This document shows, in pieces, positions 1 to 64,000 of a stretch of DNA of 64,000 bases (positions within the stretch are counted from its first letter, which is position 1; each line of letters begins with the position of its first letter). The notes under the pieces were generated by a model. That model saw only the letters and a program-made list of their open reading frames with translations. It was not told where the DNA came from and searched no databases. The position numbers were made by a program, and so were the translations under genes. Source of the stretch: Alphaproteobacteria bacterium (GTDB taxonomy: Bacteria > Pseudomonadota > Alphaproteobacteria > Caulobacterales > Hyphomonadaceae); assembly GCA_018830285.1 (NCBI GenBank), contig JAHJSB010000060.1:62001-126000 (forward strand), given 5' to 3'.

Positions 1-1
1 T

Positions 2-31
2 TTGGGCCTGTTCCAGCCGGCAGGCACATGA
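2..31 (+). CDS. 3' end of an upstream coding sequence (partial)
   Basis: A reading frame open from the window edge ends in TGA at 29-31 with the tail LGLFQPAGT. Its stop overlaps the ATG of the next gene (ATGA, 28-31), which is the usual signature of translational coupling in this genome. Only nine residues are visible, so the product cannot be named; the call rests on the overlap alone. Confidence 0.35.
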   Translation: MGLFQPAGT

Positions 32-780
32 CGCCCGGCGCGGCGCTTGTCACCGGCGCGGGTGCGCGGCTGGGCAAGGCGATGGCTGAAGCGCTGGGGC
101 AGGACGGCTGGGCCGTGGCCGTCCATTACCGGTCCTCGAAGGACGGCGCCGAAGCGACCAAGGCGGCGATTGAAGCAGCCGGTGGCCGCGCAGCGCTGAT
201 GCAGGCTGACCTGTCCAATGAAACGGAAACGGCGGGACTGTTGGCACGCGCCAGCGAGGCGCTGGGCCAGCCAGTCAGCCTGCTGGTCAATTCCGCGTCC
301 GTGTTCGCCGATGACGGCGCGGCTGGCCATACGCGCGAGGACTGGGACACGCATTTCGAGACCAACCTGCGCGCGCCGGTACATCTGGCGCAGCAGATGG
401 CCAACGGCCTGTCCGCCAGAGAGAAGGGGCTGATCGTCAACCTGATCGACCAGCGCGTCTGGAAACTCACGCCGGAATTCTTCACCTATACATTGTCCAA
501 GGCGGCGCTCTGGCAGGCGACGCAGACCCTGGCACAGGCGCTGGCACCGAATGTGAGGGTCAATGCGATCGGGCCGGGACCAACGCTGAAGAGCATTCAC
601 CAGACCGAAGCGACATTCGCCGCCGAAACACGCGCGACGCTGACGGGCGAAGGGTCGAGCCCGGAAGAGATCGTGCTTGCGCTGCGCTATTTCATCGCCG
701 CCTCCAGCGTGACCGGCCAGATGATAGCGGCGGACGGCGGCCAGCACCTGATGTGGCAGACGCCTGACACACAGGTCTGA
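28..780 (+). CDS. SDR family oxidoreductase, pteridine-reductase-like
   Basis: A 250-residue short-chain dehydrogenase. The N-terminal TGAGARLG motif (residues 10-17) is the nucleotide-binding loop; an Arg at that place is typical of the NADPH-dependent pteridine reductase/FolM branch. LVNSASVF near residue 87 replaces the usual NNAG, again as in pteridine reductases, and YTLSK is the catalytic Tyr-x3-Lys. The C-terminal ADGG motif is present. Family knowledge suggests reduction of dihydropterins or a related carbonyl; a generic SDR role cannot be excluded. The start overlaps the stop of an upstream frame, so it is probably the distal gene of an operon that begins outside the window. Confidence 0.8.
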   Translation: MTPGAALVTGAGARLGKAMAEALGQDGWAVAVHYRSSKDGAEATKAAIEAAGGRAALMQADLSNETETAGLLARASEALGQPVSLLVNSASVFADDGAAGHTREDWDTHFETNLRAPVHLAQQMANGLSAREKGLIVNLIDQRVWKLTPEFFTYTLSKAALWQATQTLAQALAPNVRVNAIGPGPTLKSIHQTEATFAAETRATLTGEGSSPEEIVLALRYFIAASSVTGQMIAADGGQHLMWQTPDTQV

Positions 781-819
781 GATGGCCTGAAAAACACAAG
801 CTGAACCCGAAGGTGGAGC

Positions 820-1842
820 ATGAATTTTTCGTCCGACACGTCTGCGCCCGTCCATCCGAATGTGCTGGCCGCGATTGCCCGCGTGAATTCCGGCATGGAG
901 CCGAGCTATGGCGCAGACAGTGTGACGGCGCGGGTGCGCCTCCTGCTGAAAGACGTGTTCGAGACAGATGATTTCGATGTCTGGATGACGGCGTCCGGCA
1001 CGGCGTCCAACGCATTGGCGCTGTCCTGCTTCTGCCCGCCGACGGGCGCCATTCTTTGTCATGAAGAAGCGCATATCCAGCGCGATGAGCGCGGCGCGCC
1101 AGAGTTCTTTTCTGGCGGCGGCAAGCTGTCGCTCCTTCCGGGAAAGGGGGCCAGGATTGACGAGGCGGCCTTGCGCGAGGCCCTTGCGGCGATCCAGCCG
1201 GGATTCGTGCACGAGACGCCGGCGCAGGTCCTGTCGCTGACCAATCTCTCCGAATGCGGCCTTGCCTATAGCGTGGACGAGGTTCGCCGCTTCGCGGCGC
1301 TGGCGCATGGGCACGGGCTGGCTGTGCACTTGGATGGCGCGCGTCTGGCGAACGCGCTGGTGAAGACCGGAGCAAGCCCGGCAGAGATGAGCTGGAAAGC
1401 CGGAGTCGACGTGCTGACACTCGGCCTGACCAAGACGGGCGCGATGGGCTGTGAGCTTGTTATCCTGTTCGGCAAGGCGCGGGAAAAATGGGGGGAATTG
1501 CAGGCGCGGGCGAAACGCTCTGGCCACATGCCGCCCAAGATGCGCTTCCTGGCGGCGCAGGCTGAAGCGATGCTGGATGGTGGCCTGTGGCTGGATCTCG
1601 CCGCGCGGGCCAATGCGAAGGCGACGCGGCTGGCAGCGGCGCTGATCGCGCAGCCGGGCGTGCACCTTGCCTACAAGCCGGACGGGAACGAGGTATTCGT
1701 GCGCCTGCCGGAGGGGCTGGCCGAGCGCCTCACCGCAGCAGGGGCAAAGTTCTATCCCTGGCCAGGGGGCTGCCACCGGTTCGTGTGTTCATGGTCAACG
1801 ACCGACGACGACATCGCGGCGGTCGAAATTGCGATGGGCTGA
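820..1842 (+). CDS. ltaE: Low-specificity L-threonine aldolase (PLP-dependent)
   Basis: A 340-residue fold-type I PLP enzyme of the threonine aldolase/beta-eliminating lyase family, which cleaves L-threonine or L-allo-threonine to glycine and acetaldehyde. Visible are the N-terminal FSSDTSAP segment, the ASGTASNALAL cofactor-phosphate loop, HLDGARLANAL with the Asp/Arg pair that contacts the cofactor, and LGLTKTGAMG, in which Lys205 is the likely Schiff-base lysine. Length is normal for the family. It follows the SDR by 39 bp on the same strand and probably shares its transcript; the next gene converges 5 bp downstream. Confidence 0.9.
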   Translation: MNFSSDTSAPVHPNVLAAIARVNSGMEPSYGADSVTARVRLLLKDVFETDDFDVWMTASGTASNALALSCFCPPTGAILCHEEAHIQRDERGAPEFFSGGGKLSLLPGKGARIDEAALREALAAIQPGFVHETPAQVLSLTNLSECGLAYSVDEVRRFAALAHGHGLAVHLDGARLANALVKTGASPAEMSWKAGVDVLTLGLTKTGAMGCELVILFGKAREKWGELQARAKRSGHMPPKMRFLAAQAEAMLDGGLWLDLAARANAKATRLAAALIAQPGVHLAYKPDGNEVFVRLPEGLAERLTAAGAKFYPWPGGCHRFVCSWSTTDDDIAAVEIAMG

Positions 1843-1847
1843 CCCGG

Positions 1848-2465
1848 TCAGGAGCTAAGGGCGCCGCCGAGCCAGGACTGCAGGTATTCGATTGTCGCCT
1901 GGGTGTCGATCGGCGCTTCGTCGGCGCCGCCGAGCAGTGTCTGGTGGATCGAGATGAACAGGAGCGGCGCCATCGCGGCGAAAGCGGCAGCGCGCAGCGC
2001 GTCTCGGGTTCGCGGGGCGCCCGGCGTGCCCTTCAGCTTGGCAATGATCGATTCAAGGCCCGGTTCGAGCAGGAATTTCAGATAGGCCCGTCCGGCGACT
2101 TCGTCTGCGATGCCTTCGATCAGGCCGAAGGCGTGGGCGCGAGTGAACTGGCCATACTGCATGCCGGTATCCGCGACGCGGTAGTATTCCTCAAGCGCTT
2201 CGGTCGGGTTGGTGGCAGGATGGGCGATCAGGTCCCAGATCCATGTGCCACGGTTTCCCATGTTCTCGAGGATCGCCGAAACGACGCCCTGGCGGTCGTC
2301 GAAATAGTGGCGGAGGGTCGGCTCGGACGCCTGGGCCGCGATGGCGAACTGGCGCAATGACGGGCGGTGCAGGTCTGCGGTAAGCGCAAAATCCGTCAGC
2401 GCATCGACAAGCGCCAGACGTTTTTGTTCGAAATCATGATTGCGCGCCCCTACCGGTCTCGGCAT
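1848..2465 (-). CDS. TetR family transcriptional regulator (paralogue A)
   Basis: A 205-residue TetR-type repressor. The helix-turn-helix lies around residues 35-60 (RPSLRQFA ... SEPTLRHYF), followed by a ligand-binding domain without an obvious cofactor motif. The ATG at 2465 is preceded by GGGAG at good spacing; a TTG six bases further upstream is less likely. It is a clear paralogue of the regulator at 2718-3335: same length, identical recognition helix SEPTLRHYF, matching N-terminus (RNHDFEQKR) and C-terminus (IHQTLLGG). The two stand in tandem, each behind a similar promoter. No divergent target gene is present, so the ligand is unknown; autoregulation and cross-regulation are inferences. 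Confidence 0.85.
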   Translation of the reverse strand: MPRPVGARNHDFEQKRLALVDALTDFALTADLHRPSLRQFAIAAQASEPTLRHYFDDRQGVVSAILENMGNRGTWIWDLIAHPATNPTEALEEYYRVADTGMQYGQFTRAHAFGLIEGIADEVAGRAYLKFLLEPGLESIIAKLKGTPGAPRTRDALRAAAFAAMAPLLFISIHQTLLGGADEAPIDTQATIEYLQSWLGGALSS

Positions 2466-2519
2466 GGTCAACTCCCGGGTGAAATGGATGGCCCCCCAAC
2501 AAGAACCATTCTCAATTCA

Positions 2520-2573
2520 TTCATACGGCTTTTGCCCTATCTGGCAACCTATAATATTTACTACAGTTTAGCC
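2520..2573 (-). promoter_or_regulatory. Predicted promoter and upstream element of TetR paralogue A
   Basis: On the minus strand, TTGCCA (2542-2547), a 16-base spacer and TATGAA (2520-2525) form a sigma70-like promoter 55 bp upstream of the ATG. The plus-strand element ACTACAGTTTAGCC (2560-2573) lies 12 bases beyond the -35 box. The same arrangement with the same spacings occurs upstream of paralogue B, which is the main evidence. Confidence 0.6.
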
Positions 2574-2717
2574 AATTTTTCCGAGGAGGTGACGCACGGA
2601 TTTTGTCGCCGCAGGCGGAAAAAACTCAACTCCTTTGGGTATCCCGGTAAAATGCTATGGGTGCCCGACTCGCCGGAATCGCCTTGCAGGAGGTCGTCTG
2701 GGACCCGATTTTCGCGA

Positions 2718-3335
2718 TCATTCCGAGATTGCTTCGCCGAGCCAGGTCTGGAGCAGCGCGATAGTCGCCTGGTTATCGACCGGCGCTTCCTCTGCGCCGC
2801 CGAGGAGTGTCTGATGTATTCCCATGAGGATAAGGGGCGACAGGATCGCGAAGGCGGCCGCGCGCAGCTCCAACGCGGACTTCGGAGAACCGGGTGTCGC
2901 GGCCAATTTCTCGGTGATCGTGGAGAGGGCTGGCTCCAGCATGTATTTGAGGTAGGCCTTGCCCGCAGTGCCGTCGGCGATCCCTTCGATCAGCCCGAAC
3001 GCATGAGCACGCATGTACAATTCGAACTGGGGCCCTGGAGTTGCGATAAGGTAATAGTCTTTGACCGCGCTTGAAATGCTGTCGGATGGTGCTGCGATGC
3101 CATCACGGATTGAGCGTCCGATCTTGCCCATATGTGCAAGGATGGCGACGACGACGCCCTTCCGATCCTTGAAATAGTGGCGGAGCGTGGGTTCCGACGT
3201 GTCGACCGCTTTAGCGAACTGGCGCAGCGATGGACGGCGAAGTTCCGCTGTGACAGCAAAACGGGTCAACGCTTCAACGAGCGCGTTGCGCTTCTGTTCA
3301 AAATCGTGGTTGCGTACCCCTTCAGGTCGCGCCAT
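2718..3335 (-). CDS. TetR family transcriptional regulator (paralogue B)
   Basis: A 205-residue TetR regulator paralogous to the gene immediately downstream (1848-2465). HTH region RPSLRQFA ... SEPTLRHYF, then a divergent middle (residues about 75-110) and a conserved C-terminal segment (AHAFGLIEGIAD, IHQTLLGG). The start is placed at the ATG at 3335: it matches the paralogue's N-terminus, has GGGAG upstream, and a longer frame to 3395 would begin inside the predicted -10 box. The identical recognition helix suggests that both proteins bind the same operator, while the divergent ligand domain suggests different inducers; both points are inference. Confidence 0.85.
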   Translation of the reverse strand: MARPEGVRNHDFEQKRNALVEALTRFAVTAELRRPSLRQFAKAVDTSEPTLRHYFKDRKGVVVAILAHMGKIGRSIRDGIAAPSDSISSAVKDYYLIATPGPQFELYMRAHAFGLIEGIADGTAGKAYLKYMLEPALSTITEKLAATPGSPKSALELRAAAFAILSPLILMGIHQTLLGGAEEAPVDNQATIALLQTWLGEAISE

Positions 3336-3390
3336 GTCCAGCTCCCGATAGAGCTGGGTGACCCCCCGATCAAATCCCGGCCTCAGGTTA

Positions 3391-3444
3391 ACCATACGGT
3401 TTTTCTCCCCACTTGCAAACCAGAATAGGCACTACAGATCAGCC
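3391..3444 (-). promoter_or_regulatory. Predicted promoter and upstream element of TetR paralogue B
   Basis: On the minus strand, TTGCAA (3413-3418), a 16-base spacer and TATGGT (3391-3396). The upstream element reads ACTACAGATCAGCC on the plus strand (3431-3444), 12 bases beyond the -35 box. Spacings are identical to those before paralogue A although the surrounding DNA has diverged. Confidence 0.6.
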
Positions 3445-3620
3445 GTTTCCCCACAGGCGATGGCACCCGGACTTCGGCAGGGTCGGCGGCGCAGGTTCCA
3501 CACTTTTTTGGAGCAGGCGCGGAAAATTCGCCTGCTGCCATCCTGTTGCGTGTTGCGGTTGCGTCTGGACCCGGCCGCCGGTGCGCGGCAAGACTGGACG
3601 GGAACAAAGGGGATTCGATC

Positions 3621-4280
3621 ATGACGACACTCTTCCGCGCGGGCCTGATCGGCGCGCTCCTGGCGACCTCGACACTGGCAGGCTGTGCCTCGACCTATTA
3701 CGGCGCGATGGAGCAGATCGGATTCGAGAAACGTGACCTGCTGGTGCAGCGTGTGACCGATGCCGCCGTCAGCCAGGAGAATGCGAAGGTCGAGTTCGCG
3801 AATGCGCTCGAGGCCTTCCGGGCGGTGGTCAGTGTCGATGGGGGCGAGCTGGAGGCGACCTATGACACCCTGTCTGACACCTATGACCGGTCAGAGGACA
3901 AGGCGGACAAGGTGCGCGCCCGCATCAAGGAAGTGAAGGGCGTTGCGCGCGACCTGTTCCGGGAATGGAATGCCGAATTGGCCGAGTATTCCGATGCGAG
4001 CCTCAGGCGTTCGTCGGCCCAACAACTCGCGGCGACCGAAGCGCGCTATGACACGCTGGTCGCCAAGATGGACAAGGCGGCCGCCTCGATGGACCCGGTG
4101 CTGGCCGTGTTCCATGACCGCGTCCTGTACCTGAAGCACAACCTGAACGCCCGCGCGATTGCCTCGCTGGGCGCCGGGACGGCAGACCTTGAAGCCGATG
4201 TGGCCGACCTGATTGCCGAGATGGAGCGGGCCATTGCCGAGGCGGATGCCTTCATCGCCGAAATGCGCGCCGGCAGCTGA
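3621..4280 (+). CDS. DUF2959 family lipoprotein
   Basis: A 219-residue predicted lipoprotein with a short hydrophobic signal and lipobox LAGC (Cys22). The mature part is almost wholly helical and matches the DUF2959 pattern: YYGAMEQIGFEKRD after the lipid anchor, then NASLRR-like SDASLRR, and the C-terminal LKHNLNARAIASL and AIAEADAFIAEM segments. No enzymatic motif is visible and the family has no established function. The ATG at 3621 is chosen because the signal peptide begins there; an upstream frame lacks one. The GNAT gene begins 9 bp after its stop, so they may be co-transcribed. Confidence 0.85.
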   Translation: MTTLFRAGLIGALLATSTLAGCASTYYGAMEQIGFEKRDLLVQRVTDAAVSQENAKVEFANALEAFRAVVSVDGGELEATYDTLSDTYDRSEDKADKVRARIKEVKGVARDLFREWNAELAEYSDASLRRSSAQQLAATEARYDTLVAKMDKAAASMDPVLAVFHDRVLYLKHNLNARAIASLGAGTADLEADVADLIAEMERAIAEADAFIAEMRAGS

Positions 4281-4289
4281 GGCGGGCCC

Positions 4290-6111
<1,822 letters not shown>

Positions 6112-6187
6112 GTTGTCCCCCACTCGACTGTTTACTTTGTCGGGGATGCGAGGAGGGCACAAGCGTTTGTGCGTCTCCTGAAAATAT

Positions 6188-6573
6188 ATGACCAGACGGC
6201 CTGTAAGCCGGGTTCTGTTCCCCGTGCCCTCTCGGGACATCGGTTCGGCAACCATTCCTCTGCGACAGGCCTCACAGCCTGCCTCTCGCGACACACCCGG
6301 GGCGCGGGCTGAAGACATCCCATATGCGCCCCCTACTTGGTCTTGCTCCAGGCGGGGTTTACCTTGCCGGGACTGTTACCAGCCCCGCGGTGGGCTCTTA
6401 CCCCACCCTTTCACCCTTACCTCCTGCCGAAGCGGGAGGCGGTCTGCTCTCTGTGGCACTTTCCCTCGGCTCGCGCCGGGCGGACATTATCCGCCGCCTT
6501 GTCTCCCTGGAGCCCGGACTTTCCTCCAATGGCAGGTTACCCCACCACCAGCGATTGCCCGGCCGTCTGGTCA
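6188..6573 (-). ncRNA. rnpB: RNase P RNA, bacterial type A
   Basis: The catalytic RNA of ribonuclease P, which matures tRNA 5' ends. On the minus strand the 5' part carries the invariant GGAAAGTCCGGGCTCC block (plus-strand complement around 6510-6526) and the 3' part the invariant ACAGAACCCGGCTTA (complement 6203-6217). The two termini form a perfect 13-bp P1 helix (6188-6200 with 6561-6573). The length of about 386 nt is normal. The processed ends may lie a base or two inside the helix. All reading frames across this region are spurious. Confidence 0.96.
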
Positions 6574-6637
6574 TTGGATTACATATAGCGCACACTGGCG
6601 CTGGCACAAAGCCTGATCGATTCCTCCCGGAGGCTGT

Positions 6638-7561
6638 ATGCGCAACCTGATCAACCGACTGCCGGTGCCGCAGATCATCAAGCATTGGCTGCTGATCCCT
6701 CTATGGGATGCCATGGTGCGCCTGTCGAAGCCCGAAGTGAGGATCGTCACAGGCGGCATTTCCTTCTATGCGCTGTTCTCAATCTTCCCGCTGATCTACC
6801 TGACGGTGACCCTGCTGTTCGCGCTGCTACCGGCCGATATCAGCCGACAGTTGTCCGACACGATCGACCAGGTTCTGGTGTCTGCCGTGGCGCCCTTGTC
6901 GAAGGCAGACCTTGATACGATCCGCGGGGCGACCAAGCGCAGCCTGACCCTGCAGGCTCTGGGCGCGTTCATCGTGGTGTTCTACACGGCCAGTTCCGGC
7001 GCGAAGGCGGCGATCACCGGCATCCGCATGGTTACAGGCAGCGAACGGCGCAGCAAGATCATAAGGTTCAATGGCGTGTCGATCCTGATGACGGCGCTGC
7101 TGATCCTGCTGGTCTGGATTCTTGGCGCGCTGCAATTGATGGCCTCGTTCATCACCGAGCATCAGGGCTTTGTGGCGTTTGATGTCGCCCAGCGCCTGTC
7201 CGATATTGCGTCCCAGCTCTGGCTCGGGAAGGGCATTGCCTGCTTTGCGTTCTTCTACATGATCATTGCGCTGTCGCTGCATGGGCGCATCCGGGGCCAC
7301 CGGGCCAAGGCGGCGGGGGCGGCCGCGGGGGCGCTGGCGTGGATGGGGGCGACATGGGCGTTCCACATCTATCTCAAGTTCTCGCCGCTCGACTCATTCT
7401 ATGGCGCGCTCGCCTCGGTCATTCTCGGATTCATCTGGCTGTCGGTATCGGTCGCGTCGCTCCTGCTTGGCGCGGCGCTGGCTGCAGAATGGGCCAGTCG
7501 TATACCCGAGGAGGGGCTCGCCTCGGAAGAGGATGACGCGGACACCGACGTATTGGCCTAG
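6638..7561 (+). CDS. YihY/BrkB family inner-membrane protein
   Basis: A 307-residue polytopic membrane protein of the YihY (BrkB, formerly misassigned as RNase BN) family. Six or so hydrophobic segments are visible (starting near residues 40, 95, 140, 185, 225 and 255), with the family motif GGISFYALFSIFPL near residues 38-52 and LDSFYGALASVILGFIWL close to the end. The acidic C-terminal tail (EEDDADTD) is cytoplasmic-looking. GGAGG stands just upstream of the ATG. The biochemical role of the family is unsettled. Confidence 0.88.
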   Translation: MRNLINRLPVPQIIKHWLLIPLWDAMVRLSKPEVRIVTGGISFYALFSIFPLIYLTVTLLFALLPADISRQLSDTIDQVLVSAVAPLSKADLDTIRGATKRSLTLQALGAFIVVFYTASSGAKAAITGIRMVTGSERRSKIIRFNGVSILMTALLILLVWILGALQLMASFITEHQGFVAFDVAQRLSDIASQLWLGKGIACFAFFYMIIALSLHGRIRGHRAKAAGAAAGALAWMGATWAFHIYLKFSPLDSFYGALASVILGFIWLSVSVASLLLGAALAAEWASRIPEEGLASEEDDADTDVLA

Positions 7562-7572
7562 ACGTCCAGCCC

Positions 7573-8316
7573 TTATCGTCCGCTTAGGTCCCGCACGCTT
7601 CGGATCAGGTGGCGTGTCTGGAAATCTGCCTCACCTGAGAGGTGGCCGGGACGCCAGCGACGCTGGAAAGCCAGCACTGTCAGTCCGGTCGCATCATCGT
7701 AGGTGCCTGTAACGGACAAGCCATACCCGATGGCCGTCAGGTCTTCCTGCAGGCTGCTGACCGCTTCGCCACGGTCACCGGCGCGCAAGGGGGTGTCCGA
7801 TTCCTGATTGTTTGCGGCAGTCGGCCAGAGGCCGATGCCCGACGCCGCCAGGCGCGCCCACGGGAAATGTTCGCCCGGATCGGTCTTGCGGGCCGGGGCA
7901 ATGTCGGAATGGGCCACGATGCGGGCCTGGGGGATACCATGATTGGCAAGGATGCTGTGACAGAGGGTAATGACGGCGTCGATCTGGGCGTCCGGGTACG
8001 GGGGAAGGCTGCCAACAGCCAGGGGCACGTCATGGCCACCATTGACGATTTCCACGCCGATGGAGCGCGAGTTCAGGTCGTTGTCGCCCTGCCAGCTGGA
8101 GACACCGGCGTGCCAGGCGCGCTTGTCCTCACCCACGAGCTGGGTGATGCGGCCATCCTCCCAGACCATGTAATGGGCCGAGACTTCCGATGCCGGATCG
8201 CGCATGCGGGCGAGGGCTGCATCGGCGCTGTCCATGCCGGTATAGTGCAGGACCAGCATGTCGACCGCGTGCTTGCGGTCGTTGAAATTTGGGCTGGGTG
8301 CAAGATCGACCTGCAT
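7573..8316 (-). CDS. N-acetylmuramoyl-L-alanine amidase, AmpD-like, with C-terminal peptidoglycan-binding domain
   Basis: A 247-residue zinc amidase of the Amidase_2/AmpD family that cuts the bond between MurNAc and the stem peptide. Zinc ligands fit His24 (LVLHYTG), His136 and Asp146 (VAHSDIAPARKTDPG), with the usual ten-residue interval between the last two. Residues from about 180 form a PG_binding_1-like domain (AGDRGEAVSSLQEDLTAIG ... FQRRW). No signal peptide is seen, suggesting a cytoplasmic recycling role like AmpD, though the wall-binding domain leaves that open. Its ATG overlaps the stop of the EamA gene (ATGA), so the two are coupled. Confidence 0.9.
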   Translation of the reverse strand: MQVDLAPSPNFNDRKHAVDMLVLHYTGMDSADAALARMRDPASEVSAHYMVWEDGRITQLVGEDKRAWHAGVSSWQGDNDLNSRSIGVEIVNGGHDVPLAVGSLPPYPDAQIDAVITLCHSILANHGIPQARIVAHSDIAPARKTDPGEHFPWARLAASGIGLWPTAANNQESDTPLRAGDRGEAVSSLQEDLTAIGYGLSVTGTYDDATGLTVLAFQRRWRPGHLSGEADFQTRHLIRSVRDLSGR

Positions 8317-9218
8317 CAGCTGTCTCCGGGGCCGATCTTCTTGCCGAGGGCCGCCTCGGGCATGCGATAGTTCGGCCGGACGGCTATCACGAACACGCCG
8401 GTCAGCGAGATCACCGAGCCGAGTACGAGCCGCGCGGTGATCGGCTCGTTGAGCAGGACGATCCCGAAGATGACGCCCCAGATCGGGGTCATCAATGTGA
8501 GCGGTGACAATAGCGAGACGTCATATTTCTTGATCAGCGTGTAGAAGGCGCCGTGTCCGAAGATCGACACGCCGACAATCGCGAACAGGCTGGCGAGCCA
8601 GACCGGCCAGCCGCCAGCGAGGTAGCGCTCCAGCTGGTTGTTTTCGAACAGGCCGGAGACGATGAACAGGGGCAGGAAGCTGAACAGGCCGACCCAGGCC
8701 TGCATCTGCATCCCGCTGATCGGCGACATGCGCTTCATCAGGATGCCGCCGGCTGAACCGATAAAGGCCGAAGCGACGATATAGAGCAGGCCGACCGAAA
8801 CGCCGAAACTGCCCGGGTCGACCGCGATCAGAACCACACCAGCAAAGGCGAGCATGATGCCCAGCCCGCGGCGCCAGCCAATGGTTTCACCCAGGAAGGC
8901 CATGCTCATCAGCGTCGAGATCGGTACGCCGAGCTGGCCGGTGACGGCAGCGGCCGAGGCTTCGGCTTGCTGCAAGCCCATGAACAGGAGGGCGAAATTC
9001 AGGGAGCCGATCAGCAACGCGATGATGAACAGCATTTTGAGATCGGCGGGTTTCGGCTTCAGGAACGGAATCAGGAATAGCGCCACACCGGTAAAACGCA
9101 CGGCGGCAAAGAACAGGGGCGGCACGCCGACATCCGCGACGACCCAGCGGGTCAGAACAATGTTGAGTCCCCAGACGAGGCAGACGGCAAACAGGAGCAG
9201 GAAATCACGAAAAGCCAT
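8316..9218 (-). CDS. EamA/DMT family transporter
   Basis: A 300-residue drug/metabolite-type permease with ten predicted membrane spans and the internal duplication of two EamA domains (roughly residues 5-135 and 150-285). The first begins with LFAVCLVWGLN, the second with IVASAFIGSAGGILMKR; each ends in a segment rich in hydrophobics with Glu (AFLGETIGWR, VLLNEPITARL), typical of the family. Substrate unknown; such proteins export amino acids or other metabolites. It is the first gene of a two-gene unit with the amidase. Confidence 0.88.
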   Translation of the reverse strand: MAFRDFLLLFAVCLVWGLNIVLTRWVVADVGVPPLFFAAVRFTGVALFLIPFLKPKPADLKMLFIIALLIGSLNFALLFMGLQQAEASAAAVTGQLGVPISTLMSMAFLGETIGWRRGLGIMLAFAGVVLIAVDPGSFGVSVGLLYIVASAFIGSAGGILMKRMSPISGMQMQAWVGLFSFLPLFIVSGLFENNQLERYLAGGWPVWLASLFAIVGVSIFGHGAFYTLIKKYDVSLLSPLTLMTPIWGVIFGIVLLNEPITARLVLGSVISLTGVFVIAVRPNYRMPEAALGKKIGPGDS

Positions 9219-9243
9219 GCCAGCCCGTTATCAGGCTTTGGCG

Positions 9244-9275
9244 GCGAAGGGCAGGGGGTTTAGCCCTGCCTTCGC
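9244..9275 (-). terminator. Hairpin after the persulfide-dioxygenase-like gene
   Basis: GCGAAG-G-GCAGGG (9244-9256) pairs with CCCTGC-CTTCGC (9264-9275) apart from one bulged base, with a 7-base loop. It follows the stop of the MBL gene by 6 bp on the minus strand. There is no U-run, so it may be a 3'-end stabiliser or a Rho-assisted terminator rather than a strict intrinsic one. Confidence 0.45.
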
Positions 9276-9281
9276 GCAACG

Positions 9282-10145
9282 TCAGACGCCCAGCCGGTTG
9301 ATTGGAATCTTGAGATAAACCTGCCCGTCGTCTTCCGGCGGGGGCATCGCGCCGCCGCGGATATTGACCTGGAGGGATGGCAGGATCAGGCGCGGGGCAC
9401 CCAGCGTCGCGTCACGGGATTTGCGCATGGTCACGAAAGCGTCTTCGCCGACACCTTCATGGACATGGACGTTCGCCGCGCGTTGTTCGGAGACCGTGGT
9501 TTCCCAAGCCGGATGGTCGCGCCCCGCAGGCAGGTAGTCATGGCCGACAAAGATGCGGGTTTCCGTTGGCAGGTCGAGGATACGGTGGATCGAGCGGTAG
9601 AGCGTCGCCGCATCGCCGCCCGGAAAGTCGGCCCGGGCTGTGCCATAGTCCGGCATGAAAAGCGTGTCGCCGACAAAGGCGGCATCATTGATGACATAGG
9701 TGACACAGGCGGGTGTGTGTCCCGGCGTGTGCATGACCTTCACGGTCAGCTCGCCAAGCGGGAACGACTCACCATCCTTGAACAGGGAATCGAAGGCGCC
9801 GCCATTCGGGCAGACATCTGTTGCGTGGAACATGGACGAAAAGACCCGCTGCACTTCGGTGATGCGGGCACCGATGCCGACTCTGGCGCCAGTGACTTCG
9901 TGGATGTGGTGGGTGGCCGAGAGATGGTCGGCATGGGCGTGCGTGTCGAGCGCCCAGACGACCTTGAGGCCGAGATCGCGCGCTGTATCCAGGATCGCAT
10001 CTACGGACGCCGTCGTGAGGCGCGCGGCATGCGGTTCATAGTAGAGCACGGGATCGATGATCGCCGCTTCACGGGTTGCCGGATCCCACACGAGATAGGT
10101 CACCGTCGATGTCTTGTCGTCGAAGAAGGCTTTGATCTGGGGCAT
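9282..10145 (-). CDS. blh: MBL-fold persulfide dioxygenase-like protein (Blh/ETHE1 type)
   Basis: A 287-residue metallo-beta-lactamase-fold protein. The metal motif THAHADH (His69, His71, Asp73, His74), HTPGHTPAC (about 139) and VGDTLF/GHDYLP supply the remaining ligands. The pattern DPVLYYEP ... THAHADHLSA is that of Blh/ETHE1 enzymes, mononuclear-iron dioxygenases oxidising persulfides to sulfite. It is divergent from a BigR/SqrR-type repressor, followed by a TSUP exporter, the arrangement known for the bigR-blh sulfide detoxification locus. The shared 67-bp promoter region holds a palindrome. A separate sulfide:quinone oxidoreductase or rhodanese gene is not in the window. Confidence 0.9.
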   Translation of the reverse strand: MPQIKAFFDDKTSTVTYLVWDPATREAAIIDPVLYYEPHAARLTTASVDAILDTARDLGLKVVWALDTHAHADHLSATHHIHEVTGARVGIGARITEVQRVFSSMFHATDVCPNGGAFDSLFKDGESFPLGELTVKVMHTPGHTPACVTYVINDAAFVGDTLFMPDYGTARADFPGGDAATLYRSIHRILDLPTETRIFVGHDYLPAGRDHPAWETTVSEQRAANVHVHEGVGEDAFVTMRKSRDATLGAPRLILPSLQVNIRGGAMPPPEDDGQVYLKIPINRLGV

Positions 10146-10170
10146 GGGAGATTCCTTTCCCTCTTCATAT

Positions 10171-10186
10171 ATTAGAGATTGCTAAT
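10171..10186. promoter_or_regulatory. Candidate BigR/SqrR operator
   Basis: Inverted repeat ATTAG-N6-CTAAT in an AT-rich stretch of the 67-bp region between the divergent MBL and BigR-like genes. A second palindrome, TAATATATTA (10198-10207), sits just before the regulator's ATG and may be its -10 region. BigR family members are known to bind AT-rich palindromes of this kind; binding here is inferred. Confidence 0.6.
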
Positions 10187-10212
10187 TTAACAAGACATAA
10201 TATATTAACCTC

Positions 10213-10671
10213 ATGATTGCTTCACTTCTCGACCCCGACCAGTTCAAGAACAAGGCTTCCGAAGCGGCGGGCCTGCTGCGCAGCATGGCCAATCCACACC
10301 GGCTGATGATCCTCTGCCGCCTTGGCGACACGGAAATGTCGGTCGGCGAATTGCGCGAGGGTACCGCCCTGTCGCAATCCTCGCTGTCACAGCATCTTGG
10401 CGTGCTACGTCAGGAAGGCCTCGTGCGCACGCGCCGGCAGGGCCAGTCTATTTTCTATTCGATTGCCGACCCGGCGGCGAACCGCGTGATCACGACGCTG
10501 GCGGCGATCTATTGCCCGGAACTCCTGGCCGAGGCGCAAGAAGCGGCCGGGTCGAAGGATTGTTTTGCGGCATGTCCATTTGTTCTGGATGGCGACACGG
10601 CCAGCGCAGCGCGGGCAGGGCGCAAGTCGCCCAAGCCATGGACACGCCCGACAAAAAGGTCCGGGAAATGA
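10213..10671 (+). CDS. bigR: ArsR-family persulfide-sensing repressor, BigR/SqrR-like
   Basis: A 152-residue winged-helix repressor. Residues 25-85 form the ArsR domain (LRSMANPHRLMILCRL, then SQSSLSQHLGVLRQEGLV as the recognition helix). Cys35 (ILCRL) and Cys101 (IYCPE) are 66 residues apart, exactly as the redox pair of SqrR/BigR that forms an intramolecular polysulfide bridge and releases DNA. The C-terminus beyond residue 110 is extended, with two further cysteines and a basic tail, and overlaps the TSUP gene (ATGA). Expected to repress itself, the exporter and the divergent dioxygenase. Confidence 0.9.
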   Translation: MIASLLDPDQFKNKASEAAGLLRSMANPHRLMILCRLGDTEMSVGELREGTALSQSSLSQHLGVLRQEGLVRTRRQGQSIFYSIADPAANRVITTLAAIYCPELLAEAQEAAGSKDCFAACPFVLDGDTASAARAGRKSPKPWTRPTKRSGK

Positions 10672-11468
10672 TGGAACTCACACCTCTTGTGATTCTTGCT
10701 GCGATTGCGAGCGGGGCGATCATAGGCGTGTTTCTTGGAACGTTTGGCGGCGGCGGTTCGGTTTTGGCCGCGCCGCTCCTGCTCTATGTTGTCGGTGTCA
10801 CGGACCCGCACATGGCGATTGGTACATCGGCGGCCGCAGTGGCCGCCATCGCGCTGTTCAGCCTGATCGGGCACTGGCGCGGCGGCACAGTGAAATGGCC
10901 GTGCGCGATTGTTTTTGCCCTGTCCGGCTTTGCCGGGTCGATCATCGGGTCGACGATCGCAAAACAGATTGATGGCAGCCAGCTATTGCTGGCCTTTTCC
11001 ATCGCCATGGCCGCCATCGCGCTGTCAATGTTCCGCAAGCCGGCTTTTGCGGGAGACCCGGATGTGCACCTGACGCCATCGATCACGATGCGCATCGCGC
11101 CGCTAGGCCTCGTCGTGGGCATGGCCGCCGGTTTCTTCGGCATTGGCGGCGGATTCCTGATCGTGCCAGGCCTGATGCTGGCGGCCGGAATGACGATGTC
11201 GAACGCCACCGCCTCTTCGCTCGTGTCGGTCGCCCTGTTCGGTGCCGCGACGTCGGCCAATTATGCCTTGTCCGGCATGGTCGATGGGCGGCTTGTCGTG
11301 CTCCTGCTGGTTGGCGGTGCGGCGGGCGGCCTGGTCGGCATCGCGATTTCCCGTGCGCTGTCGGGCAGGGTTCGTGTGGCGCGGTCGGCCTTCGCCGTGA
11401 TGATCCTCGTCGTTGCGGCCTATGTCGCATGGAACGCCGTGGGTGCCCTGACCGTTCATCCTGCGTAA
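10668..11468 (+). CDS. TSUP family sulfite/sulfur-compound exporter (TauE/SafE)
   Basis: A 266-residue membrane protein with about eight spans in two homologous halves; each half has the glycine-rich TSUP signature (GVFLGTFGGGGSVLAAPLL near residue 16 and GMAAGFFGIGGGFLIVPGL near 150). The start is one of two tandem ATGs (10668, 10671) overlapping the repressor's stop; a much longer frame from 10512 lies inside the repressor gene and is rejected. In the bigR-type locus such permeases are thought to export sulfite made by the persulfide dioxygenase. Substrate is inferred from context. Confidence 0.9.
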   Translation: MMELTPLVILAAIASGAIIGVFLGTFGGGGSVLAAPLLLYVVGVTDPHMAIGTSAAAVAAIALFSLIGHWRGGTVKWPCAIVFALSGFAGSIIGSTIAKQIDGSQLLLAFSIAMAAIALSMFRKPAFAGDPDVHLTPSITMRIAPLGLVVGMAAGFFGIGGGFLIVPGLMLAAGMTMSNATASSLVSVALFGAATSANYALSGMVDGRLVVLLLVGGAAGGLVGIAISRALSGRVRVARSAFAVMILVVAAYVAWNAVGALTVHPA

Positions 11469-11591
11469 ATGGCGCGCCAGGCAGTCGGACTGAACAAGCT
11501 TGCTGAACTCTTGCCTTGGGGCTGATATAGGTCAGAGTTGATGATGGATGCCAGCGGGTGGGTGGCACGAACAAGAACAGGGAGACGTGGG

Positions 11592-12311
11592 ATGGGATTG
11601 ATCTGGTGGATTTTACCAGCCGTGGCAGGCGTGATTGGCCTGATGCTGCTGTTTGCCGGCTTCGGGAAGCTCGCGAAACTGAAACCGGTCTCCGGTGGCT
11701 CGCGCCTGTTGTTTGGCGTCGGATTCCTGGGGCTAGCCGGGATCGTGGCGTTTGCGGGCCTCAACCTGCAAACCTACAAACGCCTGACCTTTGAGCGCGA
11801 CGTCGCGCACATCAAGTTCGCCGCCGTGGACGGTTCACCTGGCACCTACCATGTTGATGTAACCTTCTCGGACGGCCAGAAACTGCTGGAGGCGACAGGC
11901 GCGCAGCCGATCCTGCGCGGCGACCAGTTCGAGATCGGCGCCCAGGTCATCAAGTTCCTGCCAGTCGCCAACATGCTCGGCTATGATTCGATCTACCGGC
12001 TGGAATATCTCGAAGGCCGCGATGCGCGCCGGTTCTCCTCTGACGCGGTAACCGACGCCCAGACCAATGGCATTGCGCTGTCGCAGAACCCGGGGCTCGA
12101 CGTGCACGCGCTGGCCGAAAAGGAAGGCAAGCGTTTCGGCATTGATGCGCAATATGGCTCGGCCACGTACCAGCCCATGGGTGACGGCTTCGAATATGAT
12201 GTCAACATCACGCAGGACGCGCTTGTCGCCCGGCCAACCGAGGCCACGAAGACCCTGATCCAGAAGGGCGCCTATCCGGGCTTCCAGTCGACGAACGGTG
12301 GCCAGAAATGA
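11592..12311 (+). CDS. Conserved membrane-anchored protein of unknown function
   Basis: A 239-residue protein with two N-terminal hydrophobic spans (about residues 3-24 and 35-60, separated by a short basic loop) and a soluble C-terminal domain of mixed strands and helices. No catalytic motif is apparent. A good Shine-Dalgarno (GGAGACGTGG) precedes the ATG at 11592. Its stop overlaps the ATG of the following methyltransferase (ATGA), so the two are translated together. I do not recognise a named family with confidence. Confidence 0.75.
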   Translation: MGLIWWILPAVAGVIGLMLLFAGFGKLAKLKPVSGGSRLLFGVGFLGLAGIVAFAGLNLQTYKRLTFERDVAHIKFAAVDGSPGTYHVDVTFSDGQKLLEATGAQPILRGDQFEIGAQVIKFLPVANMLGYDSIYRLEYLEGRDARRFSSDAVTDAQTNGIALSQNPGLDVHALAEKEGKRFGIDAQYGSATYQPMGDGFEYDVNITQDALVARPTEATKTLIQKGAYPGFQSTNGGQK

Positions 12312-12934
12312 ACCCCTGGGAACGCTATGTTGTGCCGAACCTGATCGCGTGTGCCTGTGGCTCCAAGCCGATCATGAAGCAGCGGGAGAAAGTTGTTCCG
12401 AAGGCGGAGGGCCGCGTGCTGGAACTCGGCTGCGGGTCGGGCACGAATTTCGCCATGTATGATGCGGGCAAGGTCGATCGCCTGTTTGCGCTCGAGCCTT
12501 CTCCCGGCATGCTGGTCAAGGCGCGCCGCGAGGCGGGTACGCTCGGCTTCGGCAACCAGATCGAATTCCTCGAGGCAGGCGCCGAAGCCATTCCGCTGGA
12601 CGACGATTCCATCGACACGGCGGTGATCACGTTCGTGCTGTGCACGATCCCGGACTGGAAGTCGGCACTGGCCGAGACGCGGCGCGTGTTGAAGCCCGGC
12701 GGGCGGGTCCTGTTTTCCGAACACGGACTGGCGCCGGATCAAGGCGTCGCCAAATGGCAGCGCCGGATCGAACCGGTCTGGAAACCCCTGGCCGGGGGCT
12801 GCCACCTGACCCGTGACGTGGCGGCGATGTTCACGGAAGCCGGTTTCACGCTGGAAGATGCCGAAACCATGTACCTGCCATCGACACCACGCGTGGCGGG
12901 CTTTGTCAGCTGGGGCGCCGCCCGCGCGGCCTGA
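12308..12934 (+). CDS. Class I SAM-dependent methyltransferase
   Basis: A 208-residue Rossmann-fold methyltransferase of the UbiE/METTL7-like type. Motif I is VLELGCGSGTNF (around residue 37), the acidic post-I residue is FALEPSPGM, and motif IV/post is DTAVITFVLCTIPDW; LKPGGRVLFSEHG is motif VI. The cysteine-containing N-terminus (LIACACGSKPIMKQREKVVP) and the overall length match small methyltransferases acting on thiol or lipid substrates, but the acceptor is unknown. Coupled to the upstream membrane protein and 5 bp from the DUF3445 gene. Confidence 0.85.
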   Translation: MNPWERYVVPNLIACACGSKPIMKQREKVVPKAEGRVLELGCGSGTNFAMYDAGKVDRLFALEPSPGMLVKARREAGTLGFGNQIEFLEAGAEAIPLDDDSIDTAVITFVLCTIPDWKSALAETRRVLKPGGRVLFSEHGLAPDQGVAKWQRRIEPVWKPLAGGCHLTRDVAAMFTEAGFTLEDAETMYLPSTPRVAGFVSWGAARAA

Positions 12935-12939
12935 CGAAC

Positions 12940-13758
12940 ATGCGGACACCGCCCTACCTGCCTTATCTCGCAGGACCGCCAAGCCTTGCGCCCGGCCTGA
13001 AGCCGATCGATCCAGGCATGTGGCTGGCACCAGATTCCGAAGCAACGGCCTGGCTGCCCGAAAAGACCGTCCTGATGCGCACGCATCGCGCGCAGGTATT
13101 TGCCGATACCGGTATTCCGGATGCCATCGGCGAGACAGCAGACGCCGTCTTGGCCGTCGCAGGCCCCGGCGCGCCGGACTGGCGCAGCCCGCTCGAACAG
13201 GCTGCCGCGCGTGTCTCCGATGATCTTTGTCTCCTCCTGCCGGACGACGCGGGCCGATGGGTGCTGCGGGCGGCCAGCCTGGTCGCGCCGACCTTCTGGT
13301 CGCTGGCGGACAAGATCGGCCAGCCGCTGGCCGGATTGCACACAACGGTGCCTGGTGCCAATCCGGGCCTCGTCGCGCGCATTTCGCGCATGTTTGACGG
13401 CCTTGCTGCCGGGACGGTGCTGGAACGGTTCAACTGGACTGTCCAGGCGGGCCCTGAGCGCTTCACGCCGAGCAGCGAACCGCTGAAGGCGATGGCGCGG
13501 GCGGCGCCGGACGCGGCCGCGCTGGACTTGCTGCATTTCCGGGTCGAACGCCAGACGATCTCGAAACTGCCGGAGACGGGCGCCGTCGTGTTCACGATCC
13601 GCACCTGTATCGACCCGTTGGCTGCCGCCTTGCCGGACGCCGGTCATGTCCGCGCGTTCGAGGCGGCATGGAGCGGCATCGACCCTGCGCTGCGCGACTA
13701 CAAGGGCTGGCCTGCCTATGAGCGGCTGGTGCGCGCGGCCTTGGCTGAGCTTGCCTGA
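12940..13758 (+). CDS. Haem-dependent oxidative N-demethylase alpha-subunit family (DUF3445)
   Basis: A 272-residue protein of the DUF3445 family. Diagnostic segments are PYLAGPPSLAPGLKPID at the N-terminus, the central FWSLADKIGQPLAGLHTTVPG, and the C-terminal LHFRVERQTISKLPETG followed by VVFTIRTCIDPL. Family members described as HdmA bind haem in a PAS-like fold and oxidise secondary amines such as dimethylamine with other subunits. None of those partner subunits is adjacent; instead it closes a three-gene unit with a methyltransferase and a membrane protein. Catalytic role here is therefore uncertain. Confidence 0.8.
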   Translation: MRTPPYLPYLAGPPSLAPGLKPIDPGMWLAPDSEATAWLPEKTVLMRTHRAQVFADTGIPDAIGETADAVLAVAGPGAPDWRSPLEQAAARVSDDLCLLLPDDAGRWVLRAASLVAPTFWSLADKIGQPLAGLHTTVPGANPGLVARISRMFDGLAAGTVLERFNWTVQAGPERFTPSSEPLKAMARAAPDAAALDLLHFRVERQTISKLPETGAVVFTIRTCIDPLAAALPDAGHVRAFEAAWSGIDPALRDYKGWPAYERLVRAALAELA

Positions 13759-13830
13759 GGCCCGCCCGGGTGGACGAATGGCGCGGCGCCGCCTAGATCA
13801 GGCCCGGACACGGACACACCGGAGACCGAC

Positions 13831-14268
13831 ATGAATTACTGGCTGATGAAATCCGAACCCGATGCCTGGAGCTGGGAGCAGCAGAAGGCGAAAGGCAAGG
13901 CGGGCGAGGAATGGTCCGGCATTCGCAACTACACGGCGCGCAATTTCATGCGCGACATGAAGCTGGGCGACCAGGTGTTCTTCTACCATTCCAACAAGGG
14001 GCTGGAAGTGGTTGGCATTTGCGAAGTCAGCGCGCTCAGCGCGCCGGATTCGACGACCGATGAGCCTCGCTGGGACTGCGTGCACATCCGCGCGCTTGCC
14101 GACATGCCCAAGCCGGTGACGCTGAAAGACGTCAAGGCCAATCCGAAGCTGGCCGAGATGAGCCTGGTCAAATCCTTCCGCCTGTCGGTCCAGCCTGTAC
14201 TGGCGTCTGAGTGGAAGGAAGTGTGCCGGATGGGCGGGATCGACCCGAAGACGCTGAAGCCAGCCTGA
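13831..14268 (+). CDS. EVE domain protein (thymocyte nuclear protein 1-like)
   Basis: A 145-residue single EVE domain, a PUA-like fold that reads modified bases in DNA or RNA. Recognisable are the start MNYWLMKSEPDAWSWE, WSGIRNYTARNFMRDMKLGD near 30-50, FFYHSN and VGICEVSA. The full EVE length is present with no extra effector domain, which points to the housekeeping form found widely in Proteobacteria rather than to a restriction fusion. Ligand unknown. It is convergent with the racemase gene. Confidence 0.92.
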   Translation: MNYWLMKSEPDAWSWEQQKAKGKAGEEWSGIRNYTARNFMRDMKLGDQVFFYHSNKGLEVVGICEVSALSAPDSTTDEPRWDCVHIRALADMPKPVTLKDVKANPKLAEMSLVKSFRLSVQPVLASEWKEVCRMGGIDPKTLKPA

Positions 14269-14283
14269 TTGTGTCAGGGAGGC

Positions 14284-14309
14284 TCATCCTGAGTGAAGCC
14301 GAAGGACGA
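14284..14309. repeat. Single REP-like imperfect palindrome
   Basis: TCATCCT and AGGACGA form the arms of an imperfect inverted repeat between the convergent EVE and racemase genes. The pattern (ATCCTGAG ... GAAGGA) resembles short dispersed palindromes seen in many proteobacterial intergenic regions. Only one copy is in this window, so repetitiveness cannot be shown here. Confidence 0.4.
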
Positions 14310-14323
14310 ACGCTCGGATCGGT

Positions 14324-15016
14324 CTAGGCGCAGGCGAGGTCCATCGCAGCCTCGCAATGGATGCGGGCGGTGTCGTAGACGGGCAGGGGGCTGTTGGCCG
14401 CGTTCAGGACAAGCCCGATTTCCGTACAGCCGAGGATCACGCTGTCGGCGCCGCGCGCGGCGAGCGCCTGCGTGATCTCGATATATCGGCGCGTCGTTTC
14501 CGGCGTGACGATGCCCTTCACGAGATCGTCGAAAATGATGCGGTGAATATCATCTCGCTCGGCCGGTTCGGGCACCATGGGCGGCGCGCCGAACGCGTTG
14601 GCGAGATAGTCCGGATAGAAGGGCTCTTCCATCGTGTAGCGGGTGCCGAGCAGGGCCGGGGCCCGGCGCCCGTCGGCGCTGAGGCGGGCGGCGGTGGTGT
14701 CGATGATGTGCAGGAAAGGAACCGTCAGGGCCTGCTGCAGGGGCGCGGCCACCTTGTGCATCGTATTCGTGGCGAGCAGGACCAGTCCGGCGCCTGCCTG
14801 TTCCAGTCGCTTGCCGGCTTCGGCAAGTTCGCGGCCTGCTTCATCCCAGGCGCCGGACTGTTGCAGCGCCTGCACATGACCGAAATCGAGCGCGTCGATC
14901 ATCACGCGGGCGCTGGCATTGCCGCCTGATCGGGCGCGCGCGAGTTCGCATAGCGTTTCGTAATAGATGACCGTCGAGGCCGGGCCCATACCGCCGATGA
15001 TGCCGATCGTTTTCAT
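14324..15016 (-). CDS. Aspartate/glutamate racemase family protein
   Basis: A 230-residue amino-acid racemase of the Asp/Glu family. The N-terminus MKTIGIIGGMGP is typical; the two catalytic cysteine/threonine sites are LVLLATNTMHK (about residue 83), where Thr replaces the usual first Cys, and VILGCTEIGLVL (about 195), which keeps the second Cys. The same TNTMH/GCTE pairing is standard for the YgeA-like broad-specificity branch, in which only one Cys may be retained. The ATG at 15016 overlaps the stop of gmhB, so both are translated from one message. Confidence 0.88.
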   Translation of the reverse strand: MKTIGIIGGMGPASTVIYYETLCELARARSGGNASARVMIDALDFGHVQALQQSGAWDEAGRELAEAGKRLEQAGAGLVLLATNTMHKVAAPLQQALTVPFLHIIDTTAARLSADGRRAPALLGTRYTMEEPFYPDYLANAFGAPPMVPEPAERDDIHRIIFDDLVKGIVTPETTRRYIEITQALAARGADSVILGCTEIGLVLNAANSPLPVYDTARIHCEAAMDLACA

Positions 15017-15543
15017 CCGCGATTGCCTTCCTCGAAGCTGGCGAGCGTCCATTCGGCAAATTGCGACAGGTCACCGCCCTTGAACAGGAAGCCTGCCACG
15101 CCGGCAGCGCGGGCCGCCTCGATATCGGCTTGCTTGTCGCCGATCAGGAAACTCGACTCTCGCTTCACGGGGAAGTCGGCCATGGCCTTCAGCAGCATGC
15201 CGGGCTTTGGCTTGCGGTCGAAACTGTCGCGCCGGTAGCGCGGATTTTCGCCTTCCTCGTGGTATGGGCAATAGTAGATGCGGTCGACGGTGGTGCCCTT
15301 TGCGCGGAGCTCGCCCAGCATCCAGTCATGCAACACGTGCATGTCGTGTTCACTGTAATAGTCACGTGCGATTCCGGACTGGTTGGTGATTACGAAAACG
15401 AACCAGCCGCGGGCCTTGAAGGTTGCAATTGTCTCAATCGCACCGTCGATCCATTCAAAGTCGGAAACCCGGCTGACATAGCCCTTGTCGACGTTGATCA
15501 CGCCGTCGCGGTCGAGGAAAAGAGCAGGGCGCTGATGGATCAT
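15013..15543 (-). CDS. gmhB: D-glycero-D-manno-heptose 1,7-bisphosphate 7-phosphatase
   Basis: A 176-residue HAD-superfamily phosphatase of LPS heptose biosynthesis. Motif I is FLDRDGVIN (nucleophile and acid aspartates), motif II ITNQSGIA, and motif III/IV RKPKPGMLL and FLIGDKQADIEAA. A zinc-binding loop is only partly kept (YYCPYHEEG, with one Cys and one His), so the metal site may differ. HisB-N-type histidinol phosphatase is the alternative. The start is uncertain: an in-frame TTG at 15573 is possible, but the ATG at 15543 gives the family's normal N-terminus. Confidence 0.85.
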   Translation of the reverse strand: MIHQRPALFLDRDGVINVDKGYVSRVSDFEWIDGAIETIATFKARGWFVFVITNQSGIARDYYSEHDMHVLHDWMLGELRAKGTTVDRIYYCPYHEEGENPRYRRDSFDRKPKPGMLLKAMADFPVKRESSFLIGDKQADIEAARAAGVAGFLFKGGDLSQFAEWTLASFEEGNRG

Positions 15544-15688
15544 CTCGGCGCTGTTTGCCCGTGTGCCGCCCAAGTTGCAACACCTGCCCCCGTGTCAAAA
15601 CGACTGGACCTGCCCGGGAAAACGCGGTTGTCTGAGCACTGAAGGGCCGACAAGAGCCCTCAACCAAGACCCATGGGAGGGCAAATCT

Positions 15689-15973
15689 ATGGAACAATAT
15701 CTACCGCTCATTCTGAGCGCCGTCGGTGGCACGGTGCTCGGTCCAATCATTGCGAAGCTGACCGGTGGCAGTGGCACCGGCGGAATCGTCGGCGGCATCA
15801 TCGGTGGCCTCGGCGCGCATTTCGGCCTTGATGCAGCCGGAATACAAGTGCTGGGTGACGCCGCAGCCGGGGCGACTTCGCCCATGAACATCGTCAACAG
15901 CCTGCTCGAAGGCGGCGTTGGTGGTGGTGTGCTCGGCGTGATCGCCGGCATGGTGATGAAGAACAAAGGCTAG
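15689..15973 (+). CDS. Small glycine-rich membrane protein
   Basis: A 94-residue hydrophobic protein with repeated small-residue stretches (GGTVLGPIIAKL, GGIVGGIIGGLGAHFGL, LLEGGVGGGVLGVIAGMVM), suggesting two or three closely packed helices of the glycine-zipper kind. It resembles small YMGG/whole-membrane proteins of unknown function found in alphaproteobacteria. A purine-rich GGGAGGG lies upstream of the ATG at 15689, and a clear terminator follows, so it is a single-gene transcript. No function can be assigned. Confidence 0.75.
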   Translation: MEQYLPLILSAVGGTVLGPIIAKLTGGSGTGGIVGGIIGGLGAHFGLDAAGIQVLGDAAAGATSPMNIVNSLLEGGVGGGVLGVIAGMVMKNKG

Positions 15974-16010
15974 CGCCTTCGCGCTCTGACACGATTTTAA
16001 TCAAATACCT

Positions 16011-16040
16011 GGCGATCCGGCCTCCGCCGGGTCGCCTTTT
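16011..16040. terminator. Intrinsic terminator after the glycine-rich gene
   Basis: GGCGATCCGG (16011-16020) pairs with CCGGGTCGCC (16027-16036), one G-T pair, 6-base loop, then TTTT. It lies between the convergent small membrane protein and MFS genes and could serve both, though the U-run favours the plus strand. Confidence 0.8.
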
Positions 16041-17300
16041 CTATTCCGCTGCCGCCGGGAGGGCGTCCCTGTTTTCGCGGACCCCGCGCATGAACGGCAC
16101 GATGGCGAGCAGGGTCAGCAGCGCTGACAGGAGGAAGGCCGCGCCGCCAAAATGAAACGGCGCGCTGTCATGCGTGAAGTAGTAGAGTATGCCATTCATC
16201 GCGAGCGGACCGACGATCATTGCCAGGGAATTGAGGCTCGAACTCGCCCCCTGCAACTCGCCCTGCGCATTGCGCGGCGTCAGGGTCGACATCAGCGAAT
16301 TGATCGCCGGACCCGTCACACCGCCCAGCGCGCCGATCGGGATAATCGCATAGACGATCCAGGCCTGACCGGCGAAGGCATAGGCGAACAGGCAGATCAC
16401 GCTGACTGACATGCCCAGCAAGGCGGTGCGCACGGTGCCGATCCGGTTCAGGATCAGCCCCATGAGTCCGGCCTGCACGACGGCGGCACCGACGCCGACC
16501 AGGCCAAGCGAGAAGCCGATCTCCTTGGGACTCCAGTCATAGCGGATTTCGCCATGCACCGACCAGGTCGCCGGGAAGACAGTATGCGCGAGAAAGTAAA
16601 TGCCGGCGGCCAGCAGGAACCATGAAACCTGGGGCAGCTTGGAAAAGTGCTTGGCGGCGCCGAACGGATTGGCGCGCTTGAATGCGAATGGACGACGGTG
16701 CGCCTTGTCCAGCGATTCCGGCAGGACGAAGAAGCCATAGCAGAAATTCACGGCAGCGAGGCCCGCAGCGGCGAAGAAAGGGGCCCGCGGGCTTATCTCG
16801 CCAAGGAAGCCGCCGATAACCGGTCCGAACACGAAGCCGAATCCGAACGCGGCGCCGATCATTCCGAAGGCGCGGCCCCGGTCCTTGGGCTCAGTCACAT
16901 CGGCAATATAGGCATTGGCGGTTGAATAGGTTGCGCCGGAAATGCCGGACAGGGCCCGCCCGATGAAGAGCAGCCAGATCGATCCGGCAAATCCCATGAT
17001 GATGAAATCGATGGCGAGCGTGCCAATGGAGACGAGGAGGACGAGACGGCGTCCGAAATGGTCCGACAGGGCCCCGACGGTCGGTCCGAACAGGAAGTTC
17101 ATCAGCGCGTAGGTGGCGGCCAGCAGGCCGAGCCAGAGCGTGGCGTCTTCCGGCGGCACATGCATCATGTCCTGGATCAGGCTCGGAATGACCGGAATGA
17201 TCAGGCCGAAGGCCAGCATGTCGATGGCAACGGTTACCAGAACGAAGAGGAACGCGTTCTTGCCGTGTTTGCGGAGGGCAGGGGTGTCGGTCATGTTCAC
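16041..17300 (-). CDS. MFS transporter, TCR/Tet family
   Basis: A 419-residue, 12-span major facilitator of the TetA-type drug:proton antiporter group. Motif A in the 2-3 loop reads GALSDHFGRRLVLL, motif C in span 5 is IGAAFGFGFVFGPVIGG, and the N-terminal LVTVAIDMLAFGLIIPVIPSL matches TetA. Spans are interrupted by a central loop with ESLDKAHRRPF. Drug specificity cannot be predicted; many chromosomal relatives do not confer tetracycline resistance. It is divergent from the GNAT gene at 17435. Confidence 0.88.
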   Translation of the reverse strand: MNMTDTPALRKHGKNAFLFVLVTVAIDMLAFGLIIPVIPSLIQDMMHVPPEDATLWLGLLAATYALMNFLFGPTVGALSDHFGRRLVLLVSIGTLAIDFIIMGFAGSIWLLFIGRALSGISGATYSTANAYIADVTEPKDRGRAFGMIGAAFGFGFVFGPVIGGFLGEISPRAPFFAAAGLAAVNFCYGFFVLPESLDKAHRRPFAFKRANPFGAAKHFSKLPQVSWFLLAAGIYFLAHTVFPATWSVHGEIRYDWSPKEIGFSLGLVGVGAAVVQAGLMGLILNRIGTVRTALLGMSVSVICLFAYAFAGQAWIVYAIIPIGALGGVTGPAINSLMSTLTPRNAQGELQGASSSLNSLAMIVGPLAMNGILYYFTHDSAPFHFGGAAFLLSALLTLLAIVPFMRGVRENRDALPAAAE

Positions 17301-17434
17301 GCTTTGGGAGGGAATGTGGTAAAGGTCAATCGCGCCGGGTCAGGCTTGAGCCAATTCCGATGGGCAGTCACTTTGACGGCACCCGGGCGGCGCACCAGAA
17401 ATACCGCGCAGCATTGCAGGAGAGGCATCAGGCC

Positions 17435-18055
17435 ATGGCAGACGGCATACCGGTCACGCGAATGGATGTTCCGGCGTCACGGATTGCAGAGATCCGTGAT
17501 TCTGTGCGCGCCACGACACATCTTGGCGGCGGGCCAGAGGCCTCGCGCCTGGCGCAGGCTGACGACGCGTCCGCTTTCCTCGTCTTCCTGTCGGACCCGG
17601 CCGTGCACGCGCCGATCTATTCCCTGCCGCGCCCCCTGACCGAAGCGAACGTGCTGGCCTTCATCGAGGATCACCTTGCCCAGCGCGCGGCCGGCGAGGG
17701 CCTGCTGTTCGTGCGCGACGACGGCGAGGGCAGAATTCTCGGTTACAGCGATATCCAGGTCTGGCCCGAATGGGCGGCGGGCGAACTGGGCGGCGCCCTG
17801 CACCCGTCGCAGCATCGTCAGGGCCGAGGCACGCGCGGCGCGGCAGAGAGCTTCACATGGATGTTCGATTCATTGCATCTCGACCTGATCTGCGAGACGG
17901 CGAGCCGCGAGAACACGGCAACCCAGCGCATGCTGGACGGGCTGGGATTCGCGCGGAAAGGCGAGGTGGAGAGCACCCGCCCTGACGGCACGACCCGTGC
18001 CTCGCTGGTGTGGGAAATGACGCGGGATGACTGGTTCCGCCTGCATCCGGCCTGA
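17435..18055 (+). CDS. GNAT family N-acetyltransferase, RimJ/RimL-like
   Basis: A 206-residue acetyltransferase. The N-terminal third is variable; the acetyl-CoA loop is degenerate, HRQGRGTRGAAESFTWMF (about residues 130-147), followed by LDLICETASRENTATQRMLDGLGF, the typical motif in which an Asn-x2-Ser/Thr-x3-Leu-x2-Gly segment positions the cofactor. The final KGEVE/REDW-like part matches acetyltransferase_3 proteins. The ATG at 17435 is chosen because GCAGGAGAGG stands 8-10 bases upstream; a frame from 17360 lacks such a signal. Substrate unknown. Confidence 0.82.
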   Translation: MADGIPVTRMDVPASRIAEIRDSVRATTHLGGGPEASRLAQADDASAFLVFLSDPAVHAPIYSLPRPLTEANVLAFIEDHLAQRAAGEGLLFVRDDGEGRILGYSDIQVWPEWAAGELGGALHPSQHRQGRGTRGAAESFTWMFDSLHLDLICETASRENTATQRMLDGLGFARKGEVESTRPDGTTRASLVWEMTRDDWFRLHPA

Positions 18056-18058
18056 TCG

Positions 18059-18835
18059 TCAGAAGCTGCCGTGACGGCCCTTGCCCTTTGTGAAGGCGGT
18101 GGCGCCCTTCAGCGTCTCGCCGGATTTCAGCATGTTGAGGCCGCCTTCGACTTCCGCCTTCAGAGCGGCGTCCATGTCGAGGCTCCACTGGCGCATCGCC
18201 GACAGGCGGTCGGCACGCAGGCAGGTTTGCGGGATGGCGGCTATGTCATTGGCGAGCTGGATGGCGCGGTCCAGGGCCGTGCCTGCGGGGGCTGCATAAT
18301 TGGAAAGGCCGATGGCAAGCGCCTCGTCCGGCCCGACTTCGCGACCGGTCAGGACCAGGTCCATGGCGCGCGAGGCGCCAATCAGGCGGGGCAGGCGGAT
18401 CGTGCCGCCATCGATCAGCGGCACGCCGAAGCGGCGGCAGAACACGCCGAACCGGGCCGAGTCCGACGCGACGCGCAGGTCGCACCAGAGCGCCAGTTCC
18501 AGCCCACCGGCCACGGCATAGCCTTCCACCGCTGCGATGACCGGTTTTGAGAGTTCGAGCCGCGTCGGGCCCATCGGCCCCATATCGCCGTCCGGGCGCA
18601 CCGGGTTGCCCTTGCCGGCAGCGACGGCCTGAAGGTCTGCGCCCGCACAGAAATTGCCCTCGGCGCCGGTCAGGATGGCGACCGACAGGCTGTCGTCCGC
18701 GTCGAAGGCCTTGAACGCCTCATAAAGGGCAGCGGCCGCCTCCCGGTCGACGGCATTGCGCCGGGTGGGACGGTTGATCGTCACGATCAGAACATCGGCT
18801 TCCTGCCGGGCCAGGACGGTGCCGGTTGTGCTCAT
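18059..18835 (-). CDS. Crotonase/enoyl-CoA hydratase family protein
   Basis: A 258-residue crotonase-fold protein. The oxyanion-hole strands are visible as EGNFCAGADLQAV (about 62-74) and GYAVAGGLELALWCDLRVA (about 106-124). In the active-site helix the usual FGxPE segment reads FGVFCRRFGVPLIDGG, so the glutamates of true hydratases are not at their normal places. This variant is common among annotated enoyl-CoA hydratases, but its reaction (hydratase, isomerase, hydrolase) is open. The ATG overlaps the stop of the alpha/beta hydrolase gene, so both form a coupled unit, possibly a catabolic acyl-CoA step. Confidence 0.82.
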   Translation of the reverse strand: MSTTGTVLARQEADVLIVTINRPTRRNAVDREAAAALYEAFKAFDADDSLSVAILTGAEGNFCAGADLQAVAAGKGNPVRPDGDMGPMGPTRLELSKPVIAAVEGYAVAGGLELALWCDLRVASDSARFGVFCRRFGVPLIDGGTIRLPRLIGASRAMDLVLTGREVGPDEALAIGLSNYAAPAGTALDRAIQLANDIAAIPQTCLRADRLSAMRQWSLDMDAALKAEVEGGLNMLKSGETLKGATAFTKGKGRHGSF

Positions 18836-19746
18836 CAGAAGGCACCATCAGGCGCGTGCTGCCCGAGGAAAGGCGCGATCCGGTCGAGCAGGGTCGGAAC
18901 CATCCTGTCCGGCAGGTCATGGCCCCATTTCTCGATCACCTCGATATCGGCGCCGGGGATACGGCGCGCGATATCCTGTCCGGCAGCGGGGCGGATCAAT
19001 GTGTCCACGGCGCCATGCAGGACGAGGGTCGGGTGGGTGATGGATCCGAGGCGCTGATGCCAGCGCGGCTGGGCGAGAATGGCGGCGTATTGGCGGGCAA
19101 CGCCTTCAGGTCGGTCGGACCGAACCATCGCGGCGATGGCGGCGGCGCGGATTTCATCGTCGGGCGTGCGAATGTCCGGGTGCGAGCCATAGGCCGCCCG
19201 CCCCTTTACGGCCAGGTCTGCCACGGCGTCCGGCGTCCGGTTCTCCGGCACGGCGGTCAGGGCCGCAGTGGCCTCCGGCGTTGACGGTGGCAGTGACGGG
19301 TCGCCCGATGTGGTCATAACCGGAATGAGGGCGCGGACCCGTTCGGGATGGTTGAGCGCCATCAGCTGAACGATCATGCCGCCCATGGAAACGCCGAGCA
19401 CGTCCGCGTTTTTCGCGCCGAGCGCCTCGACCAGCGCGGCGGCATCGACGGCCATGTCGTTCAGCAGGTAGGGGACGGCTTCGTGCATGGGCTTGCCCGC
19501 AGCAATGCCCTTCACAATGTCACGCGGCGATGGTGCGGCCTGTCCGGCCAGTTCCGTGGATAGGCCGATATCGCGATTGTCGAAGACAATGACGCGGCGA
19601 CCGGCATCGGCAAGCCCGCGCCGGAAACTGTCCGGCCATGATGTCATCTGGCTGGAAAAGCCGGAGACGAGCAGCATTAGCGGGTCATTGGGCGACCCGG
19701 TCTCTTCATATTCGATCTCGATACCGTTTGCTTCGATTCGCGCCAT
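18835..19746 (-). CDS. Alpha/beta fold hydrolase
   Basis: A 303-residue alpha/beta hydrolase. The oxyanion segment LMLLVSGFSSQMTSW (about 23-37), nucleophile elbow GVSMGGMIVQ (Ser about 123), acid in LVLHGAVDTLI and the final His in EKWGHDLP complete the catalytic set. It resembles hydrolases annotated as 3-oxoadipate enol-lactonase-like or esterases, but no specific substrate signature is seen. It precedes and overlaps the crotonase gene by 1 bp in an ATGA context, suggesting joint function. The upstream VWA gene ends 65 bp away. Confidence 0.85.
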   Translation of the reverse strand: MARIEANGIEIEYEETGSPNDPLMLLVSGFSSQMTSWPDSFRRGLADAGRRVIVFDNRDIGLSTELAGQAAPSPRDIVKGIAAGKPMHEAVPYLLNDMAVDAAALVEALGAKNADVLGVSMGGMIVQLMALNHPERVRALIPVMTTSGDPSLPPSTPEATAALTAVPENRTPDAVADLAVKGRAAYGSHPDIRTPDDEIRAAAIAAMVRSDRPEGVARQYAAILAQPRWHQRLGSITHPTLVLHGAVDTLIRPAAGQDIARRIPGADIEVIEKWGHDLPDRMVPTLLDRIAPFLGQHAPDGAF

Positions 19747-19811
19747 GTCCGCTTTTCCCTGTCTGCTCTTGTTTTGAACAGACTAGAGGGCATGCCGCCG
19801 GGGCAGCAAAG

Positions 19812-20993
19812 CTAGCGCCCGAGTTCTTTCATCGCTTCGTCGAGGCCGCCAAGCGTCAGCTCGAACATGCGATGGTCACCGATCAGTTCGCGGATCAGCT
19901 TGATCGAGCCGGTATAGTCCCACGCGCCTTCCTTGACCGGATTCAGCCAGACAAGGTTCGGGAAGCGCTGCACGAAACGCTGCAGCCAGATGCCGCCGGC
20001 CTCTTCGTTCCAGTGCTCCACCGAGCCGCCGGCATAGGTGATCTCGTACGGGCTCATCGTGGCGTCGCCGACGACGATGACCTTGTAGTCGGACGGGAAC
20101 TTGTTCAGCACGTCCCAGGTCGGGATGCGGTTGTTCATGCGGCGGCGATTGTCCTTCCACAGGCCCTCATAGGGGCAGTTGTGGAAATAATAGTATTCGA
20201 GGTTCTTGATCTCGGACTTGGCAGCCGAGAACAGCTCTTCCATGATCCGCACATAGGGGTCCATCGAGCCGCCGACATCGAGCAGCAGGAGGACGGAGAC
20301 GGCATTGCGCTTTTCCGGGCGCATCTCGATGTCGAGATAGCCCTTGCGGGCCGTGTTGCGGATCGTCTGGTCAAGGTCCAGCTCGTCCGGCGCGCCCTTG
20401 CGGGCCCATTTGCGCAGCCGCTTCATGGCGACCTTGATGTTGCGGGTGCCGAGTTCGACGCTGTCATCGTAATTCTTGAATTCGCGCTTATCCCAGACCT
20501 TGACCGCGCGCCGGTGGCGGGATTTCTCCTGGCCGATGCGGACGCCTTCGGGATTGTAGCCATTGGCGCCGAAGGGCGAGGTGCCGCCCGTGCCGATCCA
20601 TTTGTTGCCGCCCTCATGGCGCTTCTTCTGCTCTTCGAGGCGCTTCTGCAGCGTTTCCATCAGCTTCTCGAAGCCGCCCATGGCCTCGATCTCGTCCATT
20701 TCTTCCTTGCTCAGGAATTTCTCGGACATCTTGCGCAGCCATTCCTCGGGAATGTCGGTGACGTCCACGGCGTCCGCCAGGCTGTCGAGGCCCTTGAAGA
20801 CATGGCCGAAGACCTTGTCGAACTTGTCGATATTGCGTTCGTCCTTCACCAGTGCCGAGCGGGACAGGTAGTAGAAATCGGTCACGTCCATGTCGATGAC
20901 CTGCTTGTCCATGGCCTCCATGAGCATGAGGTATTCCTTCAGCGTGACCGGCACTTTGGCTTCACGCAGTTCATTGAAGAAGTTGAGGAACAT
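19812..20993 (-). CDS. VWA (CoxE-like) domain protein, probable MoxR partner
   Basis: A 393-residue protein. The C-terminal half is a von Willebrand A domain: LLLLDVGGSMDPYV carries a MIDAS of the Asp-x-Gly-x-Ser type, followed by YYFHNCPYEGLWKD and VIVVGDATMSPYEI. The N-terminal half is helical with charged coiled segments (MEKFLSKEEMDEIEAMGG ... KRLEEQKKRHEGG). Such CoxE-like proteins act with MoxR AAA+ ATPases in metal-centre insertion or complex assembly, and a MoxR gene is 2.3 kb away on the same strand. The ATG at 20993 has AGGAAAG upstream; frames extending to 21050 lack support. Confidence 0.85.
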   Translation of the reverse strand: MFLNFFNELREAKVPVTLKEYLMLMEAMDKQVIDMDVTDFYYLSRSALVKDERNIDKFDKVFGHVFKGLDSLADAVDVTDIPEEWLRKMSEKFLSKEEMDEIEAMGGFEKLMETLQKRLEEQKKRHEGGNKWIGTGGTSPFGANGYNPEGVRIGQEKSRHRRAVKVWDKREFKNYDDSVELGTRNIKVAMKRLRKWARKGAPDELDLDQTIRNTARKGYLDIEMRPEKRNAVSVLLLLDVGGSMDPYVRIMEELFSAAKSEIKNLEYYYFHNCPYEGLWKDNRRRMNNRIPTWDVLNKFPSDYKVIVVGDATMSPYEITYAGGSVEHWNEEAGGIWLQRFVQRFPNLVWLNPVKEGAWDYTGSIKLIRELIGDHRMFELTLGGLDEAMKELGR

Positions 20994-21114
20994 GTGGCAT
21001 CTTTCCTGTCGTAAGAGGTGAAGATAGTCCGCCTTGGACGCCATGTCCAAGCTGACGCAGCGAAAAGCTGGCCGGTCATGTCCAGTTCACCCCGCCTGGC
21101 CTAGTTATGGCGCC

Positions 21115-21861
21115 ATGTTGAAGGCCTTCCTGATCCTCCTCGCCGGCCTGTCGGTCGCCTCGCTCGCGCATGCGGGACCGCCGGCCTGCCATGGGCCGGA
21201 CGAGGCGACATGCATGTTCGCGGCGATATGGGAGGCTGCAGAGATCCTGCCGCCCGAGAAACAGGCCCGGGTCCAGGCCGCTTTCCTTGAAACCGTCGGC
21301 CGCTCAGGCGATGCCGCCTTGCTGCAGTCATGGCAGTCCCGGTTTGGCGCACCGGCCCGCCACCTTACGCCGCAGGTCGATTATGCCGGCCAACAGGCCG
21401 AGTCCGTTGTCGCCGAATCGGGATGGAGCGGCTTTGAACAACGCGCCCGCGCCGGGGCCGCGCCATTCAATATCGGCCGGCCCGAGATCATGGCAGCCGG
21501 TGTCCGCCTGGCGACCGACGCGGCAACCGAGCGCCGACTCATCGACGCGATGTTCGATCTGGCCCAGACCAAGGTGACGCGCGGCGGCCTGGGCGATGAT
21601 TTCGAGAAGGGGGATTTCGGCCACGTGCTGGCTGAACTCTCCATGCAACGCTGCGATCTTGCCCGTTTTGACCGCGCCGTTGCGCTGACAGCGGCCCCCA
21701 ATAGCCTGCGCTATGCGCTCTGGCGGTCCCGGATCACCGGCAATGCCGGTCAACTCGCCGTCCGCATCCGGTCTGAGGCCGATGCCGACGACACGCGCCA
21801 TGTGCGCAACGCGCTGGAAGGCTATGGCCCCATTGCTGCGCTCGGCTATTGCCGTCGCTAG
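21115..21861 (+). CDS. Exported protein of unknown function
   Basis: A 248-residue protein with a clear Sec signal peptide (FLILLAGLSVASLAHA, cleavage near residue 21). The mature part begins with PPACHGPDEATCMFAAIWEAA, in which two cysteines could form a disulfide, and is otherwise helical with TPR-like spacing (for example the RCDLARFDRAVAL and RYALWRSRITGNAGQLAV segments). No enzyme motif is seen. It is divergent from the VWA gene with a 121-bp intergenic region. I do not recognise a family. Confidence 0.7.
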   Translation: MLKAFLILLAGLSVASLAHAGPPACHGPDEATCMFAAIWEAAEILPPEKQARVQAAFLETVGRSGDAALLQSWQSRFGAPARHLTPQVDYAGQQAESVVAESGWSGFEQRARAGAAPFNIGRPEIMAAGVRLATDAATERRLIDAMFDLAQTKVTRGGLGDDFEKGDFGHVLAELSMQRCDLARFDRAVALTAAPNSLRYALWRSRITGNAGQLAVRIRSEADADDTRHVRNALEGYGPIAALGYCRR

Positions 21862-21924
21862 CAGGTGAGACAAGTTGTCTGGCAGGCTTCCCGACGCCGT
21901 TGAACCGGTCCATAAGGATCGACC

Positions 21925-22680
21925 ATGACTGAATTCCACGATGATCTTGCCGATCCTGACGGCGACCCGCCCGAGGCCATTTGCGGCGCCAAGGAAGTGG
22001 GCGCGCTTGCCCACCTTTACCGTGCCGAGGTTTACCGCTCGACGGTGTGGCGCCAGCGCCTCGACCAGACGACCAACTGGGCGGTCATCTCGACAGGCAT
22101 CGGCCTGTCGGTCGCTTTCGCCAATGCGCAGGCCTCGCCGTTTCCGATCGTGTTGGTCGGTGCCCTCTGCATCGTGTTCCTGACGCTGGAATCACGCCGC
22201 TACCGCTTCTTCTATGTCTGGCGGTTCCGCGCGCGGGTGCTGGAGATTGCCTTCTACGTGCCGATGCTGCGCGGGGAAGGGGCCCGCATCCCGCTCGACC
22301 GCGGCACGGCCCTGTCGGACGACTACGAAAAGCCGCAATACCGGATATCCAACATAAGGGCGATTGGCCGGCGCCTGCGCCGCAATTACGGCTGGCTGTT
22401 CGCCATCCTCGGCGCGGCCTATTTCGCCAAGATCGCCATTCATCCGACCGACGTGGAAACATGGTCGCAATTCGTGCGCCGGGCGCATATCGGCCCGATA
22501 CCCGGCCTCGTCGCCATCGGGTTCGGCCTTTTGTTCCACGCCATCTGGATCGGCATCGCCGTCAAGACATGGATGGACGAGCGCTACGACAAGTCAAAGA
22601 TGGCCGACTTCCTGAACAGCCGGAAGGACGTCAACGCACGCGAAGACGCCCATGCCGAGATGGACATTCTCGGGCATTAG
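21925..22680 (+). CDS. DUF2270 family membrane protein
   Basis: A 251-residue protein with about four membrane spans (near residues 50-72, 74-90, 155-172 and 190-212). The DUF2270 signature is visible as LYRAEVYRSTVWRQRLDQTTNWA, then LTLESRRYRFFYVWRFRARVLE and a second basic cluster YRISNIRAIGRRLRRNYGW. Function unknown; the family is widespread in bacteria and archaea. It lies between the two halves of the VWA/MoxR pair but on the opposite strand. Confidence 0.85.
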   Translation: MTEFHDDLADPDGDPPEAICGAKEVGALAHLYRAEVYRSTVWRQRLDQTTNWAVISTGIGLSVAFANAQASPFPIVLVGALCIVFLTLESRRYRFFYVWRFRARVLEIAFYVPMLRGEGARIPLDRGTALSDDYEKPQYRISNIRAIGRRLRRNYGWLFAILGAAYFAKIAIHPTDVETWSQFVRRAHIGPIPGLVAIGFGLLFHAIWIGIAVKTWMDERYDKSKMADFLNSRKDVNAREDAHAEMDILGH

Positions 22681-22768
22681 GGGGGCGGCGTCCGCGCGCT
22701 CCGATTGATATTCCTCAAGGCAGCTGGGGGAATCGCAGCTATCCCTCCTGGAACAGCAGGAGTGCGGG

Positions 22769-23290
22769 ATGCAAACGAACACGCTGCCAGTCTACGACCA
22801 GAGCGAGAATACGACAGGCTGTTGCCCGCGGTTCAAGCCGGACGCATGGGATGGTCAGGACCTGCATTTCGATAACAAGCTGTTCGTGCGCGTGACAACC
22901 CGCAACGTGATGCACGTTCCGATGAACATGGGCAGCGTGTTCACGCACACGTTCGACGCCATCGAGACAGCCGGGGCCATGGATCCGGACAATTTCGTGG
23001 TTCTCAGTCGCGATCTCGCGCCCTGGAAGGGTGAGCACCTGTTCGCTGTGTCAAAACCTGTGCCGAATGAGGAGATGGTCCGCCTGTCCGGCGACTACCG
23101 CACCCGCGTCTTCAACGGGCCTTACCGGGATGCCCCAAAATGGCTGGACCAGTTCGAGGATGAGCTCGAGGCGCAGGATCTCGATGCAGACCGCATATAC
23201 GTATTCTACACGACCTGCCCGAAATGCGCGAAGGCCTATGGCGAAAACTATGTCGTCGCCTTCGCGAAGGTCGAACCCGAGCCGAATTAG
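22769..23290 (+). CDS. Conserved cysteine-containing protein of unknown function
   Basis: A 173-residue soluble protein with a vicinal pair Cys18-Cys19 (TGCCPRF) and a CPKC motif (Cys150, Cys153) in a segment reading TTCPKCAKAYGENYVVAF. The four cysteines look like a thiol or metal site joining the two termini. No fold is obvious to me; the middle contains PMNMGSVFTHTFDAI and LAPWKGEHLFAVSK. CAGGAG precedes the ATG at good spacing. Its stop overlaps that of the MoxR gene by 4 bp. No function is proposed. Confidence 0.75.
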   Translation: MQTNTLPVYDQSENTTGCCPRFKPDAWDGQDLHFDNKLFVRVTTRNVMHVPMNMGSVFTHTFDAIETAGAMDPDNFVVLSRDLAPWKGEHLFAVSKPVPNEEMVRLSGDYRTRVFNGPYRDAPKWLDQFEDELEAQDLDADRIYVFYTTCPKCAKAYGENYVVAFAKVEPEPN

Positions 23291-24162
23291 CCCGCCGGGC
23301 CGCGACGTCCGCCGCCGGGGCCGTCCTGGCGGCGCGAGAGGAAGGCGAGGCGTTCGAACAGCGCGACATCCTGCTCGTTCTTCAGGAGCGCACCGTGCAG
23401 AGGCGGGGTCAGCTTGTCCGGATTCTGCTCGCGCAGCGTCTCGAGGTCCACATCCTCGTTCATCAGGAGCTTCAGCCAGTCGAGCAGTTCGCTGGTCGAC
23501 GGCTTTTTCTTGACGCCCGGCAGTTCGCGCATGGCGTAGAACGTGGTCAGCGCGTCGCCGACCAGCTTCTTCTTGATGTCCGGGAAGTGCACGTCGATGA
23601 TCTCGCGCATCGTCTCTTCGTCCGGGAACTTGATGAAGTGGAAGAAGCAGCGGCGCAGGAAGGCGTCCGGCAGCTCTTTCTCATTGTTCGAGGTGATGAT
23701 CACGATCGGGCGGACCTTGGCCTTCACGAGCTCGTTGGTCTCGTAGACAAAGAACTCCATCCGGTCGAGTTCCTGCAGCAAGTCGTTCGGGAATTCGATG
23801 TCGGCCTTGTCGATCTCGTCAATCAGAAGGACCGGGCGCTTCTTGGCGGTGAACGCCTCCCAGAGCTTGCCCTTCTTGATGTAGTTCTTGACGTCCTTGG
23901 CGCGCTCTTCGCCCATCTGGCCGTCGCGCAGGCGGCTGACCGCGTCATATTCGTAAAGGCCCTGGTTGGCCTTGGTGGTCGACTTGATGTGCCACTCGAT
24001 CAGTTCGCAGCCGAGCGACTTGGCCACTTCGATGGCCAGCACGGTCTTGCCGGTGCCGGGCTCGCCCTTGATCAGCAGGGGGCGCTCCAGCGCGATGGCA
24101 GCATTGACGGCCACTTTCAGGTCATCAGTGGCGACATAGTCCTTGGTGCCTTCAAAACGCAT
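23287..24162 (-). CDS. MoxR family AAA+ ATPase
   Basis: A 291-residue AAA+ ATPase. Walker A is GEPGTGKT (residues 33-40), Walker B VLLIDEIDKAD (around 115), sensor 1 IVIITSNNEKELPDAFLRRC (around 155) with the arginine finger in FLRRCFFHF. A short C-terminal lid domain follows, ending in a glycine-rich tail (GPGGGRRGPAG). MoxR enzymes work as chaperones with VWA-domain partners; the VWA gene at 19812-20993 is the likely partner. The ATG at 24162 gives the family's normal N-terminus, so the longer frame to 24351 is not used. Confidence 0.92.
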   Translation of the reverse strand: MRFEGTKDYVATDDLKVAVNAAIALERPLLIKGEPGTGKTVLAIEVAKSLGCELIEWHIKSTTKANQGLYEYDAVSRLRDGQMGEERAKDVKNYIKKGKLWEAFTAKKRPVLLIDEIDKADIEFPNDLLQELDRMEFFVYETNELVKAKVRPIVIITSNNEKELPDAFLRRCFFHFIKFPDEETMREIIDVHFPDIKKKLVGDALTTFYAMRELPGVKKKPSTSELLDWLKLLMNEDVDLETLREQNPDKLTPPLHGALLKNEQDVALFERLAFLSRRQDGPGGGRRGPAG

Positions 24163-24584
24163 GGGCAGGGTCCTTTTATAAACGGTTGATGCCACAATAG
24201 GCTGCGGGCCGGGCGGAGCAAGCTTTGACGTTAGGGGAAGCCTGACATTCGGTGAAAAAGTGGTAATTCGGACATTCCCTAGCGGAAACAACTTCGCTCC
24301 GTGTTCGGCATGTGCTATAAAGTACAGGCCATGCGCACCGCCACGGAGCACCAGCTTCAGTTGAGCGCCGCGCTCGTCAGTGCTTCGCCATTCCCATGCA
24401 GGAAAGGCGTTTCAGGTCGGGGGCAGGCCGTATGATCCAAAATGCCCGATGATAACGGGCGCATGGCACATTAACTTTCCCTTGGCCCCAGCCTGCCGGG
24501 TTCGCGATCCTTAACGCGTGGCAATCATGCGTTAACGCCTTTCTGCAAAATTCATCGAATTAGGCAGAATTGGATTCGCTTGAG
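24163..24584. other. Intergenic region between moxR and flbT
   Basis: This 422-bp stretch has no convincing gene. It holds two TTAAC half-sites (24511-24515 and 24532-24536, the second inside the palindrome GCGTTAACGC at 24529-24538), which resemble CtrA half-sites but lie 17 bases apart instead of 7. A TGGCAC hexamer at 24464 lacks the matching GC element for sigma54. Confidence 0.5.
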
Positions 24585-24971
24585 ATGCCCTTGAAGCTTT
24601 CCCTGAAGCCCGGCGAGACGTTTGTCGTCAATGGCGCGGTTGTGCGCAATGGCGACCGTCGCGGTGTGCTCCTCTTGGAAAACCAGGCCCGTGTCCTGCG
24701 CGAGAAGGATATACTGCGCCCGAACGAGGCGACGACGCCTGTGCGGCGCGCGTATTTTGCCATCATGCAGATGTACCTGCTCGGCGAAATCGACGGCTCG
24801 GCCTATGCGCAGGCCGCAGAAGCCATCGCCACGCTGCTCTCGACCGTCGCGCACGCAGACGAACGCGCCGCCGTCCTGGAGATTTCAGCCGATGTCGCTG
24901 CCGCGGACCTGTACCGCGCGCTCAGTCGCTGCCGCAAGATGATGACGGTCGAGACGGCTGGGTGCAGCTGA
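24585..24971 (+). CDS. flbT: Flagellar biosynthesis repressor FlbT
   Basis: A 128-residue FlbT protein, the post-transcriptional regulator that destabilises flagellin mRNA in alphaproteobacteria. The N-terminus MPLKLSLKPGETFVVNGAVV and the block RILRPNEATTPVRR-like (DILRPNEATTPVRRAYFAIMQMYL) are diagnostic. The ATG at 24585 restores the family's exact start; an upstream TTG is ignored. Unusually no flaF, flagellin or hook gene is adjacent: the neighbours are moxR, a small coupled protein and marC. Its stop overlaps the next ATG. Confidence 0.95.
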   Translation: MPLKLSLKPGETFVVNGAVVRNGDRRGVLLLENQARVLREKDILRPNEATTPVRRAYFAIMQMYLLGEIDGSAYAQAAEAIATLLSTVAHADERAAVLEISADVAAADLYRALSRCRKMMTVETAGCS

Positions 24972-25282
24972 TGGCAGATGGCAGTGTCATGCGCGCTCGT
25001 TTACAACCCGGCAACGCCCCCCTGAGCCTCGACGAGGCGATTTCCCGGCTTGAAGCCGGCCAAGGCGACGGTGTCATTGTTGATCTGGGCGATGGCCGAA
25101 CGGCGGTCGCAGACGGCCATCGCGGCGATGACGGCCTGCTGCAGCGCTTGCGCGGACACCGGATGATGGTGGCGCTGGCGTCCGGAGCGGCAGACCTGTC
25201 CAAGTTTTCCACTGCAGCCGGCGCTGTCAAAGTTGCACCGCTTGTGCAGGAAATCCTCGACGCTGCCGCGCAGAGAGACTAG
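24971..25282 (+). CDS. Small protein translationally coupled to FlbT
   Basis: A 103-residue protein of unknown function whose ATG shares its first base with the flbT stop (TGATG). It starts MADGSVMRARL, has an acidic-glycine segment GDGVIVDLGDGRTAVADG near residues 32-50, and a C-terminal helix. No cysteine, signal peptide or membrane segment. Tight coupling suggests a role near FlbT, but MarC also follows after 11 bp. I do not recognise a family. Confidence 0.65.
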   Translation: MADGSVMRARLQPGNAPLSLDEAISRLEAGQGDGVIVDLGDGRTAVADGHRGDDGLLQRLRGHRMMVALASGAADLSKFSTAAGAVKVAPLVQEILDAAAQRD

Positions 25283-25293
25283 GGGCCTCGCGC

Positions 25294-25944
25294 ATGAGCG
25301 CAGAACTGATCTCCCTTTTTACCGCGACCTTCGTCACATTTTTCGTGCTGATCGATGCGCCCGGCGTGGCGCCGATCTTTGCGACCCTCACGGAGCAGGG
25401 CGACGCCGCCTATCGTCGCAAGATGGCGTTCAAGTCGACCTTCGTGGCGACGATCATCATGTTCGCTTTCGCGTTCGGCGGCTCCTGGGTGCTCGGCGCC
25501 ATGCACATCTCCATCGACGCCTTCCGTGCCGCGGGCGGCGTCCTCCTGTTCCTGATTGCGCTCGACATGGTGTTCGAGAAGCGCACAGAACGGCGCGAGC
25601 ACCGGGCCGAGGAAGTGCTCGAAGGGCACAAGCCCAATACAGAACTGGATGATATTTCCGTGTTCCCGATCGGGATCCCGATGATTGCCGGGCCCGGCTC
25701 GATCGCCACAGCCATGTTCTACATGTCCGAGGCCACTATATGGCCCGAGAAGGCGGTGGTCCTTTCGGCCATCGGCCTCAACCTGTTGTTGACCCTCGTG
25801 ATCTTCCTGGCGGCGACGCCGCTGGTGCGCCTCATGGGGGCCAGCGTCGCCGGTGCCCTGACGCGGATCCTGGGCGTGATCCTCGCGGCCCTGTCGGTTC
25901 AGTTGCTGATAGATGGCATCAAGGGCGCGTTCGGTCTCGCCTGA
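25294..25944 (+). CDS. MarC family integral membrane protein
   Basis: A 216-residue protein with six hydrophobic spans. It matches the MarC/UPF0056 family: LFTATFVTFFVLIDAPGVAPIF at the start (the family's D-P-x-G-x-x-P-x-F loop is slightly altered), RAAGGVLLFLIALDMVFEK in the middle and FPIGIPMIAGPGSIATAM, in which the I-P-x-x-A-G-P-G-x-I motif is diagnostic. The function of the family is not established; it is not a proven drug transporter. It ends 7 bp before a converging gene. Confidence 0.9.
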   Translation: MSAELISLFTATFVTFFVLIDAPGVAPIFATLTEQGDAAYRRKMAFKSTFVATIIMFAFAFGGSWVLGAMHISIDAFRAAGGVLLFLIALDMVFEKRTERREHRAEEVLEGHKPNTELDDISVFPIGIPMIAGPGSIATAMFYMSEATIWPEKAVVLSAIGLNLLLTLVIFLAATPLVRLMGASVAGALTRILGVILAALSVQLLIDGIKGAFGLA

Positions 25945-25951
25945 GACTTGC

Positions 25952-27208
25952 CTATTGCGGAGCTTCGATGCGCGGGCGCCGGCGCAGGCTGCGGCGCAGC
26001 GTCGACCACGTCACCCAGAACATGACGAGCCCGGCAGCCGTGAGACCCATGAACTGAAGCACGAGTTCGCGCGTCCAGCGCACGCCCGTGTCGGCAACGC
26101 GCATCGCGCCGGGCCCCATCTGCTTGAACAGGGCCACTGACCGGTCGCCGCCGGCCTCGGCAATAAGGCGCACGCGGCGCAGGTCCGCGCTGTCCTTGAC
26201 CTGCTCGATCAGGGTCACGGCGGCCGATGGATCGGTCAGCGTCCCGATCCGGTCAATTTGGGCGAGGTCGGTTTCCAGCCGGGCGAGGCCTTTCGCGTTA
26301 AGCGCGCTCGCATAAGCGGCACGCACGCGCTGGACCCTGACCTTGGTGATTGCCAGGTCAGCGAATGCCTCCTCCAGCGCCGGCTTCAGGACCGAATCCG
26401 GCAGGGCGGCGTTTAGTCGGTCTGTCAGGTAATCGTTGAATTCAGGTGTGATGCGACGCGACCGGCGCGCCGATTTCAGGATAGACAGGGCACGGATGTT
26501 GGATTCTGCCAGCGCATCCTGCTGGTCCGCCTGTTCCAGGCCGATCCCCGTGATCTTGAGCACGAGTTCATCGACGCGGTCACCCTTCATCCAGCGTTCG
26601 GAATGGTTGGCCAGATCGGCGTACGTCCCGAGAAGCGCAAACCGGGCCGCGACGATTGGCGAAACCGTCTCGTCAGCCGGTTCCTCGGCCTCCGGTTCGG
26701 TACCGGCAGCATTTTCCTCAGCCGGATCGACCTGCGTGTTCAGGTTGCGCGCCGAACCCATCGCGTTGGCAAAACGCTGGCTGACGGCGACCGGCAGCTT
26801 TCTGAGGGCGGCAAGCGCGATGCGTTCGTCTTCTGTGCCGGTGATTTCCGAGTTAGCTGCGGCCATCAGCTCCTTGACGTCTTCGCGGTCCAGCATTTGC
26901 GGCGCAGCCATCAGGAAACCGCGCGCTGCCGTCACGTCGCGAGCGGTCAGTTCGCGCGAGACGATATCGTGCCAGAACTTGTACTTGTCAGCTGCGTTGC
27001 GCGGCGCCATCGCGGTGAACGCGTCATCCATGTTTTGGCGGGTCTGGTCGATCGCCTCGACCGAAGGCGCTTCGGAGAAGGTGGCGCCGGAAAACGCGCC
27101 GCCAACGACCTGGGCACCGATCACAGGAATGAGGATCAGCAGCGAATTGAACATCACTGCCTGCATCCAGCCGGAGGAGCGGATCGATCTTTTCCTTCGG
27201 CGGGCCAT
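25952..27208 (-). CDS. Membrane protein of unknown function
   Basis: A 418-residue protein with a very basic N-terminus (ARRRKRSIRSSGW), a first membrane span at about residues 18-38 and a second near residues 384-402, followed by a basic tail (TLRRSLRRRPRIE). The 340 residues between are helical and presumably periplasmic, with an acidic, low-complexity patch (DPAEENAAGTEPEAEEPADE) near the middle. No enzymatic motif is visible. ATG at 27208 is preferred over a GTG two codons upstream. I do not recognise a family. Confidence 0.75.
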   Translation of the reverse strand: MARRRKRSIRSSGWMQAVMFNSLLILIPVIGAQVVGGAFSGATFSEAPSVEAIDQTRQNMDDAFTAMAPRNAADKYKFWHDIVSRELTARDVTAARGFLMAAPQMLDREDVKELMAAANSEITGTEDERIALAALRKLPVAVSQRFANAMGSARNLNTQVDPAEENAAGTEPEAEEPADETVSPIVAARFALLGTYADLANHSERWMKGDRVDELVLKITGIGLEQADQQDALAESNIRALSILKSARRSRRITPEFNDYLTDRLNAALPDSVLKPALEEAFADLAITKVRVQRVRAAYASALNAKGLARLETDLAQIDRIGTLTDPSAAVTLIEQVKDSADLRRVRLIAEAGGDRSVALFKQMGPGAMRVADTGVRWTRELVLQFMGLTAAGLVMFWVTWSTLRRSLRRRPRIEAPQ

Positions 27209-27411
27209 GGGCACTAAAACCGTTGCGAAAGCTGCACTTTGGACGAGGTTTCATAGAGCGCGGCGTTGATCCAAAGATCAAGCCTTGGCCTGCTAAATGC
27301 AGCCCAATTGCCGGATTTTGAACCTATTCTTTATGTCATACTACTATCAAATATACAGCAAATGGCCGCAATCGACTGAAATCATTGAATTATTAATCTG
27401 CGGTTCAGCGA

Positions 27412-27440
27412 TTGCAGTGAATCGCTAGCCGCTCTATATC
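27412..27440 (+). promoter_or_regulatory. Predicted sigma70 promoter of dksA
   Basis: TTGCAG (27412-27417), 17-base spacer, TATATC (27435-27440), with an expected transcription start near 27447 and a leader of about 23 bases before the ATG at 27470. Confidence 0.6.
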
Positions 27441-27469
27441 GAGGCCCATCCTGGTTAAAGGTGTCTGCT

Positions 27470-27886
27470 ATGAGTATTGAACTATCAGACGATTACCGCC
27501 CCTCCGATGATGAGGAGTTCATGAACGAGCGTCAGCTGGCTTTTTTCCGGCGGCTGCTTGAGAACTGGAAGGCGGACATTCTCGACGGCGCGAAACAGAC
27601 GATCCACAATTTGCAGGATGAGTCCGGTTCGTTGCCAGATGTTGTCGACAGGGCGTCGGCCGAAAGTGACAAGGCGCTCGAACTGCGTACCCGTGACCGC
27701 CAGCGCAAGCTGATCTCCAAGATCGACAGTGCGTTGCGCCGGATTGGCGACGGGACTTATGGCTTCTGTGAAGCGACGGGTGAGCCGATCGGCCTGCGCC
27801 GTCTGGAAGCTCGCCCGACGGCGACCCTCAGCCTCGAGGCGCAAGAGCGTCACGAGCGCAAGGAACGCACCCTGCGCGACGACTGA
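27470..27886 (+). CDS. dksA: RNA polymerase-binding transcription factor DksA
   Basis: A 138-residue DksA/TraR protein that binds the RNA polymerase secondary channel and mediates the stringent response with ppGpp. The coiled-coil tip carries Asp57-x2-Asp60-x-Ala62, the conserved DxxDxA motif. The zinc-finger region is reduced: only Cys100 remains (YGFCEATGEPI), with ARPTATLSLEAQERHE afterwards, as in other alphaproteobacterial DksA proteins that lack the four-cysteine finger. The ATG at 27470 is used rather than a GTG at 27461. A promoter and a strong terminator bracket it as a single-gene transcript. Confidence 0.93.
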   Translation: MSIELSDDYRPSDDEEFMNERQLAFFRRLLENWKADILDGAKQTIHNLQDESGSLPDVVDRASAESDKALELRTRDRQRKLISKIDSALRRIGDGTYGFCEATGEPIGLRRLEARPTATLSLEAQERHERKERTLRDD

Positions 27887-27916
27887 TCACGGTTTTCCGG
27901 AACCTGAAATGAAGAA

Positions 27917-27955
27917 CGGCGGCCTCCCGGTTTTCGGAAGTGCCGCCGCCTTTTT
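27917..27955 (+). terminator. Intrinsic terminator of dksA
   Basis: CGGCGGC (27917-27923) pairs with GCCGCCG (27942-27948), with an inner CCG/CGG extension around a TTTT loop, followed by CC and five T. It begins 30 bases after the dksA stop. Confidence 0.85.
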
Positions 27956-28163
27956 ACCATCAACCCAACGCCGCGGCGATTCTGTGTCGTGCCTCGTGCG
28001 TTAAAGGGATCATCGCATCAAGGTCCGAACGTTCCCTTACCTGATGGTAATCAGGGCCTTAAGACAAGCCTCGCTAGTTTAAGATCGCGGGGTGATTCGT
28101 TAATCCCGGGCCCGGGGACCAACTGTATTTTCATCCCGCAATGCGGGCGGGGCGTGAAAAGTC

Positions 28164-28179
28164 CTAACCAGTCGTTAAC
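28164..28179 (+). promoter_or_regulatory. Candidate CtrA box upstream of the FliM-like gene
   Basis: CTAA-CCAGTCG-TTAAC matches the CtrA consensus TTAA-N7-TTAAC at all but the first base and lies 50 bp upstream of the ATG. CtrA drives early flagellar genes in Caulobacter and relatives; regulation here is inferred. Confidence 0.55.
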
Positions 28180-28229
28180 TCTCTTGGCGCACACTGGACG
28201 TTTGCTGGACCGGATCCCTAATTGCGCCC

Positions 28230-29318
28230 ATGAGCCGTTCATTGCCATCCACAGCTGACGACGGTTGGGACATGTCTCCAAGACGTGAAACCGCTGTCAT
28301 GCTCGACATGCCAACGCGTTTTGAATCCTTCGAGTCCGAGACGCAGAAACCTGTCATACGCGGCAAACTCAGCTCCGCCGAGATCGAGGCGCTGCTGCGG
28401 CCCGACCTGTCGGACATGGACCCCGAACCCGTGCCTGAACCCGTATCGGTGACGCCCCGCGATATTCCTGACCTGGACAGACCTGCGGCACCGGTGGGCA
28501 CAGCGGCCCGTTCAGACCTGCCCGAAGATGCCCTGCGCCTTGCTGCACGCCTGTCGCTCGCCTTTCGCCAGGGCTGCGGCCTGCGCGCCGCTGCAACCGT
28601 CACAGCCGCGTCCGGCGGCACCTTCACGTCCGCGCTGGAACCCTATTCAGGCGAAACGGGCCGGGCGATTGCCTGTTTCGCGGCGCCGAACGGCGAAATC
28701 ATCGCGATGCTCAGCCTCAGCGCCCCGCTGGCTGCGGCCCTGATCGAAAGTGCCTGCGGCGGCAAGCCCGGCCCCTTCGTGCCGCGCGACCTGACTCCGC
28801 TCGACACAGCGCTGCTCGAAGGCCTGGTCCGTCCGCTTGGCGCAGGTATCTCATCGTCGCTCAGTTTTGCCCGGATCGAAACCGATGCCGACTTCGCCGC
28901 CGCCCTCGCGCGGCCCGGCGCGGCTGACGTGATCGACCTCGATATCCGGTTCGATCAGTTGCGGATGCCGGCACGGATGATCCTGGCCAGCGACGACCTG
29001 TTCGACTTCGTGCCGCCTGCGGCCGCAATGCGGACGTCCCTGGCCCCAACCCCCACCCCTGCCACGCCCGCACCCACCCCGTCGGGCGCCGCTGTCACCG
29101 CCGTGCTGACAGCCAGAATCGCCAGCCTGAGCGTGCCGCTGTCGCGCCTGACAGACCTGAAGGCGGGTTCGACCCTACTGCTCGGCGTGCCGGCGGACCA
29201 GCCGGTCGAACTGCTGTCTGGCGGGCGCAACGGTCCTGTCGCTGCCGAGGCCCAGATCGGCCGCAAGGGCGCACAAATGGCCCTGCGCATTACGAAACGC
29301 GGCCCGGCCCTGCGCTAG
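28230..29318 (+). CDS. fliM: FliM-like flagellar motor switch (C-ring) protein
   Basis: A 362-residue protein with FliM architecture: an N-terminal LSSAEIEALL motif (about residues 47-56, the CheY-P binding segment, normally LSQxEIDALL), a middle domain with RDLTPLDTALLEGLVRPL, a Pro/Thr-rich linker (about 270-288), and a C-terminal SpoA domain (VTAVLTARIASLSVPLSRL ... LKAGSTLLLG). The middle domain is poorly conserved compared with textbook FliM, so a divergent or second switch protein is possible. Neighbours are dksA and yceI, not a flagellar cluster. A CtrA-type box precedes it. Confidence 0.75.
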   Translation: MSRSLPSTADDGWDMSPRRETAVMLDMPTRFESFESETQKPVIRGKLSSAEIEALLRPDLSDMDPEPVPEPVSVTPRDIPDLDRPAAPVGTAARSDLPEDALRLAARLSLAFRQGCGLRAAATVTAASGGTFTSALEPYSGETGRAIACFAAPNGEIIAMLSLSAPLAAALIESACGGKPGPFVPRDLTPLDTALLEGLVRPLGAGISSSLSFARIETDADFAAALARPGAADVIDLDIRFDQLRMPARMILASDDLFDFVPPAAAMRTSLAPTPTPATPAPTPSGAAVTAVLTARIASLSVPLSRLTDLKAGSTLLLGVPADQPVELLSGGRNGPVAAEAQIGRKGAQMALRITKRGPALR

Positions 29319-29321
29319 GTC

Positions 29322-29954
29322 TTACTGTTTCATGAATTCGGCCTGGATCTCGATGTCGACCGTATCGGTCACAAGCCCCGAGAATTTTGACACGCCAAAG
29401 ACCGTCCGGTCGATTGTCGTCACTGCCGAAAACCCTGCCACATCGGCCCCGCGCAACCGGTCATAGGCGGCGCCATTGAACGTCACGTCCAGCGTAACCG
29501 GCGCTGTCACCCCGTGCAGCGTCAGGTCGCCCGTCACTTTCGCCTTGGTATCGCCCGTCATCGCAACAGATGTGGACCTGAAAACGGCCTGGGGAAACGC
29601 CTCCGCGTCGAACCAGTCCGGTCCCATGAGTTCTGTGGCGAAGGGTGCGTTCGCAACGTCGAGCGAGGTCATGTCGATCACTGCCTCGACACGTGAACTG
29701 GCCGGATCGGCGGCATCACCCGTGAGGCTGGCATCGAACGTCTCGAAGCGGCCGACATAGGTCGAGAAGCCGAGATGGTTGATGCGGAACAGGACCGATG
29801 CGTGCGTGGGATCAAGCTCATAGTCGCCGGCCTTCACCTTTGTGATCTCCGTGCTCACGTCCGGCTTCAACAGCGGTGCCACCACCGAGGTGCAGGCTGC
29901 CAGCAGGGCGAGGCTGAGCCCCGCCGCGGCTGGTTTCAACAGGTGCTTGCGCAT
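29322..29954 (-). CDS. YceI family lipoprotein
   Basis: A 210-residue protein with a signal peptide ending in lipobox LAAC (Cys21) and a YceI beta-barrel-like domain that in other bacteria binds polyisoprenoids in the periplasm. Typical segments are YELDPTHASVLFRINHLGFSTY, VEAVIDMTSLDVANAPF and LHGVTAPVTLDVTFN, plus DRTVFGVSKF near the end. The ATG at 29954 follows the stop of the upstream DUF885 gene by 4 bases and has TAAGG as its ribosome site, so translation is probably coupled. Confidence 0.92.
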   Translation of the reverse strand: MRKHLLKPAAAGLSLALLAACTSVVAPLLKPDVSTEITKVKAGDYELDPTHASVLFRINHLGFSTYVGRFETFDASLTGDAADPASSRVEAVIDMTSLDVANAPFATELMGPDWFDAEAFPQAVFRSTSVAMTGDTKAKVTGDLTLHGVTAPVTLDVTFNGAAYDRLRGADVAGFSAVTTIDRTVFGVSKFSGLVTDTVDIEIQAEFMKQ

Positions 29955-29958
29955 GGCC

Positions 29959-31824
29959 TTAGCTCTCACCGGTTTCGTCGACCCAGGCTTTCACGTTCTG
30001 TTCAAGGATGGCCAGCGGCACGGCGCCGTCTCTCAGCACGACATCGTGAAACTCCCGAATGTCGAACCTGTCGCCGAGTTCAGCCTTCGCCATTTCACGC
30101 AGTTCGACAATCTTGAGCATGCCGATCTTGTAGGCCGTGGCCTGACCCGGCATCACGATATAGCGGTCGATCGCCTTCTGGCAGTCGCCTTCAGGGTTCG
30201 GTGTATTGTCCATCAGGTATTGGACGGCCTGTTCGCGGGTCCAGTGCTTGTCATGGATGCCGGTATCGACCACGAGCCGTGCTGCGCGCCAGATTTCCAT
30301 CGCGAGCCGGCCGAAATCATCATACGGATCAGAGTAGTAGCCCATTTCCTTCGGAAGCAGTTCCGAATAGAGGCCCCAGCCTTCGGTATAGGCCGTATAG
30401 CCACCGAACTTGCGGAAGCTCGGGATGCCCTCCAGTTCCTGCGCCATGGCGATCTGCATATGATGACCGGGAATGCCTTCATGGAAGGCGAGCGCCTGCA
30501 TCTGGTAAGTGGGCATGTCCTGCATGCGGTAGAGGTTGGCGTAGTAGGTGCCCGGTCGGCTGCCATCAGGCGCGGGACGTGAGTAGAAGGCCTTGCCGGC
30601 GGATTGTTCGCGGAAGGGTTCGACCGCCTTCACGATCAGGTCGGCTTTCGGGAAGGTCTTGAACACCATCGGCAGGTCTTCGCGCATGGCGTCAATCGCC
30701 GCTGTCGCTTCGCTGAGGTATGCGGCGCGGCCCTCATCCGTGTTCGGCTTGAAGAATTGCGGGTCGGTCCGGGTGAAGTCGAAGAAGTCCTTCAGGCTGC
30801 CCTCAAAGCCGACCTTGGCCATGATGCCGCGCATCTCGTCCTGGATGCGGGCGACCTCGGCGAGCCCGAGATCGTGGATTTCATCGGCGCTCATGTCGGT
30901 CGTGGTGATCTGCTTCAGGCGCATGGCGTAATAGGCATCGGCGTCCGGCAGTTTCCATGCGCCGTCATCTGTTGTCGCGACTGCCGCTTGCGCTTCCAGC
31001 TCAGCGATGGCCGATTCATAGGCCGGCCCCACCGATGTCCTGAGTGCATCAGCTGCCCGGACCAGAAGCGACGTGGCCTCATCCGGGGTGACTCCGTCCG
31101 AACTCTCCATTTCGTTCACTTTCCCGCGGAAGTCGTCCATCAGGGGGCTGTCTTCGCTGCCATCAGCGACGTCGGATGTGAACGGATAGCCGGTGACGAC
31201 GCCGCGCGAGTCCGACAGGACATAGTCATAGACAAAGCGTGGCGGCAGGATGCCCTTTGTGGCGGCGGCCTGCGCATTGGCGACATTCTGGCCGAGATAG
31301 GCCGGAATGCCTTGCAGCCGCGCGATATAGGCCTCGGCGTCTGACGGGCCGCTCACCTTGTGCTGGTTCACCAGAAAAGCGGGAATGCCGGACTGCACGC
31401 CGAACATCTGGTTGAACACGTATTCGTGGTCGCGGAAGGGGAAGGCCGCCTCGGCCTGGGACAGTTCGTATTCGGCCAGCCGCCAGGACAGTTTCGCCTC
31501 CGGGTCCAGCGCGTCGAAATCGAACGTTGCTTTCATTTCAGCGACTGCTGCGCGCTGCAGTTCAAGGTCTTCCAGCGCGTGCGCGTCGGATTCGTCGTCC
31601 CATTTGCCGTAATCGTCCTTGATGCCCAAATAGGTTTGCGTCATCGGGCTGCGGGCAAGGGTTTCCTGGAATTTGACTTCGAACCAGTCGTTGAGACGTG
31701 CGCTTTCATCCTGCGTCACGTCAGCAGGCGCCAGTGCCGCTGCGACGGGCGCCTCAGGCGCAGCGGGTGTGGCGCAGGCGGCGAGTATCAGGATGGCAGC
31801 AAGGGCGGTGGCGGAACGCGTCAT
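29959..31824 (-). CDS. DUF885 family lipoprotein (putative zinc peptidase)
   Basis: A 621-residue exported lipoprotein (lipobox LAAC, Cys16) of the DUF885 family. The metal-binding-like motif ALAFHEGIPGHHMQ is around residues 440-453, with a downstream Glu in YTEGWGLYSELLPKEMG, an arrangement typical of gluzincin-like peptidases. Other conserved parts are RLQGIPAYLGQNVANA and YANLYRMQDMPTYQM. Substrates of these proteins are undefined. The ATG at 31824 is chosen because the signal peptide begins there; the longer frame to 31911 has none. Confidence 0.88.
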   Translation of the reverse strand: MTRSATALAAILILAACATPAAPEAPVAAALAPADVTQDESARLNDWFEVKFQETLARSPMTQTYLGIKDDYGKWDDESDAHALEDLELQRAAVAEMKATFDFDALDPEAKLSWRLAEYELSQAEAAFPFRDHEYVFNQMFGVQSGIPAFLVNQHKVSGPSDAEAYIARLQGIPAYLGQNVANAQAAATKGILPPRFVYDYVLSDSRGVVTGYPFTSDVADGSEDSPLMDDFRGKVNEMESSDGVTPDEATSLLVRAADALRTSVGPAYESAIAELEAQAAVATTDDGAWKLPDADAYYAMRLKQITTTDMSADEIHDLGLAEVARIQDEMRGIMAKVGFEGSLKDFFDFTRTDPQFFKPNTDEGRAAYLSEATAAIDAMREDLPMVFKTFPKADLIVKAVEPFREQSAGKAFYSRPAPDGSRPGTYYANLYRMQDMPTYQMQALAFHEGIPGHHMQIAMAQELEGIPSFRKFGGYTAYTEGWGLYSELLPKEMGYYSDPYDDFGRLAMEIWRAARLVVDTGIHDKHWTREQAVQYLMDNTPNPEGDCQKAIDRYIVMPGQATAYKIGMLKIVELREMAKAELGDRFDIREFHDVVLRDGAVPLAILEQNVKAWVDETGES

Positions 31825-32020
31825 GGGGAACTCCGAATCAGATGAGGTTTGTGTGATTTCTCCGGTGAGTCTTAACGCTTTTTTCGGTTTCGTTAACCTT
31901 TGCTGTGCCAATGTAAGTCGACTAGGATTCCGCTACGGCTGAGTCGGCCACGTGCCGGCGGAATCAATGTATAGTGATCCGGCAAGCTGTGATGCTGTCG
32001 GTGCAGGAGATATAACGCGC

Positions 32021-34612
32021 ATGGATTCCCTGGAACTGACGCAGGCGGCCAATACTGGCGATGATGGCGAAACCACCGGCGGCGAAGGCTTTGCCGAACT
32101 GGGTGGACGTTTCGATGTCATGCAGCTCCTGTTCTGGGGCTGCCTGCTGATTTCGATCGCTGCCGCCAGCGTTGCACTCGCCTGGCCGAAAGCGTCCGGT
32201 GCGCCCGGACCCATCCTGCTGATCTCGATGGCGTCCGGCGGTCTCGTATTCCTGCTCTGGAGCGTGCGCGGGGCAGGACGGTTCCTTGGCCTGTTCCCCG
32301 AACGGGGTTCGGCTGCCCGCGCCGTGCAAACCAATATGCCTCGTTTCGGCTGGATCGAGGCGCTCGACGAATCCGTTCTGATCACCGATCAGGGCGGCGC
32401 GCCGGTTGCGGCCAACGAATCCTACAATGAACTCAGCCGGATCGCGCTGATGATCGGCCAGGCTGATGGCGGCGCGGTCACGGTTGACCGCCTGTTCGGC
32501 GCCAATCCGGGCCTTGCTGCCCCTGTCTACCGTCTGTCCAAGGCCGCCAAGGCCGGACTTGCGCGCCGCGAAGTCCTGCCGCCCATCACGATCGGCGCGG
32601 ACCAGGTGCCAGCCCAGTTCGAAATTGGCGTATCGCCGCTGCCGCGTCAGCGCGTGCTCTGGCGCATCCGCCGTATTGCCGGCCAGCAGGAAGCGACCGG
32701 CGCATCGGATCTGAAATCCCTCTATGTCGAAGACGCCCCGATGGGCTTCTTTGCCGCCCGCCCTGATGGCACAATCACCTATGCCAATTCCTGGCTGCGC
32801 GAGATGCTCGGCCTGCCGGAAACGGCGAAGAACATCCGTATCGACGACATCATGCGCCCGGAATTCGTCAAAATGCTGGCGCGCGACCGCAAAACCGGCG
32901 CGCCGGGCCGGGCCGACATCCAGCTGCGCGCGCGTGACGGTGTTGAAGTGCCTGTGCAGGCGATCACGACCTGGGCCGGACGTGGGGCAGAAGCGGCTGG
33001 CCGCACGATCATCCTCGCCAACCAGCAGGTGATGAACGGCCAGGAAGAGCGTTTGAACTTTGCCTCATCGTCGCGCCCGCCGCGCCTCGAAGGCGACCCG
33101 ATGTTTGACGACGCGCCGTTTGGTGCGGTCCGCCTGCAAGGTGACGGCGTCGATGGTGCGATCATTCTCGATGCCAACCGTGCGCTGATGGAGATGACGG
33201 GTGGCGAAGCCACGCCGGGTGGCCATTTCTCGAACCTGTTCGTGGCCGATGAGGGCCAGGAAGCGCTCAATGCCTCGCTGATCGACGCCATCGACAAGCC
33301 GGTTGGCCTCAAGCTGGCCGGTCCTGAACCGCGCCATGTCAACGTGTTCGTCACGCTCGACAGCAATGGCCGGCCGTCGGTCGCCTATGTCATCGACATT
33401 ACCGAACAACGTGAACTGGAACTGCGCCTTGCCCATGGCGAGAAGATGCAGGCCATCGGCCAGCTCGCTGGCGGCGTCGCGCATGATTTCAACAATGTGC
33501 TGCAGGGCATCATCCTCAACAATGAAGACCTGATGACCAGCCACCCCGTGGGCGACCCGTCCTATAACAATCTGAAGTCGATCCACGAATTCTCGATCCG
33601 CGCGAAAGACCTGGTCCGCATGCTGCTGGCCTATGCCCGCCAGCAGACGTTCAAGCGCGAGATCTTCAACGTGACGGACTTCCTGTCCGAGTTCTCGATC
33701 CTGCTGCGCCAGATCCTCGATGAGCGCGTGGAGATCGTAGTGACGCATGGCCGCGACGTGCCGCATATCAAGGCCGACAAGAACCAACTCGAAACCGCAA
33801 TCATTAACCTCGCCACCAATGCGCGCGACGCCATGATCAGCCACAACAATGGCGGCAAGCTCACGATACGGACGGCGCGTGCGACCGGCCGGGACGCGCA
33901 GGCCAAGGGCTTTGGCTATGTCGAAGACGGCGACTATATGCTGATCGAAATGGAGGATACCGGCCACGGCATGCCGCGCGAAGTTATGGACAAGATTTTC
34001 CAACCCTTCTTCACGACCAAGGAAGCCGGTGTCGGCACGGGCCTCGGCCTTGCGACGGTCTATGGCATCATCAAGCAGTCGGGCGGCTATATTTGCCCCA
34101 TCTCGACGGTCGGCAAAGGCACGACGTTCCAGATTTATCTTCCGGCACTCCGGGCTGAAGATATTCCGGCGCCAGTCGAGATCACCCAGGCCGAAAAGCT
34201 GGCAAATCGTCCGATGGATATTTCCGGTCGTGGCCGCATCCTGCTGATCGAGGACGAGGATGGCGTACGCGCGATCACGGCGACTCAATTGCGCAAGCGC
34301 GGCTATGACGTCTCGGAGGCCTGCGACGGCGAACAGGCGATGGAAGTGCTCGAAGACGCACCCGGCAGCTTTGACCTCGTCATCTCTGACGTCGTCATGC
34401 CCGGCATGGACGGCCCGACCCTGATCCGCGAAGCCAAGGCATTGCTTGGCCATGCGCGCGTCATCTTCATCTCGGGCTATGCCGAGCGCGACCTGGCCAA
34501 GCAGCTTGACGATGACCGTGCGGTCTCGTTCCTGGCCAAACCATTCACCTCACGCCAACTCGCTGAGCGCGTGAAGATGGAACTGGGCAATCCGAAGGCT
34601 GAAGCGGCCTGA
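32021..34612 (+). CDS. cckA: Cell-cycle hybrid histidine kinase CckA
   Basis: An 863-residue membrane hybrid kinase at the head of the CckA-ChpT-CtrA phosphorelay. Two membrane spans (about 33-55 and 64-82) are followed by three PAS-like segments (about 108-220, 232-340, 360-460), the DHp domain with His488 in VAHDFNN, the ATP-binding domain (NLATNARDAM, GHGMPREVMDKIFQPFFTTK, GTGLGLA) and a receiver domain with phosphoacceptor Asp790 (SDVVMPGMDG). The ATG at 32021 has GCAGGAGA upstream; an upstream ATG frame from 31952 lacks one. CtrA and ChpT are not in the window. Confidence 0.93.
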   Translation: MDSLELTQAANTGDDGETTGGEGFAELGGRFDVMQLLFWGCLLISIAAASVALAWPKASGAPGPILLISMASGGLVFLLWSVRGAGRFLGLFPERGSAARAVQTNMPRFGWIEALDESVLITDQGGAPVAANESYNELSRIALMIGQADGGAVTVDRLFGANPGLAAPVYRLSKAAKAGLARREVLPPITIGADQVPAQFEIGVSPLPRQRVLWRIRRIAGQQEATGASDLKSLYVEDAPMGFFAARPDGTITYANSWLREMLGLPETAKNIRIDDIMRPEFVKMLARDRKTGAPGRADIQLRARDGVEVPVQAITTWAGRGAEAAGRTIILANQQVMNGQEERLNFASSSRPPRLEGDPMFDDAPFGAVRLQGDGVDGAIILDANRALMEMTGGEATPGGHFSNLFVADEGQEALNASLIDAIDKPVGLKLAGPEPRHVNVFVTLDSNGRPSVAYVIDITEQRELELRLAHGEKMQAIGQLAGGVAHDFNNVLQGIILNNEDLMTSHPVGDPSYNNLKSIHEFSIRAKDLVRMLLAYARQQTFKREIFNVTDFLSEFSILLRQILDERVEIVVTHGRDVPHIKADKNQLETAIINLATNARDAMISHNNGGKLTIRTARATGRDAQAKGFGYVEDGDYMLIEMEDTGHGMPREVMDKIFQPFFTTKEAGVGTGLGLATVYGIIKQSGGYICPISTVGKGTTFQIYLPALRAEDIPAPVEITQAEKLANRPMDISGRGRILLIEDEDGVRAITATQLRKRGYDVSEACDGEQAMEVLEDAPGSFDLVISDVVMPGMDGPTLIREAKALLGHARVIFISGYAERDLAKQLDDDRAVSFLAKPFTSRQLAERVKMELGNPKAEAA

Positions 34613-34618
34613 CAGGCC

Positions 34619-35443
34619 TCACATCATTCGCTTGGTCGCCCAGAACTCCTTGAGGACGAGGGCGAAGCTGCCCGGATGTTCGGCGCAGGCCCAGTGGCCC
34701 GCATCATGTTCGACATGCAAGGGAACGTCCCATCGTTTTGCAAAGCGCTGCGCGACCGGCAGGCCAACGAAGGGATCGTTCTCGCCCCAGTAGAGCTGGC
34801 CCTTTGAGGGCAGGTTCGCGAGGCCGTCTTCCCAGTCGCCGGAAATGCGCAGGCCCCGGGCCGAGCGGTAGAGTTTCAGGATCGACTGGCGCATCGTCTT
34901 GTCGACCAGCGGAGCTTCATGCGCGGCGATGTCCGGCGGCATGCCACCTTCGACCAGCGCCGCCTCAAGCTTGGCGGTGTCTCGCATTCCCGTCATCACA
35001 AGCTCGCCAAGCAGGGGCGTTGCCCACATTCGTGCCATGCGATGACCTGAATACTTGCTGTCGATCACGGCATTGGTGACGCACCAGCTTTCAACCAGGT
35101 CGGGTCGCAGGGAACAGGCCCGCAGCGTGAGCAGGGCACCCCAGTCATGGCCGACAATGTTCACCGGCTGTCCGACGGCTTCCATCTGACCGATCAGCCA
35201 GTCGGCATAGGCATCCTTGGTGCAGGTGAAACCGGCGGGCACGGGACTGCCGAAGCCCGGTAGGGCCGGCGCCATCCACTGGTCAGGCTTTAAGCCGAGC
35301 GCCTTGACTAGCGGTCCCCAGAGAAAGGGCGTGTCCGGCACGCCGTGCACAAACAGGATCATTGTCTTGCTCCCCCGAGCCCAGGTGACGTTTCCTGAGC
35401 GGTATTGAGACACAAGCTTGGTCCCGGAGCAAGGAATTCGCAT
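34619..35443 (-). CDS. Alpha/beta fold hydrolase, haloalkane dehalogenase/epoxide hydrolase-like
   Basis: A 274-residue alpha/beta hydrolase. ILFVHGVPDTPFLWGPL is the oxyanion loop (HGxPD/T), VGHDWGALLTL the nucleophile elbow in which Asp replaces Ser, as in epoxide hydrolases and haloalkane dehalogenases, and YWGENDPFV and HDAGHWACAEHP give the acid and base. The start is uncertain: ATG 35443 lies 14 bp after the PaaX-like stop, while a TTG at 35476 would overlap it. Being downstream of a PaaX-type regulator, it may be regulated with it. Substrate unknown. Confidence 0.8.
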   Translation of the reverse strand: MRIPCSGTKLVSQYRSGNVTWARGSKTMILFVHGVPDTPFLWGPLVKALGLKPDQWMAPALPGFGSPVPAGFTCTKDAYADWLIGQMEAVGQPVNIVGHDWGALLTLRACSLRPDLVESWCVTNAVIDSKYSGHRMARMWATPLLGELVMTGMRDTAKLEAALVEGGMPPDIAAHEAPLVDKTMRQSILKLYRSARGLRISGDWEDGLANLPSKGQLYWGENDPFVGLPVAQRFAKRWDVPLHVEHDAGHWACAEHPGSFALVLKEFWATKRMM

Positions 35444-35457
35444 CAAAGTGTAAGGGG

Positions 35458-36261
35458 TCAGGTAATCTTGTCCCAACAGGTGCGGCCAAACCGGTCATAA
35501 TCTTCCATGTCGGACACCATCTGTCGGAACAGGGTGGCGTCGCCAATCTCTTCCGGCAGGAGCGGATCAAGGTTGATCGCACGAATCACCGATTGGCCGA
35601 TCAGGAGCGTTTCTTTCGCCGCGGCATCGGGTGACAGTCCGGCAACGGCCTTGCGGCTGGCCTGCATGGCGGCGATGGCGGACTCGTAGCGGGCTTTCAG
35701 CGCATCCGTTGACCAGAGGTCACGCCAGTTCATGCCGGCGGGGAGGGCCGTCTCGGCTATCGTGACAAGCAGCGCATCGGCCTGCAGGCCGATGCGTACG
35801 AGCGCCGCACGCAGGCCGGCCAGTGACAGGCGCAGATTGTCCGGCCTGACCCATAGCCCGGCTTCGGCCTGCGCAAAGCCATAGAGCCGGAGCGCACGCA
35901 TGCGGGCACGCAGGTCCTTGCGGTCGGTGCGGCCTAGGTGGTTGGTCATGACCCCGATCCAGCCGCCGTCCCACGGCCGCGTCCGATCCGGTGCCGTACG
36001 CCAGTCGCTGATCTCGGCAGTCAGGGCTGCGGCCTTCGCGCCGGTGGCGTAGGTGCCGCGATCGACGCTTTCCAGCAGGCCGTCCCTGACGAGGCGCGTG
36101 ACCGCCATGCGGATGGCGGTCGGCTCGATGCCGAACAGGGCCCCGGCACGTGTCAGGTAGGTCAGCGCCTGCGTCCGGCGCCCGCGTACGCTCATCAGCG
36201 ACAGGACAAGGGTGCGCGCGGACACGTCTTCGGCGGCGATGGGTTCAAAACGTAACGACAT
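35458..36261 (-). CDS. PaaX family transcriptional regulator
   Basis: A 267-residue GntR-like winged-helix regulator of the PaaX group. The N-terminal SARTLVLSLMSVRGRR and ALFGIEPTAIRMAVTRLVRDGLLESVDRG form the helix-turn-helix and wing, and the C-terminal half (DLWSTDALKARYESAIAAM) is the PaaX C-domain. Classical PaaX represses phenylacetate genes by sensing phenylacetyl-CoA, but no paa gene is here; the divergent partner is a fatty-acid desaturase, so an acyl-CoA or related ligand is a plausible inference. The downstream hydrolase is in the same direction. Confidence 0.85.
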   Translation of the reverse strand: MSLRFEPIAAEDVSARTLVLSLMSVRGRRTQALTYLTRAGALFGIEPTAIRMAVTRLVRDGLLESVDRGTYATGAKAAALTAEISDWRTAPDRTRPWDGGWIGVMTNHLGRTDRKDLRARMRALRLYGFAQAEAGLWVRPDNLRLSLAGLRAALVRIGLQADALLVTIAETALPAGMNWRDLWSTDALKARYESAIAAMQASRKAVAGLSPDAAAKETLLIGQSVIRAINLDPLLPEEIGDATLFRQMVSDMEDYDRFGRTCWDKIT

Positions 36262-36293
36262 TTGACCTAATGTGCATATTCGTGTTACAAATA
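36262..36293 (+). promoter_or_regulatory. Candidate promoter/operator in the desaturase-PaaX-like divergent region
   Basis: TTGACC (36262-36267), an 18-base spacer and TACAAA (36286-36291) may be the desaturase promoter; GTGTTACAAATAC (36281-36293) is an imperfect dyad overlapping the -10 and could be the PaaX-like operator. The region is only 70 bp long and AT-rich in contrast to its surroundings. Weak -10 match. Confidence 0.4.
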
Positions 36294-36331
36294 CAAATAA
36301 TCAGAACAAACCGATTGGGAGACGCCCGACC

Positions 36332-37249
36332 ATGACCGAATCCGTACGCCTGTCCGAGGCCGTGACGAAGGAAGAATTGCGCGAGCTGTCAACGCCGTCA
36401 GACGTGAAGGCCGTCGCCTCGCTCCTGTTCAACTGGACGCTGATCGTGGCGGCCTTTGCCGTGCCGATCATCTGGACGAACCCGCTGACAATCCTTGCGG
36501 CGATTGTGTTCCTTGGCGGGCGCCAGCTGGGTCTTGGCATTCTGAATCATGACTGTGCCCACCATGCTTTCGTGAAGAGCAAGGCGGGCAATGATTTCAT
36601 CGGTCATTGGCTGTGCGGCGCGCCGATGAACATTTCCGTCTACGCCTACCGGGCCTATCATCTGAAACACCACAAGTATGCCGGTACGCCGCAGGACCCG
36701 GACAAAATATTCGTGAAGAACTACCCGGTCACGCGTGACAGCCTGAAGCGCAAGCTCGTGCGCGACGTCACCGGTCGCACGGGTTTCCGTGACACGATGA
36801 TGAAACTTAAGAATTTCAAGCTGAAGAAGCACTATCCGTGGCTGGTCTTCCATGTCGGCCTGCTGGCTGTGCTGACGGCGGTTGGCGCGCCGTGGGCCTA
36901 CCTGATGTGGTGGGCCGCCGAGATCTTCGTCTATCCCGTGCTGACCCGCGTGCGCCAGATCGGCGAGCATGGCGTTGCCATTGACCGCGACAGCCTTGAT
37001 CCGCGTGACAATACGAGCACGACACTGGCCTCATGGTGGGAACGGCTGTTCATCGCGCCGAACCAGGTGAACTATCACCTCGAGCACCACCACTTCGCCG
37101 CTGTGCCGGGCTACAACCTGCCAAGGCTGCACCGCCTGCTCGCGTCCCGCGGCTATTACCGCGACCATGACTGTATCTCGCACGGCTATCTCGACGTGCT
37201 GAAGCGGGCCGTGCGTCACGAGGAAACCGAAACCGCCGCAGCGGCCTGA
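36332..37249 (+). CDS. Fatty acid desaturase family protein
   Basis: A 305-residue membrane-bound di-iron desaturase/hydroxylase. The three histidine boxes are HDCAHHAF (about 75), HLKHHKYAG (about 112) and HLEHHHFAAVPGYNLPRLH (about 250), with hydrophobic spans before the first box and between the second and third. This order fits acyl-lipid or beta-carotene-hydroxylase-like desaturases; regiospecificity cannot be told. GGGAGA stands before the ATG at 36332. It is divergent from a PaaX-like regulator that probably controls it. Confidence 0.88.
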   Translation: MTESVRLSEAVTKEELRELSTPSDVKAVASLLFNWTLIVAAFAVPIIWTNPLTILAAIVFLGGRQLGLGILNHDCAHHAFVKSKAGNDFIGHWLCGAPMNISVYAYRAYHLKHHKYAGTPQDPDKIFVKNYPVTRDSLKRKLVRDVTGRTGFRDTMMKLKNFKLKKHYPWLVFHVGLLAVLTAVGAPWAYLMWWAAEIFVYPVLTRVRQIGEHGVAIDRDSLDPRDNTSTTLASWWERLFIAPNQVNYHLEHHHFAAVPGYNLPRLHRLLASRGYYRDHDCISHGYLDVLKRAVRHEETETAAAA

Positions 37250-37307
37250 CACTGTTCCTCGTTCATGGTCCGGTCTATGCTGGACGTTCAGCGCAGGAGA
37301 ACACGCC

Positions 37308-37751
37308 ATGACCCGACTGAACCACACCGCGGCCTACCGGATAGCGGGCCTTGTCGCCGCTGCCTTGTTGGTGACGGCCTGCGCCAAACCCGCGCCTGCG
37401 CCTGAAGAAGCACTCCCCGCAGAACCCTCGCTCGGCATTGATGTGCCGGTCGAGCGTCCGGACGGCGTGTTCGAGAACACCGAGACAGAGAAACTGGGGC
37501 AGGGGCGCGCGATCGCCGAGAATATCTGCTCGACCTGCCATGCCATCGGTCTCGAAGGGCCGAGCCCGCATCCGGACGCGATCTCGTTCCGCGACCTGTC
37601 GAAACATTACCCGATTGAAGACCTCGCCGAGCCACTGGCCGAAGGCATCATGGTCGGCCACCCTGACATGCCGGTCTTCGCGTTCGAGCCGGACCATATC
37701 GACTCGCTGATCGCCTATATCGAGAGCATCCAGACGCCGCACGAATTGTAG
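37308..37751 (+). CDS. c-type cytochrome lipoprotein
   Basis: A 147-residue class I c-type cytochrome. The signal peptide ends in LVTAC (Cys25), so it is probably lipid-anchored, followed by a Pro/Ala/Glu linker. The haem site CSTCH is at residues 74-78 and the sixth ligand is likely Met121 in GHPDMPVF; IDSLIAYIESI is the usual C-terminal helix. It presumably passes electrons at the periplasmic membrane face. It stands alone between the desaturase and a convergent monooxygenase; electron partners are not evident. Confidence 0.9.
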   Translation: MTRLNHTAAYRIAGLVAAALLVTACAKPAPAPEEALPAEPSLGIDVPVERPDGVFENTETEKLGQGRAIAENICSTCHAIGLEGPSPHPDAISFRDLSKHYPIEDLAEPLAEGIMVGHPDMPVFAFEPDHIDSLIAYIESIQTPHEL

Positions 37752-37769
37752 CGGCGCCGGAGCGCGGCT

Positions 37770-39275
37770 TCACGAGTATTTGAATTCCGGGGCGTCGAGA
37801 TCGATCGCCGGGATGACGTCCTTTTCGGCCCAATAGTCCTGGTTGTGCTGCCATTCCGGATTCGATCCGCGTTTCGGCATCAGGTCGATCGAACGCATGA
37901 GATAGTTCGGATTGAAATTGCCGGCATCGATCCATGGCAGGATGTCCATGTCCTTGTCCTGAGGCCTGAGGGCAGCTTCGACCTGATGGACGCCCTTTTC
38001 ATCCATGTGCTTGAGCAGGCGGCAGACAAAATCGCCCAGCAGGTCGACCCGTAGTGTCCAGCTGGCGCGGAAATAGCCGAACACCCAGACCATGTTCGGC
38101 ACGCCCGTGAACATCATGCCGCGATAGGTGACCGTATCGGCGAAATTGACCGGTTTATTGTCCACCGTGAACGGAATGCCACCGAGGACGGACAGGTTGA
38201 AGCCGGTTGCTGTGATGATGATGTCGGCTTCAAGCTCCTCACCGGATTTCAGCAGGATGCCCTTTTCGGTGAAGCGATCGATATGGTCGGTGACCACGCT
38301 GGCCTTGCCGCTGGCGATGCCCTGGAACAGATCGCCATCCGGCACGAAGGCGATACGCTGCTGCCACGGGCGGTATTTCGGCGTGAAATGCTTGTCGATA
38401 TCGAAATCGGGCCCGAGGAATTCGCGCACGCCTGCCAGCAGTTCCTCCTTTACAGCGTCGGACTCTTCCTCCGCCCGGCGGGTGAACTCATTCTGGTCGA
38501 ACAGGACCTTGCGGCGGACGATCTCGTGGATCCACGTCTCGTCGATTTCGAGCTTGCGCAATTCGTCGGCGAGTTCGTTCTCGTTGCGCCCGGGAATGAA
38601 ATAGGTCGGTGAACGCTGCAGCAGGGTGACGTGCTTGCAGTCGCCCGCAATCGCCGGCACCAGCGTTGCCGCCGTCGCGCCAGACCCGATGACAATGACG
38701 CGCTTGCCCTTGTAGTCGAGGTCTTCGGGCCAGGTCTGTGGATGCACGATCTTGCCCTTGAAATCCGCCATCCCCTCCCATTCGGGCGTATAGCCCTTGT
38801 CGTGGGCGTAATAGCCCTGGCACATCCAGAGGAAGTTTGCGGTGATGCGGACGGTTTCGCCCGTGTCGGAGCGTTTCACTTCAACGGTCCAGCGCTTGTC
38901 CGCCGATGACCAGCTCGCTGACATGATCTTGTGATTGTAGCGGATGTGCCCGGCGATATCGTTGTCGTCGATAACCTCTTCCATATAGGTCAAAATCTTG
39001 TCGGCGGCCGCAATCGGCTGGCCGGTCCAGGGCTTGAAGCGGTAGCCGAACGTATACAGGTCGCTGTCGGACCGGATGCCCGGATACTTGTGCGTAAGCC
39101 ATGTGCCGCCAAAACTCTCCTGCGACTCGAGGATGACGAAGCTCTTGTCCGGTGTCTGGGTCTTGAGGTGATAGGCAGCCCCGATGCCGGAAATCCCGGC
39201 CCCTGCGACCAGCACATCGAAGTGTTCGGTTTCGGTGCCGGTGGTTTTGCGTTCAAGCGTCTGGGTGTCTGCCAT
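37770..39275 (-). CDS. Flavin-containing Baeyer-Villiger monooxygenase
   Basis: A 501-residue class B flavoprotein monooxygenase. FAD-binding GAGISG is at residues 25-30, the Baeyer-Villiger fingerprint F-x-G-x3-H-x3-W-P at 172-183 (FKGKIVHPQTWP), and the NADPH-binding GSGATA at 197-202. The sequence style, with GGTWLTHKYPGIRSDSD near 56-72, is that of EtaA/HAPMO-like enzymes that oxidise ketones to esters. The ATG at 39275 gives the canonical N-terminus, so the longer frame to 39386 is not used. Natural substrate unknown. Confidence 0.9.
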   Translation of the reverse strand: MADTQTLERKTTGTETEHFDVLVAGAGISGIGAAYHLKTQTPDKSFVILESQESFGGTWLTHKYPGIRSDSDLYTFGYRFKPWTGQPIAAADKILTYMEEVIDDNDIAGHIRYNHKIMSASWSSADKRWTVEVKRSDTGETVRITANFLWMCQGYYAHDKGYTPEWEGMADFKGKIVHPQTWPEDLDYKGKRVIVIGSGATAATLVPAIAGDCKHVTLLQRSPTYFIPGRNENELADELRKLEIDETWIHEIVRRKVLFDQNEFTRRAEEESDAVKEELLAGVREFLGPDFDIDKHFTPKYRPWQQRIAFVPDGDLFQGIASGKASVVTDHIDRFTEKGILLKSGEELEADIIITATGFNLSVLGGIPFTVDNKPVNFADTVTYRGMMFTGVPNMVWVFGYFRASWTLRVDLLGDFVCRLLKHMDEKGVHQVEAALRPQDKDMDILPWIDAGNFNPNYLMRSIDLMPKRGSNPEWQHNQDYWAEKDVIPAIDLDAPEFKYS

Positions 39276-39653
39276 CGTCGTTATTTCCGTCCCTGTTGTG
39301 CCCGCCTTTTCTTGAGGCAGTGCTTTCTGCAGCCATAGAAGCGCATCCGCGCTTGCCCGTACACTCCGGAAATTCCCGTAACGCACAATCTGTCGCAGGG
39401 CCGGGGGGCGTTAACACTCTCACAGCCAAAACCGTTTGTGCGGCGCAGCAAAGCGTGTCATAGGCTGCCCCAGCAGGGACAGCGCCCCAAAAAGGCGTGC
39501 CGCTGCTCTCGCATTGATCGTAAGCCTATCCGGTTTCGCGTCGAGTGCGCATCAGAACCGGGATGCCGATCACAACAGGCTTCCTAAACAAACAGAGCCA
39601 AAAGCGCGCGCGGGCACGAGCCTCACGCTGCGCCTGAACATGAAAGAGTCATT
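39276..39653. other. Intergenic/leader region before rhlE
   Basis: 378 bp between the divergent monooxygenase and helicase genes. No gene, repeat or terminator is evident. A five-codon frame (MKESF, 39640-39657) overlaps the helicase start and may be incidental. Long leaders are common for cold-inducible DEAD-box genes, but nothing here proves one. Confidence 0.4.
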
Positions 39654-41072
39654 TTGACCCAATTTACCGAACTCGGCCTCGCCGAGCCCGTCCTCAAAGC
39701 CATTACAGCCGAGGGCTATACCACGCCGACGCCAATCCAGGCGCAAGCCATTCCCGCGCTGCTGAAAGGCCGCGACGTGGTCGGTATCGCCCAGACCGGC
39801 ACCGGCAAGACGGCAGCATTCGTGCTGCCACTGCTGAGCCTGCTGGCCACCAAGCCATCCCGTCCGGCACCACGCACCGCGCGCGTGCTGATCCTTGCCC
39901 CAACACGTGAACTTGCGGCGCAGATCGCCGACAGCGTGCGCACCTATGGCAGCCATATGCGCCCCTCCGTCGCCGTCGTCGTTGGCGGCGTGAAGCCGGG
40001 TGCCCAGATCAAGCAGATGTCGCGCGGCGTCGACTTCCTCATCGCCACGCCGGGCCGCCTTCTCGACCATATGGACACGCGGGCGATCAGCCTCGCTGAC
40101 ACAACCGCCGTTGTGCTCGACGAAGCCGACCAGATGATGGACCTCGGCTTCATGCCGGCCATCCGCAAGGTCATGGCCGCCGTACCAAGCAAGCGCCAGA
40201 CCCTGCTGTTCTCGGCCACGATGCCGAAGCCGATCCGTGCCCTTGCAGACGATTTCCTGCGCGATCCGATCGAGATTGCCGTCACGCCGGAATCGAAACC
40301 TGTCGAGCGCATCGAACAGGGCGTGTACATGATCAAGGGCAATGCGAAGCCCGATTTTCTCGCCGAGCTGCTCGCGGCCGACGACATGGACCGCGCTATT
40401 GTCTTCACACGCACCAAGCATGGCGCTGACAAGGTTGTGAAACACCTCGGCAATAACGGCCTCTATGCCGAAGCCATTCATGGCAACAAGAGCCAGAACC
40501 AGCGCATCCGGGCCCTCGACGCGTTCAAGAGCGGCAAGGCGCCGATCCTGGTCGCAACCGACATTGCCGCTCGCGGCATTGATGTCGATGGTGTCAGCCA
40601 CGTGATCAATTTCGACATGCCGAATATTTCGGAATCCTATGTCCACCGCATCGGGCGTACGGCGCGGGCCGGCAAGACCGGTATCGCCATCTCCCTCGTC
40701 GGCAATGACGAACGCGCCTACCTGCGCGATATCGAGAAGCTGACCGGAAAGTCCATTCCGCGGCTCGACCCGCCAGCCGGCACCGCGCTCGACCTGTCGC
40801 AGCCGGAAGAAGAGGGCCCGCACAAGCAACAGCGCAATGGCGGACGCAGCCGTCCAGGCGGCGGCGGAAGCCGTGGCGGCCATTCGCGCAGTGGCGGCGG
40901 TTCGTCCCGCAGCCAGGGCGGCAAGCCGAACGCGGCGAGCAGCTCGAACGGCGGCAAGAAATTCGGCGGCAAGCCCGGCGGCCAACGGCCCGCCCGATCC
41001 GGTGGCGGCAATTCCGGCGGTGGCGCAGCCCCCACGCGCAGCCGCGGCTCCTGGTCACCTGCTTCCAGCTAA
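39654..41072 (+). CDS. rhlE: DEAD-box ATP-dependent RNA helicase, RhlE-like
   Basis: A 472-residue DEAD-box helicase. Q motif GYTTPTPIQAQAIP, Walker A AQTGTGKT, motif II VLDEADQM, motif III LLFSATMP and motif VI HRIGRTARAGK are all present. From about residue 390 a long Gly/Ser/Arg-rich disordered tail (SRGGHSRSGGGSS and similar) serves as RNA-binding extension. The start is an apparent TTG at 39654 with AAAGAG upstream; no in-frame ATG gives the full Q motif. Expected in ribosome assembly or RNA turnover. A 15-bp hairpin follows the stop. Confidence 0.92.
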   Translation: MTQFTELGLAEPVLKAITAEGYTTPTPIQAQAIPALLKGRDVVGIAQTGTGKTAAFVLPLLSLLATKPSRPAPRTARVLILAPTRELAAQIADSVRTYGSHMRPSVAVVVGGVKPGAQIKQMSRGVDFLIATPGRLLDHMDTRAISLADTTAVVLDEADQMMDLGFMPAIRKVMAAVPSKRQTLLFSATMPKPIRALADDFLRDPIEIAVTPESKPVERIEQGVYMIKGNAKPDFLAELLAADDMDRAIVFTRTKHGADKVVKHLGNNGLYAEAIHGNKSQNQRIRALDAFKSGKAPILVATDIAARGIDVDGVSHVINFDMPNISESYVHRIGRTARAGKTGIAISLVGNDERAYLRDIEKLTGKSIPRLDPPAGTALDLSQPEEEGPHKQQRNGGRSRPGGGGSRGGHSRSGGGSSRSQGGKPNAASSSNGGKKFGGKPGGQRPARSGGGNSGGGAAPTRSRGSWSPASS

Positions 41073-41119
41073 GTGAGGCCGGGCCGGGCAACCGGTCTTT
41101 CCCCATCGTCAACCTTGCG

Positions 41120-41158
41120 ATACGCGCCGTCCTTGTTCAAGGATGGCGCGTATTCGTT
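41120..41158 (+). terminator. Strong hairpin between rhlE and the nitronate monooxygenase gene
   Basis: Positions 41120-41134 pair with 41139-41153 in a 15-bp stem (one G-T pair) around a GTTC loop, followed by TCGTTTT. It ends 47 bases after the rhlE stop and 20 bases before the next ATG, so it probably terminates rhlE. Confidence 0.7.
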
Positions 41159-41173
41159 TTGAGGAGACGCCCC

Positions 41174-42151
41174 ATGAAAACCCGTATCACCGAGATGTTC
41201 GGTATCCAGCATCCCATCATCCAGGGCGGCATGCACTTTGTCGGCTTTGCCGAGATGGCAGCTGCGGTGTCCAATGCCGGCGGCCTCGGCATAATCACCG
41301 CGCTGACGCAGAAAACGCCGGCTGATCTGGCCAACGAGATCGCCCGTTGCCGCGACATGACCGACAAGCCGATCGGCGTGAACCTCACCTTCCTGCCCGT
41401 GGTCAATGCCCCCGACTATCCGGGTTATGTGAAAGCCATCATCGAAGGCGGCGTGAAGGCCGTCGAGACCGCCGGCAACAACCCGGTCCAGGTCCTGCCC
41501 GTGCTCAAGGAGCACGGAATCAAGGTGATCCACAAATGTACCGCTGTGCGCCACGCGCTGAAGGCCCAGTCGATCGGCTGTGACGCGGTCAGCGTCGACG
41601 GGTTCGAATGCGGCGGCCACCCGGGCGAAGACGATATTCCCAACATGATCCTGCTGCCACGCGCCGCTGATGAACTGGACATCCCGTTCGTGTCATCCGG
41701 TGGTCAGGCGGACGGCCGCAGCCTGGTTGCGTCGCTCGCCATGGGCGCTGACGGCATGAACATGGGCACCCGCTTCATCGCCACCAAAGAGGCGCCCGTG
41801 CACCAGAACGTGAAAGACGCGATCGTTGCCGCGTCCGAACTCGACACGCGCCTTGTCATGCGTTCGCTTCGCAACACTGAACGTGTGCTCAACAATGCCG
41901 CTGTGGAACGCCTGATCGAGAAGGAAAAGGCGCTCGGCGACAAGCTGCAATTCAAGGACATCATCGAGGAAGTCGCAGGCGTCTATCCGCGCATCATGAT
42001 CGATGGCGAAATGGACGCTGGCGCATGGAGCTGCGGCATGGTCGCTGGCCTGATCCACGATATCCCGACCTGTAAGGAACTGATCGACCGGATCATGGCC
42101 GAGGCAGAGGAAATCATCACGAAGCGCCTCGGTGGCTTCCTGAACGCCTGA
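41174..42151 (+). CDS. Nitronate monooxygenase (2-nitropropane dioxygenase family)
   Basis: A 325-residue FMN-dependent TIM-barrel enzyme. The N-terminus (RITEMFGIQHPIIQGGM) and AVSNAGGLGIITAL segment are typical; CDAVSVDGFECGGHPGEDD (about 134-152) holds the family's conserved glycine/histidine site, and VSSGGQADGRSLVASLAMGADGMNMGTRF the FMN-phosphate loop. These enzymes oxidise alkyl nitronates, protecting against propionate-3-nitronate, or act on unknown substrates. GAGGAGA precedes the ATG at 41174. The hairpin just upstream means it needs its own promoter or read-through. Confidence 0.88.
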   Translation: MKTRITEMFGIQHPIIQGGMHFVGFAEMAAAVSNAGGLGIITALTQKTPADLANEIARCRDMTDKPIGVNLTFLPVVNAPDYPGYVKAIIEGGVKAVETAGNNPVQVLPVLKEHGIKVIHKCTAVRHALKAQSIGCDAVSVDGFECGGHPGEDDIPNMILLPRAADELDIPFVSSGGQADGRSLVASLAMGADGMNMGTRFIATKEAPVHQNVKDAIVAASELDTRLVMRSLRNTERVLNNAAVERLIEKEKALGDKLQFKDIIEEVAGVYPRIMIDGEMDAGAWSCGMVAGLIHDIPTCKELIDRIMAEAEEIITKRLGGFLNA

Positions 42152-42167
42152 AACAGGTAGCAGCGTT

Positions 42168-42189
42168 GCCTCTCCCCAAGGGGGGAGGC
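42168..42189. terminator. Hairpin between convergent nmo and fur
   Basis: GCCTCTCCCC (42168-42177) and GGGGGGAGGC (42180-42189) form a 10-bp stem (one T-G pair) with a tiny AA loop between the two convergent genes. No U-run on either side, so it is a terminator-like or barrier structure. Confidence 0.45.
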
Positions 42190-42196
42190 GGCGTGT

Positions 42197-42610
42197 CTAC
42201 TCTGCGTCCTTGATCGGTATGCCGTAAAGTTCGAGCCGGTGATCCACCAGCTTGTAGCCGAGCTTGCGGGCGATCTGGATCTGCAGTTCCTCGATCTCAT
42301 CGGAATGAAATTCGACAACGCCGCCTGTCTTGATGTCGATCAGGTGGTCGTGATGCTCGTCCGGAACTTCTTCATAGCGCGCCCGGCCATCGCGGAAATC
42401 GTGGCGTTCAATGATGCCGGCATCTTCGAACAGTTTCACCGTGCGATAGACAGTTGCCAGCGAAATCGAGGAATCCATGGAATTGGCGCGTCGGTGCAAT
42501 TCCTCGGCGTCCGGGTGGTCGTCAGATGTCGACAGGATGCGCGCGATCACGCGGCGCGGCTCCGTCATGCGGAGGCCTTTTTCAGCACAGAGTTTTTCTA
42601 GTCGATCCAT
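42197..42610 (-). CDS. fur: Fur family transcriptional regulator
   Basis: A 137-residue Fur protein. The winged-helix domain (LRMTEPRRVIARIL ... ISLATVYRTVKLFEDAGII) is followed by the metal site with HHDH at residues 86-89 (EVPDEHHDHLIDI). The CxxC pairs of enterobacterial Fur are absent, as in alphaproteobacterial Fur/Mur, which in relatives responds to Mn or Fe. Its position after tsaB-rimI matches the usual alphaproteobacterial gene order, where miaB often follows; here miaB does not. Confidence 0.92.
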   Translation of the reverse strand: MDRLEKLCAEKGLRMTEPRRVIARILSTSDDHPDAEELHRRANSMDSSISLATVYRTVKLFEDAGIIERHDFRDGRARYEEVPDEHHDHLIDIKTGGVVEFHSDEIEELQIQIARKLGYKLVDHRLELYGIPIKDAE

Positions 42611-42657
42611 TTTTCTGTTCTGCCTTTAACGCTGGGGGAAGTCCAGACGTTCACGCG

Positions 42658-43113
42658 TCAAACCGACAGGTCGCGTGACATCAGTATTGCGGCAGCGGGA
42701 ATGTCCCGTCCGGTGGTATAATAACCGGGACGGCGGCCATCCTCGGTGAAGCCAAGCCCCTGATAGAGGTGCCTGGCAGCGGTATTGTCCTCGGCAACGT
42801 CCAAAGTGATCCTGCCTATGCCGCGTTCACCGAGACGGGACATGAGGCCGCCCAGCAAATGTCTGGCTATGCCGGTTCGCTTTAGGACCGGATCCGTGGC
42901 AATCGTGAGGATGTCGGCCTCTCCGGCAACGATCTGCACCAAAACAAACCCGGCGAGGCCGCCATGCTGCTCAATTCCGAGACCCAGCGTCGTGCTTTCT
43001 GACAGGAGGTCGCGGAAGGCGGCCGGGCTCCAAGGATCGGGAAAGCCTGTCGCATGCAGCATCGCAACCCGTCCGGCATCGTCCGGCCTGAGGACGACCA
43101 GAGGCAGGGTCAT
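42658..43113 (-). CDS. rimI: Ribosomal-protein-alanine N-acetyltransferase RimI
   Basis: A 151-residue GNAT enzyme that acetylates the N-terminal alanine of ribosomal protein S18 or related targets. The acetyl-CoA loop KRTGIARHLLGGLM (around residue 78), VAEDNTAARHLYQGLGF and the final GYYTTGRDIPAAAILMSRDL are standard for RimI. Its ATG overlaps the stop of tsaB by 4 bp, the gene pair found together in most bacteria. Confidence 0.9.
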   Translation of the reverse strand: MTLPLVVLRPDDAGRVAMLHATGFPDPWSPAAFRDLLSESTTLGLGIEQHGGLAGFVLVQIVAGEADILTIATDPVLKRTGIARHLLGGLMSRLGERGIGRITLDVAEDNTAARHLYQGLGFTEDGRRPGYYTTGRDIPAAAILMSRDLSV

Positions 43114-43754
43114 GGTTTTGGCCCGGGCAGGGTGGCGTCCGGTTCGCGGGCATAGACGGGGGAGGGCGGATGGCTGGCCGGGTCAAAGCCGGGTGCCTTG
43201 AGCGCCGCCGTGATGGCCGAGGGCCGCATCGGACGCACATCGATTCGTTCGACCGTCTCGCCCAATGCGTCTTCGCCATCGATAAAGACCGGCACGTTAA
43301 ATCCGGCCAGCATGGCTTTCAGGTCGGTCAGGTTGACTTCGACCGGTGGGGCAATGCCGGCGTCGCCTTCCAGCCCCTGCACCCACCAGGTCTGGTCCGG
43401 CGGGCGCTTCTGCGCGAGCAGGGCGCCAAGGCTGTTGCCTTCCATGCCGGCGGGAATGGCGGCTTCCAGGCTGGTGACTCCGATGCACGCGGCGCCGGTC
43501 ACCAGGCTCAGGCCCCGCGCATAGGCGACTCCGATCCGGATGCCGGTGAAACTGCCGGGGCCGGTAACGACGGCGATCAGGTCTATGTCGGTCAGGGTGA
43601 CGCCAGCATCCGCCAGCACGCCTTCAACAAAGCCGGGCAGCTGCCTGTCCTGTCCGCGCGCCATTGCCTGCCGTGCGTCGGCGAGTATTTCGCCGTCGCG
43701 CACCACTGCCGCTTCGAGCGCAGCCAGGGCCGTATTGAGGGCAAGGACAAGCAT
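43110..43754 (-). CDS. tsaB: tRNA threonylcarbamoyladenosine biosynthesis protein TsaB
   Basis: A 214-residue ASKHA-fold protein that with TsaD and TsaE makes the t6A modification of ANN-decoding tRNAs. MLVLALNTALAALEAAVV is the N-terminal strand pair, VVTGPGSFTGIRIGVAYARGL (about 67-86) is the diagnostic TsaB motif. The C-terminal part is weakly conserved, which is normal for the family. The start at 43754 gives the standard N-terminus; the longer frame to 43838 overlaps the next gene heavily. Coupled with rimI. Confidence 0.92.
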   Translation of the reverse strand: MLVLALNTALAALEAAVVRDGEILADARQAMARGQDRQLPGFVEGVLADAGVTLTDIDLIAVVTGPGSFTGIRIGVAYARGLSLVTGAACIGVTSLEAAIPAGMEGNSLGALLAQKRPPDQTWWVQGLEGDAGIAPPVEVNLTDLKAMLAGFNVPVFIDGEDALGETVERIDVRPMRPSAITAALKAPGFDPASHPPSPVYAREPDATLPGPKP

Positions 43755-43767
43755 CCCGGGCGTGGCT

Positions 43768-44373
43768 TCAGAGAATCCGGCAGGCTTCGTCGAAGTCCAG
43801 ACGCGGACTGCGGTCAAACAGTTTGGACTTGTCGCCATGGCCGATATTGCAGATGAAATTGGCGCGCCAGTGATTCATCTCGCCATCCTGGCTCTGGAAG
43901 AATTCGGCATTGACGCCGTCGGCGTCGAAGCCGGACATCGGGCCGCAATCGAGCCCGAGCGAGCGGGCGGCGATCATCAGGTACGCGCCCTGCAACGACC
44001 CGTTGCGGAAGGCCGTCTCGTCGCGATTGCTGTTGAACCAGTCCTTTGCGCCGGGCGCATGCGGAAACAGCGCCGGAATCTTCTCCTGGAAGTGCTGGTC
44101 GTAAGCGATGATACAGGTCCATGGCGCGGTCAGTGTCTTGTCGTGATTGCCAGCAGACATATGCGGCGCAAGGCGCTTCTTGCCTTCGTCCGTGGTCACC
44201 CACACAAACCGGGCCGGCGAGCAATTGGCGCTGGTCGGGCCCATCTTGGCGAGGTCGTAGACAGCGCGCACGAGCACTTCCGGCACCGACTTGTCGATGA
44301 ATCCATTGTGGCTGCGCGCGTCGCGGAAGATGACATCAAGGGCGTGGTCGTTGACCGGATGGGCCATGGGCAT
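43768..44373 (-). CDS. Nitroreductase-family protein, RutE/malonic semialdehyde reductase-like
   Basis: A 201-residue FMN-dependent nitroreductase-fold protein. RSHNGFIDKSVP and MGPTSANCSPARFVWVTT fit the RutE/HadB-type NADH malonic semialdehyde reductase branch, and AAYLMIAARSLGLDCGPMSGFD is the shared C-terminal motif. None of the other rut genes is nearby, so pyrimidine catabolism is not implied; it may detoxify other aldehydes or nitro compounds. AAGGAAA precedes the ATG at 44373; a second ATG two codons later is possible. Confidence 0.85.
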   Translation of the reverse strand: MPMAHPVNDHALDVIFRDARSHNGFIDKSVPEVLVRAVYDLAKMGPTSANCSPARFVWVTTDEGKKRLAPHMSAGNHDKTLTAPWTCIIAYDQHFQEKIPALFPHAPGAKDWFNSNRDETAFRNGSLQGAYLMIAARSLGLDCGPMSGFDADGVNAEFFQSQDGEMNHWRANFICNIGHGDKSKLFDRSPRLDFDEACRIL

Positions 44374-44409
44374 CGTTTCCTTTTGTGATTTGGATCCCGG
44401 GTTTGGTCC

Positions 44410-44991
44410 CTAGAGGACCGCTTCGACCGCCGTCACTTCAGGAACGTAGGTTTTCAGCATGTTCTCGATGCCCTGCTTGAGCGTCATTGTCGAGGACGGG
44501 CAACCGGCACAGGCGCCCCGCATCGACAGGTGGACGATGCCGGTGTCCGGCTCGAAGCGATGGAAGATGATATCACCGCCATCCTGGGCCACAGCCGGGC
44601 GGACACGGGTCTCGATGAGTTCCTTGATTTCCGCCACGATCTCGGCGGTTTCGCCCTCGTAGACCGTACCGTCATCCTCCGCTCCGCCCGAGGCGACAGC
44701 ACCGTCTTCGACAACTGGAAGTCCGGCCATGAAATGATCCATGATCGCGGCCAGAACCATCGGCTTCATGTGCTTCCAGTCGCGACCGGCATCCTTGTTG
44801 ATCGAGACAAAATCGCTGCCGAGGAAGACGCGCTCGACACCATCGACCTGGAACAGGGCGCGGGCGAGCAGGCTCATCCTTGCGCTGGCAATATCTGGGA
44901 AATCAAACGGGCCGAGGTCACCTGCGACAGGCTGGCCGGGCAGGAATTTCACGGTATCCGGGTTCGGGGTCGGTTCGGTCTGGATGAACAT
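44410..44991 (-). CDS. nfuA: NifU/Nfu family iron-sulfur cluster carrier
   Basis: A 193-residue protein with an N-terminal Nfu_N domain (MFIQTEPTPNPDTVKFLPG, DGVERVFLGSDFVSI) and a C-terminal NifU domain whose CAGC motif (MRGACAGCPSSTMTLKQGIE) carries a [4Fe-4S] cluster. This is the standard alphaproteobacterial Nfu, in the order nfu-rutE-like-tsaB-rimI-fur seen in relatives. It transfers clusters to apo-proteins. The ATG at 44991 gives the exact family start; seven extra upstream codons are ignored. Confidence 0.92.
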   Translation of the reverse strand: MFIQTEPTPNPDTVKFLPGQPVAGDLGPFDFPDIASARMSLLARALFQVDGVERVFLGSDFVSINKDAGRDWKHMKPMVLAAIMDHFMAGLPVVEDGAVASGGAEDDGTVYEGETAEIVAEIKELIETRVRPAVAQDGGDIIFHRFEPDTGIVHLSMRGACAGCPSSTMTLKQGIENMLKTYVPEVTAVEAVL

Positions 44992-45072
44992 GGGCGTATG
45001 GGCCCCTCTCACATGGCTGCTTCCATGTTGAGATGGCCCGAAGACGTTACGTGTTCAAGGGCAAAGCGGCGT

Positions 45073-46131
45073 TCAGGGCGCGGTGGCAACCAGATCAGGG
45101 GCGAGCGAGGCGACCGATTCAAGGTCTTCCCCGGGCGCGGCGTCGAGGGCATCGGCAAGCGCCAGGGACGCGATTTTGGCCTCAGCGAGGAAGAATCCCA
45201 TGCTGGCCAGGTGGTTGGCCATCAGCATGCCGTCGCCGGGCTGGTTCGATACGATCAGCGGTTTCATGCGTGCGGCGCGGCCCCAGGCCTCCTTCGCCCG
45301 GGTCATGGCCGCCTGGACATCCGGCGTCCGGCCGAGGCGCGGCTCTGACCGCTCGGTCGCCATCAGCATTTCGCGGGCGACGTGGGCCCGGGCCTTGGCG
45401 CCATAGAAGGCGATGATGTCGGTGCGGCTGGCAGGCCACTCGACGACGTCGCGATTGATCTGGGTCGAGAGGTCCGTGAGGTCTGTTTCAGCCCAGCCGG
45501 CAAACTGGCGGGCTTCTGCCTTGAGCAGTTCCAGCCGGTCAGGCTGGATGGCCAGTCCGCGTGCGGCGCGGGTGTCGAAACGGTTGAGTGCCTCGGCCGC
45601 CGAGGTCAGGCGCGGGCGCATGTCGTCGCCCGGCATGCCGTGCAGCAGGCGGGCTGCGGCGGTAAGGTCGGCGTCGGGTTCGCCATTGACGGGGCTCATC
45701 ACGGCAAGCAGGCGCGTGTGTTCCGCTAGTGCGTCAGTGGTCGCCTTCTGCCAGGCAGGCATGGCGGTCAGGCGGGCCTGCGGGTGCCAGCTGGCGCGGT
45801 CGCCAGCCCAGCCGGTACCTTCCAGTTCGCGGGCAATCTTGTTGATGGCAACGCCCGCTTCGGGTGAGGACCAGTTCTGGCTCGTGGCGAGGAGGACATC
45901 GCTGTCATCGATCCTGTGCGACATCACGGTCATCACCGGATAGGCCAGCACCGCGCCAACGACGACGCCGACTTTCAACATCAGGATGGAACGGCGCCAC
46001 CAGCGCTGGAAAAACAGCATGATCGGGCTGGGTTCGGCATAGTCGAAGGTCACAAGATGATCGGTACCGATCCGGGTCACGACGGGCCCTTCCTCCTGGT
46101 AGGCCGCAGGCAAGCGACTATCAAATGCCAT
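45073..46131 (-). CDS. Membrane protein of unknown function, possibly DUF2333-like
   Basis: A 352-residue protein with one membrane span at about residues 47-72 (LMLKVGVVVGAVLAYPVMTVMS) and a long helical, presumably periplasmic C-terminal part. Segments such as SQNWSSPEAGVAINKIARELEGTGW and FYGAKARAHVAREMLMA recall DUF2333 proteins, but I am not sure of that match. A perfect CtrA-type box lies 64-79 bp upstream, so it may be cell-cycle controlled. Nothing else hints at function. Confidence 0.75.
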   Translation of the reverse strand: MAFDSRLPAAYQEEGPVVTRIGTDHLVTFDYAEPSPIMLFFQRWWRRSILMLKVGVVVGAVLAYPVMTVMSHRIDDSDVLLATSQNWSSPEAGVAINKIARELEGTGWAGDRASWHPQARLTAMPAWQKATTDALAEHTRLLAVMSPVNGEPDADLTAAARLLHGMPGDDMRPRLTSAAEALNRFDTRAARGLAIQPDRLELLKAEARQFAGWAETDLTDLSTQINRDVVEWPASRTDIIAFYGAKARAHVAREMLMATERSEPRLGRTPDVQAAMTRAKEAWGRAARMKPLIVSNQPGDGMLMANHLASMGFFLAEAKIASLALADALDAAPGEDLESVASLAPDLVATAP

Positions 46132-46194
46132 CCACTCTACTTTCGAACGCTGGAACTGTTGCTATTGCGACACTATGCTGGGATTTCCACGTCA

Positions 46195-46210
46195 TTAACA
46201 GTCCCTTAAC
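46195..46210. promoter_or_regulatory. Perfect CtrA-type box
   Basis: TTAA-CAGTCCC-TTAAC matches the CtrA consensus TTAA-N7-TTAAC in every specified base. It lies 64 bp upstream of the start of the minus-strand membrane protein gene at 45073-46131, and a further TTAAA half-site follows at 46213. Confidence 0.6.
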
Positions 46211-46254
46211 CGTTAAATCTCTGCAACCCCGATTCTCGCGTGCAATTGTCCTGC

Positions 46255-46282
46255 CAAAGCCCTTGTCAGGCTTTGTTTTTTT
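46255..46282 (+). terminator. Orphan plus-facing intrinsic terminator
   Basis: CAAAGCC (46255-46261) pairs with GGCTTTG (46269-46275), 7-base loop, followed by seven T. No plus-strand gene lies upstream; both neighbours are on the minus strand, and in their direction the T-run is on the wrong side. Confidence 0.6.
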
Positions 46283-46310
46283 CGCACGCGCGTACCTGAA
46301 AAAATAACAG

Positions 46311-46769
46311 TCAGCCGTCCTGGCCGATGATTTCCGCTTTCGTGACCAGCAATTGTTCCCGGCCCTGACCATTGCTGAATGTCAGCACGAGATCGACTTC
46401 GTCGCCGATGGCAACATTCGGCTTCAGACCGAAGAACATGAGGTGGTTTGCGCCGCGTTCAAGCACGAGCGGGGTTTTCGCGGTCACTGGCAGCGACTCG
46501 ACCTGCCGCATGCGCATCATGCCGCCTTCCATCGTCATGGTGTGGATTTCCACACTCTCGGCAATGTCGGCAGACACACCGATCAACGCTTCGTCGGCAC
46601 CGGTCACCGTGACGACCATGCCACCACTTGAGACGTCACGACCTTCGGCTGGCTTGACGATATAGGCGTCGGTAACTTCAAGAACGCTCACGCCGTCGGG
46701 AAGGGGCTTGGAACAGGCAGCGACCATGCCGAGTCCCAGCAGCGCGGCTGCGAGAGGTGAAAGTTTCAT
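46311..46769 (-). CDS. Copper chaperone PCu(A)C family lipoprotein
   Basis: A 152-residue protein with a signal peptide ending in lipobox VAAC and a PCu(A)C cupredoxin-like domain. The copper-binding histidine/methionine set is seen in SVEIHTMTMEGGMMRM (around residues 74-89) and GANHLMFFGL (around 108-117), matching the H-M-x10-M-x21-H-x-M pattern in outline. Such proteins deliver Cu(I) to cytochrome oxidase assembly. Here the chaperone is membrane-tethered, and no cox gene is adjacent. The ATG at 46769 is chosen for the signal peptide. Confidence 0.9.
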   Translation of the reverse strand: MKLSPLAAALLGLGMVAACSKPLPDGVSVLEVTDAYIVKPAEGRDVSSGGMVVTVTGADEALIGVSADIAESVEIHTMTMEGGMMRMRQVESLPVTAKTPLVLERGANHLMFFGLKPNVAIGDEVDLVLTFSNGQGREQLLVTKAEIIGQDG

Positions 46770-46857
46770 CTTGCGTCCTTTCGGGTGAATCACATCACGC
46801 ACGAACTTAGGCGCATTGCCCGACGCGTGGAAGGTGGCACACTGCCGCGAACTGCGT

Positions 46858-47895
46858 TCAGGCCTGCCAGAACCCGATGATGCGGCGCACGTCATCCATG
46901 ACCGGCGCGGCAATCGCGCGGGCCCGGTCAGCACCGGACGCAAGCGCCCGGTCAATTTCGGCCGGGTCGGCCAGGATGTCGCGATAGCGCGCTGTGATCG
47001 GCGACAGGTGGGCCACGGTGACGTCAATCAGTGCGGGCTTGAACACGCCAAAACCTTGCCCGCCGAACTGGCTGAGAACGGAATCGACCGTCTCGCCTGA
47101 TAACGCGCTGTAGATGCCGACAAGGTTCGCGACTTCCGGACGGCCCTTGAGCCCTTCGGCGTCGCTCGGCATGTCGCCCAGCAGGTCGGTCTTGGCCTTC
47201 TTGATCTTCTTGGAAATGTCTTCTGCCGAATCCACCAGGTTGATGCGAGACAGTTCCGATGGGTCGGATTTCGACATCTTCTTCGTGCCGTCCTTCAGGC
47301 TCATGATGCGCGCACCAGGCCCCTGGATCAGCGGTTCGGGCACTGGGAAGAAGTCCGGCACGTCATAGTCCCGATTGAATCGCTCGGCGATGTCACGGGC
47401 CAGCTCAAGGTGCTGTTTCTGGTCATCGCCGACAGGAACATGCGTGGCCTTGTACAGGAGAATGTCTGCCGCCATCAGGACCGGATAGGTAAACAGCCCC
47501 ACCGATGCGCGCTCGGCGTCCTTGCCGGCCTTGTCCTTGAACTGGGTCATTCGCTCGACCCAGCCCATGCGGGCCACGCAGTTGAACACCCAGGCCAGTT
47601 CGGCATGTTCCGGCACCGCTGATTGCGGAAACACCACGGACTTGTCCGGATCAATGCCGCAGGCCAGGAAAGCGGCCGCGATCTGGCGCGTCTGGTCCAG
47701 CAGGTCGCGCGGAGTGACCGGCATGGTCAACGCGTGCATGTTCACCACGCAGTAGATGCCCTCGCGTCCTGATTCCTGGAGGTCGACGAACTTCTTCAGC
47801 GCGCCGAGATAGTTGCCAAGATGCAGGTTCCCTGTCGGCTGGATGCCGGAGAAGATGCGCTCGGGGCCGGTATAGGCAGGGGTCTTGTCAGTCAT
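46858..47895 (-). CDS. trpS: Tryptophanyl-tRNA synthetase
   Basis: A 345-residue class Ic aminoacyl-tRNA synthetase, which charges tRNA-Trp. The HIGH-like motif is [12 protein letters not shown] near residue 18 and the KMSKS loop [12 protein letters not shown] near 206; [26 protein letters not shown] lies between them. Full length for the bacterial type. The ATG at 47895 is preferred to a TTG four codons upstream. It follows murJ by 24 bp on the same strand and is likely co-transcribed, an order seen in other alphaproteobacteria. Confidence 0.96.
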
Positions 47896-47919
47896 GGGCT
47901 GGGCCAATAGCGCGTTTGA

Positions 47920-49476
47920 TCAGCGCCGCATAGTGCGGCGAATGTCGCTGATTCGCACGGCGCCGGTGATAATTGCGGCGAGCGCATAGGTCACGCCGCC
48001 GGCCAGGACGATGGCCACGGCGGTCAGGGCCTTGCTGTCATAAAGATGCGCCTTGATCGGCTCGAGGTTTCGCATCATCAGCCAGACCACGACAGACATG
48101 ATCCCCGTCGCGAGCATGGCCCGGACGAGTCCGGAGGCCAGCCGGGGTCCGGGCCGGTACCAGTCACGGCGGATCAAGGTGGCCCATAGCAGGGCGACAT
48201 TCACCCACGCGGCGATACTGGTAGCGATCGCAAGGCCGACAAAACCCTGCTGGCCCAGCGCCTTCATCCAGAAGAACAGGCCTGCGCCCAGCACGGTATT
48301 GATGAACACCGACACCAGGGCGTAGCGCATCGGGGTCTTGGTATCCTCGCGGGCGAAATAGGCCGGCGCCAGAACCTTGATCAGCACGAAGGCCGGTACG
48401 CCCCACGCAAAGTGGAACAATGCGCTGCCTGACTGGAAGGCGTCGTCGGCCAGGAAGGCCCCGCGTACGAAAAAGGCGTCGATCAGGAACACCGGCGCCA
48501 GCATAAGCGCCGCCGCGGCCGGCAGGGTCAGCGCCATGGCCAGGCCGATGCCTTCATCCATTGTCGCACGGCTCGAGTCGTCGTCCAGCGCGCGGGCGGC
48601 CCGCGACAGACGCGGTAGGATCGCTATGCCGACTGCCACGCCGACCAGCCCGAGCGGCAACTGGTAGAGCCGGTCGGCGGCATATAGCCAACTCTTGGCG
48701 CCGACTTCGAAACTGGCCAGCGACTGGCTGACGATGATGTTGATCTGGGTGCCGCTGGCGGCAATCGTACCGGGCAGGGCCAGCAGCATGACCTTGCGCA
48801 CGGCAGGCGTCAGGCGCGGCCAGCCGATCAAGCTGAGATGGACCTTCTGGCGGCTCACGCCCCACCAGAGGGCGCCGGCTTGCAGCACGCCCGCCACCAA
48901 ATAGGCAATCGAGGCGGCCTTGGCGGTGAGGACAGGGTCAGTGCTCACAAAGGCGGCGGGTATGAGGCAAAGGTTCAGGATCGTCGGGACGCCCGCCGAC
49001 AGGATGAATCGTTCCGACGAATTCAGGACGCCCGACAGGAGGGCGCCGAGTGCCATGAAGGTGAGATAGGGCATGGTGATGCGCGTCAGGAAGACCGCAA
49101 GATTATAGTGCACGGCATCGTCAGCCTGGCCGCCATGGATCAGCAACAGCACCCAGGGCATGAAGACCTGCGCGAGAATGGTCAGGCCCGCCGTGGCCGC
49201 GAACAGCACCCGCATCGCTTCCTGTGCCACCACGCGAGCCGCTTCCGCGCCTTCGACCTCCAACGTGCGGGCATAGGTGGGCACGAAGGCCGAGGCAAAG
49301 GCGCCCTCGGCAAAGACGCGGCGGAACAGGTTCGGGAGTTGCTGCGCTGTCGCCCAGGCGTCGCCAATCGGCCCGGCGCCGATACGCGCGACCAGCAGGA
49401 TGTCGCGCACCATGCCCAGCACGCGGCTTGCCAGCGTGAGGGAAGATTGCACGAGTGTGTTGCGCGCGACGCTCAT
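47920..49476 (-). CDS. murJ: Lipid II flippase MurJ
   Basis: A 518-residue, 14-span MOP-superfamily flippase moving lipid II to the periplasmic face for peptidoglycan synthesis. The N-terminal LASRVLGMVRDILLVARIGAG, the FAEGAFASAFVPTYA segment with conserved charged residues, and the NIIVSQSLAS region are standard for MurJ/MviN. Good length. It stands between glnD and trpS, the conserved glnD-murJ-trpS order of many Alphaproteobacteria, with 22- and 24-bp gaps. Confidence 0.95.
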   Translation of the reverse strand: MSVARNTLVQSSLTLASRVLGMVRDILLVARIGAGPIGDAWATAQQLPNLFRRVFAEGAFASAFVPTYARTLEVEGAEAARVVAQEAMRVLFAATAGLTILAQVFMPWVLLLIHGGQADDAVHYNLAVFLTRITMPYLTFMALGALLSGVLNSSERFILSAGVPTILNLCLIPAAFVSTDPVLTAKAASIAYLVAGVLQAGALWWGVSRQKVHLSLIGWPRLTPAVRKVMLLALPGTIAASGTQINIIVSQSLASFEVGAKSWLYAADRLYQLPLGLVGVAVGIAILPRLSRAARALDDDSSRATMDEGIGLAMALTLPAAAALMLAPVFLIDAFFVRGAFLADDAFQSGSALFHFAWGVPAFVLIKVLAPAYFAREDTKTPMRYALVSVFINTVLGAGLFFWMKALGQQGFVGLAIATSIAAWVNVALLWATLIRRDWYRPGPRLASGLVRAMLATGIMSVVVWLMMRNLEPIKAHLYDSKALTAVAIVLAGGVTYALAAIITGAVRISDIRRTMRR

Positions 49477-49498
49477 GCGAGATTCATTCGGTGAATTC

Positions 49499-52348
49499 TC
49501 AGAAACTGTCCACGGCGCGGGATCGTTTCAGTTTCCGGGCCGGCGTGTGCGGCGCATCCAGCTCTTCGCGCCCAAGTACGGCGAGAAGACGTTCCTTCAA
49601 TGTATCCTTGCGTGCCTTTGTGCCCAATTTCTGGCCCTGCGCATTCTGGACGTAGAACGCATCGAACACGCGCTCGCCATAGGACCCGACATGCGCCGAG
49701 TGGATCGACAGTTTCATGTCGGCCAGTACGTCGGCGACTTCATGCAGCAGGCCGGGCCTGTCGCGTCCGGCGACGTCGATGACCGTATATTCCGCCGAGA
49801 GGTCGTCGCGGATCTGCACCGAGGGCTGCACGAGGAAGGCCGCCTCGCGGCGCCCTGCGCGCGTCTTGACGTCGCCCGTGATCGGGTTGCCCGCCAGCGC
49901 GTCCCGCATCGCCGCTTCCAGTCGCTCCATCCGCGGTGCATCGCCCGCCGCGAAAGCCGCCTTGTTATTGTCCTGCAGCATGAAAATATCGACGATCCGG
50001 CCGCTATTGCTGGTGAAGACCTGCGCCGAGACCACGTTCGCGCCAAGCCGCGCGAGGGTACCGGCCAGGTCGGCAAACAGGCCGGTCCGGTCGGCGCCGG
50101 ACACGATCATGGCCACTGCGCCGCCATCGGCGAGATACCGGTGCGCAACCGTGTCATCATTGTCGGTCAACACGCTTGCCTGCCATGCCAGGTCATCGGG
50201 GTCGAACCCGGTCCAGTAGGCGGTTTCCATTTCCAGCATGATCGCCGGCACGCTGCCGATCTGGCCGATCAGTGCCTTGCGCCGACGTTCGGCGCGCGCT
50301 TCCAGCTCGGCGTGCACGCCGGCTTCGTCAGTGCGCCCTCCGCGCAGCGCAGCCGCTGTGTTATTGTACAGATCGGCCAGCAACTGGCCCTTCCAGGCGT
50401 TCCAGACGGCCGGCCCGACGGCCTTGATGTCGGCAACCGTGAGAATGTAGAGCAGGCGCAACCGTTCCAGCGAACCGACGAGTTCCGCGAATTGCGCCAC
50501 CGTTCGCGGATCGGAAATGTCCCGCTTCTGGGCCGTCTCGCTCATTTCCAGATGGTGTCCCACCAGCCAGGCGACGAGTTCGGTTTCTGCTTGCGGCAGG
50601 CCCAGGCGTTCGCACGCCCGCGTCGATGTCTTCGTGCCTTCGATCTGCTGGTCGCCCTTGCCCTTGCCCGTATCGTGCAACAGCATGGCCAGGTACAATG
50701 CCCGGCGGTTTTCCAGCAGCGGAAACAGTTCCGAGACCAGCGCGACCTGGTCGCCGCGCCCGTGTTCCATGTCGGAAATATAGGCGACCGCGCGGATCGT
50801 GTGCTCATCCACCGTATAGTGATGGTACATGTTGAATTGGGTCTGGGCCACGATGCCGCCGAATTCCGGCATGATCCGGCCGAGCAGGCCGGACTCGTTC
50901 ATCCAGCGCAGCACCTGGCCCGGCCGGTCTCCGCCCATGATTGATTCCAGCACCAGCCTGCGGGCTTCCGGCAGTTCGCGAACGGTTTCATTGATGCCGC
51001 GCAGGTTGCGCGTCAGGGCCGTCAGGGCGGCGGGATGGATATCCTTGCCTTCGCGGCGGGCAATCGTGAACAGGCGCAGCATGTTCAGCGGATCGGTCTC
51101 CATCACGTCTTCACTGGTCACGTTGATGCGGCCATTGTCGAGCGTGAAGCCCTTGTCCTTCAGCGCCTGTGGCGCGCGGACCGGCAGGAAACGCCGCAGG
51201 CCCTCGGGCTTCTTCTTGTGGTCGGCTTCCAGTTTCGCCGCCAGGATGCGGGTCAGGCCGCCGACGTCCTTGGCGATCAGGAAATAGCGTTTCATGAACC
51301 GCTCGACGCCCTGCTGCTCGCCGCGATCGCGATAGCCCATGCGCGAGGCGATCTCCGGCTGCAGGTCGAAGCCGAGACGCTCTTCGGGCCGGCCGGTCAC
51401 GAAGTGCAAGTGGCAGCGCACCGTCCAGAGGAATTTTGCGGCCCGGATGAAGACCGCATACTCATGGTCGGTGAACGGACCATTGCGCATGACGTCTTCC
51501 AGCGTCGTGCCGCCATACATGTGCTTGGTGATCCAGTAGAGCGTCTGCAGGTCGCGCAGGCCGCCCTTGCCCTCTTTCAGGTTTGGCTCGACCACATAGC
51601 GCGCATCACCGTGCCGGGCATGGCGTGCGTCGCGTTCGGCCAGCTTGTCGGCAATGAACAGGGCGTCCTTGCCCTTCACGGCGTCCTTCTGGAATAGCTC
51701 GAACATGTCAGCTGCCAGAACCTCGTCACCGCAGATGAACCTGGCGTCCAGCATCGATGTCTTGATCGTGACGTCTTCGGCAGCAAGCTTGACGCATTCG
51801 TTAGGCGTGCGGAACGCATGCCCCACTTTCAGGCCCATGTCCCACATCGCGTAGAGCATGTATTCGATAACGCTTTCGGTGTGCGGGCTGGCCTTGTAGG
51901 CGCGCAGGAACAGGAGGTCGGTATCGGACGACGGCGCCATCACGCCGCGCCCATAGCCGCCGGTGGCGACAATCGCGATCCGCTCGGCCTCGGTGGGGTT
52001 GCGCGCGCGGATCACGTGTGTGGTCGTATAATCGTACAGCGCGTGGATGACTTCATCCTGCACGGCGCACAGGAGGCGCGCCGTATCCAGCCCGTCAGCG
52101 CCCTGCTGCAGGCGTTCCTGCGCAATCATGCGGCCGCGGAACAGCGCGGCGTGCAAATGGTCGATGGCGACCTTTCGGGCTGCCTGCGGGTCGCCGAGAT
52201 TGTTCTGGGCTGCCGCCGTCAGCTTCACCCGCAGCGCGCGCCCGTCGATGATATTGGAAATCCGCCAGCGCCCGGGCCGTCGCTTCGACGGGCTGCGTGT
52301 CTCGACGAGGCTTGGCGCCTTGGGGGCAGGGGTCGACGTTTCGGTCAT
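49499..52348 (-). CDS. glnD: [Protein-PII] uridylyltransferase/uridylyl-removing enzyme GlnD
   Basis: A 949-residue bifunctional nitrogen sensor. The nucleotidyltransferase domain (ATGGYGRGVMAPSSDTDLLFL, around residues 130-150) uridylylates PII; the HD domain (VDEHTIRAVAYI ... LLHDTGKGKG, around 510-560) removes UMP; two ACT domains at the C-terminus (VSGADRTGLFADLAGTLARL and VAGRDRPGLLHEVADVLADM) sense glutamine. All active-site motifs appear intact. A plus-strand shadow frame of over 550 codons inside it is spurious. Confidence 0.96.
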   Translation of the reverse strand: MTETSTPAPKAPSLVETRSPSKRRPGRWRISNIIDGRALRVKLTAAAQNNLGDPQAARKVAIDHLHAALFRGRMIAQERLQQGADGLDTARLLCAVQDEVIHALYDYTTTHVIRARNPTEAERIAIVATGGYGRGVMAPSSDTDLLFLRAYKASPHTESVIEYMLYAMWDMGLKVGHAFRTPNECVKLAAEDVTIKTSMLDARFICGDEVLAADMFELFQKDAVKGKDALFIADKLAERDARHARHGDARYVVEPNLKEGKGGLRDLQTLYWITKHMYGGTTLEDVMRNGPFTDHEYAVFIRAAKFLWTVRCHLHFVTGRPEERLGFDLQPEIASRMGYRDRGEQQGVERFMKRYFLIAKDVGGLTRILAAKLEADHKKKPEGLRRFLPVRAPQALKDKGFTLDNGRINVTSEDVMETDPLNMLRLFTIARREGKDIHPAALTALTRNLRGINETVRELPEARRLVLESIMGGDRPGQVLRWMNESGLLGRIMPEFGGIVAQTQFNMYHHYTVDEHTIRAVAYISDMEHGRGDQVALVSELFPLLENRRALYLAMLLHDTGKGKGDQQIEGTKTSTRACERLGLPQAETELVAWLVGHHLEMSETAQKRDISDPRTVAQFAELVGSLERLRLLYILTVADIKAVGPAVWNAWKGQLLADLYNNTAAALRGGRTDEAGVHAELEARAERRRKALIGQIGSVPAIMLEMETAYWTGFDPDDLAWQASVLTDNDDTVAHRYLADGGAVAMIVSGADRTGLFADLAGTLARLGANVVSAQVFTSNSGRIVDIFMLQDNNKAAFAAGDAPRMERLEAAMRDALAGNPITGDVKTRAGRREAAFLVQPSVQIRDDLSAEYTVIDVAGRDRPGLLHEVADVLADMKLSIHSAHVGSYGERVFDAFYVQNAQGQKLGTKARKDTLKERLLAVLGREELDAPHTPARKLKRSRAVDSF

Positions 52349-52382
52349 GCAATTCCTATAGCAGGTCAGGGCCTGCGGACTA

Positions 52383-52850
52383 TCACCGCTTTTCAGCGAC
52401 GCTTGGCAAGCTGCGCGATTGTTTTACCACGCCATAGGCGAAACTGGTCTCGATTGAGGCAATGCCGGGTATTTTCTGGATCGTCTGGCGCACCAGCTGT
52501 TCGTAATCGTCCAGGCTTCGGGCAACGACCCGCAACTGGTAGTCCTCGCTGCCGGTCATCAGGTAACAGTCGATCACGGCATCCGTTTCCGCAATCCGCT
52601 CCTCGAAGCGCCGGACGGTCTCATCGGAATGATTGGTCAGGCGGATGCGCACGAAACCCGTGATCGGGAACCCGCACGCCTTCTCGTCCAGCAACGCCGT
52701 GTAGCCCGTGATGATCCCGGCGGCCTCCAGGTTGCGCACCCGGCGCAGGCAGGGCGAAGGCGACAGGCCGATCAGGGCCGACAATTCCTGGTTTGTCAGC
52801 CGACCGTCGCGCTGTAGTGCGTTCAATATCTTGGCATCAGTTGCGTCCAT
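52383..52850 (-). CDS. mdeR: Lrp/AsnC family regulator, MdeR-like
   Basis: A 155-residue Lrp-type regulator: N-terminal HTH (DAKILNALQRDGRLTNQELSALIGLSPSPCLRRVRNLE) and a C-terminal RAM/ACT domain (ITGFVRIRL, DCYLMTGSEDYQLRVVARSLDDYEQ). It is divergent from methionine gamma-lyase, the arrangement of mdeR-mdeA in Pseudomonas, where MdeR activates the lyase in response to methionine. A perfect 19-bp dyad lies just upstream of its ATG. Role as methionine-responsive activator is inferred. Confidence 0.88.
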   Translation of the reverse strand: MDATDAKILNALQRDGRLTNQELSALIGLSPSPCLRRVRNLEAAGIITGYTALLDEKACGFPITGFVRIRLTNHSDETVRRFEERIAETDAVIDCYLMTGSEDYQLRVVARSLDDYEQLVRQTIQKIPGIASIETSFAYGVVKQSRSLPSVAEKR

Positions 52851-52860
52851 TTCGAACTGT

Positions 52861-52879
52861 ATTGGCAGTATCTGCCAAT
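52861..52879. promoter_or_regulatory. Candidate MdeR/Lrp binding site
   Basis: ATTGGCAG-TAT-CTGCCAAT, a perfect inverted repeat with 8-bp arms. It starts 10 bp from the mdeR-like ATG and is about 70 bp before the expected lyase transcription start (TATACT -10 at 52931-52936, poor -35), fitting activation of the lyase and autoregulation. Confidence 0.6.
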
Positions 52880-52960
52880 TTGCAATACTTTTGGAGCAGA
52901 AAGAGACGAAACTTGCTGGCCGGCCTGTGCTATACTGGCGTCAACACAGGAGATACGCCC

Positions 52961-54163
52961 ATGGCCTATGATTCCTCGCGCCCGCTTGGCTTTGCCACCC
53001 GCGCCATCCACCACGGTTACAATCCGGCGGACAACGCCAACGCGCTGACCCCGCCGCTGCATCTCACCTCCACCTTCGCCTTCCCGACGGCCGAGCAGGG
53101 CGGGGCGCTGTTCGCCGGCGAGGCCGAAGGCCACGTCTATTCGCGCATTTCCAACCCGACGGTCGCGTTGCTCGAAACCCGCATCGCGAGCCTCGAGGGC
53201 GCCGAAGCCGGCCTCTGCACGGCCTCCGGCATGGGCGCGATCTCCGCCACGCTATGGACCCTGCTCAAACCCGGTGACGAGATCATCACCGACAAGACGC
53301 TCTATGGCTGTACCTTCTCCTTCATGCGCGACGGTCTCTCCCGCTTCGGTATCACGATCACCCATGTCGACCTGCGCGACCCGGACAACCTCCGCGCCGC
53401 GATCAGCGACACAACCCGGATCGTCTATTTCGAAACGCCCGCCAACCCCAATATGCGCCTCGTCGACATCCGCGCCGTGTCCGAGATCGCCCATGCGTCC
53501 GGCGCCCTTGTCCTCGTCGACAATACCTACGCCTCGCCCATGCTCACCCGTCCCATCAGCCTCGGCGCCGACTTCGTGCTACACTCGGCCACCAAATACC
53601 TTGGCGGCCATGGCGACCTCGTTGCGGGCGCCGTTTGCGGCCCGGCCGAAGCGATCCACGAGATCCGCATGGTCGGCGTCAAGGACATGACCGGCTCGGT
53701 GATGGCGCCGTTCAATGCCATGCTTGTCATGCGCGGCCTGAAGACGCTGCAGCTGCGCATGGCCCGCCATTGCGAGAGCGGGCTCAAGGTCGCGACATGG
53801 CTTGAGGCCCAGCCCGGCGTAGCCGCCGTTTACTATCCGGGCCTCACCAGCCATCCGCAGCACGAACTTGCCAAACGCCAGATGCCCGGCTTCGGCGGCA
53901 TGATCGCGTTTGAGCTCGAAGGCGGTTACAACGCGGGCATAGCGATGATGAATCGCCTGCAACTGATCCGCCGCGCCGTCAGCCTCGGAGACGCCGAAAC
54001 CCTGGTCCAGCATCCCGCCAGCATGACCCATTCCACCTATTCACCAGAAGAACGCCACGCCCACGGCATCAGCGACGGGTTGGTGCGCCTCTCTGTGGGA
54101 CTGGAGGATGTGGCGGACCTGATCGAAGACCTCGGTCAGGCGCTCGCAACGAAGGCGGGCTAA
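52961..54163 (+). CDS. mgl: Methionine gamma-lyase
   Basis: A 400-residue PLP enzyme of the Cys/Met metabolism family that splits L-methionine into methanethiol, ammonia and 2-oxobutyrate. Tyr115 and Cys117 in TLYGCTFSF and the Schiff-base Lys212 in HSATKYLGGHGD match the lyase-specific residues Tyr114, Cys116 and Lys211 of Pseudomonas putida; cystathionine synthases lack that Cys. VSLGDAETLVQHPASMTHS is also typical. CAGGAGA precedes the ATG at 52961. Its product methanethiol links to the sulfur theme at 9.3-11.5 kb. Confidence 0.93.
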   Translation: MAYDSSRPLGFATRAIHHGYNPADNANALTPPLHLTSTFAFPTAEQGGALFAGEAEGHVYSRISNPTVALLETRIASLEGAEAGLCTASGMGAISATLWTLLKPGDEIITDKTLYGCTFSFMRDGLSRFGITITHVDLRDPDNLRAAISDTTRIVYFETPANPNMRLVDIRAVSEIAHASGALVLVDNTYASPMLTRPISLGADFVLHSATKYLGGHGDLVAGAVCGPAEAIHEIRMVGVKDMTGSVMAPFNAMLVMRGLKTLQLRMARHCESGLKVATWLEAQPGVAAVYYPGLTSHPQHELAKRQMPGFGGMIAFELEGGYNAGIAMMNRLQLIRRAVSLGDAETLVQHPASMTHSTYSPEERHAHGISDGLVRLSVGLEDVADLIEDLGQALATKAG

Positions 54164-54525
54164 CCCACCACCACATGCTCGTCGCCGAACCAGAGCGGCG
54201 AATTCTCCAGGTCGATGAATTTCTTCTCATCTTCCAGCAGTTCGGCGCCGGCTTTCGCTGCCGCTTCGCTCGTATTCGCGGCCATGGCCGCTTCGCTTTC
54301 GAACCACAGTTCGGCCACGCCGTCATAGGCCTCCGGTCCGCCGCGAGAACTCTGCATGCCTGCATTGAGTGCATCGTGCCCCGTATGCACCTGCACGTAA
54401 CGCAAAATGCCCAGCGTCTTCGCGTGCCGCGCCACCAGCGGCGCATGCTGCTCGCGCCAATAGGTCTGGAAATCCTCCCGGCTGAGGTGGGGCAGGCGGC
54501 GAAGGCAGAGGCTGAGCTTGATCAT
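54160..54525 (-). CDS. EthD domain protein
   Basis: A 121-residue dimeric alpha/beta-barrel protein of the EthD family (KLSLCLRRLPHLSREDFQTYWREQHAPLV is the signature start, then GILRYVQVHTGHDALN). EthD is needed for ether-degrading P450 systems in Rhodococcus, but isolated copies are common and of unknown role. It converges on the methionine gamma-lyase gene with a 4-bp overlap. Confidence 0.85.
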   Translation of the reverse strand: MIKLSLCLRRLPHLSREDFQTYWREQHAPLVARHAKTLGILRYVQVHTGHDALNAGMQSSRGGPEAYDGVAELWFESEAAMAANTSEAAAKAGAELLEDEKKFIDLENSPLWFGDEHVVVG

Positions 54526-54686
54526 GGCCCAAGCCTATTGGCGTCGCCGCGCCCTGTCGACCAGAATCCATCCGCCTGCCGCTACGACAGGGTTGGCAGG
54601 CAAGCCGGGCCCGCACACAACCGGTTCAGTATGTCGCGTGAACATGTTTAAAGGCGCGCAACGAAACATTTTGAGGAGGTCTACCG

Positions 54687-55364
54687 GTGGAATTCAAGGA
54701 CGTGGTCATGGGCCGGCGCAGCATTCGCGGCTACCAGAAGAAACCGGTGCCCAAGGCGCTGATCCGCGAAGTGCTGGAAATGGCCATGCGCGCGCCCACC
54801 TCGCTGAACACCCAGCCCTGGAATTTCTATGTCGTCGCCGGCGACGTGCTCGACAAGATCCGCGAAGGCAATGTCGAACGCAACCTGGCCGGCATTCCGC
54901 ACTCGCGCGAATTCCGCCTCGGCCCCGACTATGCGGGCGCCCATCGCGAACGCCAGATCGGCATTGCGATTCAGCTGTTCGAAGCCATGGGCATCGAGCG
55001 CCACGACAAGGAAGCGCGGATGGACTGGGTGATGCGCGGCTTCCGCCAATTCGACGCGCCGGTCTCCATCGTCATCACCTATGACAAGTCGATCCAGGGC
55101 AGCGATGTCGCGCCGTTCGATTGCGGCGGCGTGGTCAATTGCCTCGTCAATGCGGCCTGGTCGAAGGGTCTCGGCTGCGTGATCAATTCGCAGGGCATAA
55201 TGCAGTCGCCCGTGGTGCGTGAACATGCCGGCATCGCCGACGACCAGGTCATCCAGACCTGCGTTGCCATGGGATGGCCCGATGAAAGCTTTCCCGCCAA
55301 CGCTGTCGTCTCGACCCGCAAGTCCGTCGATGAAGCCGCGACATTTGTCGGCTTCGACGACTGA
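54687..55364 (+). CDS. Nitroreductase family protein
   Basis: A 225-residue FMN-dependent nitroreductase. The N-terminal FMN loop is GRRSIRGYQKKPVP (about 10-23), followed by MAMRAPTSLNTQPWNFYVV, and the C-terminal CVAMGWPDESFPANAVVSTRKSVDEA is typical of NfnB/PnbA-like enzymes. The start is a GTG at 54687 preceded by GAGGAGG. It reduces nitroaromatics or quinones; the physiological substrate is not known. The exported SDR gene follows on the same strand after 78 bp. Confidence 0.9.
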   Translation: MEFKDVVMGRRSIRGYQKKPVPKALIREVLEMAMRAPTSLNTQPWNFYVVAGDVLDKIREGNVERNLAGIPHSREFRLGPDYAGAHRERQIGIAIQLFEAMGIERHDKEARMDWVMRGFRQFDAPVSIVITYDKSIQGSDVAPFDCGGVVNCLVNAAWSKGLGCVINSQGIMQSPVVREHAGIADDQVIQTCVAMGWPDESFPANAVVSTRKSVDEAATFVGFDD

Positions 55365-55442
55365 TTGCTCACTTTCCGGACAGGGCCAAGCGTGACCGGC
55401 GCGTCCCGTGATGCTACCCTGCGACAAACACTGGAGCCACTC

Positions 55443-56450
55443 ATGCCGAACATTCTTGAACTCAACCGACGTCACCTGATGATGGGCGCTGGCCTCGCCG
55501 CAACCGCCTTCGCCGCCGGTGCAACCCACGCGCAGGCCGAGGCCGGTGCCGCCGCACCGGACCTCACCGGCAAGTCGATCCTGATCACCGGTTGTTCGTC
55601 AGGCTTCGGCCGTCTCGGCGCAGAGCACTATGCGCGCCTTGGCGCCAAAGTGTTTGCCACCATGCGCTACTTGCCACGTCCGGAGGCGGACGAATTGACG
55701 GCGCTCGCGGCCAGCGACAATCTCGACATCACCGTGATCGAAATCGACGTCACCTCGGACGAACAGGTTGAGGCCGGTGTCGCCGAGGCGCTTTCGGCGG
55801 CGGGTGGATCGGTCGATGTCCTGATCAACAATGCCGGCATCGCCTTTGCCGGGCCGATCGAAGTCCAGGACATGGAAGCCACGCAGCTCATCTTCAATAC
55901 CAACGTCTTCGGCCCGCAGCGCATGATCCGCGCGGTCCTGCCTGCCATGCGAGCCGCCGGAAGCGGCCAGGTCTTCAACATCGCGTCCCAGCTTGGCCGC
56001 GTCATCGTCCCGGGCTACGCGCATTATTCGCCAACCAAGTTCGCCCTCGAGGCGCTCAGCGAGCAATTGGCCTATGAGACCGTGACGCAGGGCATTGAAG
56101 TGACGATCATCGAGCCCGGCGGCTACCCGACCGAGATATGGGAAAACCAGGTCGCCCTGTCGGCGGGGCTCAAGGCCCGGCTACCGGAAGAATTGCTCGC
56201 CGCCTATCCGGAGATGACGGCGTCAATGGGCGTCGACAATGGCGGTGGCGGCGGCAGCACGGACCCGATGGACATTCCGCGCAACATTGCCGAAATCATC
56301 GCCATGCCTGCCGGAAAGCGGCCCTTGCGCCGCGCCGTGCACCCGGTGTCCCGCCCGCAGGAGCCGATCAACGACGTCTCTGCCCAGCAACAACTGGCCG
56401 TGCTTGGCGGTTCGCCCTACGGCCCGCTGGTCAAGGCCGTGCTGGACTAG
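55443..56450 (+). CDS. SDR family oxidoreductase with a Tat-type signal peptide
   Basis: A 335-residue protein. Residues 1-30 form a twin-arginine signal (NRRHLMMGAGLAATAFAAGA) with Ala-x-Ala-like cleavage near AQA. The remainder is a classical SDR: nucleotide loop GCSSGFG (50-56), NNAG at about 140, and YSPTK as catalytic Tyr-x3-Lys. Soluble NAD(P)-dependent SDRs are normally cytoplasmic, whereas Tat export would carry a folded, cofactor-loaded enzyme to the periplasm. The poly-Gly stretch near 262 is a loop. Substrate unknown. Confidence 0.85.
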   Translation: MPNILELNRRHLMMGAGLAATAFAAGATHAQAEAGAAAPDLTGKSILITGCSSGFGRLGAEHYARLGAKVFATMRYLPRPEADELTALAASDNLDITVIEIDVTSDEQVEAGVAEALSAAGGSVDVLINNAGIAFAGPIEVQDMEATQLIFNTNVFGPQRMIRAVLPAMRAAGSGQVFNIASQLGRVIVPGYAHYSPTKFALEALSEQLAYETVTQGIEVTIIEPGGYPTEIWENQVALSAGLKARLPEELLAAYPEMTASMGVDNGGGGGSTDPMDIPRNIAEIIAMPAGKRPLRRAVHPVSRPQEPINDVSAQQQLAVLGGSPYGPLVKAVLD

Positions 56451-56451
56451 G

Positions 56452-56871
56452 TCAGCCGACGCGGCGGCCGTCCGCATCAATCAGGAGCGAGCCGTCTTCC
56501 TTGTGCAGCGGCCCCGGTGGCAGCGTGTCCAGCAGGTCTAGAACGGCCTCGCTGGGGCGGCACAGGCGCACGCCCTTGGGCGAACACACGATGGGCCGGT
56601 TGACCAGCACGGGCGACTCAAGCATCGCGCTGAGGATCGTCTCGTCATCGACGCCCGGTTCCAGCAGGCCGAGTTCTGCCGCAGGCGACTTGGTTTCCCG
56701 TAGCGCCTCACGCGGAGTGAGTCCGGCAGCGGCAAACAGGCCGAGCAGCTGGTGCCGCGTCCAGCCCGTCTTCAGGTAGTCAATTACGACAGGCTCAGCG
56801 CCGCTGGCTTCGATGATCGCCAGCACGTTGCGCGACGTCCCACAGTCGGGATTGTGATGGATGACGATCAT
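56452..56871 (-). CDS. arsC: Arsenate reductase ArsC (glutaredoxin-coupled)
   Basis: A 139-residue thioredoxin-fold reductase that converts arsenate to arsenite. Cys10 (HHNPDCGTSRN) is the catalytic thiol, and conserved arginines around LVNRPIVCSPKGVRLCRPSE complete the site, as in the E. coli plasmid type. It is the last gene of the minus-strand ars operon, 3 bp from acr3, and ends next to the convergent SDR. Confidence 0.94.
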   Translation of the reverse strand: MIVIHHNPDCGTSRNVLAIIEASGAEPVVIDYLKTGWTRHQLLGLFAAAGLTPREALRETKSPAAELGLLEPGVDDETILSAMLESPVLVNRPIVCSPKGVRLCRPSEAVLDLLDTLPPGPLHKEDGSLLIDADGRRVG

Positions 56872-56874
56872 GGG

Positions 56875-57897
56875 TCAGGACTCCGGGAAGGCGTTGCGTG
56901 TCCGGTTGGCGAAGGCCACCAGCGACAGCATCACCGGCACTTCCACCAGAACGCCGACAACTGTCGCCAGCGCCGCGCCGGAATTCAGGCCGAACAGGCT
57001 GATCGCGACCGCCACCGCCAGTTCGAAAAAGTTGGACGTGCCGATCATGGCGCAGGGCGCGGCCACATTGTGCGGCACTTTCCAGGCCCATGCCGCGCCA
57101 TAGGCAATCGCGAAAATGGCATAGGACTGGATCAGGATCGGCACAGCGATCAGGGCAATGATCAGGGGCCGGTCAATGATCACCTGTCCCTGGAACCCGA
57201 ACAGGAGGACAACTGTCGCCAGCAATCCCACCACGGAGGCCGGCTTGATTCGGTCCATGAACCCCTTCACCGCCGCCTCGCCGCCGTGTGCCATCAGCAT
57301 CCGGCGCGTCACCATGCCCGCGATCAGCGGAATGACCACGTAAAGCGCAACCGACAGGATCAGCGTCTCCCACGGCACGGCAATGTCGGTTACGCCCAGC
57401 AGGAAGGCGACCAGCGGCGCAAAGGCGAAAACCATGATCGCATCGTTCACGCTCACCTGCGCCAACGTGTAATTCGGGTCGCCCTTGGTCAGTTGCGACC
57501 AGACAAACACCATCGCCGTGCACGGCGCCGCGCCGAGCAGGATCAGCCCGGCAATATAACCCTCGGCATCCGCCGCCGGGATGAAGCCGGCAAACACATG
57601 CTTGAAAAACAGCACGCCCAGCGCCGCCATTGTGAACGGCTTGATCAGCCAGTTGACCACAAGCGTGATGATAAGGCCTTTCGGCTTCTCACCGACGCGG
57701 GCCAGGCTGGAGAAATCCACACCGATCATCATCGGCCAGACCATGGCCCAGATCAGGATCGCGACCGGGAAATTCACATTGGCGTATTCCAGCCCCGCGA
57801 GGGTCTGGAACAGGCCGGGCACGACCAGGCTCAACCCGATGCCGGCCGCGATCGCAGCGGCGACCCAGACCGACAGGTAACGTTCAAAAACGCCCAC
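56875..57897 (-). CDS. acr3: ACR3 family arsenite efflux transporter
   Basis: A 340-residue, 10-span arsenite permease of the bile/arsenite/riboflavin transporter superfamily. [21 protein letters not shown] is the typical N-terminus; [24 protein letters not shown] (about 130-153) holds the conserved transport cysteine. The start is a GTG at 57897 just 4 bp from the arsI stop, so translational coupling is likely. It exports As(III) produced by ArsC. Confidence 0.93.
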
Positions 57898-57901
57898 GCT
57901 G

Positions 57902-58387
57902 CTAGCAGCAGCCGGATGGTGCGGGGGCGGTCGCGGGCGCCGGGCAACAGGCCCGTTCCACCGCCATGCCGGTCGGCGTCGCGGCGAGGCGTCCGTCCGC
58001 TATTTCAGGCCCGCCACCATAGACCGCGCTGTCGCCGGTCGTGTGGAACACTTCCCACGCCACGCCCGACGGGTCACTGACCCAGCTCTTTTCAGACTTC
58101 GCATAGCAGCAGGTGGTTTCGCCTTCTTCCAGCACAGTTGCATCCGCGCGGGTCAGGCGGTCATACACGTCCGCCAGTTCCTCGCCGGTTTCGACCTGGA
58201 TGCCGAGATGCTCCACGCCCGCTGGCGCGCCGCGCTGGCTGATCGCCAGGTTGACGCGCGGATCGTCCAGCATCCACTTGGCATAGTCGGATTTCACCAC
58301 CGTCGGCTCAGCCGAGAATAGGGTCGAATAGAAAGCGACAGACTGCGTCAGGTCGTCAACGGCGATGTGTACATGCAGGCGTTTCAT
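57902..58387 (-). CDS. arsI: ArsI/CadI-type glyoxalase-fold protein, probable C-As lyase
   Basis: A 161-residue vicinal-oxygen-chelate enzyme. Metal ligands fit His5, His60 and Glu112, and the vicinal pair Cys93-Cys94 ([12 protein letters not shown]) is the trivalent-arsenical binding site of ArsI, a Fe(II) dioxygenase that demethylates methylarsenite. Known family members use the same spacing (about His5, His62, Glu115, Cys96-97). The C-terminus carries two more CC pairs ([13 protein letters not shown]), which may buffer As(III). CadI, the other branch, is linked to cadmium; the ars context favours ArsI. Confidence 0.9.
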
Positions 58388-58409
58388 GGGTTTTTCCTAT
58401 GGTTTGATA

Positions 58410-58745
58410 TCAGCAACAGGCCGAGCGGGCCATTTCCAGAACGGGCGCGCAAACGTCTTCCCGGCCCTCACAGCAATCCTCCATCAGGAAGACGATCAGG
58501 CCACTGATGGCGTCGAAATTGGCGGAATAGATGATCGAGCGACCCTGCCGCTGGCCGGTCACCAGCCCCGATTGCGACAGGATGTTCAGCTGGGCCGACA
58601 GCGTATTGGGCGGTACGCTCAGGGCGGCGGCAATGTCGCCGGCCGGCAGGCCGTCGTGCCCGGCCTTCACCAGAAGGCGGAACACGGACAGGCGGTTTTC
58701 CTGGGCCAGGGCGGACAATTGCGAAAGCGCGGCTTTGGTTTCCAT
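58410..58745 (-). CDS. arsR: ArsR family arsenite-responsive repressor
   Basis: A 111-residue winged-helix repressor. METKAALSQLSALAQENRLSVF is the classic N-terminus and PPNTLSAQLNILSQSGLV the recognition helix. As(III) is probably sensed by C-terminal cysteines Cys91, Cys92 and Cys99 (EDCCEGREDVC), an arrangement like the AfArsR type, with a further Cys110-Cys111 pair at the end. Its ATG lies inside a perfect inverted repeat. It leads the arsR-arsI-acr3-arsC operon. Confidence 0.93.
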   Translation of the reverse strand: METKAALSQLSALAQENRLSVFRLLVKAGHDGLPAGDIAAALSVPPNTLSAQLNILSQSGLVTGQRQGRSIIYSANFDAISGLIVFLMEDCCEGREDVCAPVLEMARSACC

Positions 58746-58771
58746 ATTTCCAATATCGTGGAAATATGGAA
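58740..58771 (-). promoter_or_regulatory. ArsR operator overlapping the arsR start codon
   Basis: TTCCATATTTCCA (58740-58752), six bases, TGGAAATATGGAA (58759-58771): a perfect 13-bp inverted repeat. The arsR ATG (complement of 58743-58745) lies within the left arm, so bound repressor would cover the -10 box and the start. Confidence 0.7.
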
Positions 58772-58780
58772 TAGAGTCAA
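58752..58780 (-). promoter_or_regulatory. Predicted ars operon promoter (leaderless)
   Basis: On the minus strand TTGACT (58775-58780), 17-base spacer and GATATT (58752-58757). The -10 box ends 6 bases before the ATG, so transcription would begin at or within one or two bases of the A of the start codon. Confidence 0.55.
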
Positions 58781-58849
58781 CCGCCTTTTTGGCGCCTTGC
58801 CGCGGCGCTCCTTGTTGCACCCGGCCTCGCCACCTGCTTGATGGTGCCC

Positions 58850-59347
58850 ATGCAAACGCTTTTGCCCCTCGCATCTGAAATCGGGATGCTGCTCAAGGCC
58901 CGCCGGGAAACTGTCGCGGTCTCTGAATCCTCGTCCGGGGGGCTGATCTCCGCCGCCCTTCTCTCGGTGCCTGGTGCCTCGGCCTATTATCGCGGCGGCG
59001 GCGTCATCTACACGCCTCAGGCCTTTCGCGGCCTGATGGATCTGGGCCGCGCCGACATGCCCGATGGCATGCGCTCCTCGACCGAGCCCTATGCCTGCCT
59101 GCTGGCGCGCACGATCCGGGGCAAGCTCGATGCCGACTGGGGCCTTTGCGAGACCGGCGCCTCGGGCCCCGGCGGCAACGGCTATGGCGACGCTGCCGGG
59201 CACACATGCGTCGCGCTGGCAGGGCAGGGCGCCGATGGCCCGCAGGAAATCTCTCGTACGCTCGAAACCGGCCTCGCTGACCGGGAAGCCAACATGCGCC
59301 ATTTTGCCGTCGAAGCGCTCAGCCTCCTGCACGAGGCGCTGGTCTAG
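58850..59347 (+). CDS. CinA family protein (nicotinamide-nucleotide amidohydrolase domain)
   Basis: A 165-residue stand-alone CinA C-terminal domain (PncC type), which deamidates NMN in pyridine nucleotide recycling. ETVAVSESSSGGLISAALLSVPGASAYYRGG is characteristic, as are GLCETGASGPGGNGYGD and VALAG. The start is ambiguous between ATGs at 58841 and 58850; 58850 gives the usual family N-terminus. It is divergent from the ars operon. Confidence 0.87.
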   Translation: MQTLLPLASEIGMLLKARRETVAVSESSSGGLISAALLSVPGASAYYRGGGVIYTPQAFRGLMDLGRADMPDGMRSSTEPYACLLARTIRGKLDADWGLCETGASGPGGNGYGDAAGHTCVALAGQGADGPQEISRTLETGLADREANMRHFAVEALSLLHEALV

Positions 59348-59380
59348 GCCGCGCCTGCCACTCAAAAAGGAACGCCGCAC

Positions 59381-60220
59381 ATGAACAATGCAGACCAGGT
59401 CGAATACTGGAACGGCCCCGCCGGCCAGAAATGGGTCGACCAGTCCGACCGGCTCGACGCCATGCTGGCGCCCTTCGCCGACACGGTCATCGCCGCTGCG
59501 GCCCTGAAACCCGGCGAAGCCGTCATGGATATCGGCTGCGGTGCGGGCGCGCTCACCTTGCGCGCCGCCGCTGTGGTCGGCGCCGGGCAGGGCGCCCTCG
59601 GCGTCGACGTCTCCGCTCCGCTCATCGCACTCGCCCGGGCCCGCGCTGCAGAGGCCGATCTGCCTGCGAGATTCGAACTCGCCGATGCCAGCGCGTTCAC
59701 CGCGCCCGATCCTGCCGACATCGTCATCTCTCGTTTCGGCGTCATGTTCTTTGACGATCCCGCCGCCGCCTTTGCCAATATCCGCCATGCGGTCAAACCG
59801 GGCGGCCGGCTGGCCTTCGCCTGCTGGCAGGCCCTCAGTCTCAATGACTGGGCCCTCGCGCCCCTTCAGGCGGCCATGCCGTTCCTCAAGGAAGCGCCGG
59901 CCCCCGCCGACCCGACCGCCCCCGGCCCGTTCGCCTTCCAAGACAAGGACCGGGTCGCGGGCATCCTGTCAGACGCTGGCTGGGCCAATGTCGTGATCGA
60001 ACCGGTGGAACAGGCGATCATCCTGCCGGGCGACGACACCGAATCCACTGCGAAATTCATGATGCAACTCGGCCCGCTCTCACGCCTCCTCGCCGCTCAG
60101 GGCATAGACGAGGCCCAGGTTGAAGCGGCCCTCATCGCCCTGATGCAGGCCCACAAAAGCCCCGAAGGCCGCATCGCCATGAAATCGGCCTGCTGGCAGG
60201 TCAGCGCGGGCAACGCCTGA
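59381..60220 (+). CDS. Class I SAM-dependent methyltransferase
   Basis: A 279-residue methyltransferase. The N-terminal YWNGPAGQKWVDQSDRLDAML is followed by motif I VMDIGCGAGALTL (about residue 47), LGVDVSAPLIALA, DIVISRFGVMFFDD and VKPGGRLAFACWQ. Such proteins are close to UbiE/ArsM-like families, but the cysteine pattern of ArsM (arsenite methyltransferase) is absent, so it is not part of the arsenic system despite its location. Acceptor unknown. Confidence 0.87.
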   Translation: MNNADQVEYWNGPAGQKWVDQSDRLDAMLAPFADTVIAAAALKPGEAVMDIGCGAGALTLRAAAVVGAGQGALGVDVSAPLIALARARAAEADLPARFELADASAFTAPDPADIVISRFGVMFFDDPAAAFANIRHAVKPGGRLAFACWQALSLNDWALAPLQAAMPFLKEAPAPADPTAPGPFAFQDKDRVAGILSDAGWANVVIEPVEQAIILPGDDTESTAKFMMQLGPLSRLLAAQGIDEAQVEAALIALMQAHKSPEGRIAMKSACWQVSAGNA

Positions 60221-60295
60221 TCCGCATCACCCAAGCGCCTATGCCCGGCGGCCTGTGTCCTGTAGGGGAGGGGCCTCGTTGCAAGGACGTCCCCG

Positions 60296-61033
60296 ATGAG
60301 CCGCCTGTTTGAAGAACTCGACTATCGCGAGACGCCGATCGGCCCGATCAGCCTGCGGCGGCGCTTCCATCCGGCCCTCAAGGTCGATGTCTTCGAGATC
60401 ATCCTCGGCGACGAGCACCTGATGTCGAACATTTTCACCGTGTCCGAAATCGCGCTCGCGCGTCTCGGCCTCGACAGGCTTGCCAGCCTCAGTCCCGGCC
60501 CGGACGAGAAATGGGATGTTGTCGTCGGCGGTCTCGGCCTCGGCTACACGGCCGGCGCGGTTCTGGAATATCCGCGCGTTGCCTCGCTGCGCGTCGTCGA
60601 GATGCTGGACGCCGTCGCCGACTGGCACGATGCCGGGCTGGTGCCGCTCGACCCGCCGCTGAGCGCCGATGACCGGTGCCAGGTCGTGCGCGATGATTTC
60701 TTTGCGCTGGCCCGGTCCGATATCGGCTTCGACGCGGCCCATCCGGGGCGCCAGTTCCACGCCATCCTGATCGATATCGATCACACGCCCGACTGGCTGC
60801 TGGATGCGCGCAGCGGCTCTTTCTACAGCGAGTCGGGCCTGCGCAAGCTGGCCACCCACCTGAAGCCCGGCGGCATCATGGGCCTCTGGTCGGATGTCCT
60901 GCCTGACCCCGAATTCCTGCAGCGCCTGTCAGGTATCTTTGGCGAAGCCTGGGCCGAGCCGGTCAGCTTCCACAACCCGCTCCAGGACAACACCTATACC
61001 CAAACCATCTACCTCGCCCGCAAGCCCGCCTGA
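60296..61033 (+). CDS. Spermidine synthase-like SAM-fold protein
   Basis: A 245-residue Rossmann-fold protein resembling stand-alone spermidine synthase homologues. Motif I is VVVGGLGLGYTAGAVLEYP (about 80-98), followed by the acidic LRVVEML and RCQVVRDDFFAL. The Asp pair that binds putrescine in true SpeE is not clearly kept (IDIDHTPDWLL is the nearest), so polyamine synthesis is doubtful. Function unknown; likely a methyltransferase-fold relative. Confidence 0.8.
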   Translation: MSRLFEELDYRETPIGPISLRRRFHPALKVDVFEIILGDEHLMSNIFTVSEIALARLGLDRLASLSPGPDEKWDVVVGGLGLGYTAGAVLEYPRVASLRVVEMLDAVADWHDAGLVPLDPPLSADDRCQVVRDDFFALARSDIGFDAAHPGRQFHAILIDIDHTPDWLLDARSGSFYSESGLRKLATHLKPGGIMGLWSDVLPDPEFLQRLSGIFGEAWAEPVSFHNPLQDNTYTQTIYLARKPA

Positions 61034-61168
61034 GCGGCGGTCACGCTCAGGCAGCAACGGGTGCAAGCGCGGACACCTGAAGTATCAGTCGGGATTGCGG
61101 CATGTTGCCATCTCAAACGGGGCGGGTACCCTTGGCAACATATCGCAGCAGGTAAAGAGGAGCGCTCC

Positions 61169-62254
61169 ATGCGGATTCTGTTCGCACTCACACTCATCGT
61201 GACAGTGTTCAGCGTGGGGCGCGCGAACGCCGAAGACTGGCAAGCCCGGGCTGAAAAGCATTCGGTCGAACTGGCTGATTTCGGCTTCAGCACAGGCGAG
61301 ACGCTGCCGTCGATCACCATGAATGCCTACACGCTCGGCGCGCCGAAACGGGACGAGGCCGGTCACATCGTGAATGCGGTGATGCTGCTTCACGGAACCG
61401 GCGGGAGCGGTCTGTCCCTGCTGCGCGCCTCTTTCGGCGACGAATTGTTTGGTCCCGGGCAGCCGCTCGATCTTGAACGCTACTACATCGTTTCTCCCGA
61501 CAATCTTGGCCACGGCGACAGTTCCAAGCCGAGCGACGGGCTGCACGCCGCGTTCCCGCGCTACGATTACGACGACATGGTGGAGGCCCAGTACAGGATG
61601 CTGACCGAGGGCCTCGGCGTGCAAGGGCTGGAAATGATCGTCGGCACCTCGATGGGCTGCATGCATGGTTTCGTTTGGGGAGAAGATCATCCCGGCTTTG
61701 CGCGCAGGCTTGTGCCGCTGGCCTGCAATGTGATCGAGATCGCCGGACGCAATCGCATGTTCCGCCAGATGATCATAGACGGTTTCGAGCAGGACCCGGC
61801 CTATGCGGGCGGGGACTATGCCGATCCTGCCGACCTGAAGACCGGGCAGGCCATTTATGCCAATACGCTCGTCCTGGCTGGCTCGAACCCCTACCGGATG
61901 CAGGCGGATGCACCGACGCGGGAGGCTGCCATCGGCCAGCTGCACAGCACGATGGAACGCTACCGCGGTCATGCGGCAGACCCGAACGACACGATCTACC
62001 AGTTCGACGCGTCCCGGCATTACAATCCCGCGCCGCGCCTGTCGGAGATCAAGGTGCCGGTCCTTTGGATCAATTCGGCCGATGATTTCATCAATCCGCC
62101 GGGCCTCGGAGACCCCGAAGCGCTTGCGGCGGAGATGCCGAATGCGCGCTTCGTTCTGGTCCCTGCTAGCGACCAGACGCGCGGCCACGGCACGCATACC
62201 TGGCCGGTCTTCTGGAAGGACGATCTGGCGCGTTTCCTCGCAGACTATCCGTAG
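61169..62254 (+). CDS. Exported alpha/beta hydrolase, homoserine acetyltransferase (MetX)-like
   Basis: A 361-residue protein with a Sec signal peptide (LFALTLIVTVFSVGRANA) and a MetX-type alpha/beta hydrolase fold: LLHGTGGSGLSLL, DNLGHGDSSKPSDG, nucleophile elbow GTSMGCMHGF (Ser about 151), acid in LWINSADDFINP and base in RGHGTHT. MetX itself is cytoplasmic, so an exported relative is more likely an esterase or hydrolase. GGTAAAGAGGAG precedes the ATG. No other methionine gene is nearby. Confidence 0.85.
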   Translation: MRILFALTLIVTVFSVGRANAEDWQARAEKHSVELADFGFSTGETLPSITMNAYTLGAPKRDEAGHIVNAVMLLHGTGGSGLSLLRASFGDELFGPGQPLDLERYYIVSPDNLGHGDSSKPSDGLHAAFPRYDYDDMVEAQYRMLTEGLGVQGLEMIVGTSMGCMHGFVWGEDHPGFARRLVPLACNVIEIAGRNRMFRQMIIDGFEQDPAYAGGDYADPADLKTGQAIYANTLVLAGSNPYRMQADAPTREAAIGQLHSTMERYRGHAADPNDTIYQFDASRHYNPAPRLSEIKVPVLWINSADDFINPPGLGDPEALAAEMPNARFVLVPASDQTRGHGTHTWPVFWKDDLARFLADYP

Positions 62255-62838
62255 CGCGAATCTCCGTTACCCGGATGAAACGGGTATCGGAAGTGGCGGA
62301 GCTGCCAGAGTCCGCTTCTCCGGTAGTCCGGCGCACTGGCCTGCCACTGAGTGCAGAACATTCCACCCGCGCACCGTAAACTTAACCTCCCCCCACCTTA
62401 CCGCCCTTTTACTCCCCCCTGCACCCGGGGCGCGCCCATCTCCATGCCCACGTTCACATCTTCATCTGGCCTTGGCTGTGGTGGCAACTGGCGCGCCTCG
62501 ATCGCTGGATGAAAGAGAGCGGGCGCGGCCTGCTCGTCAGTGTCGACCGCTGTGGCAATGTCTATGTCCGCCACATGTCCGATGCGCCGGGGCGGAGGAC
62601 CGCTACGTGCGTGCGCCTGTCTCGGCGCGGCTCGCGGCGGCGCTGGCCGGCCCGTGTCCCCGGCGAAAACCGGGGCCTCGCTCAATCCTGTCCGGACGTG
62701 CTGCACGCGGTCCCGGCATGCGCCGCGAACACGGACGCCTCAATGGGCTGCCCCTGCCAAATACCTGACCCGCGCATCACCGCCGGCACACCCAGACCGC
62801 ACCCCCGAAGCGCCCTCACAGGCGCCGCACGTGCAGGC
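62255..62838. other. Gene-poor stretch holding a decayed small gene
   Basis: 584 bp between the exported hydrolase and truA. The first 130 bp hold nothing recognisable. From about 62440 to 62768 there is a frame-broken remnant (see the pseudogene entry). The last 70 bp are GC-rich without signals. Confidence 0.5.
62440..62768 (+). pseudogene. Frameshifted small hypothetical gene
   Basis: One frame reads HAHVHIFIWPWLWWQLARLD ... RCGNVYVRHMSDAPG up to 62592; the frame one base back continues AEDRYVRAPVSARLAAALAG and ends ...LPLPNT at 62766-62768. The join falls at a GGGG run (62589-62592), and adding one G would restore a single frame. There is no in-frame ATG at the expected start, where CTC (62440) precedes HAHVHI. 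Either a decayed gene or a base-call error. The product family, which I recall only vaguely from related genomes, has no function. Confidence 0.45.
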
Positions 62839-63576
62839 TCAGTCATAGTCCACTTTTTCGAGGAACAGGCCGTCCGGCGGCGATACCGGCCCGCAGGCCG
62901 TGCGGTCCGTCGCCGCGAGAATTTCGGTCAGCCAGCGCGCATCGCGCTTGCCGCGCCCGACTTCGACCAGTGACCCCACCATCGAGCGGACCTGCCGGTG
63001 CAGGAAACTCTGGGCCGACAGCGTGCATTCGATCCGGTCGCCATAGCGGGCGACATCGAACTTATCGAGCGTCTTGACCGGGCTTTTCGCCTGGCATTCC
63101 ATATCGCGGAACGTGGTGAAATCATGCGTGCCGAGCAGGCCCTGCGCCGCGTCGTGCATTTTTCGTGCATCCAGCTCTTGTGAGATGCGCCAGGCGAGCC
63201 CCTTTTCCACCGTCAGGTCCGCCCGGCGGTTGACGATGACAAAGCGATAATGGCGGGCCTTCGCGCTGAAGCGTGCGTGGAACTGCGCGTCCACCTTCTC
63301 AGCCTCCAGGATGCCGATCGGCAGCGGGCGCAGGTGGAAGTTCAGCGCATCGGCCACCTTGCCCGGCCGGTCGACGGCAAAGTCGAGATGGGCGACCTGT
63401 CCCATCGCGTGAACGCCGCTATCGGTGCGCCCGGCGCCATAGACTTCCACCGGCCCGCCATCCAGCTTGGCGGCGGCTTCTTCGATCGCACCCTGGACCG
63501 TGGGTTTGCCCGGCAGGCGCATCCAGCCCTGGAAAGGGCCGCCATGATATTCGATCAGGAGCTTGTAGCGGGCCAT
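62839..63576 (-). CDS. truA: tRNA pseudouridine synthase A
   Basis: A 245-residue enzyme making pseudouridine at positions 38-40 of tRNA anticodon arms. The N-terminal RYKLLIEYHGGPFQGW and the catalytic Asp52 in YGAGRTDSGVHA are diagnostic; FHARFSAKARHYRFVI, FLHRQVRSMVGSLV and the C-terminal end are also standard. Its ATG follows the truncated GNAT gene's stop by 3 bp, so they are co-transcribed. Confidence 0.96.
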   Translation of the reverse strand: MARYKLLIEYHGGPFQGWMRLPGKPTVQGAIEEAAAKLDGGPVEVYGAGRTDSGVHAMGQVAHLDFAVDRPGKVADALNFHLRPLPIGILEAEKVDAQFHARFSAKARHYRFVIVNRRADLTVEKGLAWRISQELDARKMHDAAQGLLGTHDFTTFRDMECQAKSPVKTLDKFDVARYGDRIECTLSAQSFLHRQVRSMVGSLVEVGRGKRDARWLTEILAATDRTACGPVSPPDGLFLEKVDYD

Positions 63577-63579
63577 GGA

Positions 63580-64000
63580 TTATACGCCGAATGCTGCAGG
63601 ATAGGTGAGGGTGCCGGCCACGGGCGCCGAATCCGCCAGCCGCTTCGCCATGAAATGCGGCCCGCTCCACGGCGCGTCAAACGGGGCAGCCGTATCGGCC
63701 GAAAACCCGAAGCGCGGATAATAGTCCGCGTGCCCCAGCACGAAGACTAGGCTTTCGCCCGCGCCTTCCAGCGCCAGCAGACCCGTGCGCACCAGCCCGC
63801 TGCCGACGCCCTGCCTTTGCCGCCCCGGCAAAACAGACATCGGCCCAAGCCCCACGGCCAGCGGCGCACCGTCAATCTGGATGCGGAAGAACTGCACGTG
63901 CCCGACGATCTGGCTGTCATCATGCGCGATCAGGGACAGCACGCTGTCGCCATCCCGCTTCAGCTTGCGCACGATCTTGCCTTCGGCCGACTGCCCGAAG
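63580..64000 (-). CDS. GNAT family N-acetyltransferase, YhbS-like (5' end outside the window)
   Basis: The frame is open to the window edge: FGQSAEGKIVRKLKRDGD continues into VLSLIAHDDSQIVGHVQFF, so an internal GTG at 63972 is not the start. The acetyl-CoA loop is RQRQGVGSGLVRTGL, and VLGHADYYPRFGFSADTA matches YhbS-like acetyltransferases, which are annotated broadly and have no fixed substrate. About 140 residues are visible; the N-terminal part is missing. It precedes truA in the same direction. Confidence 0.87.
   Translation of the reverse strand, partial: FGQSAEGKIVRKLKRDGDSVLSLIAHDDSQIVGHVQFFRIQIDGAPLAVGLGPMSVLPGRQRQGVGSGLVRTGLLALEGAGESLVFVLGHADYYPRFGFSADTAAPFDAPWSGPHFMAKRLADSAPVAGTLTYPAAFGV

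Follow-up and report, generated by a model that had tools for sequence, protein, structure and literature searches.

How is an arsenic resistance operon regulated if its promoter, its operator and the start codon of its repressor gene are built from shared bases? This question is raised by the arsR gene in the 64,000-nucleotide stretch of Hyphomonadaceae DNA that was analysed here (the window). We consider it likely that promoter, operator and start codon form one fused module from which a leaderless, autorepressed arsR-arsI-acr3-arsC operon is expressed, where ArsR would compete at the -10/+1 region and be released by arsenite. Unsigned numbers below are window positions whereas signed numbers are counted from the A of the arsR ATG (+1). 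The relevant features are:

58410-58745, minus strand: arsR, 111-residue ArsR/SmtB repressor (NF033788 HTH_metalloreg, 62 bits, cut-off 55)
57902-58387, minus strand: arsI/cadI-type metalloenzyme gene (NF041414, 141.1 bits, cut-off 116)
56875-57897, minus strand: acr3 arsenite efflux transporter gene (TIGR00832, 415.8 bits, cut-off 282.8)
56452-56871, minus strand: arsC glutaredoxin-type arsenate reductase gene (TIGR00014, 110.3 bits, cut-off 106.05)
58775-58780, minus strand: -35 element TTGACT, part of the only sigma-70-like site in 58300-59300
58752-58757, minus strand: -10 element GATATT, 17-nt spacer from the -35 element, at the dyad axis
58759-58771, no strand assigned: upstream arm of the putative ArsR operator, reading TTCCATATTTCCA on the minus strand, perfect inverted repeat
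58740-58752, no strand assigned: downstream arm of the putative ArsR operator, reading TGGAAATATGGAA on the minus strand, includes the start codon and codon 2
58743-58745, minus strand: arsR start codon ATG, inside the low-coordinate arm, its A being the predicted transcription start

All four ars genes lie on the minus strand, and arsR is found together with efflux and reductase genes, which identifies the cluster as an ars operon. The winged-helix domain of ArsR scored above the curated cut-offs for PF12840 (47.6 vs. 27) and PF01022 (22.4 vs. 22), and the nearest solved structure by sequence was the ArsR of 6j05 (E 2.1e-17). Cysteines are present at positions 91, 92, 99, 110 and 111, with Cys91-Cys92 aligning to the CC of 6j05 ArsR. 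An AGGA motif is located 7 nt before the ATG of arsI, and no such motif is seen upstream of acr3, which starts with GTG. The upstream neighbor of arsR is a divergent cinA-like gene, making read-through into arsR from a codirectional neighbor unlikely. Elsewhere in the window, at about 10150-10600 on the plus strand, lies a second, distant ArsR-family gene (ATG at ca. 10213) that shares 32% identity with the present ArsR. The sequence ahead of this gene is AT-rich and contains a TTAG-N6-CTAA dyad. Searching the window with Rfam at gathering scores returned nothing but RNase P RNA (class A, 6188-6570, minus strand, 311.9 bits).

The inverted repeat spans 58740-58771 and consists of two 13-nt arms (58740-58752 and 58759-58771) that are 100% complementary and separated by a 6-nt spacer. 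A perfect 13-bp repeat with the arsR ATG in one arm had originally been predicted and is borne out by these coordinates. Among 18 inverted-repeat pairs listed for the 64-kb window (length of 11 or more, distance no greater than 40), it was the only fully complementary one with non-overlapping arms. Judging from base composition, the expected number of perfect pairs of this length (spacer 3-40) is ca. 0.06 per window and ca. 5e-5 for the local 100 bp. Even when up to 3 mismatches are allowed, the 3.56-Mb genome contains the 24-bp dyad core a single time. The dyad extends from -26 to +6, covering the -10 element and the first two arsR codons on the minus strand, and its axis falls between -11 and -10, within the -10 element.

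Relatives were taken from the best 80 of 146 loci and from 75 of 105 genomes of the family with an ArsR match (E of at most 1e-20), and 60 listed ArsR matches without a locus were added to the comparison set. The resulting 170 sources, with some genomes present in both collections, were reduced to 118 distinct start regions, the window's included; L033 was dropped from one start-region comparison. Pseudomonas bharatica CSV86 accounted for 23 of the best 80 loci (L058, L060-L076, L078, L079, L081-L083), each with one ArsR-family gene that is 40% identical to the query, which points to a gene carried by a multicopy mobile element. The main set comprised 58 distinct start regions with at least 57% ArsR identity, again including that of the window. 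Counts are made over start regions that share ancestry and are given without correction for it.

The dyad core (TTC at -18 to -16 and GAA at -5 to -3) was found in register around the start codon in 54 of the 58 main-set regions, compared with 11/29 at 50-57% identity, 1/18 at 45-50% and 1/13 below 45%. Of the 8 arm pairs from -14/-7 to -21/+1, 7 or more were kept in 36 of the 58. The exact register is absent from L098, L102, L115 and L116, the first three of which showed an imperfect dyad still containing the ATG in a scan of 14 chosen rows with no control. On a tree of 105 proteins, which is based on few columns, has many unresolved forks and leaves out 13 distinct rows below 45% identity, presence of the core in register required 6 changes (4 forced by well-supported branches) compared with a shuffled mean of 31.8. 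The available flank contained arsI, acr3 or arsC in 55 of 60 flanked loci (not deduplicated) and cinA in 2 of the 60, placing the dyad and its arsR group in variable surroundings across genera. The closest named relatives among the matches listed belong to Hyphomonas; this genus name is based on the start region of Hyphomonas sp. BRH_c22 (L014) being identical to that of L085, which is listed as belonging to the same genus as the window's genome. Comparison with relatives thus indicates that the layout recurs and is not accidental, and the dyad at 58740-58771 is very probably the ArsR operator that it had been predicted to be.

Within 58300-59300, TTGACT-N17-GATATT is the sole promoter-like site (shuffles: mean 0.1), with a modest score of 9/12 in the window sequence. 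The -10 hexamer and the arsR ATG are six bases apart, so that the usual sigma-70 spacing places +1 on the A of the start codon. This is in agreement with the original prediction of a start at or next to the ATG, and the position of the -35 element is kept in relatives. In the 54 dyad-bearing regions, counting the window's own and resolving ties towards -35, the best -35 hexamer starts at -36 (10 regions), -35 (26), -34 (17) or -41 (1), corresponding to -35/-10 spacers of 18, 17, 16 and 23. Matches to 5 or 6 of the 6 bases are found in 42 of these regions and to 4 or more in 49, whereas the same scan 60 bp upstream yielded 7 and 27. In the main set, TTG begins at -37 to -33 in 57/58 regions and is part of TTGAC or TTGAT in 46/58. 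Because the -35 element lies outside the dyad, its conservation is promoter evidence for which the operator cannot account. The -10 hexamer is weak, with 4/6 matches in 31 and fewer in 23 of the 54 regions; A-11 and T-7 are both present in 41 of the 58, A-11 being absent from 9 of the 54, and T-1/A+1, a usual initiating pair, is found in 52/54. All of these positions fall inside the dyad and their conservation could be the operator's alone. A-11 and T-7 were rejected as independent proof of the -10 element since they pair within the dyad, leaving only the -35 element outside.

As a point against the leaderless reading, leaderless spacing is rare in the sampled genome. Among 604 candidate ATGs (185 ORFs), TTGAC combined with NANNNT at leaderless spacing was found for 1, while TTGAC started at -35 for 3 and at -37 to -33 for 5; arsR itself is absent from these matches, apparently through the ORF-overlap filter. 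In favor of this reading, 198 of 200 shuffles fold better than the first 50 nt of a leaderless arsR mRNA would. The absence of an operon leader, as proposed originally, is in line with promoter placement in relatives, by which an arsR mRNA that is leaderless or nearly so is well supported.

In the window, the arsR frame is open upstream to -150, and another ATG lies in this open frame 129 nt upstream of the arsR ATG. This in-frame start at 58874 was rejected based on relatives. Of the 54 dyad-bearing regions, 43 have their nearest in-frame stop no further upstream than -33 (23 of them at -6), excluding translation from beyond that stop in those 43. Gene callers may misplace the starts of such genes, as the additional 129 nt of open frame illustrate. 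The start codon is ATG in 57 of the 58 main-set regions. GTG is found in one Henriciella lineage (L113, the same region as L024), and would be a poor start for leaderless translation, counting against the leaderless reading. No Shine-Dalgarno-like 4-mer (GGAG, GAGG, AGGA or AAGG at -18 to -5) was found in the 58 regions and likewise none in the 18 at 45-50% identity, a group that nearly lacks the dyad core, so that this absence says little by itself; a Shine-Dalgarno site is reported to be missing from 75.4% of Caulobacter genes (PMC4117421). At codon 2, GAA is used in 46 regions and GAG in 1, compared with 136 GAA and 147 GAG for Glu over codons 3-100 (Fisher 2e-12, a value that ignores kinship among sequences). 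This bias may fit an operator constraint on the arsR coding sequence. However, positions +10 to +12, outside the dyad, are also mostly A in the start regions, and codon-2 GAA was downgraded as proof of operator constraint with general A-richness after the start as the alternative.

Of 378 cells at the inner arm pairs (-14 to -20 with -7 to -1), 323 are complementary, more than in any of 2000 shuffles (mean 308.8, maximum 322), three of the seven pairs being fixed by selection because the 54 regions were chosen for TTC/GAA. Two inner pairs, -15/-6 and -19/-2, are kept in just 31/54 and 33/54. Outer-arm covariation (-24 to -26 with +4 to +6) was not found in the 54 regions (98/162 vs. a shuffled mean of 101.5), in a test that is weak since the right side hardly varies. 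Some relatives carry other arm letters at the same place, with GGATAT or TGACAT directly before the ATG. Of the 111 ArsR residues, the one most strongly associated with operator base -3 is residue 46 (0.352), which presumably lies close to where the recognition helix begins; residue 85 follows at a small distance (0.310). The association is based on 73 regions in register, 32 of 105 having been dropped for register and L036 and L037 looking like chance passes among those kept. Gln46 occurs with T at -3 in 4/4 cases from two separate tree parts (L102/L115 and L144/L038), the mate base at -18 being unchanged in L115, and His46 occurs with C at -3 in 2/3, the exception being L034. Although numbers are small, this association ties the present ArsR to the present dyad, and half-site letters together with residue 46 represent a possible specificity code. 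Altered half-sites (GATAT or GACAT before the ATG) were observed in L102, L115, L144, L038, L033 and L156, and the same six relatives have Gln or His where the window's ArsR has Pro. A further-reaching reading can be advanced tentatively and with somewhat more doubt than conviction. Here, operator, -10 element, transcription start and start codon would form one indivisible 32-bp unit kept rigid by selection across Hyphomonadaceae, Maricaulis and Caulobacteraceae, with specificity co-evolving with the recognition helix and the site dictating the first codons (ATG GAA). The A-richness at +10 to +12 weakens this reading.

For the window's operon, RNA polymerase on TTGACT-N17-GATATT would initiate at the A of the arsR ATG or within ca. 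3 nt of it. As long as arsenite is absent, the 32-bp dyad, whose centre falls in the -10 element, would be occupied by an ArsR dimer that keeps the polymerase off the -10/+1 DNA, and arsenite at the Cys91/Cys92/Cys99 region would, judging from the family, free ArsR from the dyad. ArsR would be translated from a 5'-terminal AUG without Shine-Dalgarno sequence, the next gene, arsI, having its own AGGA upstream. The operator may also constrain the first arsR codons. Steric competition for the -10/+1 DNA is the simplest mechanism given a dyad axis inside the -10 element, and it makes the originally proposed block of promoter clearance by bound ArsR less likely. In Pseudomonas putida, ArsR1 and ArsR2 footprints over the -10 box (-39 to +14 and -36 to +23) are read as excluding polymerase (PMC7994332). 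Occlusion of the start codon by bound ArsR, also part of the original prediction, would add nothing to translation control, because a protein bound to DNA cannot hide the start codon in the mRNA. Rather, if there is no leader, an ArsR position centred on the -10 element necessarily covers the start codon.

Other explanations place the transcription start differently. The operator could be real with the main start further upstream, at an unrecognised promoter, and the dyad, as an RNA hairpin, would then sequester the AUG and exert partly translational control. A transcript beginning at -40 would form a hairpin of 13 bp with the AUG inside (-30.4 kcal/mol, z -3.41), and the promoter scan covers sigma-70-like sites, other promoter types being outside its reach. 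However, the region around arsR offers no further sigma-70-like site, the divergent cinA-like gene disfavors read-through, the -35 element is held at -36 to -34 in 53/54 regions, and the arms are imperfect in many relatives, as seen from the arm-pair counts above. We thus regard an upstream start as quite improbable, and hairpin-based translational control was not adopted and is kept as a rival alone. A very short leader, with a start 2-6 nt before the ATG, would make the mRNA nearly but not strictly leaderless and leave the mechanism otherwise unchanged. Sigma-70 transcription starts vary by a few nucleotides, and the Thermus TtSmtB start is described as lying 3 nt ahead of its TTG codon (PMC5658604). 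By eye, the dyad core of L116 and L123 sits ca. 6 nt further upstream; an automated scan returned a best dyad of -26 to -5 for L123 and one still across the ATG for L116. Such a leader appears unlikely given the fixed distance from the -10 element to the ATG in the 54 regions and their T-1/A+1 pair, though both bases are also dyad positions.

Finally, the repeat could be the site of another regulator or a structural relic, with ArsR acting elsewhere. Assignment of the dyad to ArsR is made at the level of sequence, which leaves some room for this idea. On the other hand, the dyad accompanies this arsR group in different genera and in varying gene neighborhoods, is unique in the genome, and its half-site tends to change together with ArsR residue 46, making a different role very improbable.

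The proposed layout has partial precedents. The nreAXY nickel operon of Mesorhizobium likewise has an alphaproteobacterial metal-responsive autorepressor as its first gene, a transcription start placed on the A of the AUG by 5'-RACE (using a reporter fusion in Agrobacterium fabrum) and a dyad operator within the promoter, and is described as uniformly leaderless without Shine-Dalgarno sequence; its repressor is, however, of the CsoR/RcnR type, and the operator at -30 to -12, between -35 and -10, excludes the start codon (PMC12724321). Similarly, acuR-acuI-dddL of Rhodobacter sphaeroides is reported as a leaderless autorepressed operon with a 5'-RACE start at the AUG, an operator overlapping the promoter and Shine-Dalgarno sites at downstream genes, but AcuR is an acrylate-sensing TetR-family protein whose operator overlaps the -10 element from upstream and apparently ends before the ATG; lambda cI and Tn1721 tetR are also named leaderless there (PMC3017554). 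With acuR and nreA, arsR shares a spacing that puts +1 on the start codon and, as a weakly informative feature, the lack of a Shine-Dalgarno sequence before the first gene. The Mycobacterium tuberculosis ArsR-family autorepressor Rv2034 gave DNase I footprints of -30 to +3 and -26 to +8, which we take as numbered from the start codon and hence as covering it, the protected strand ending in GTG; it differs in arm sequence (CCGTAAGT, spacer 4) and is seemingly not presented as part of an arsenic operon, and the word "leaderless" has 0 occurrences in the main text (PMC3338718). P. putida ArsR1 and ArsR2 are alike in binding over the -10 box and predicted start and in being released by arsenite, whereas a figure legend marks ribosome binding sites before the arsR start (PMC7994332).

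Leaderless mRNAs number 375 in Caulobacter (PMC4117421) and 171 in Sinorhizobium meliloti (PMC3616915) as reported, but no published start of a homologue from Caulobacter or Sinorhizobium was found in them, "arsR" having 0 occurrences in both main texts. A TetR-family site 40-70 nt upstream (PMC9953421) and Brucella ArsR6, for which the available text gives no positions (PMC8509827), are of no help for this layout, and no report of such a layout in Hyphomonadaceae was found among the matches listed in open-access literature. Leaderless autorepressor operons (acuR, nreA) and an ArsR-family footprint reaching the start codon (Rv2034), as far as these sources describe them, are known already; particular to the present case is a start codon inside the conserved dyad.

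In conclusion, this locus extends the short list of autorepressed operons with a probably leaderless mRNA by one for arsenic resistance. Since start codon, promoter and operator share bases, it is a small natural system in which the influence of binding sites on coding sequence can be tested, and also a candidate for a compact As(III) switch in alphaproteobacterial biosensors.
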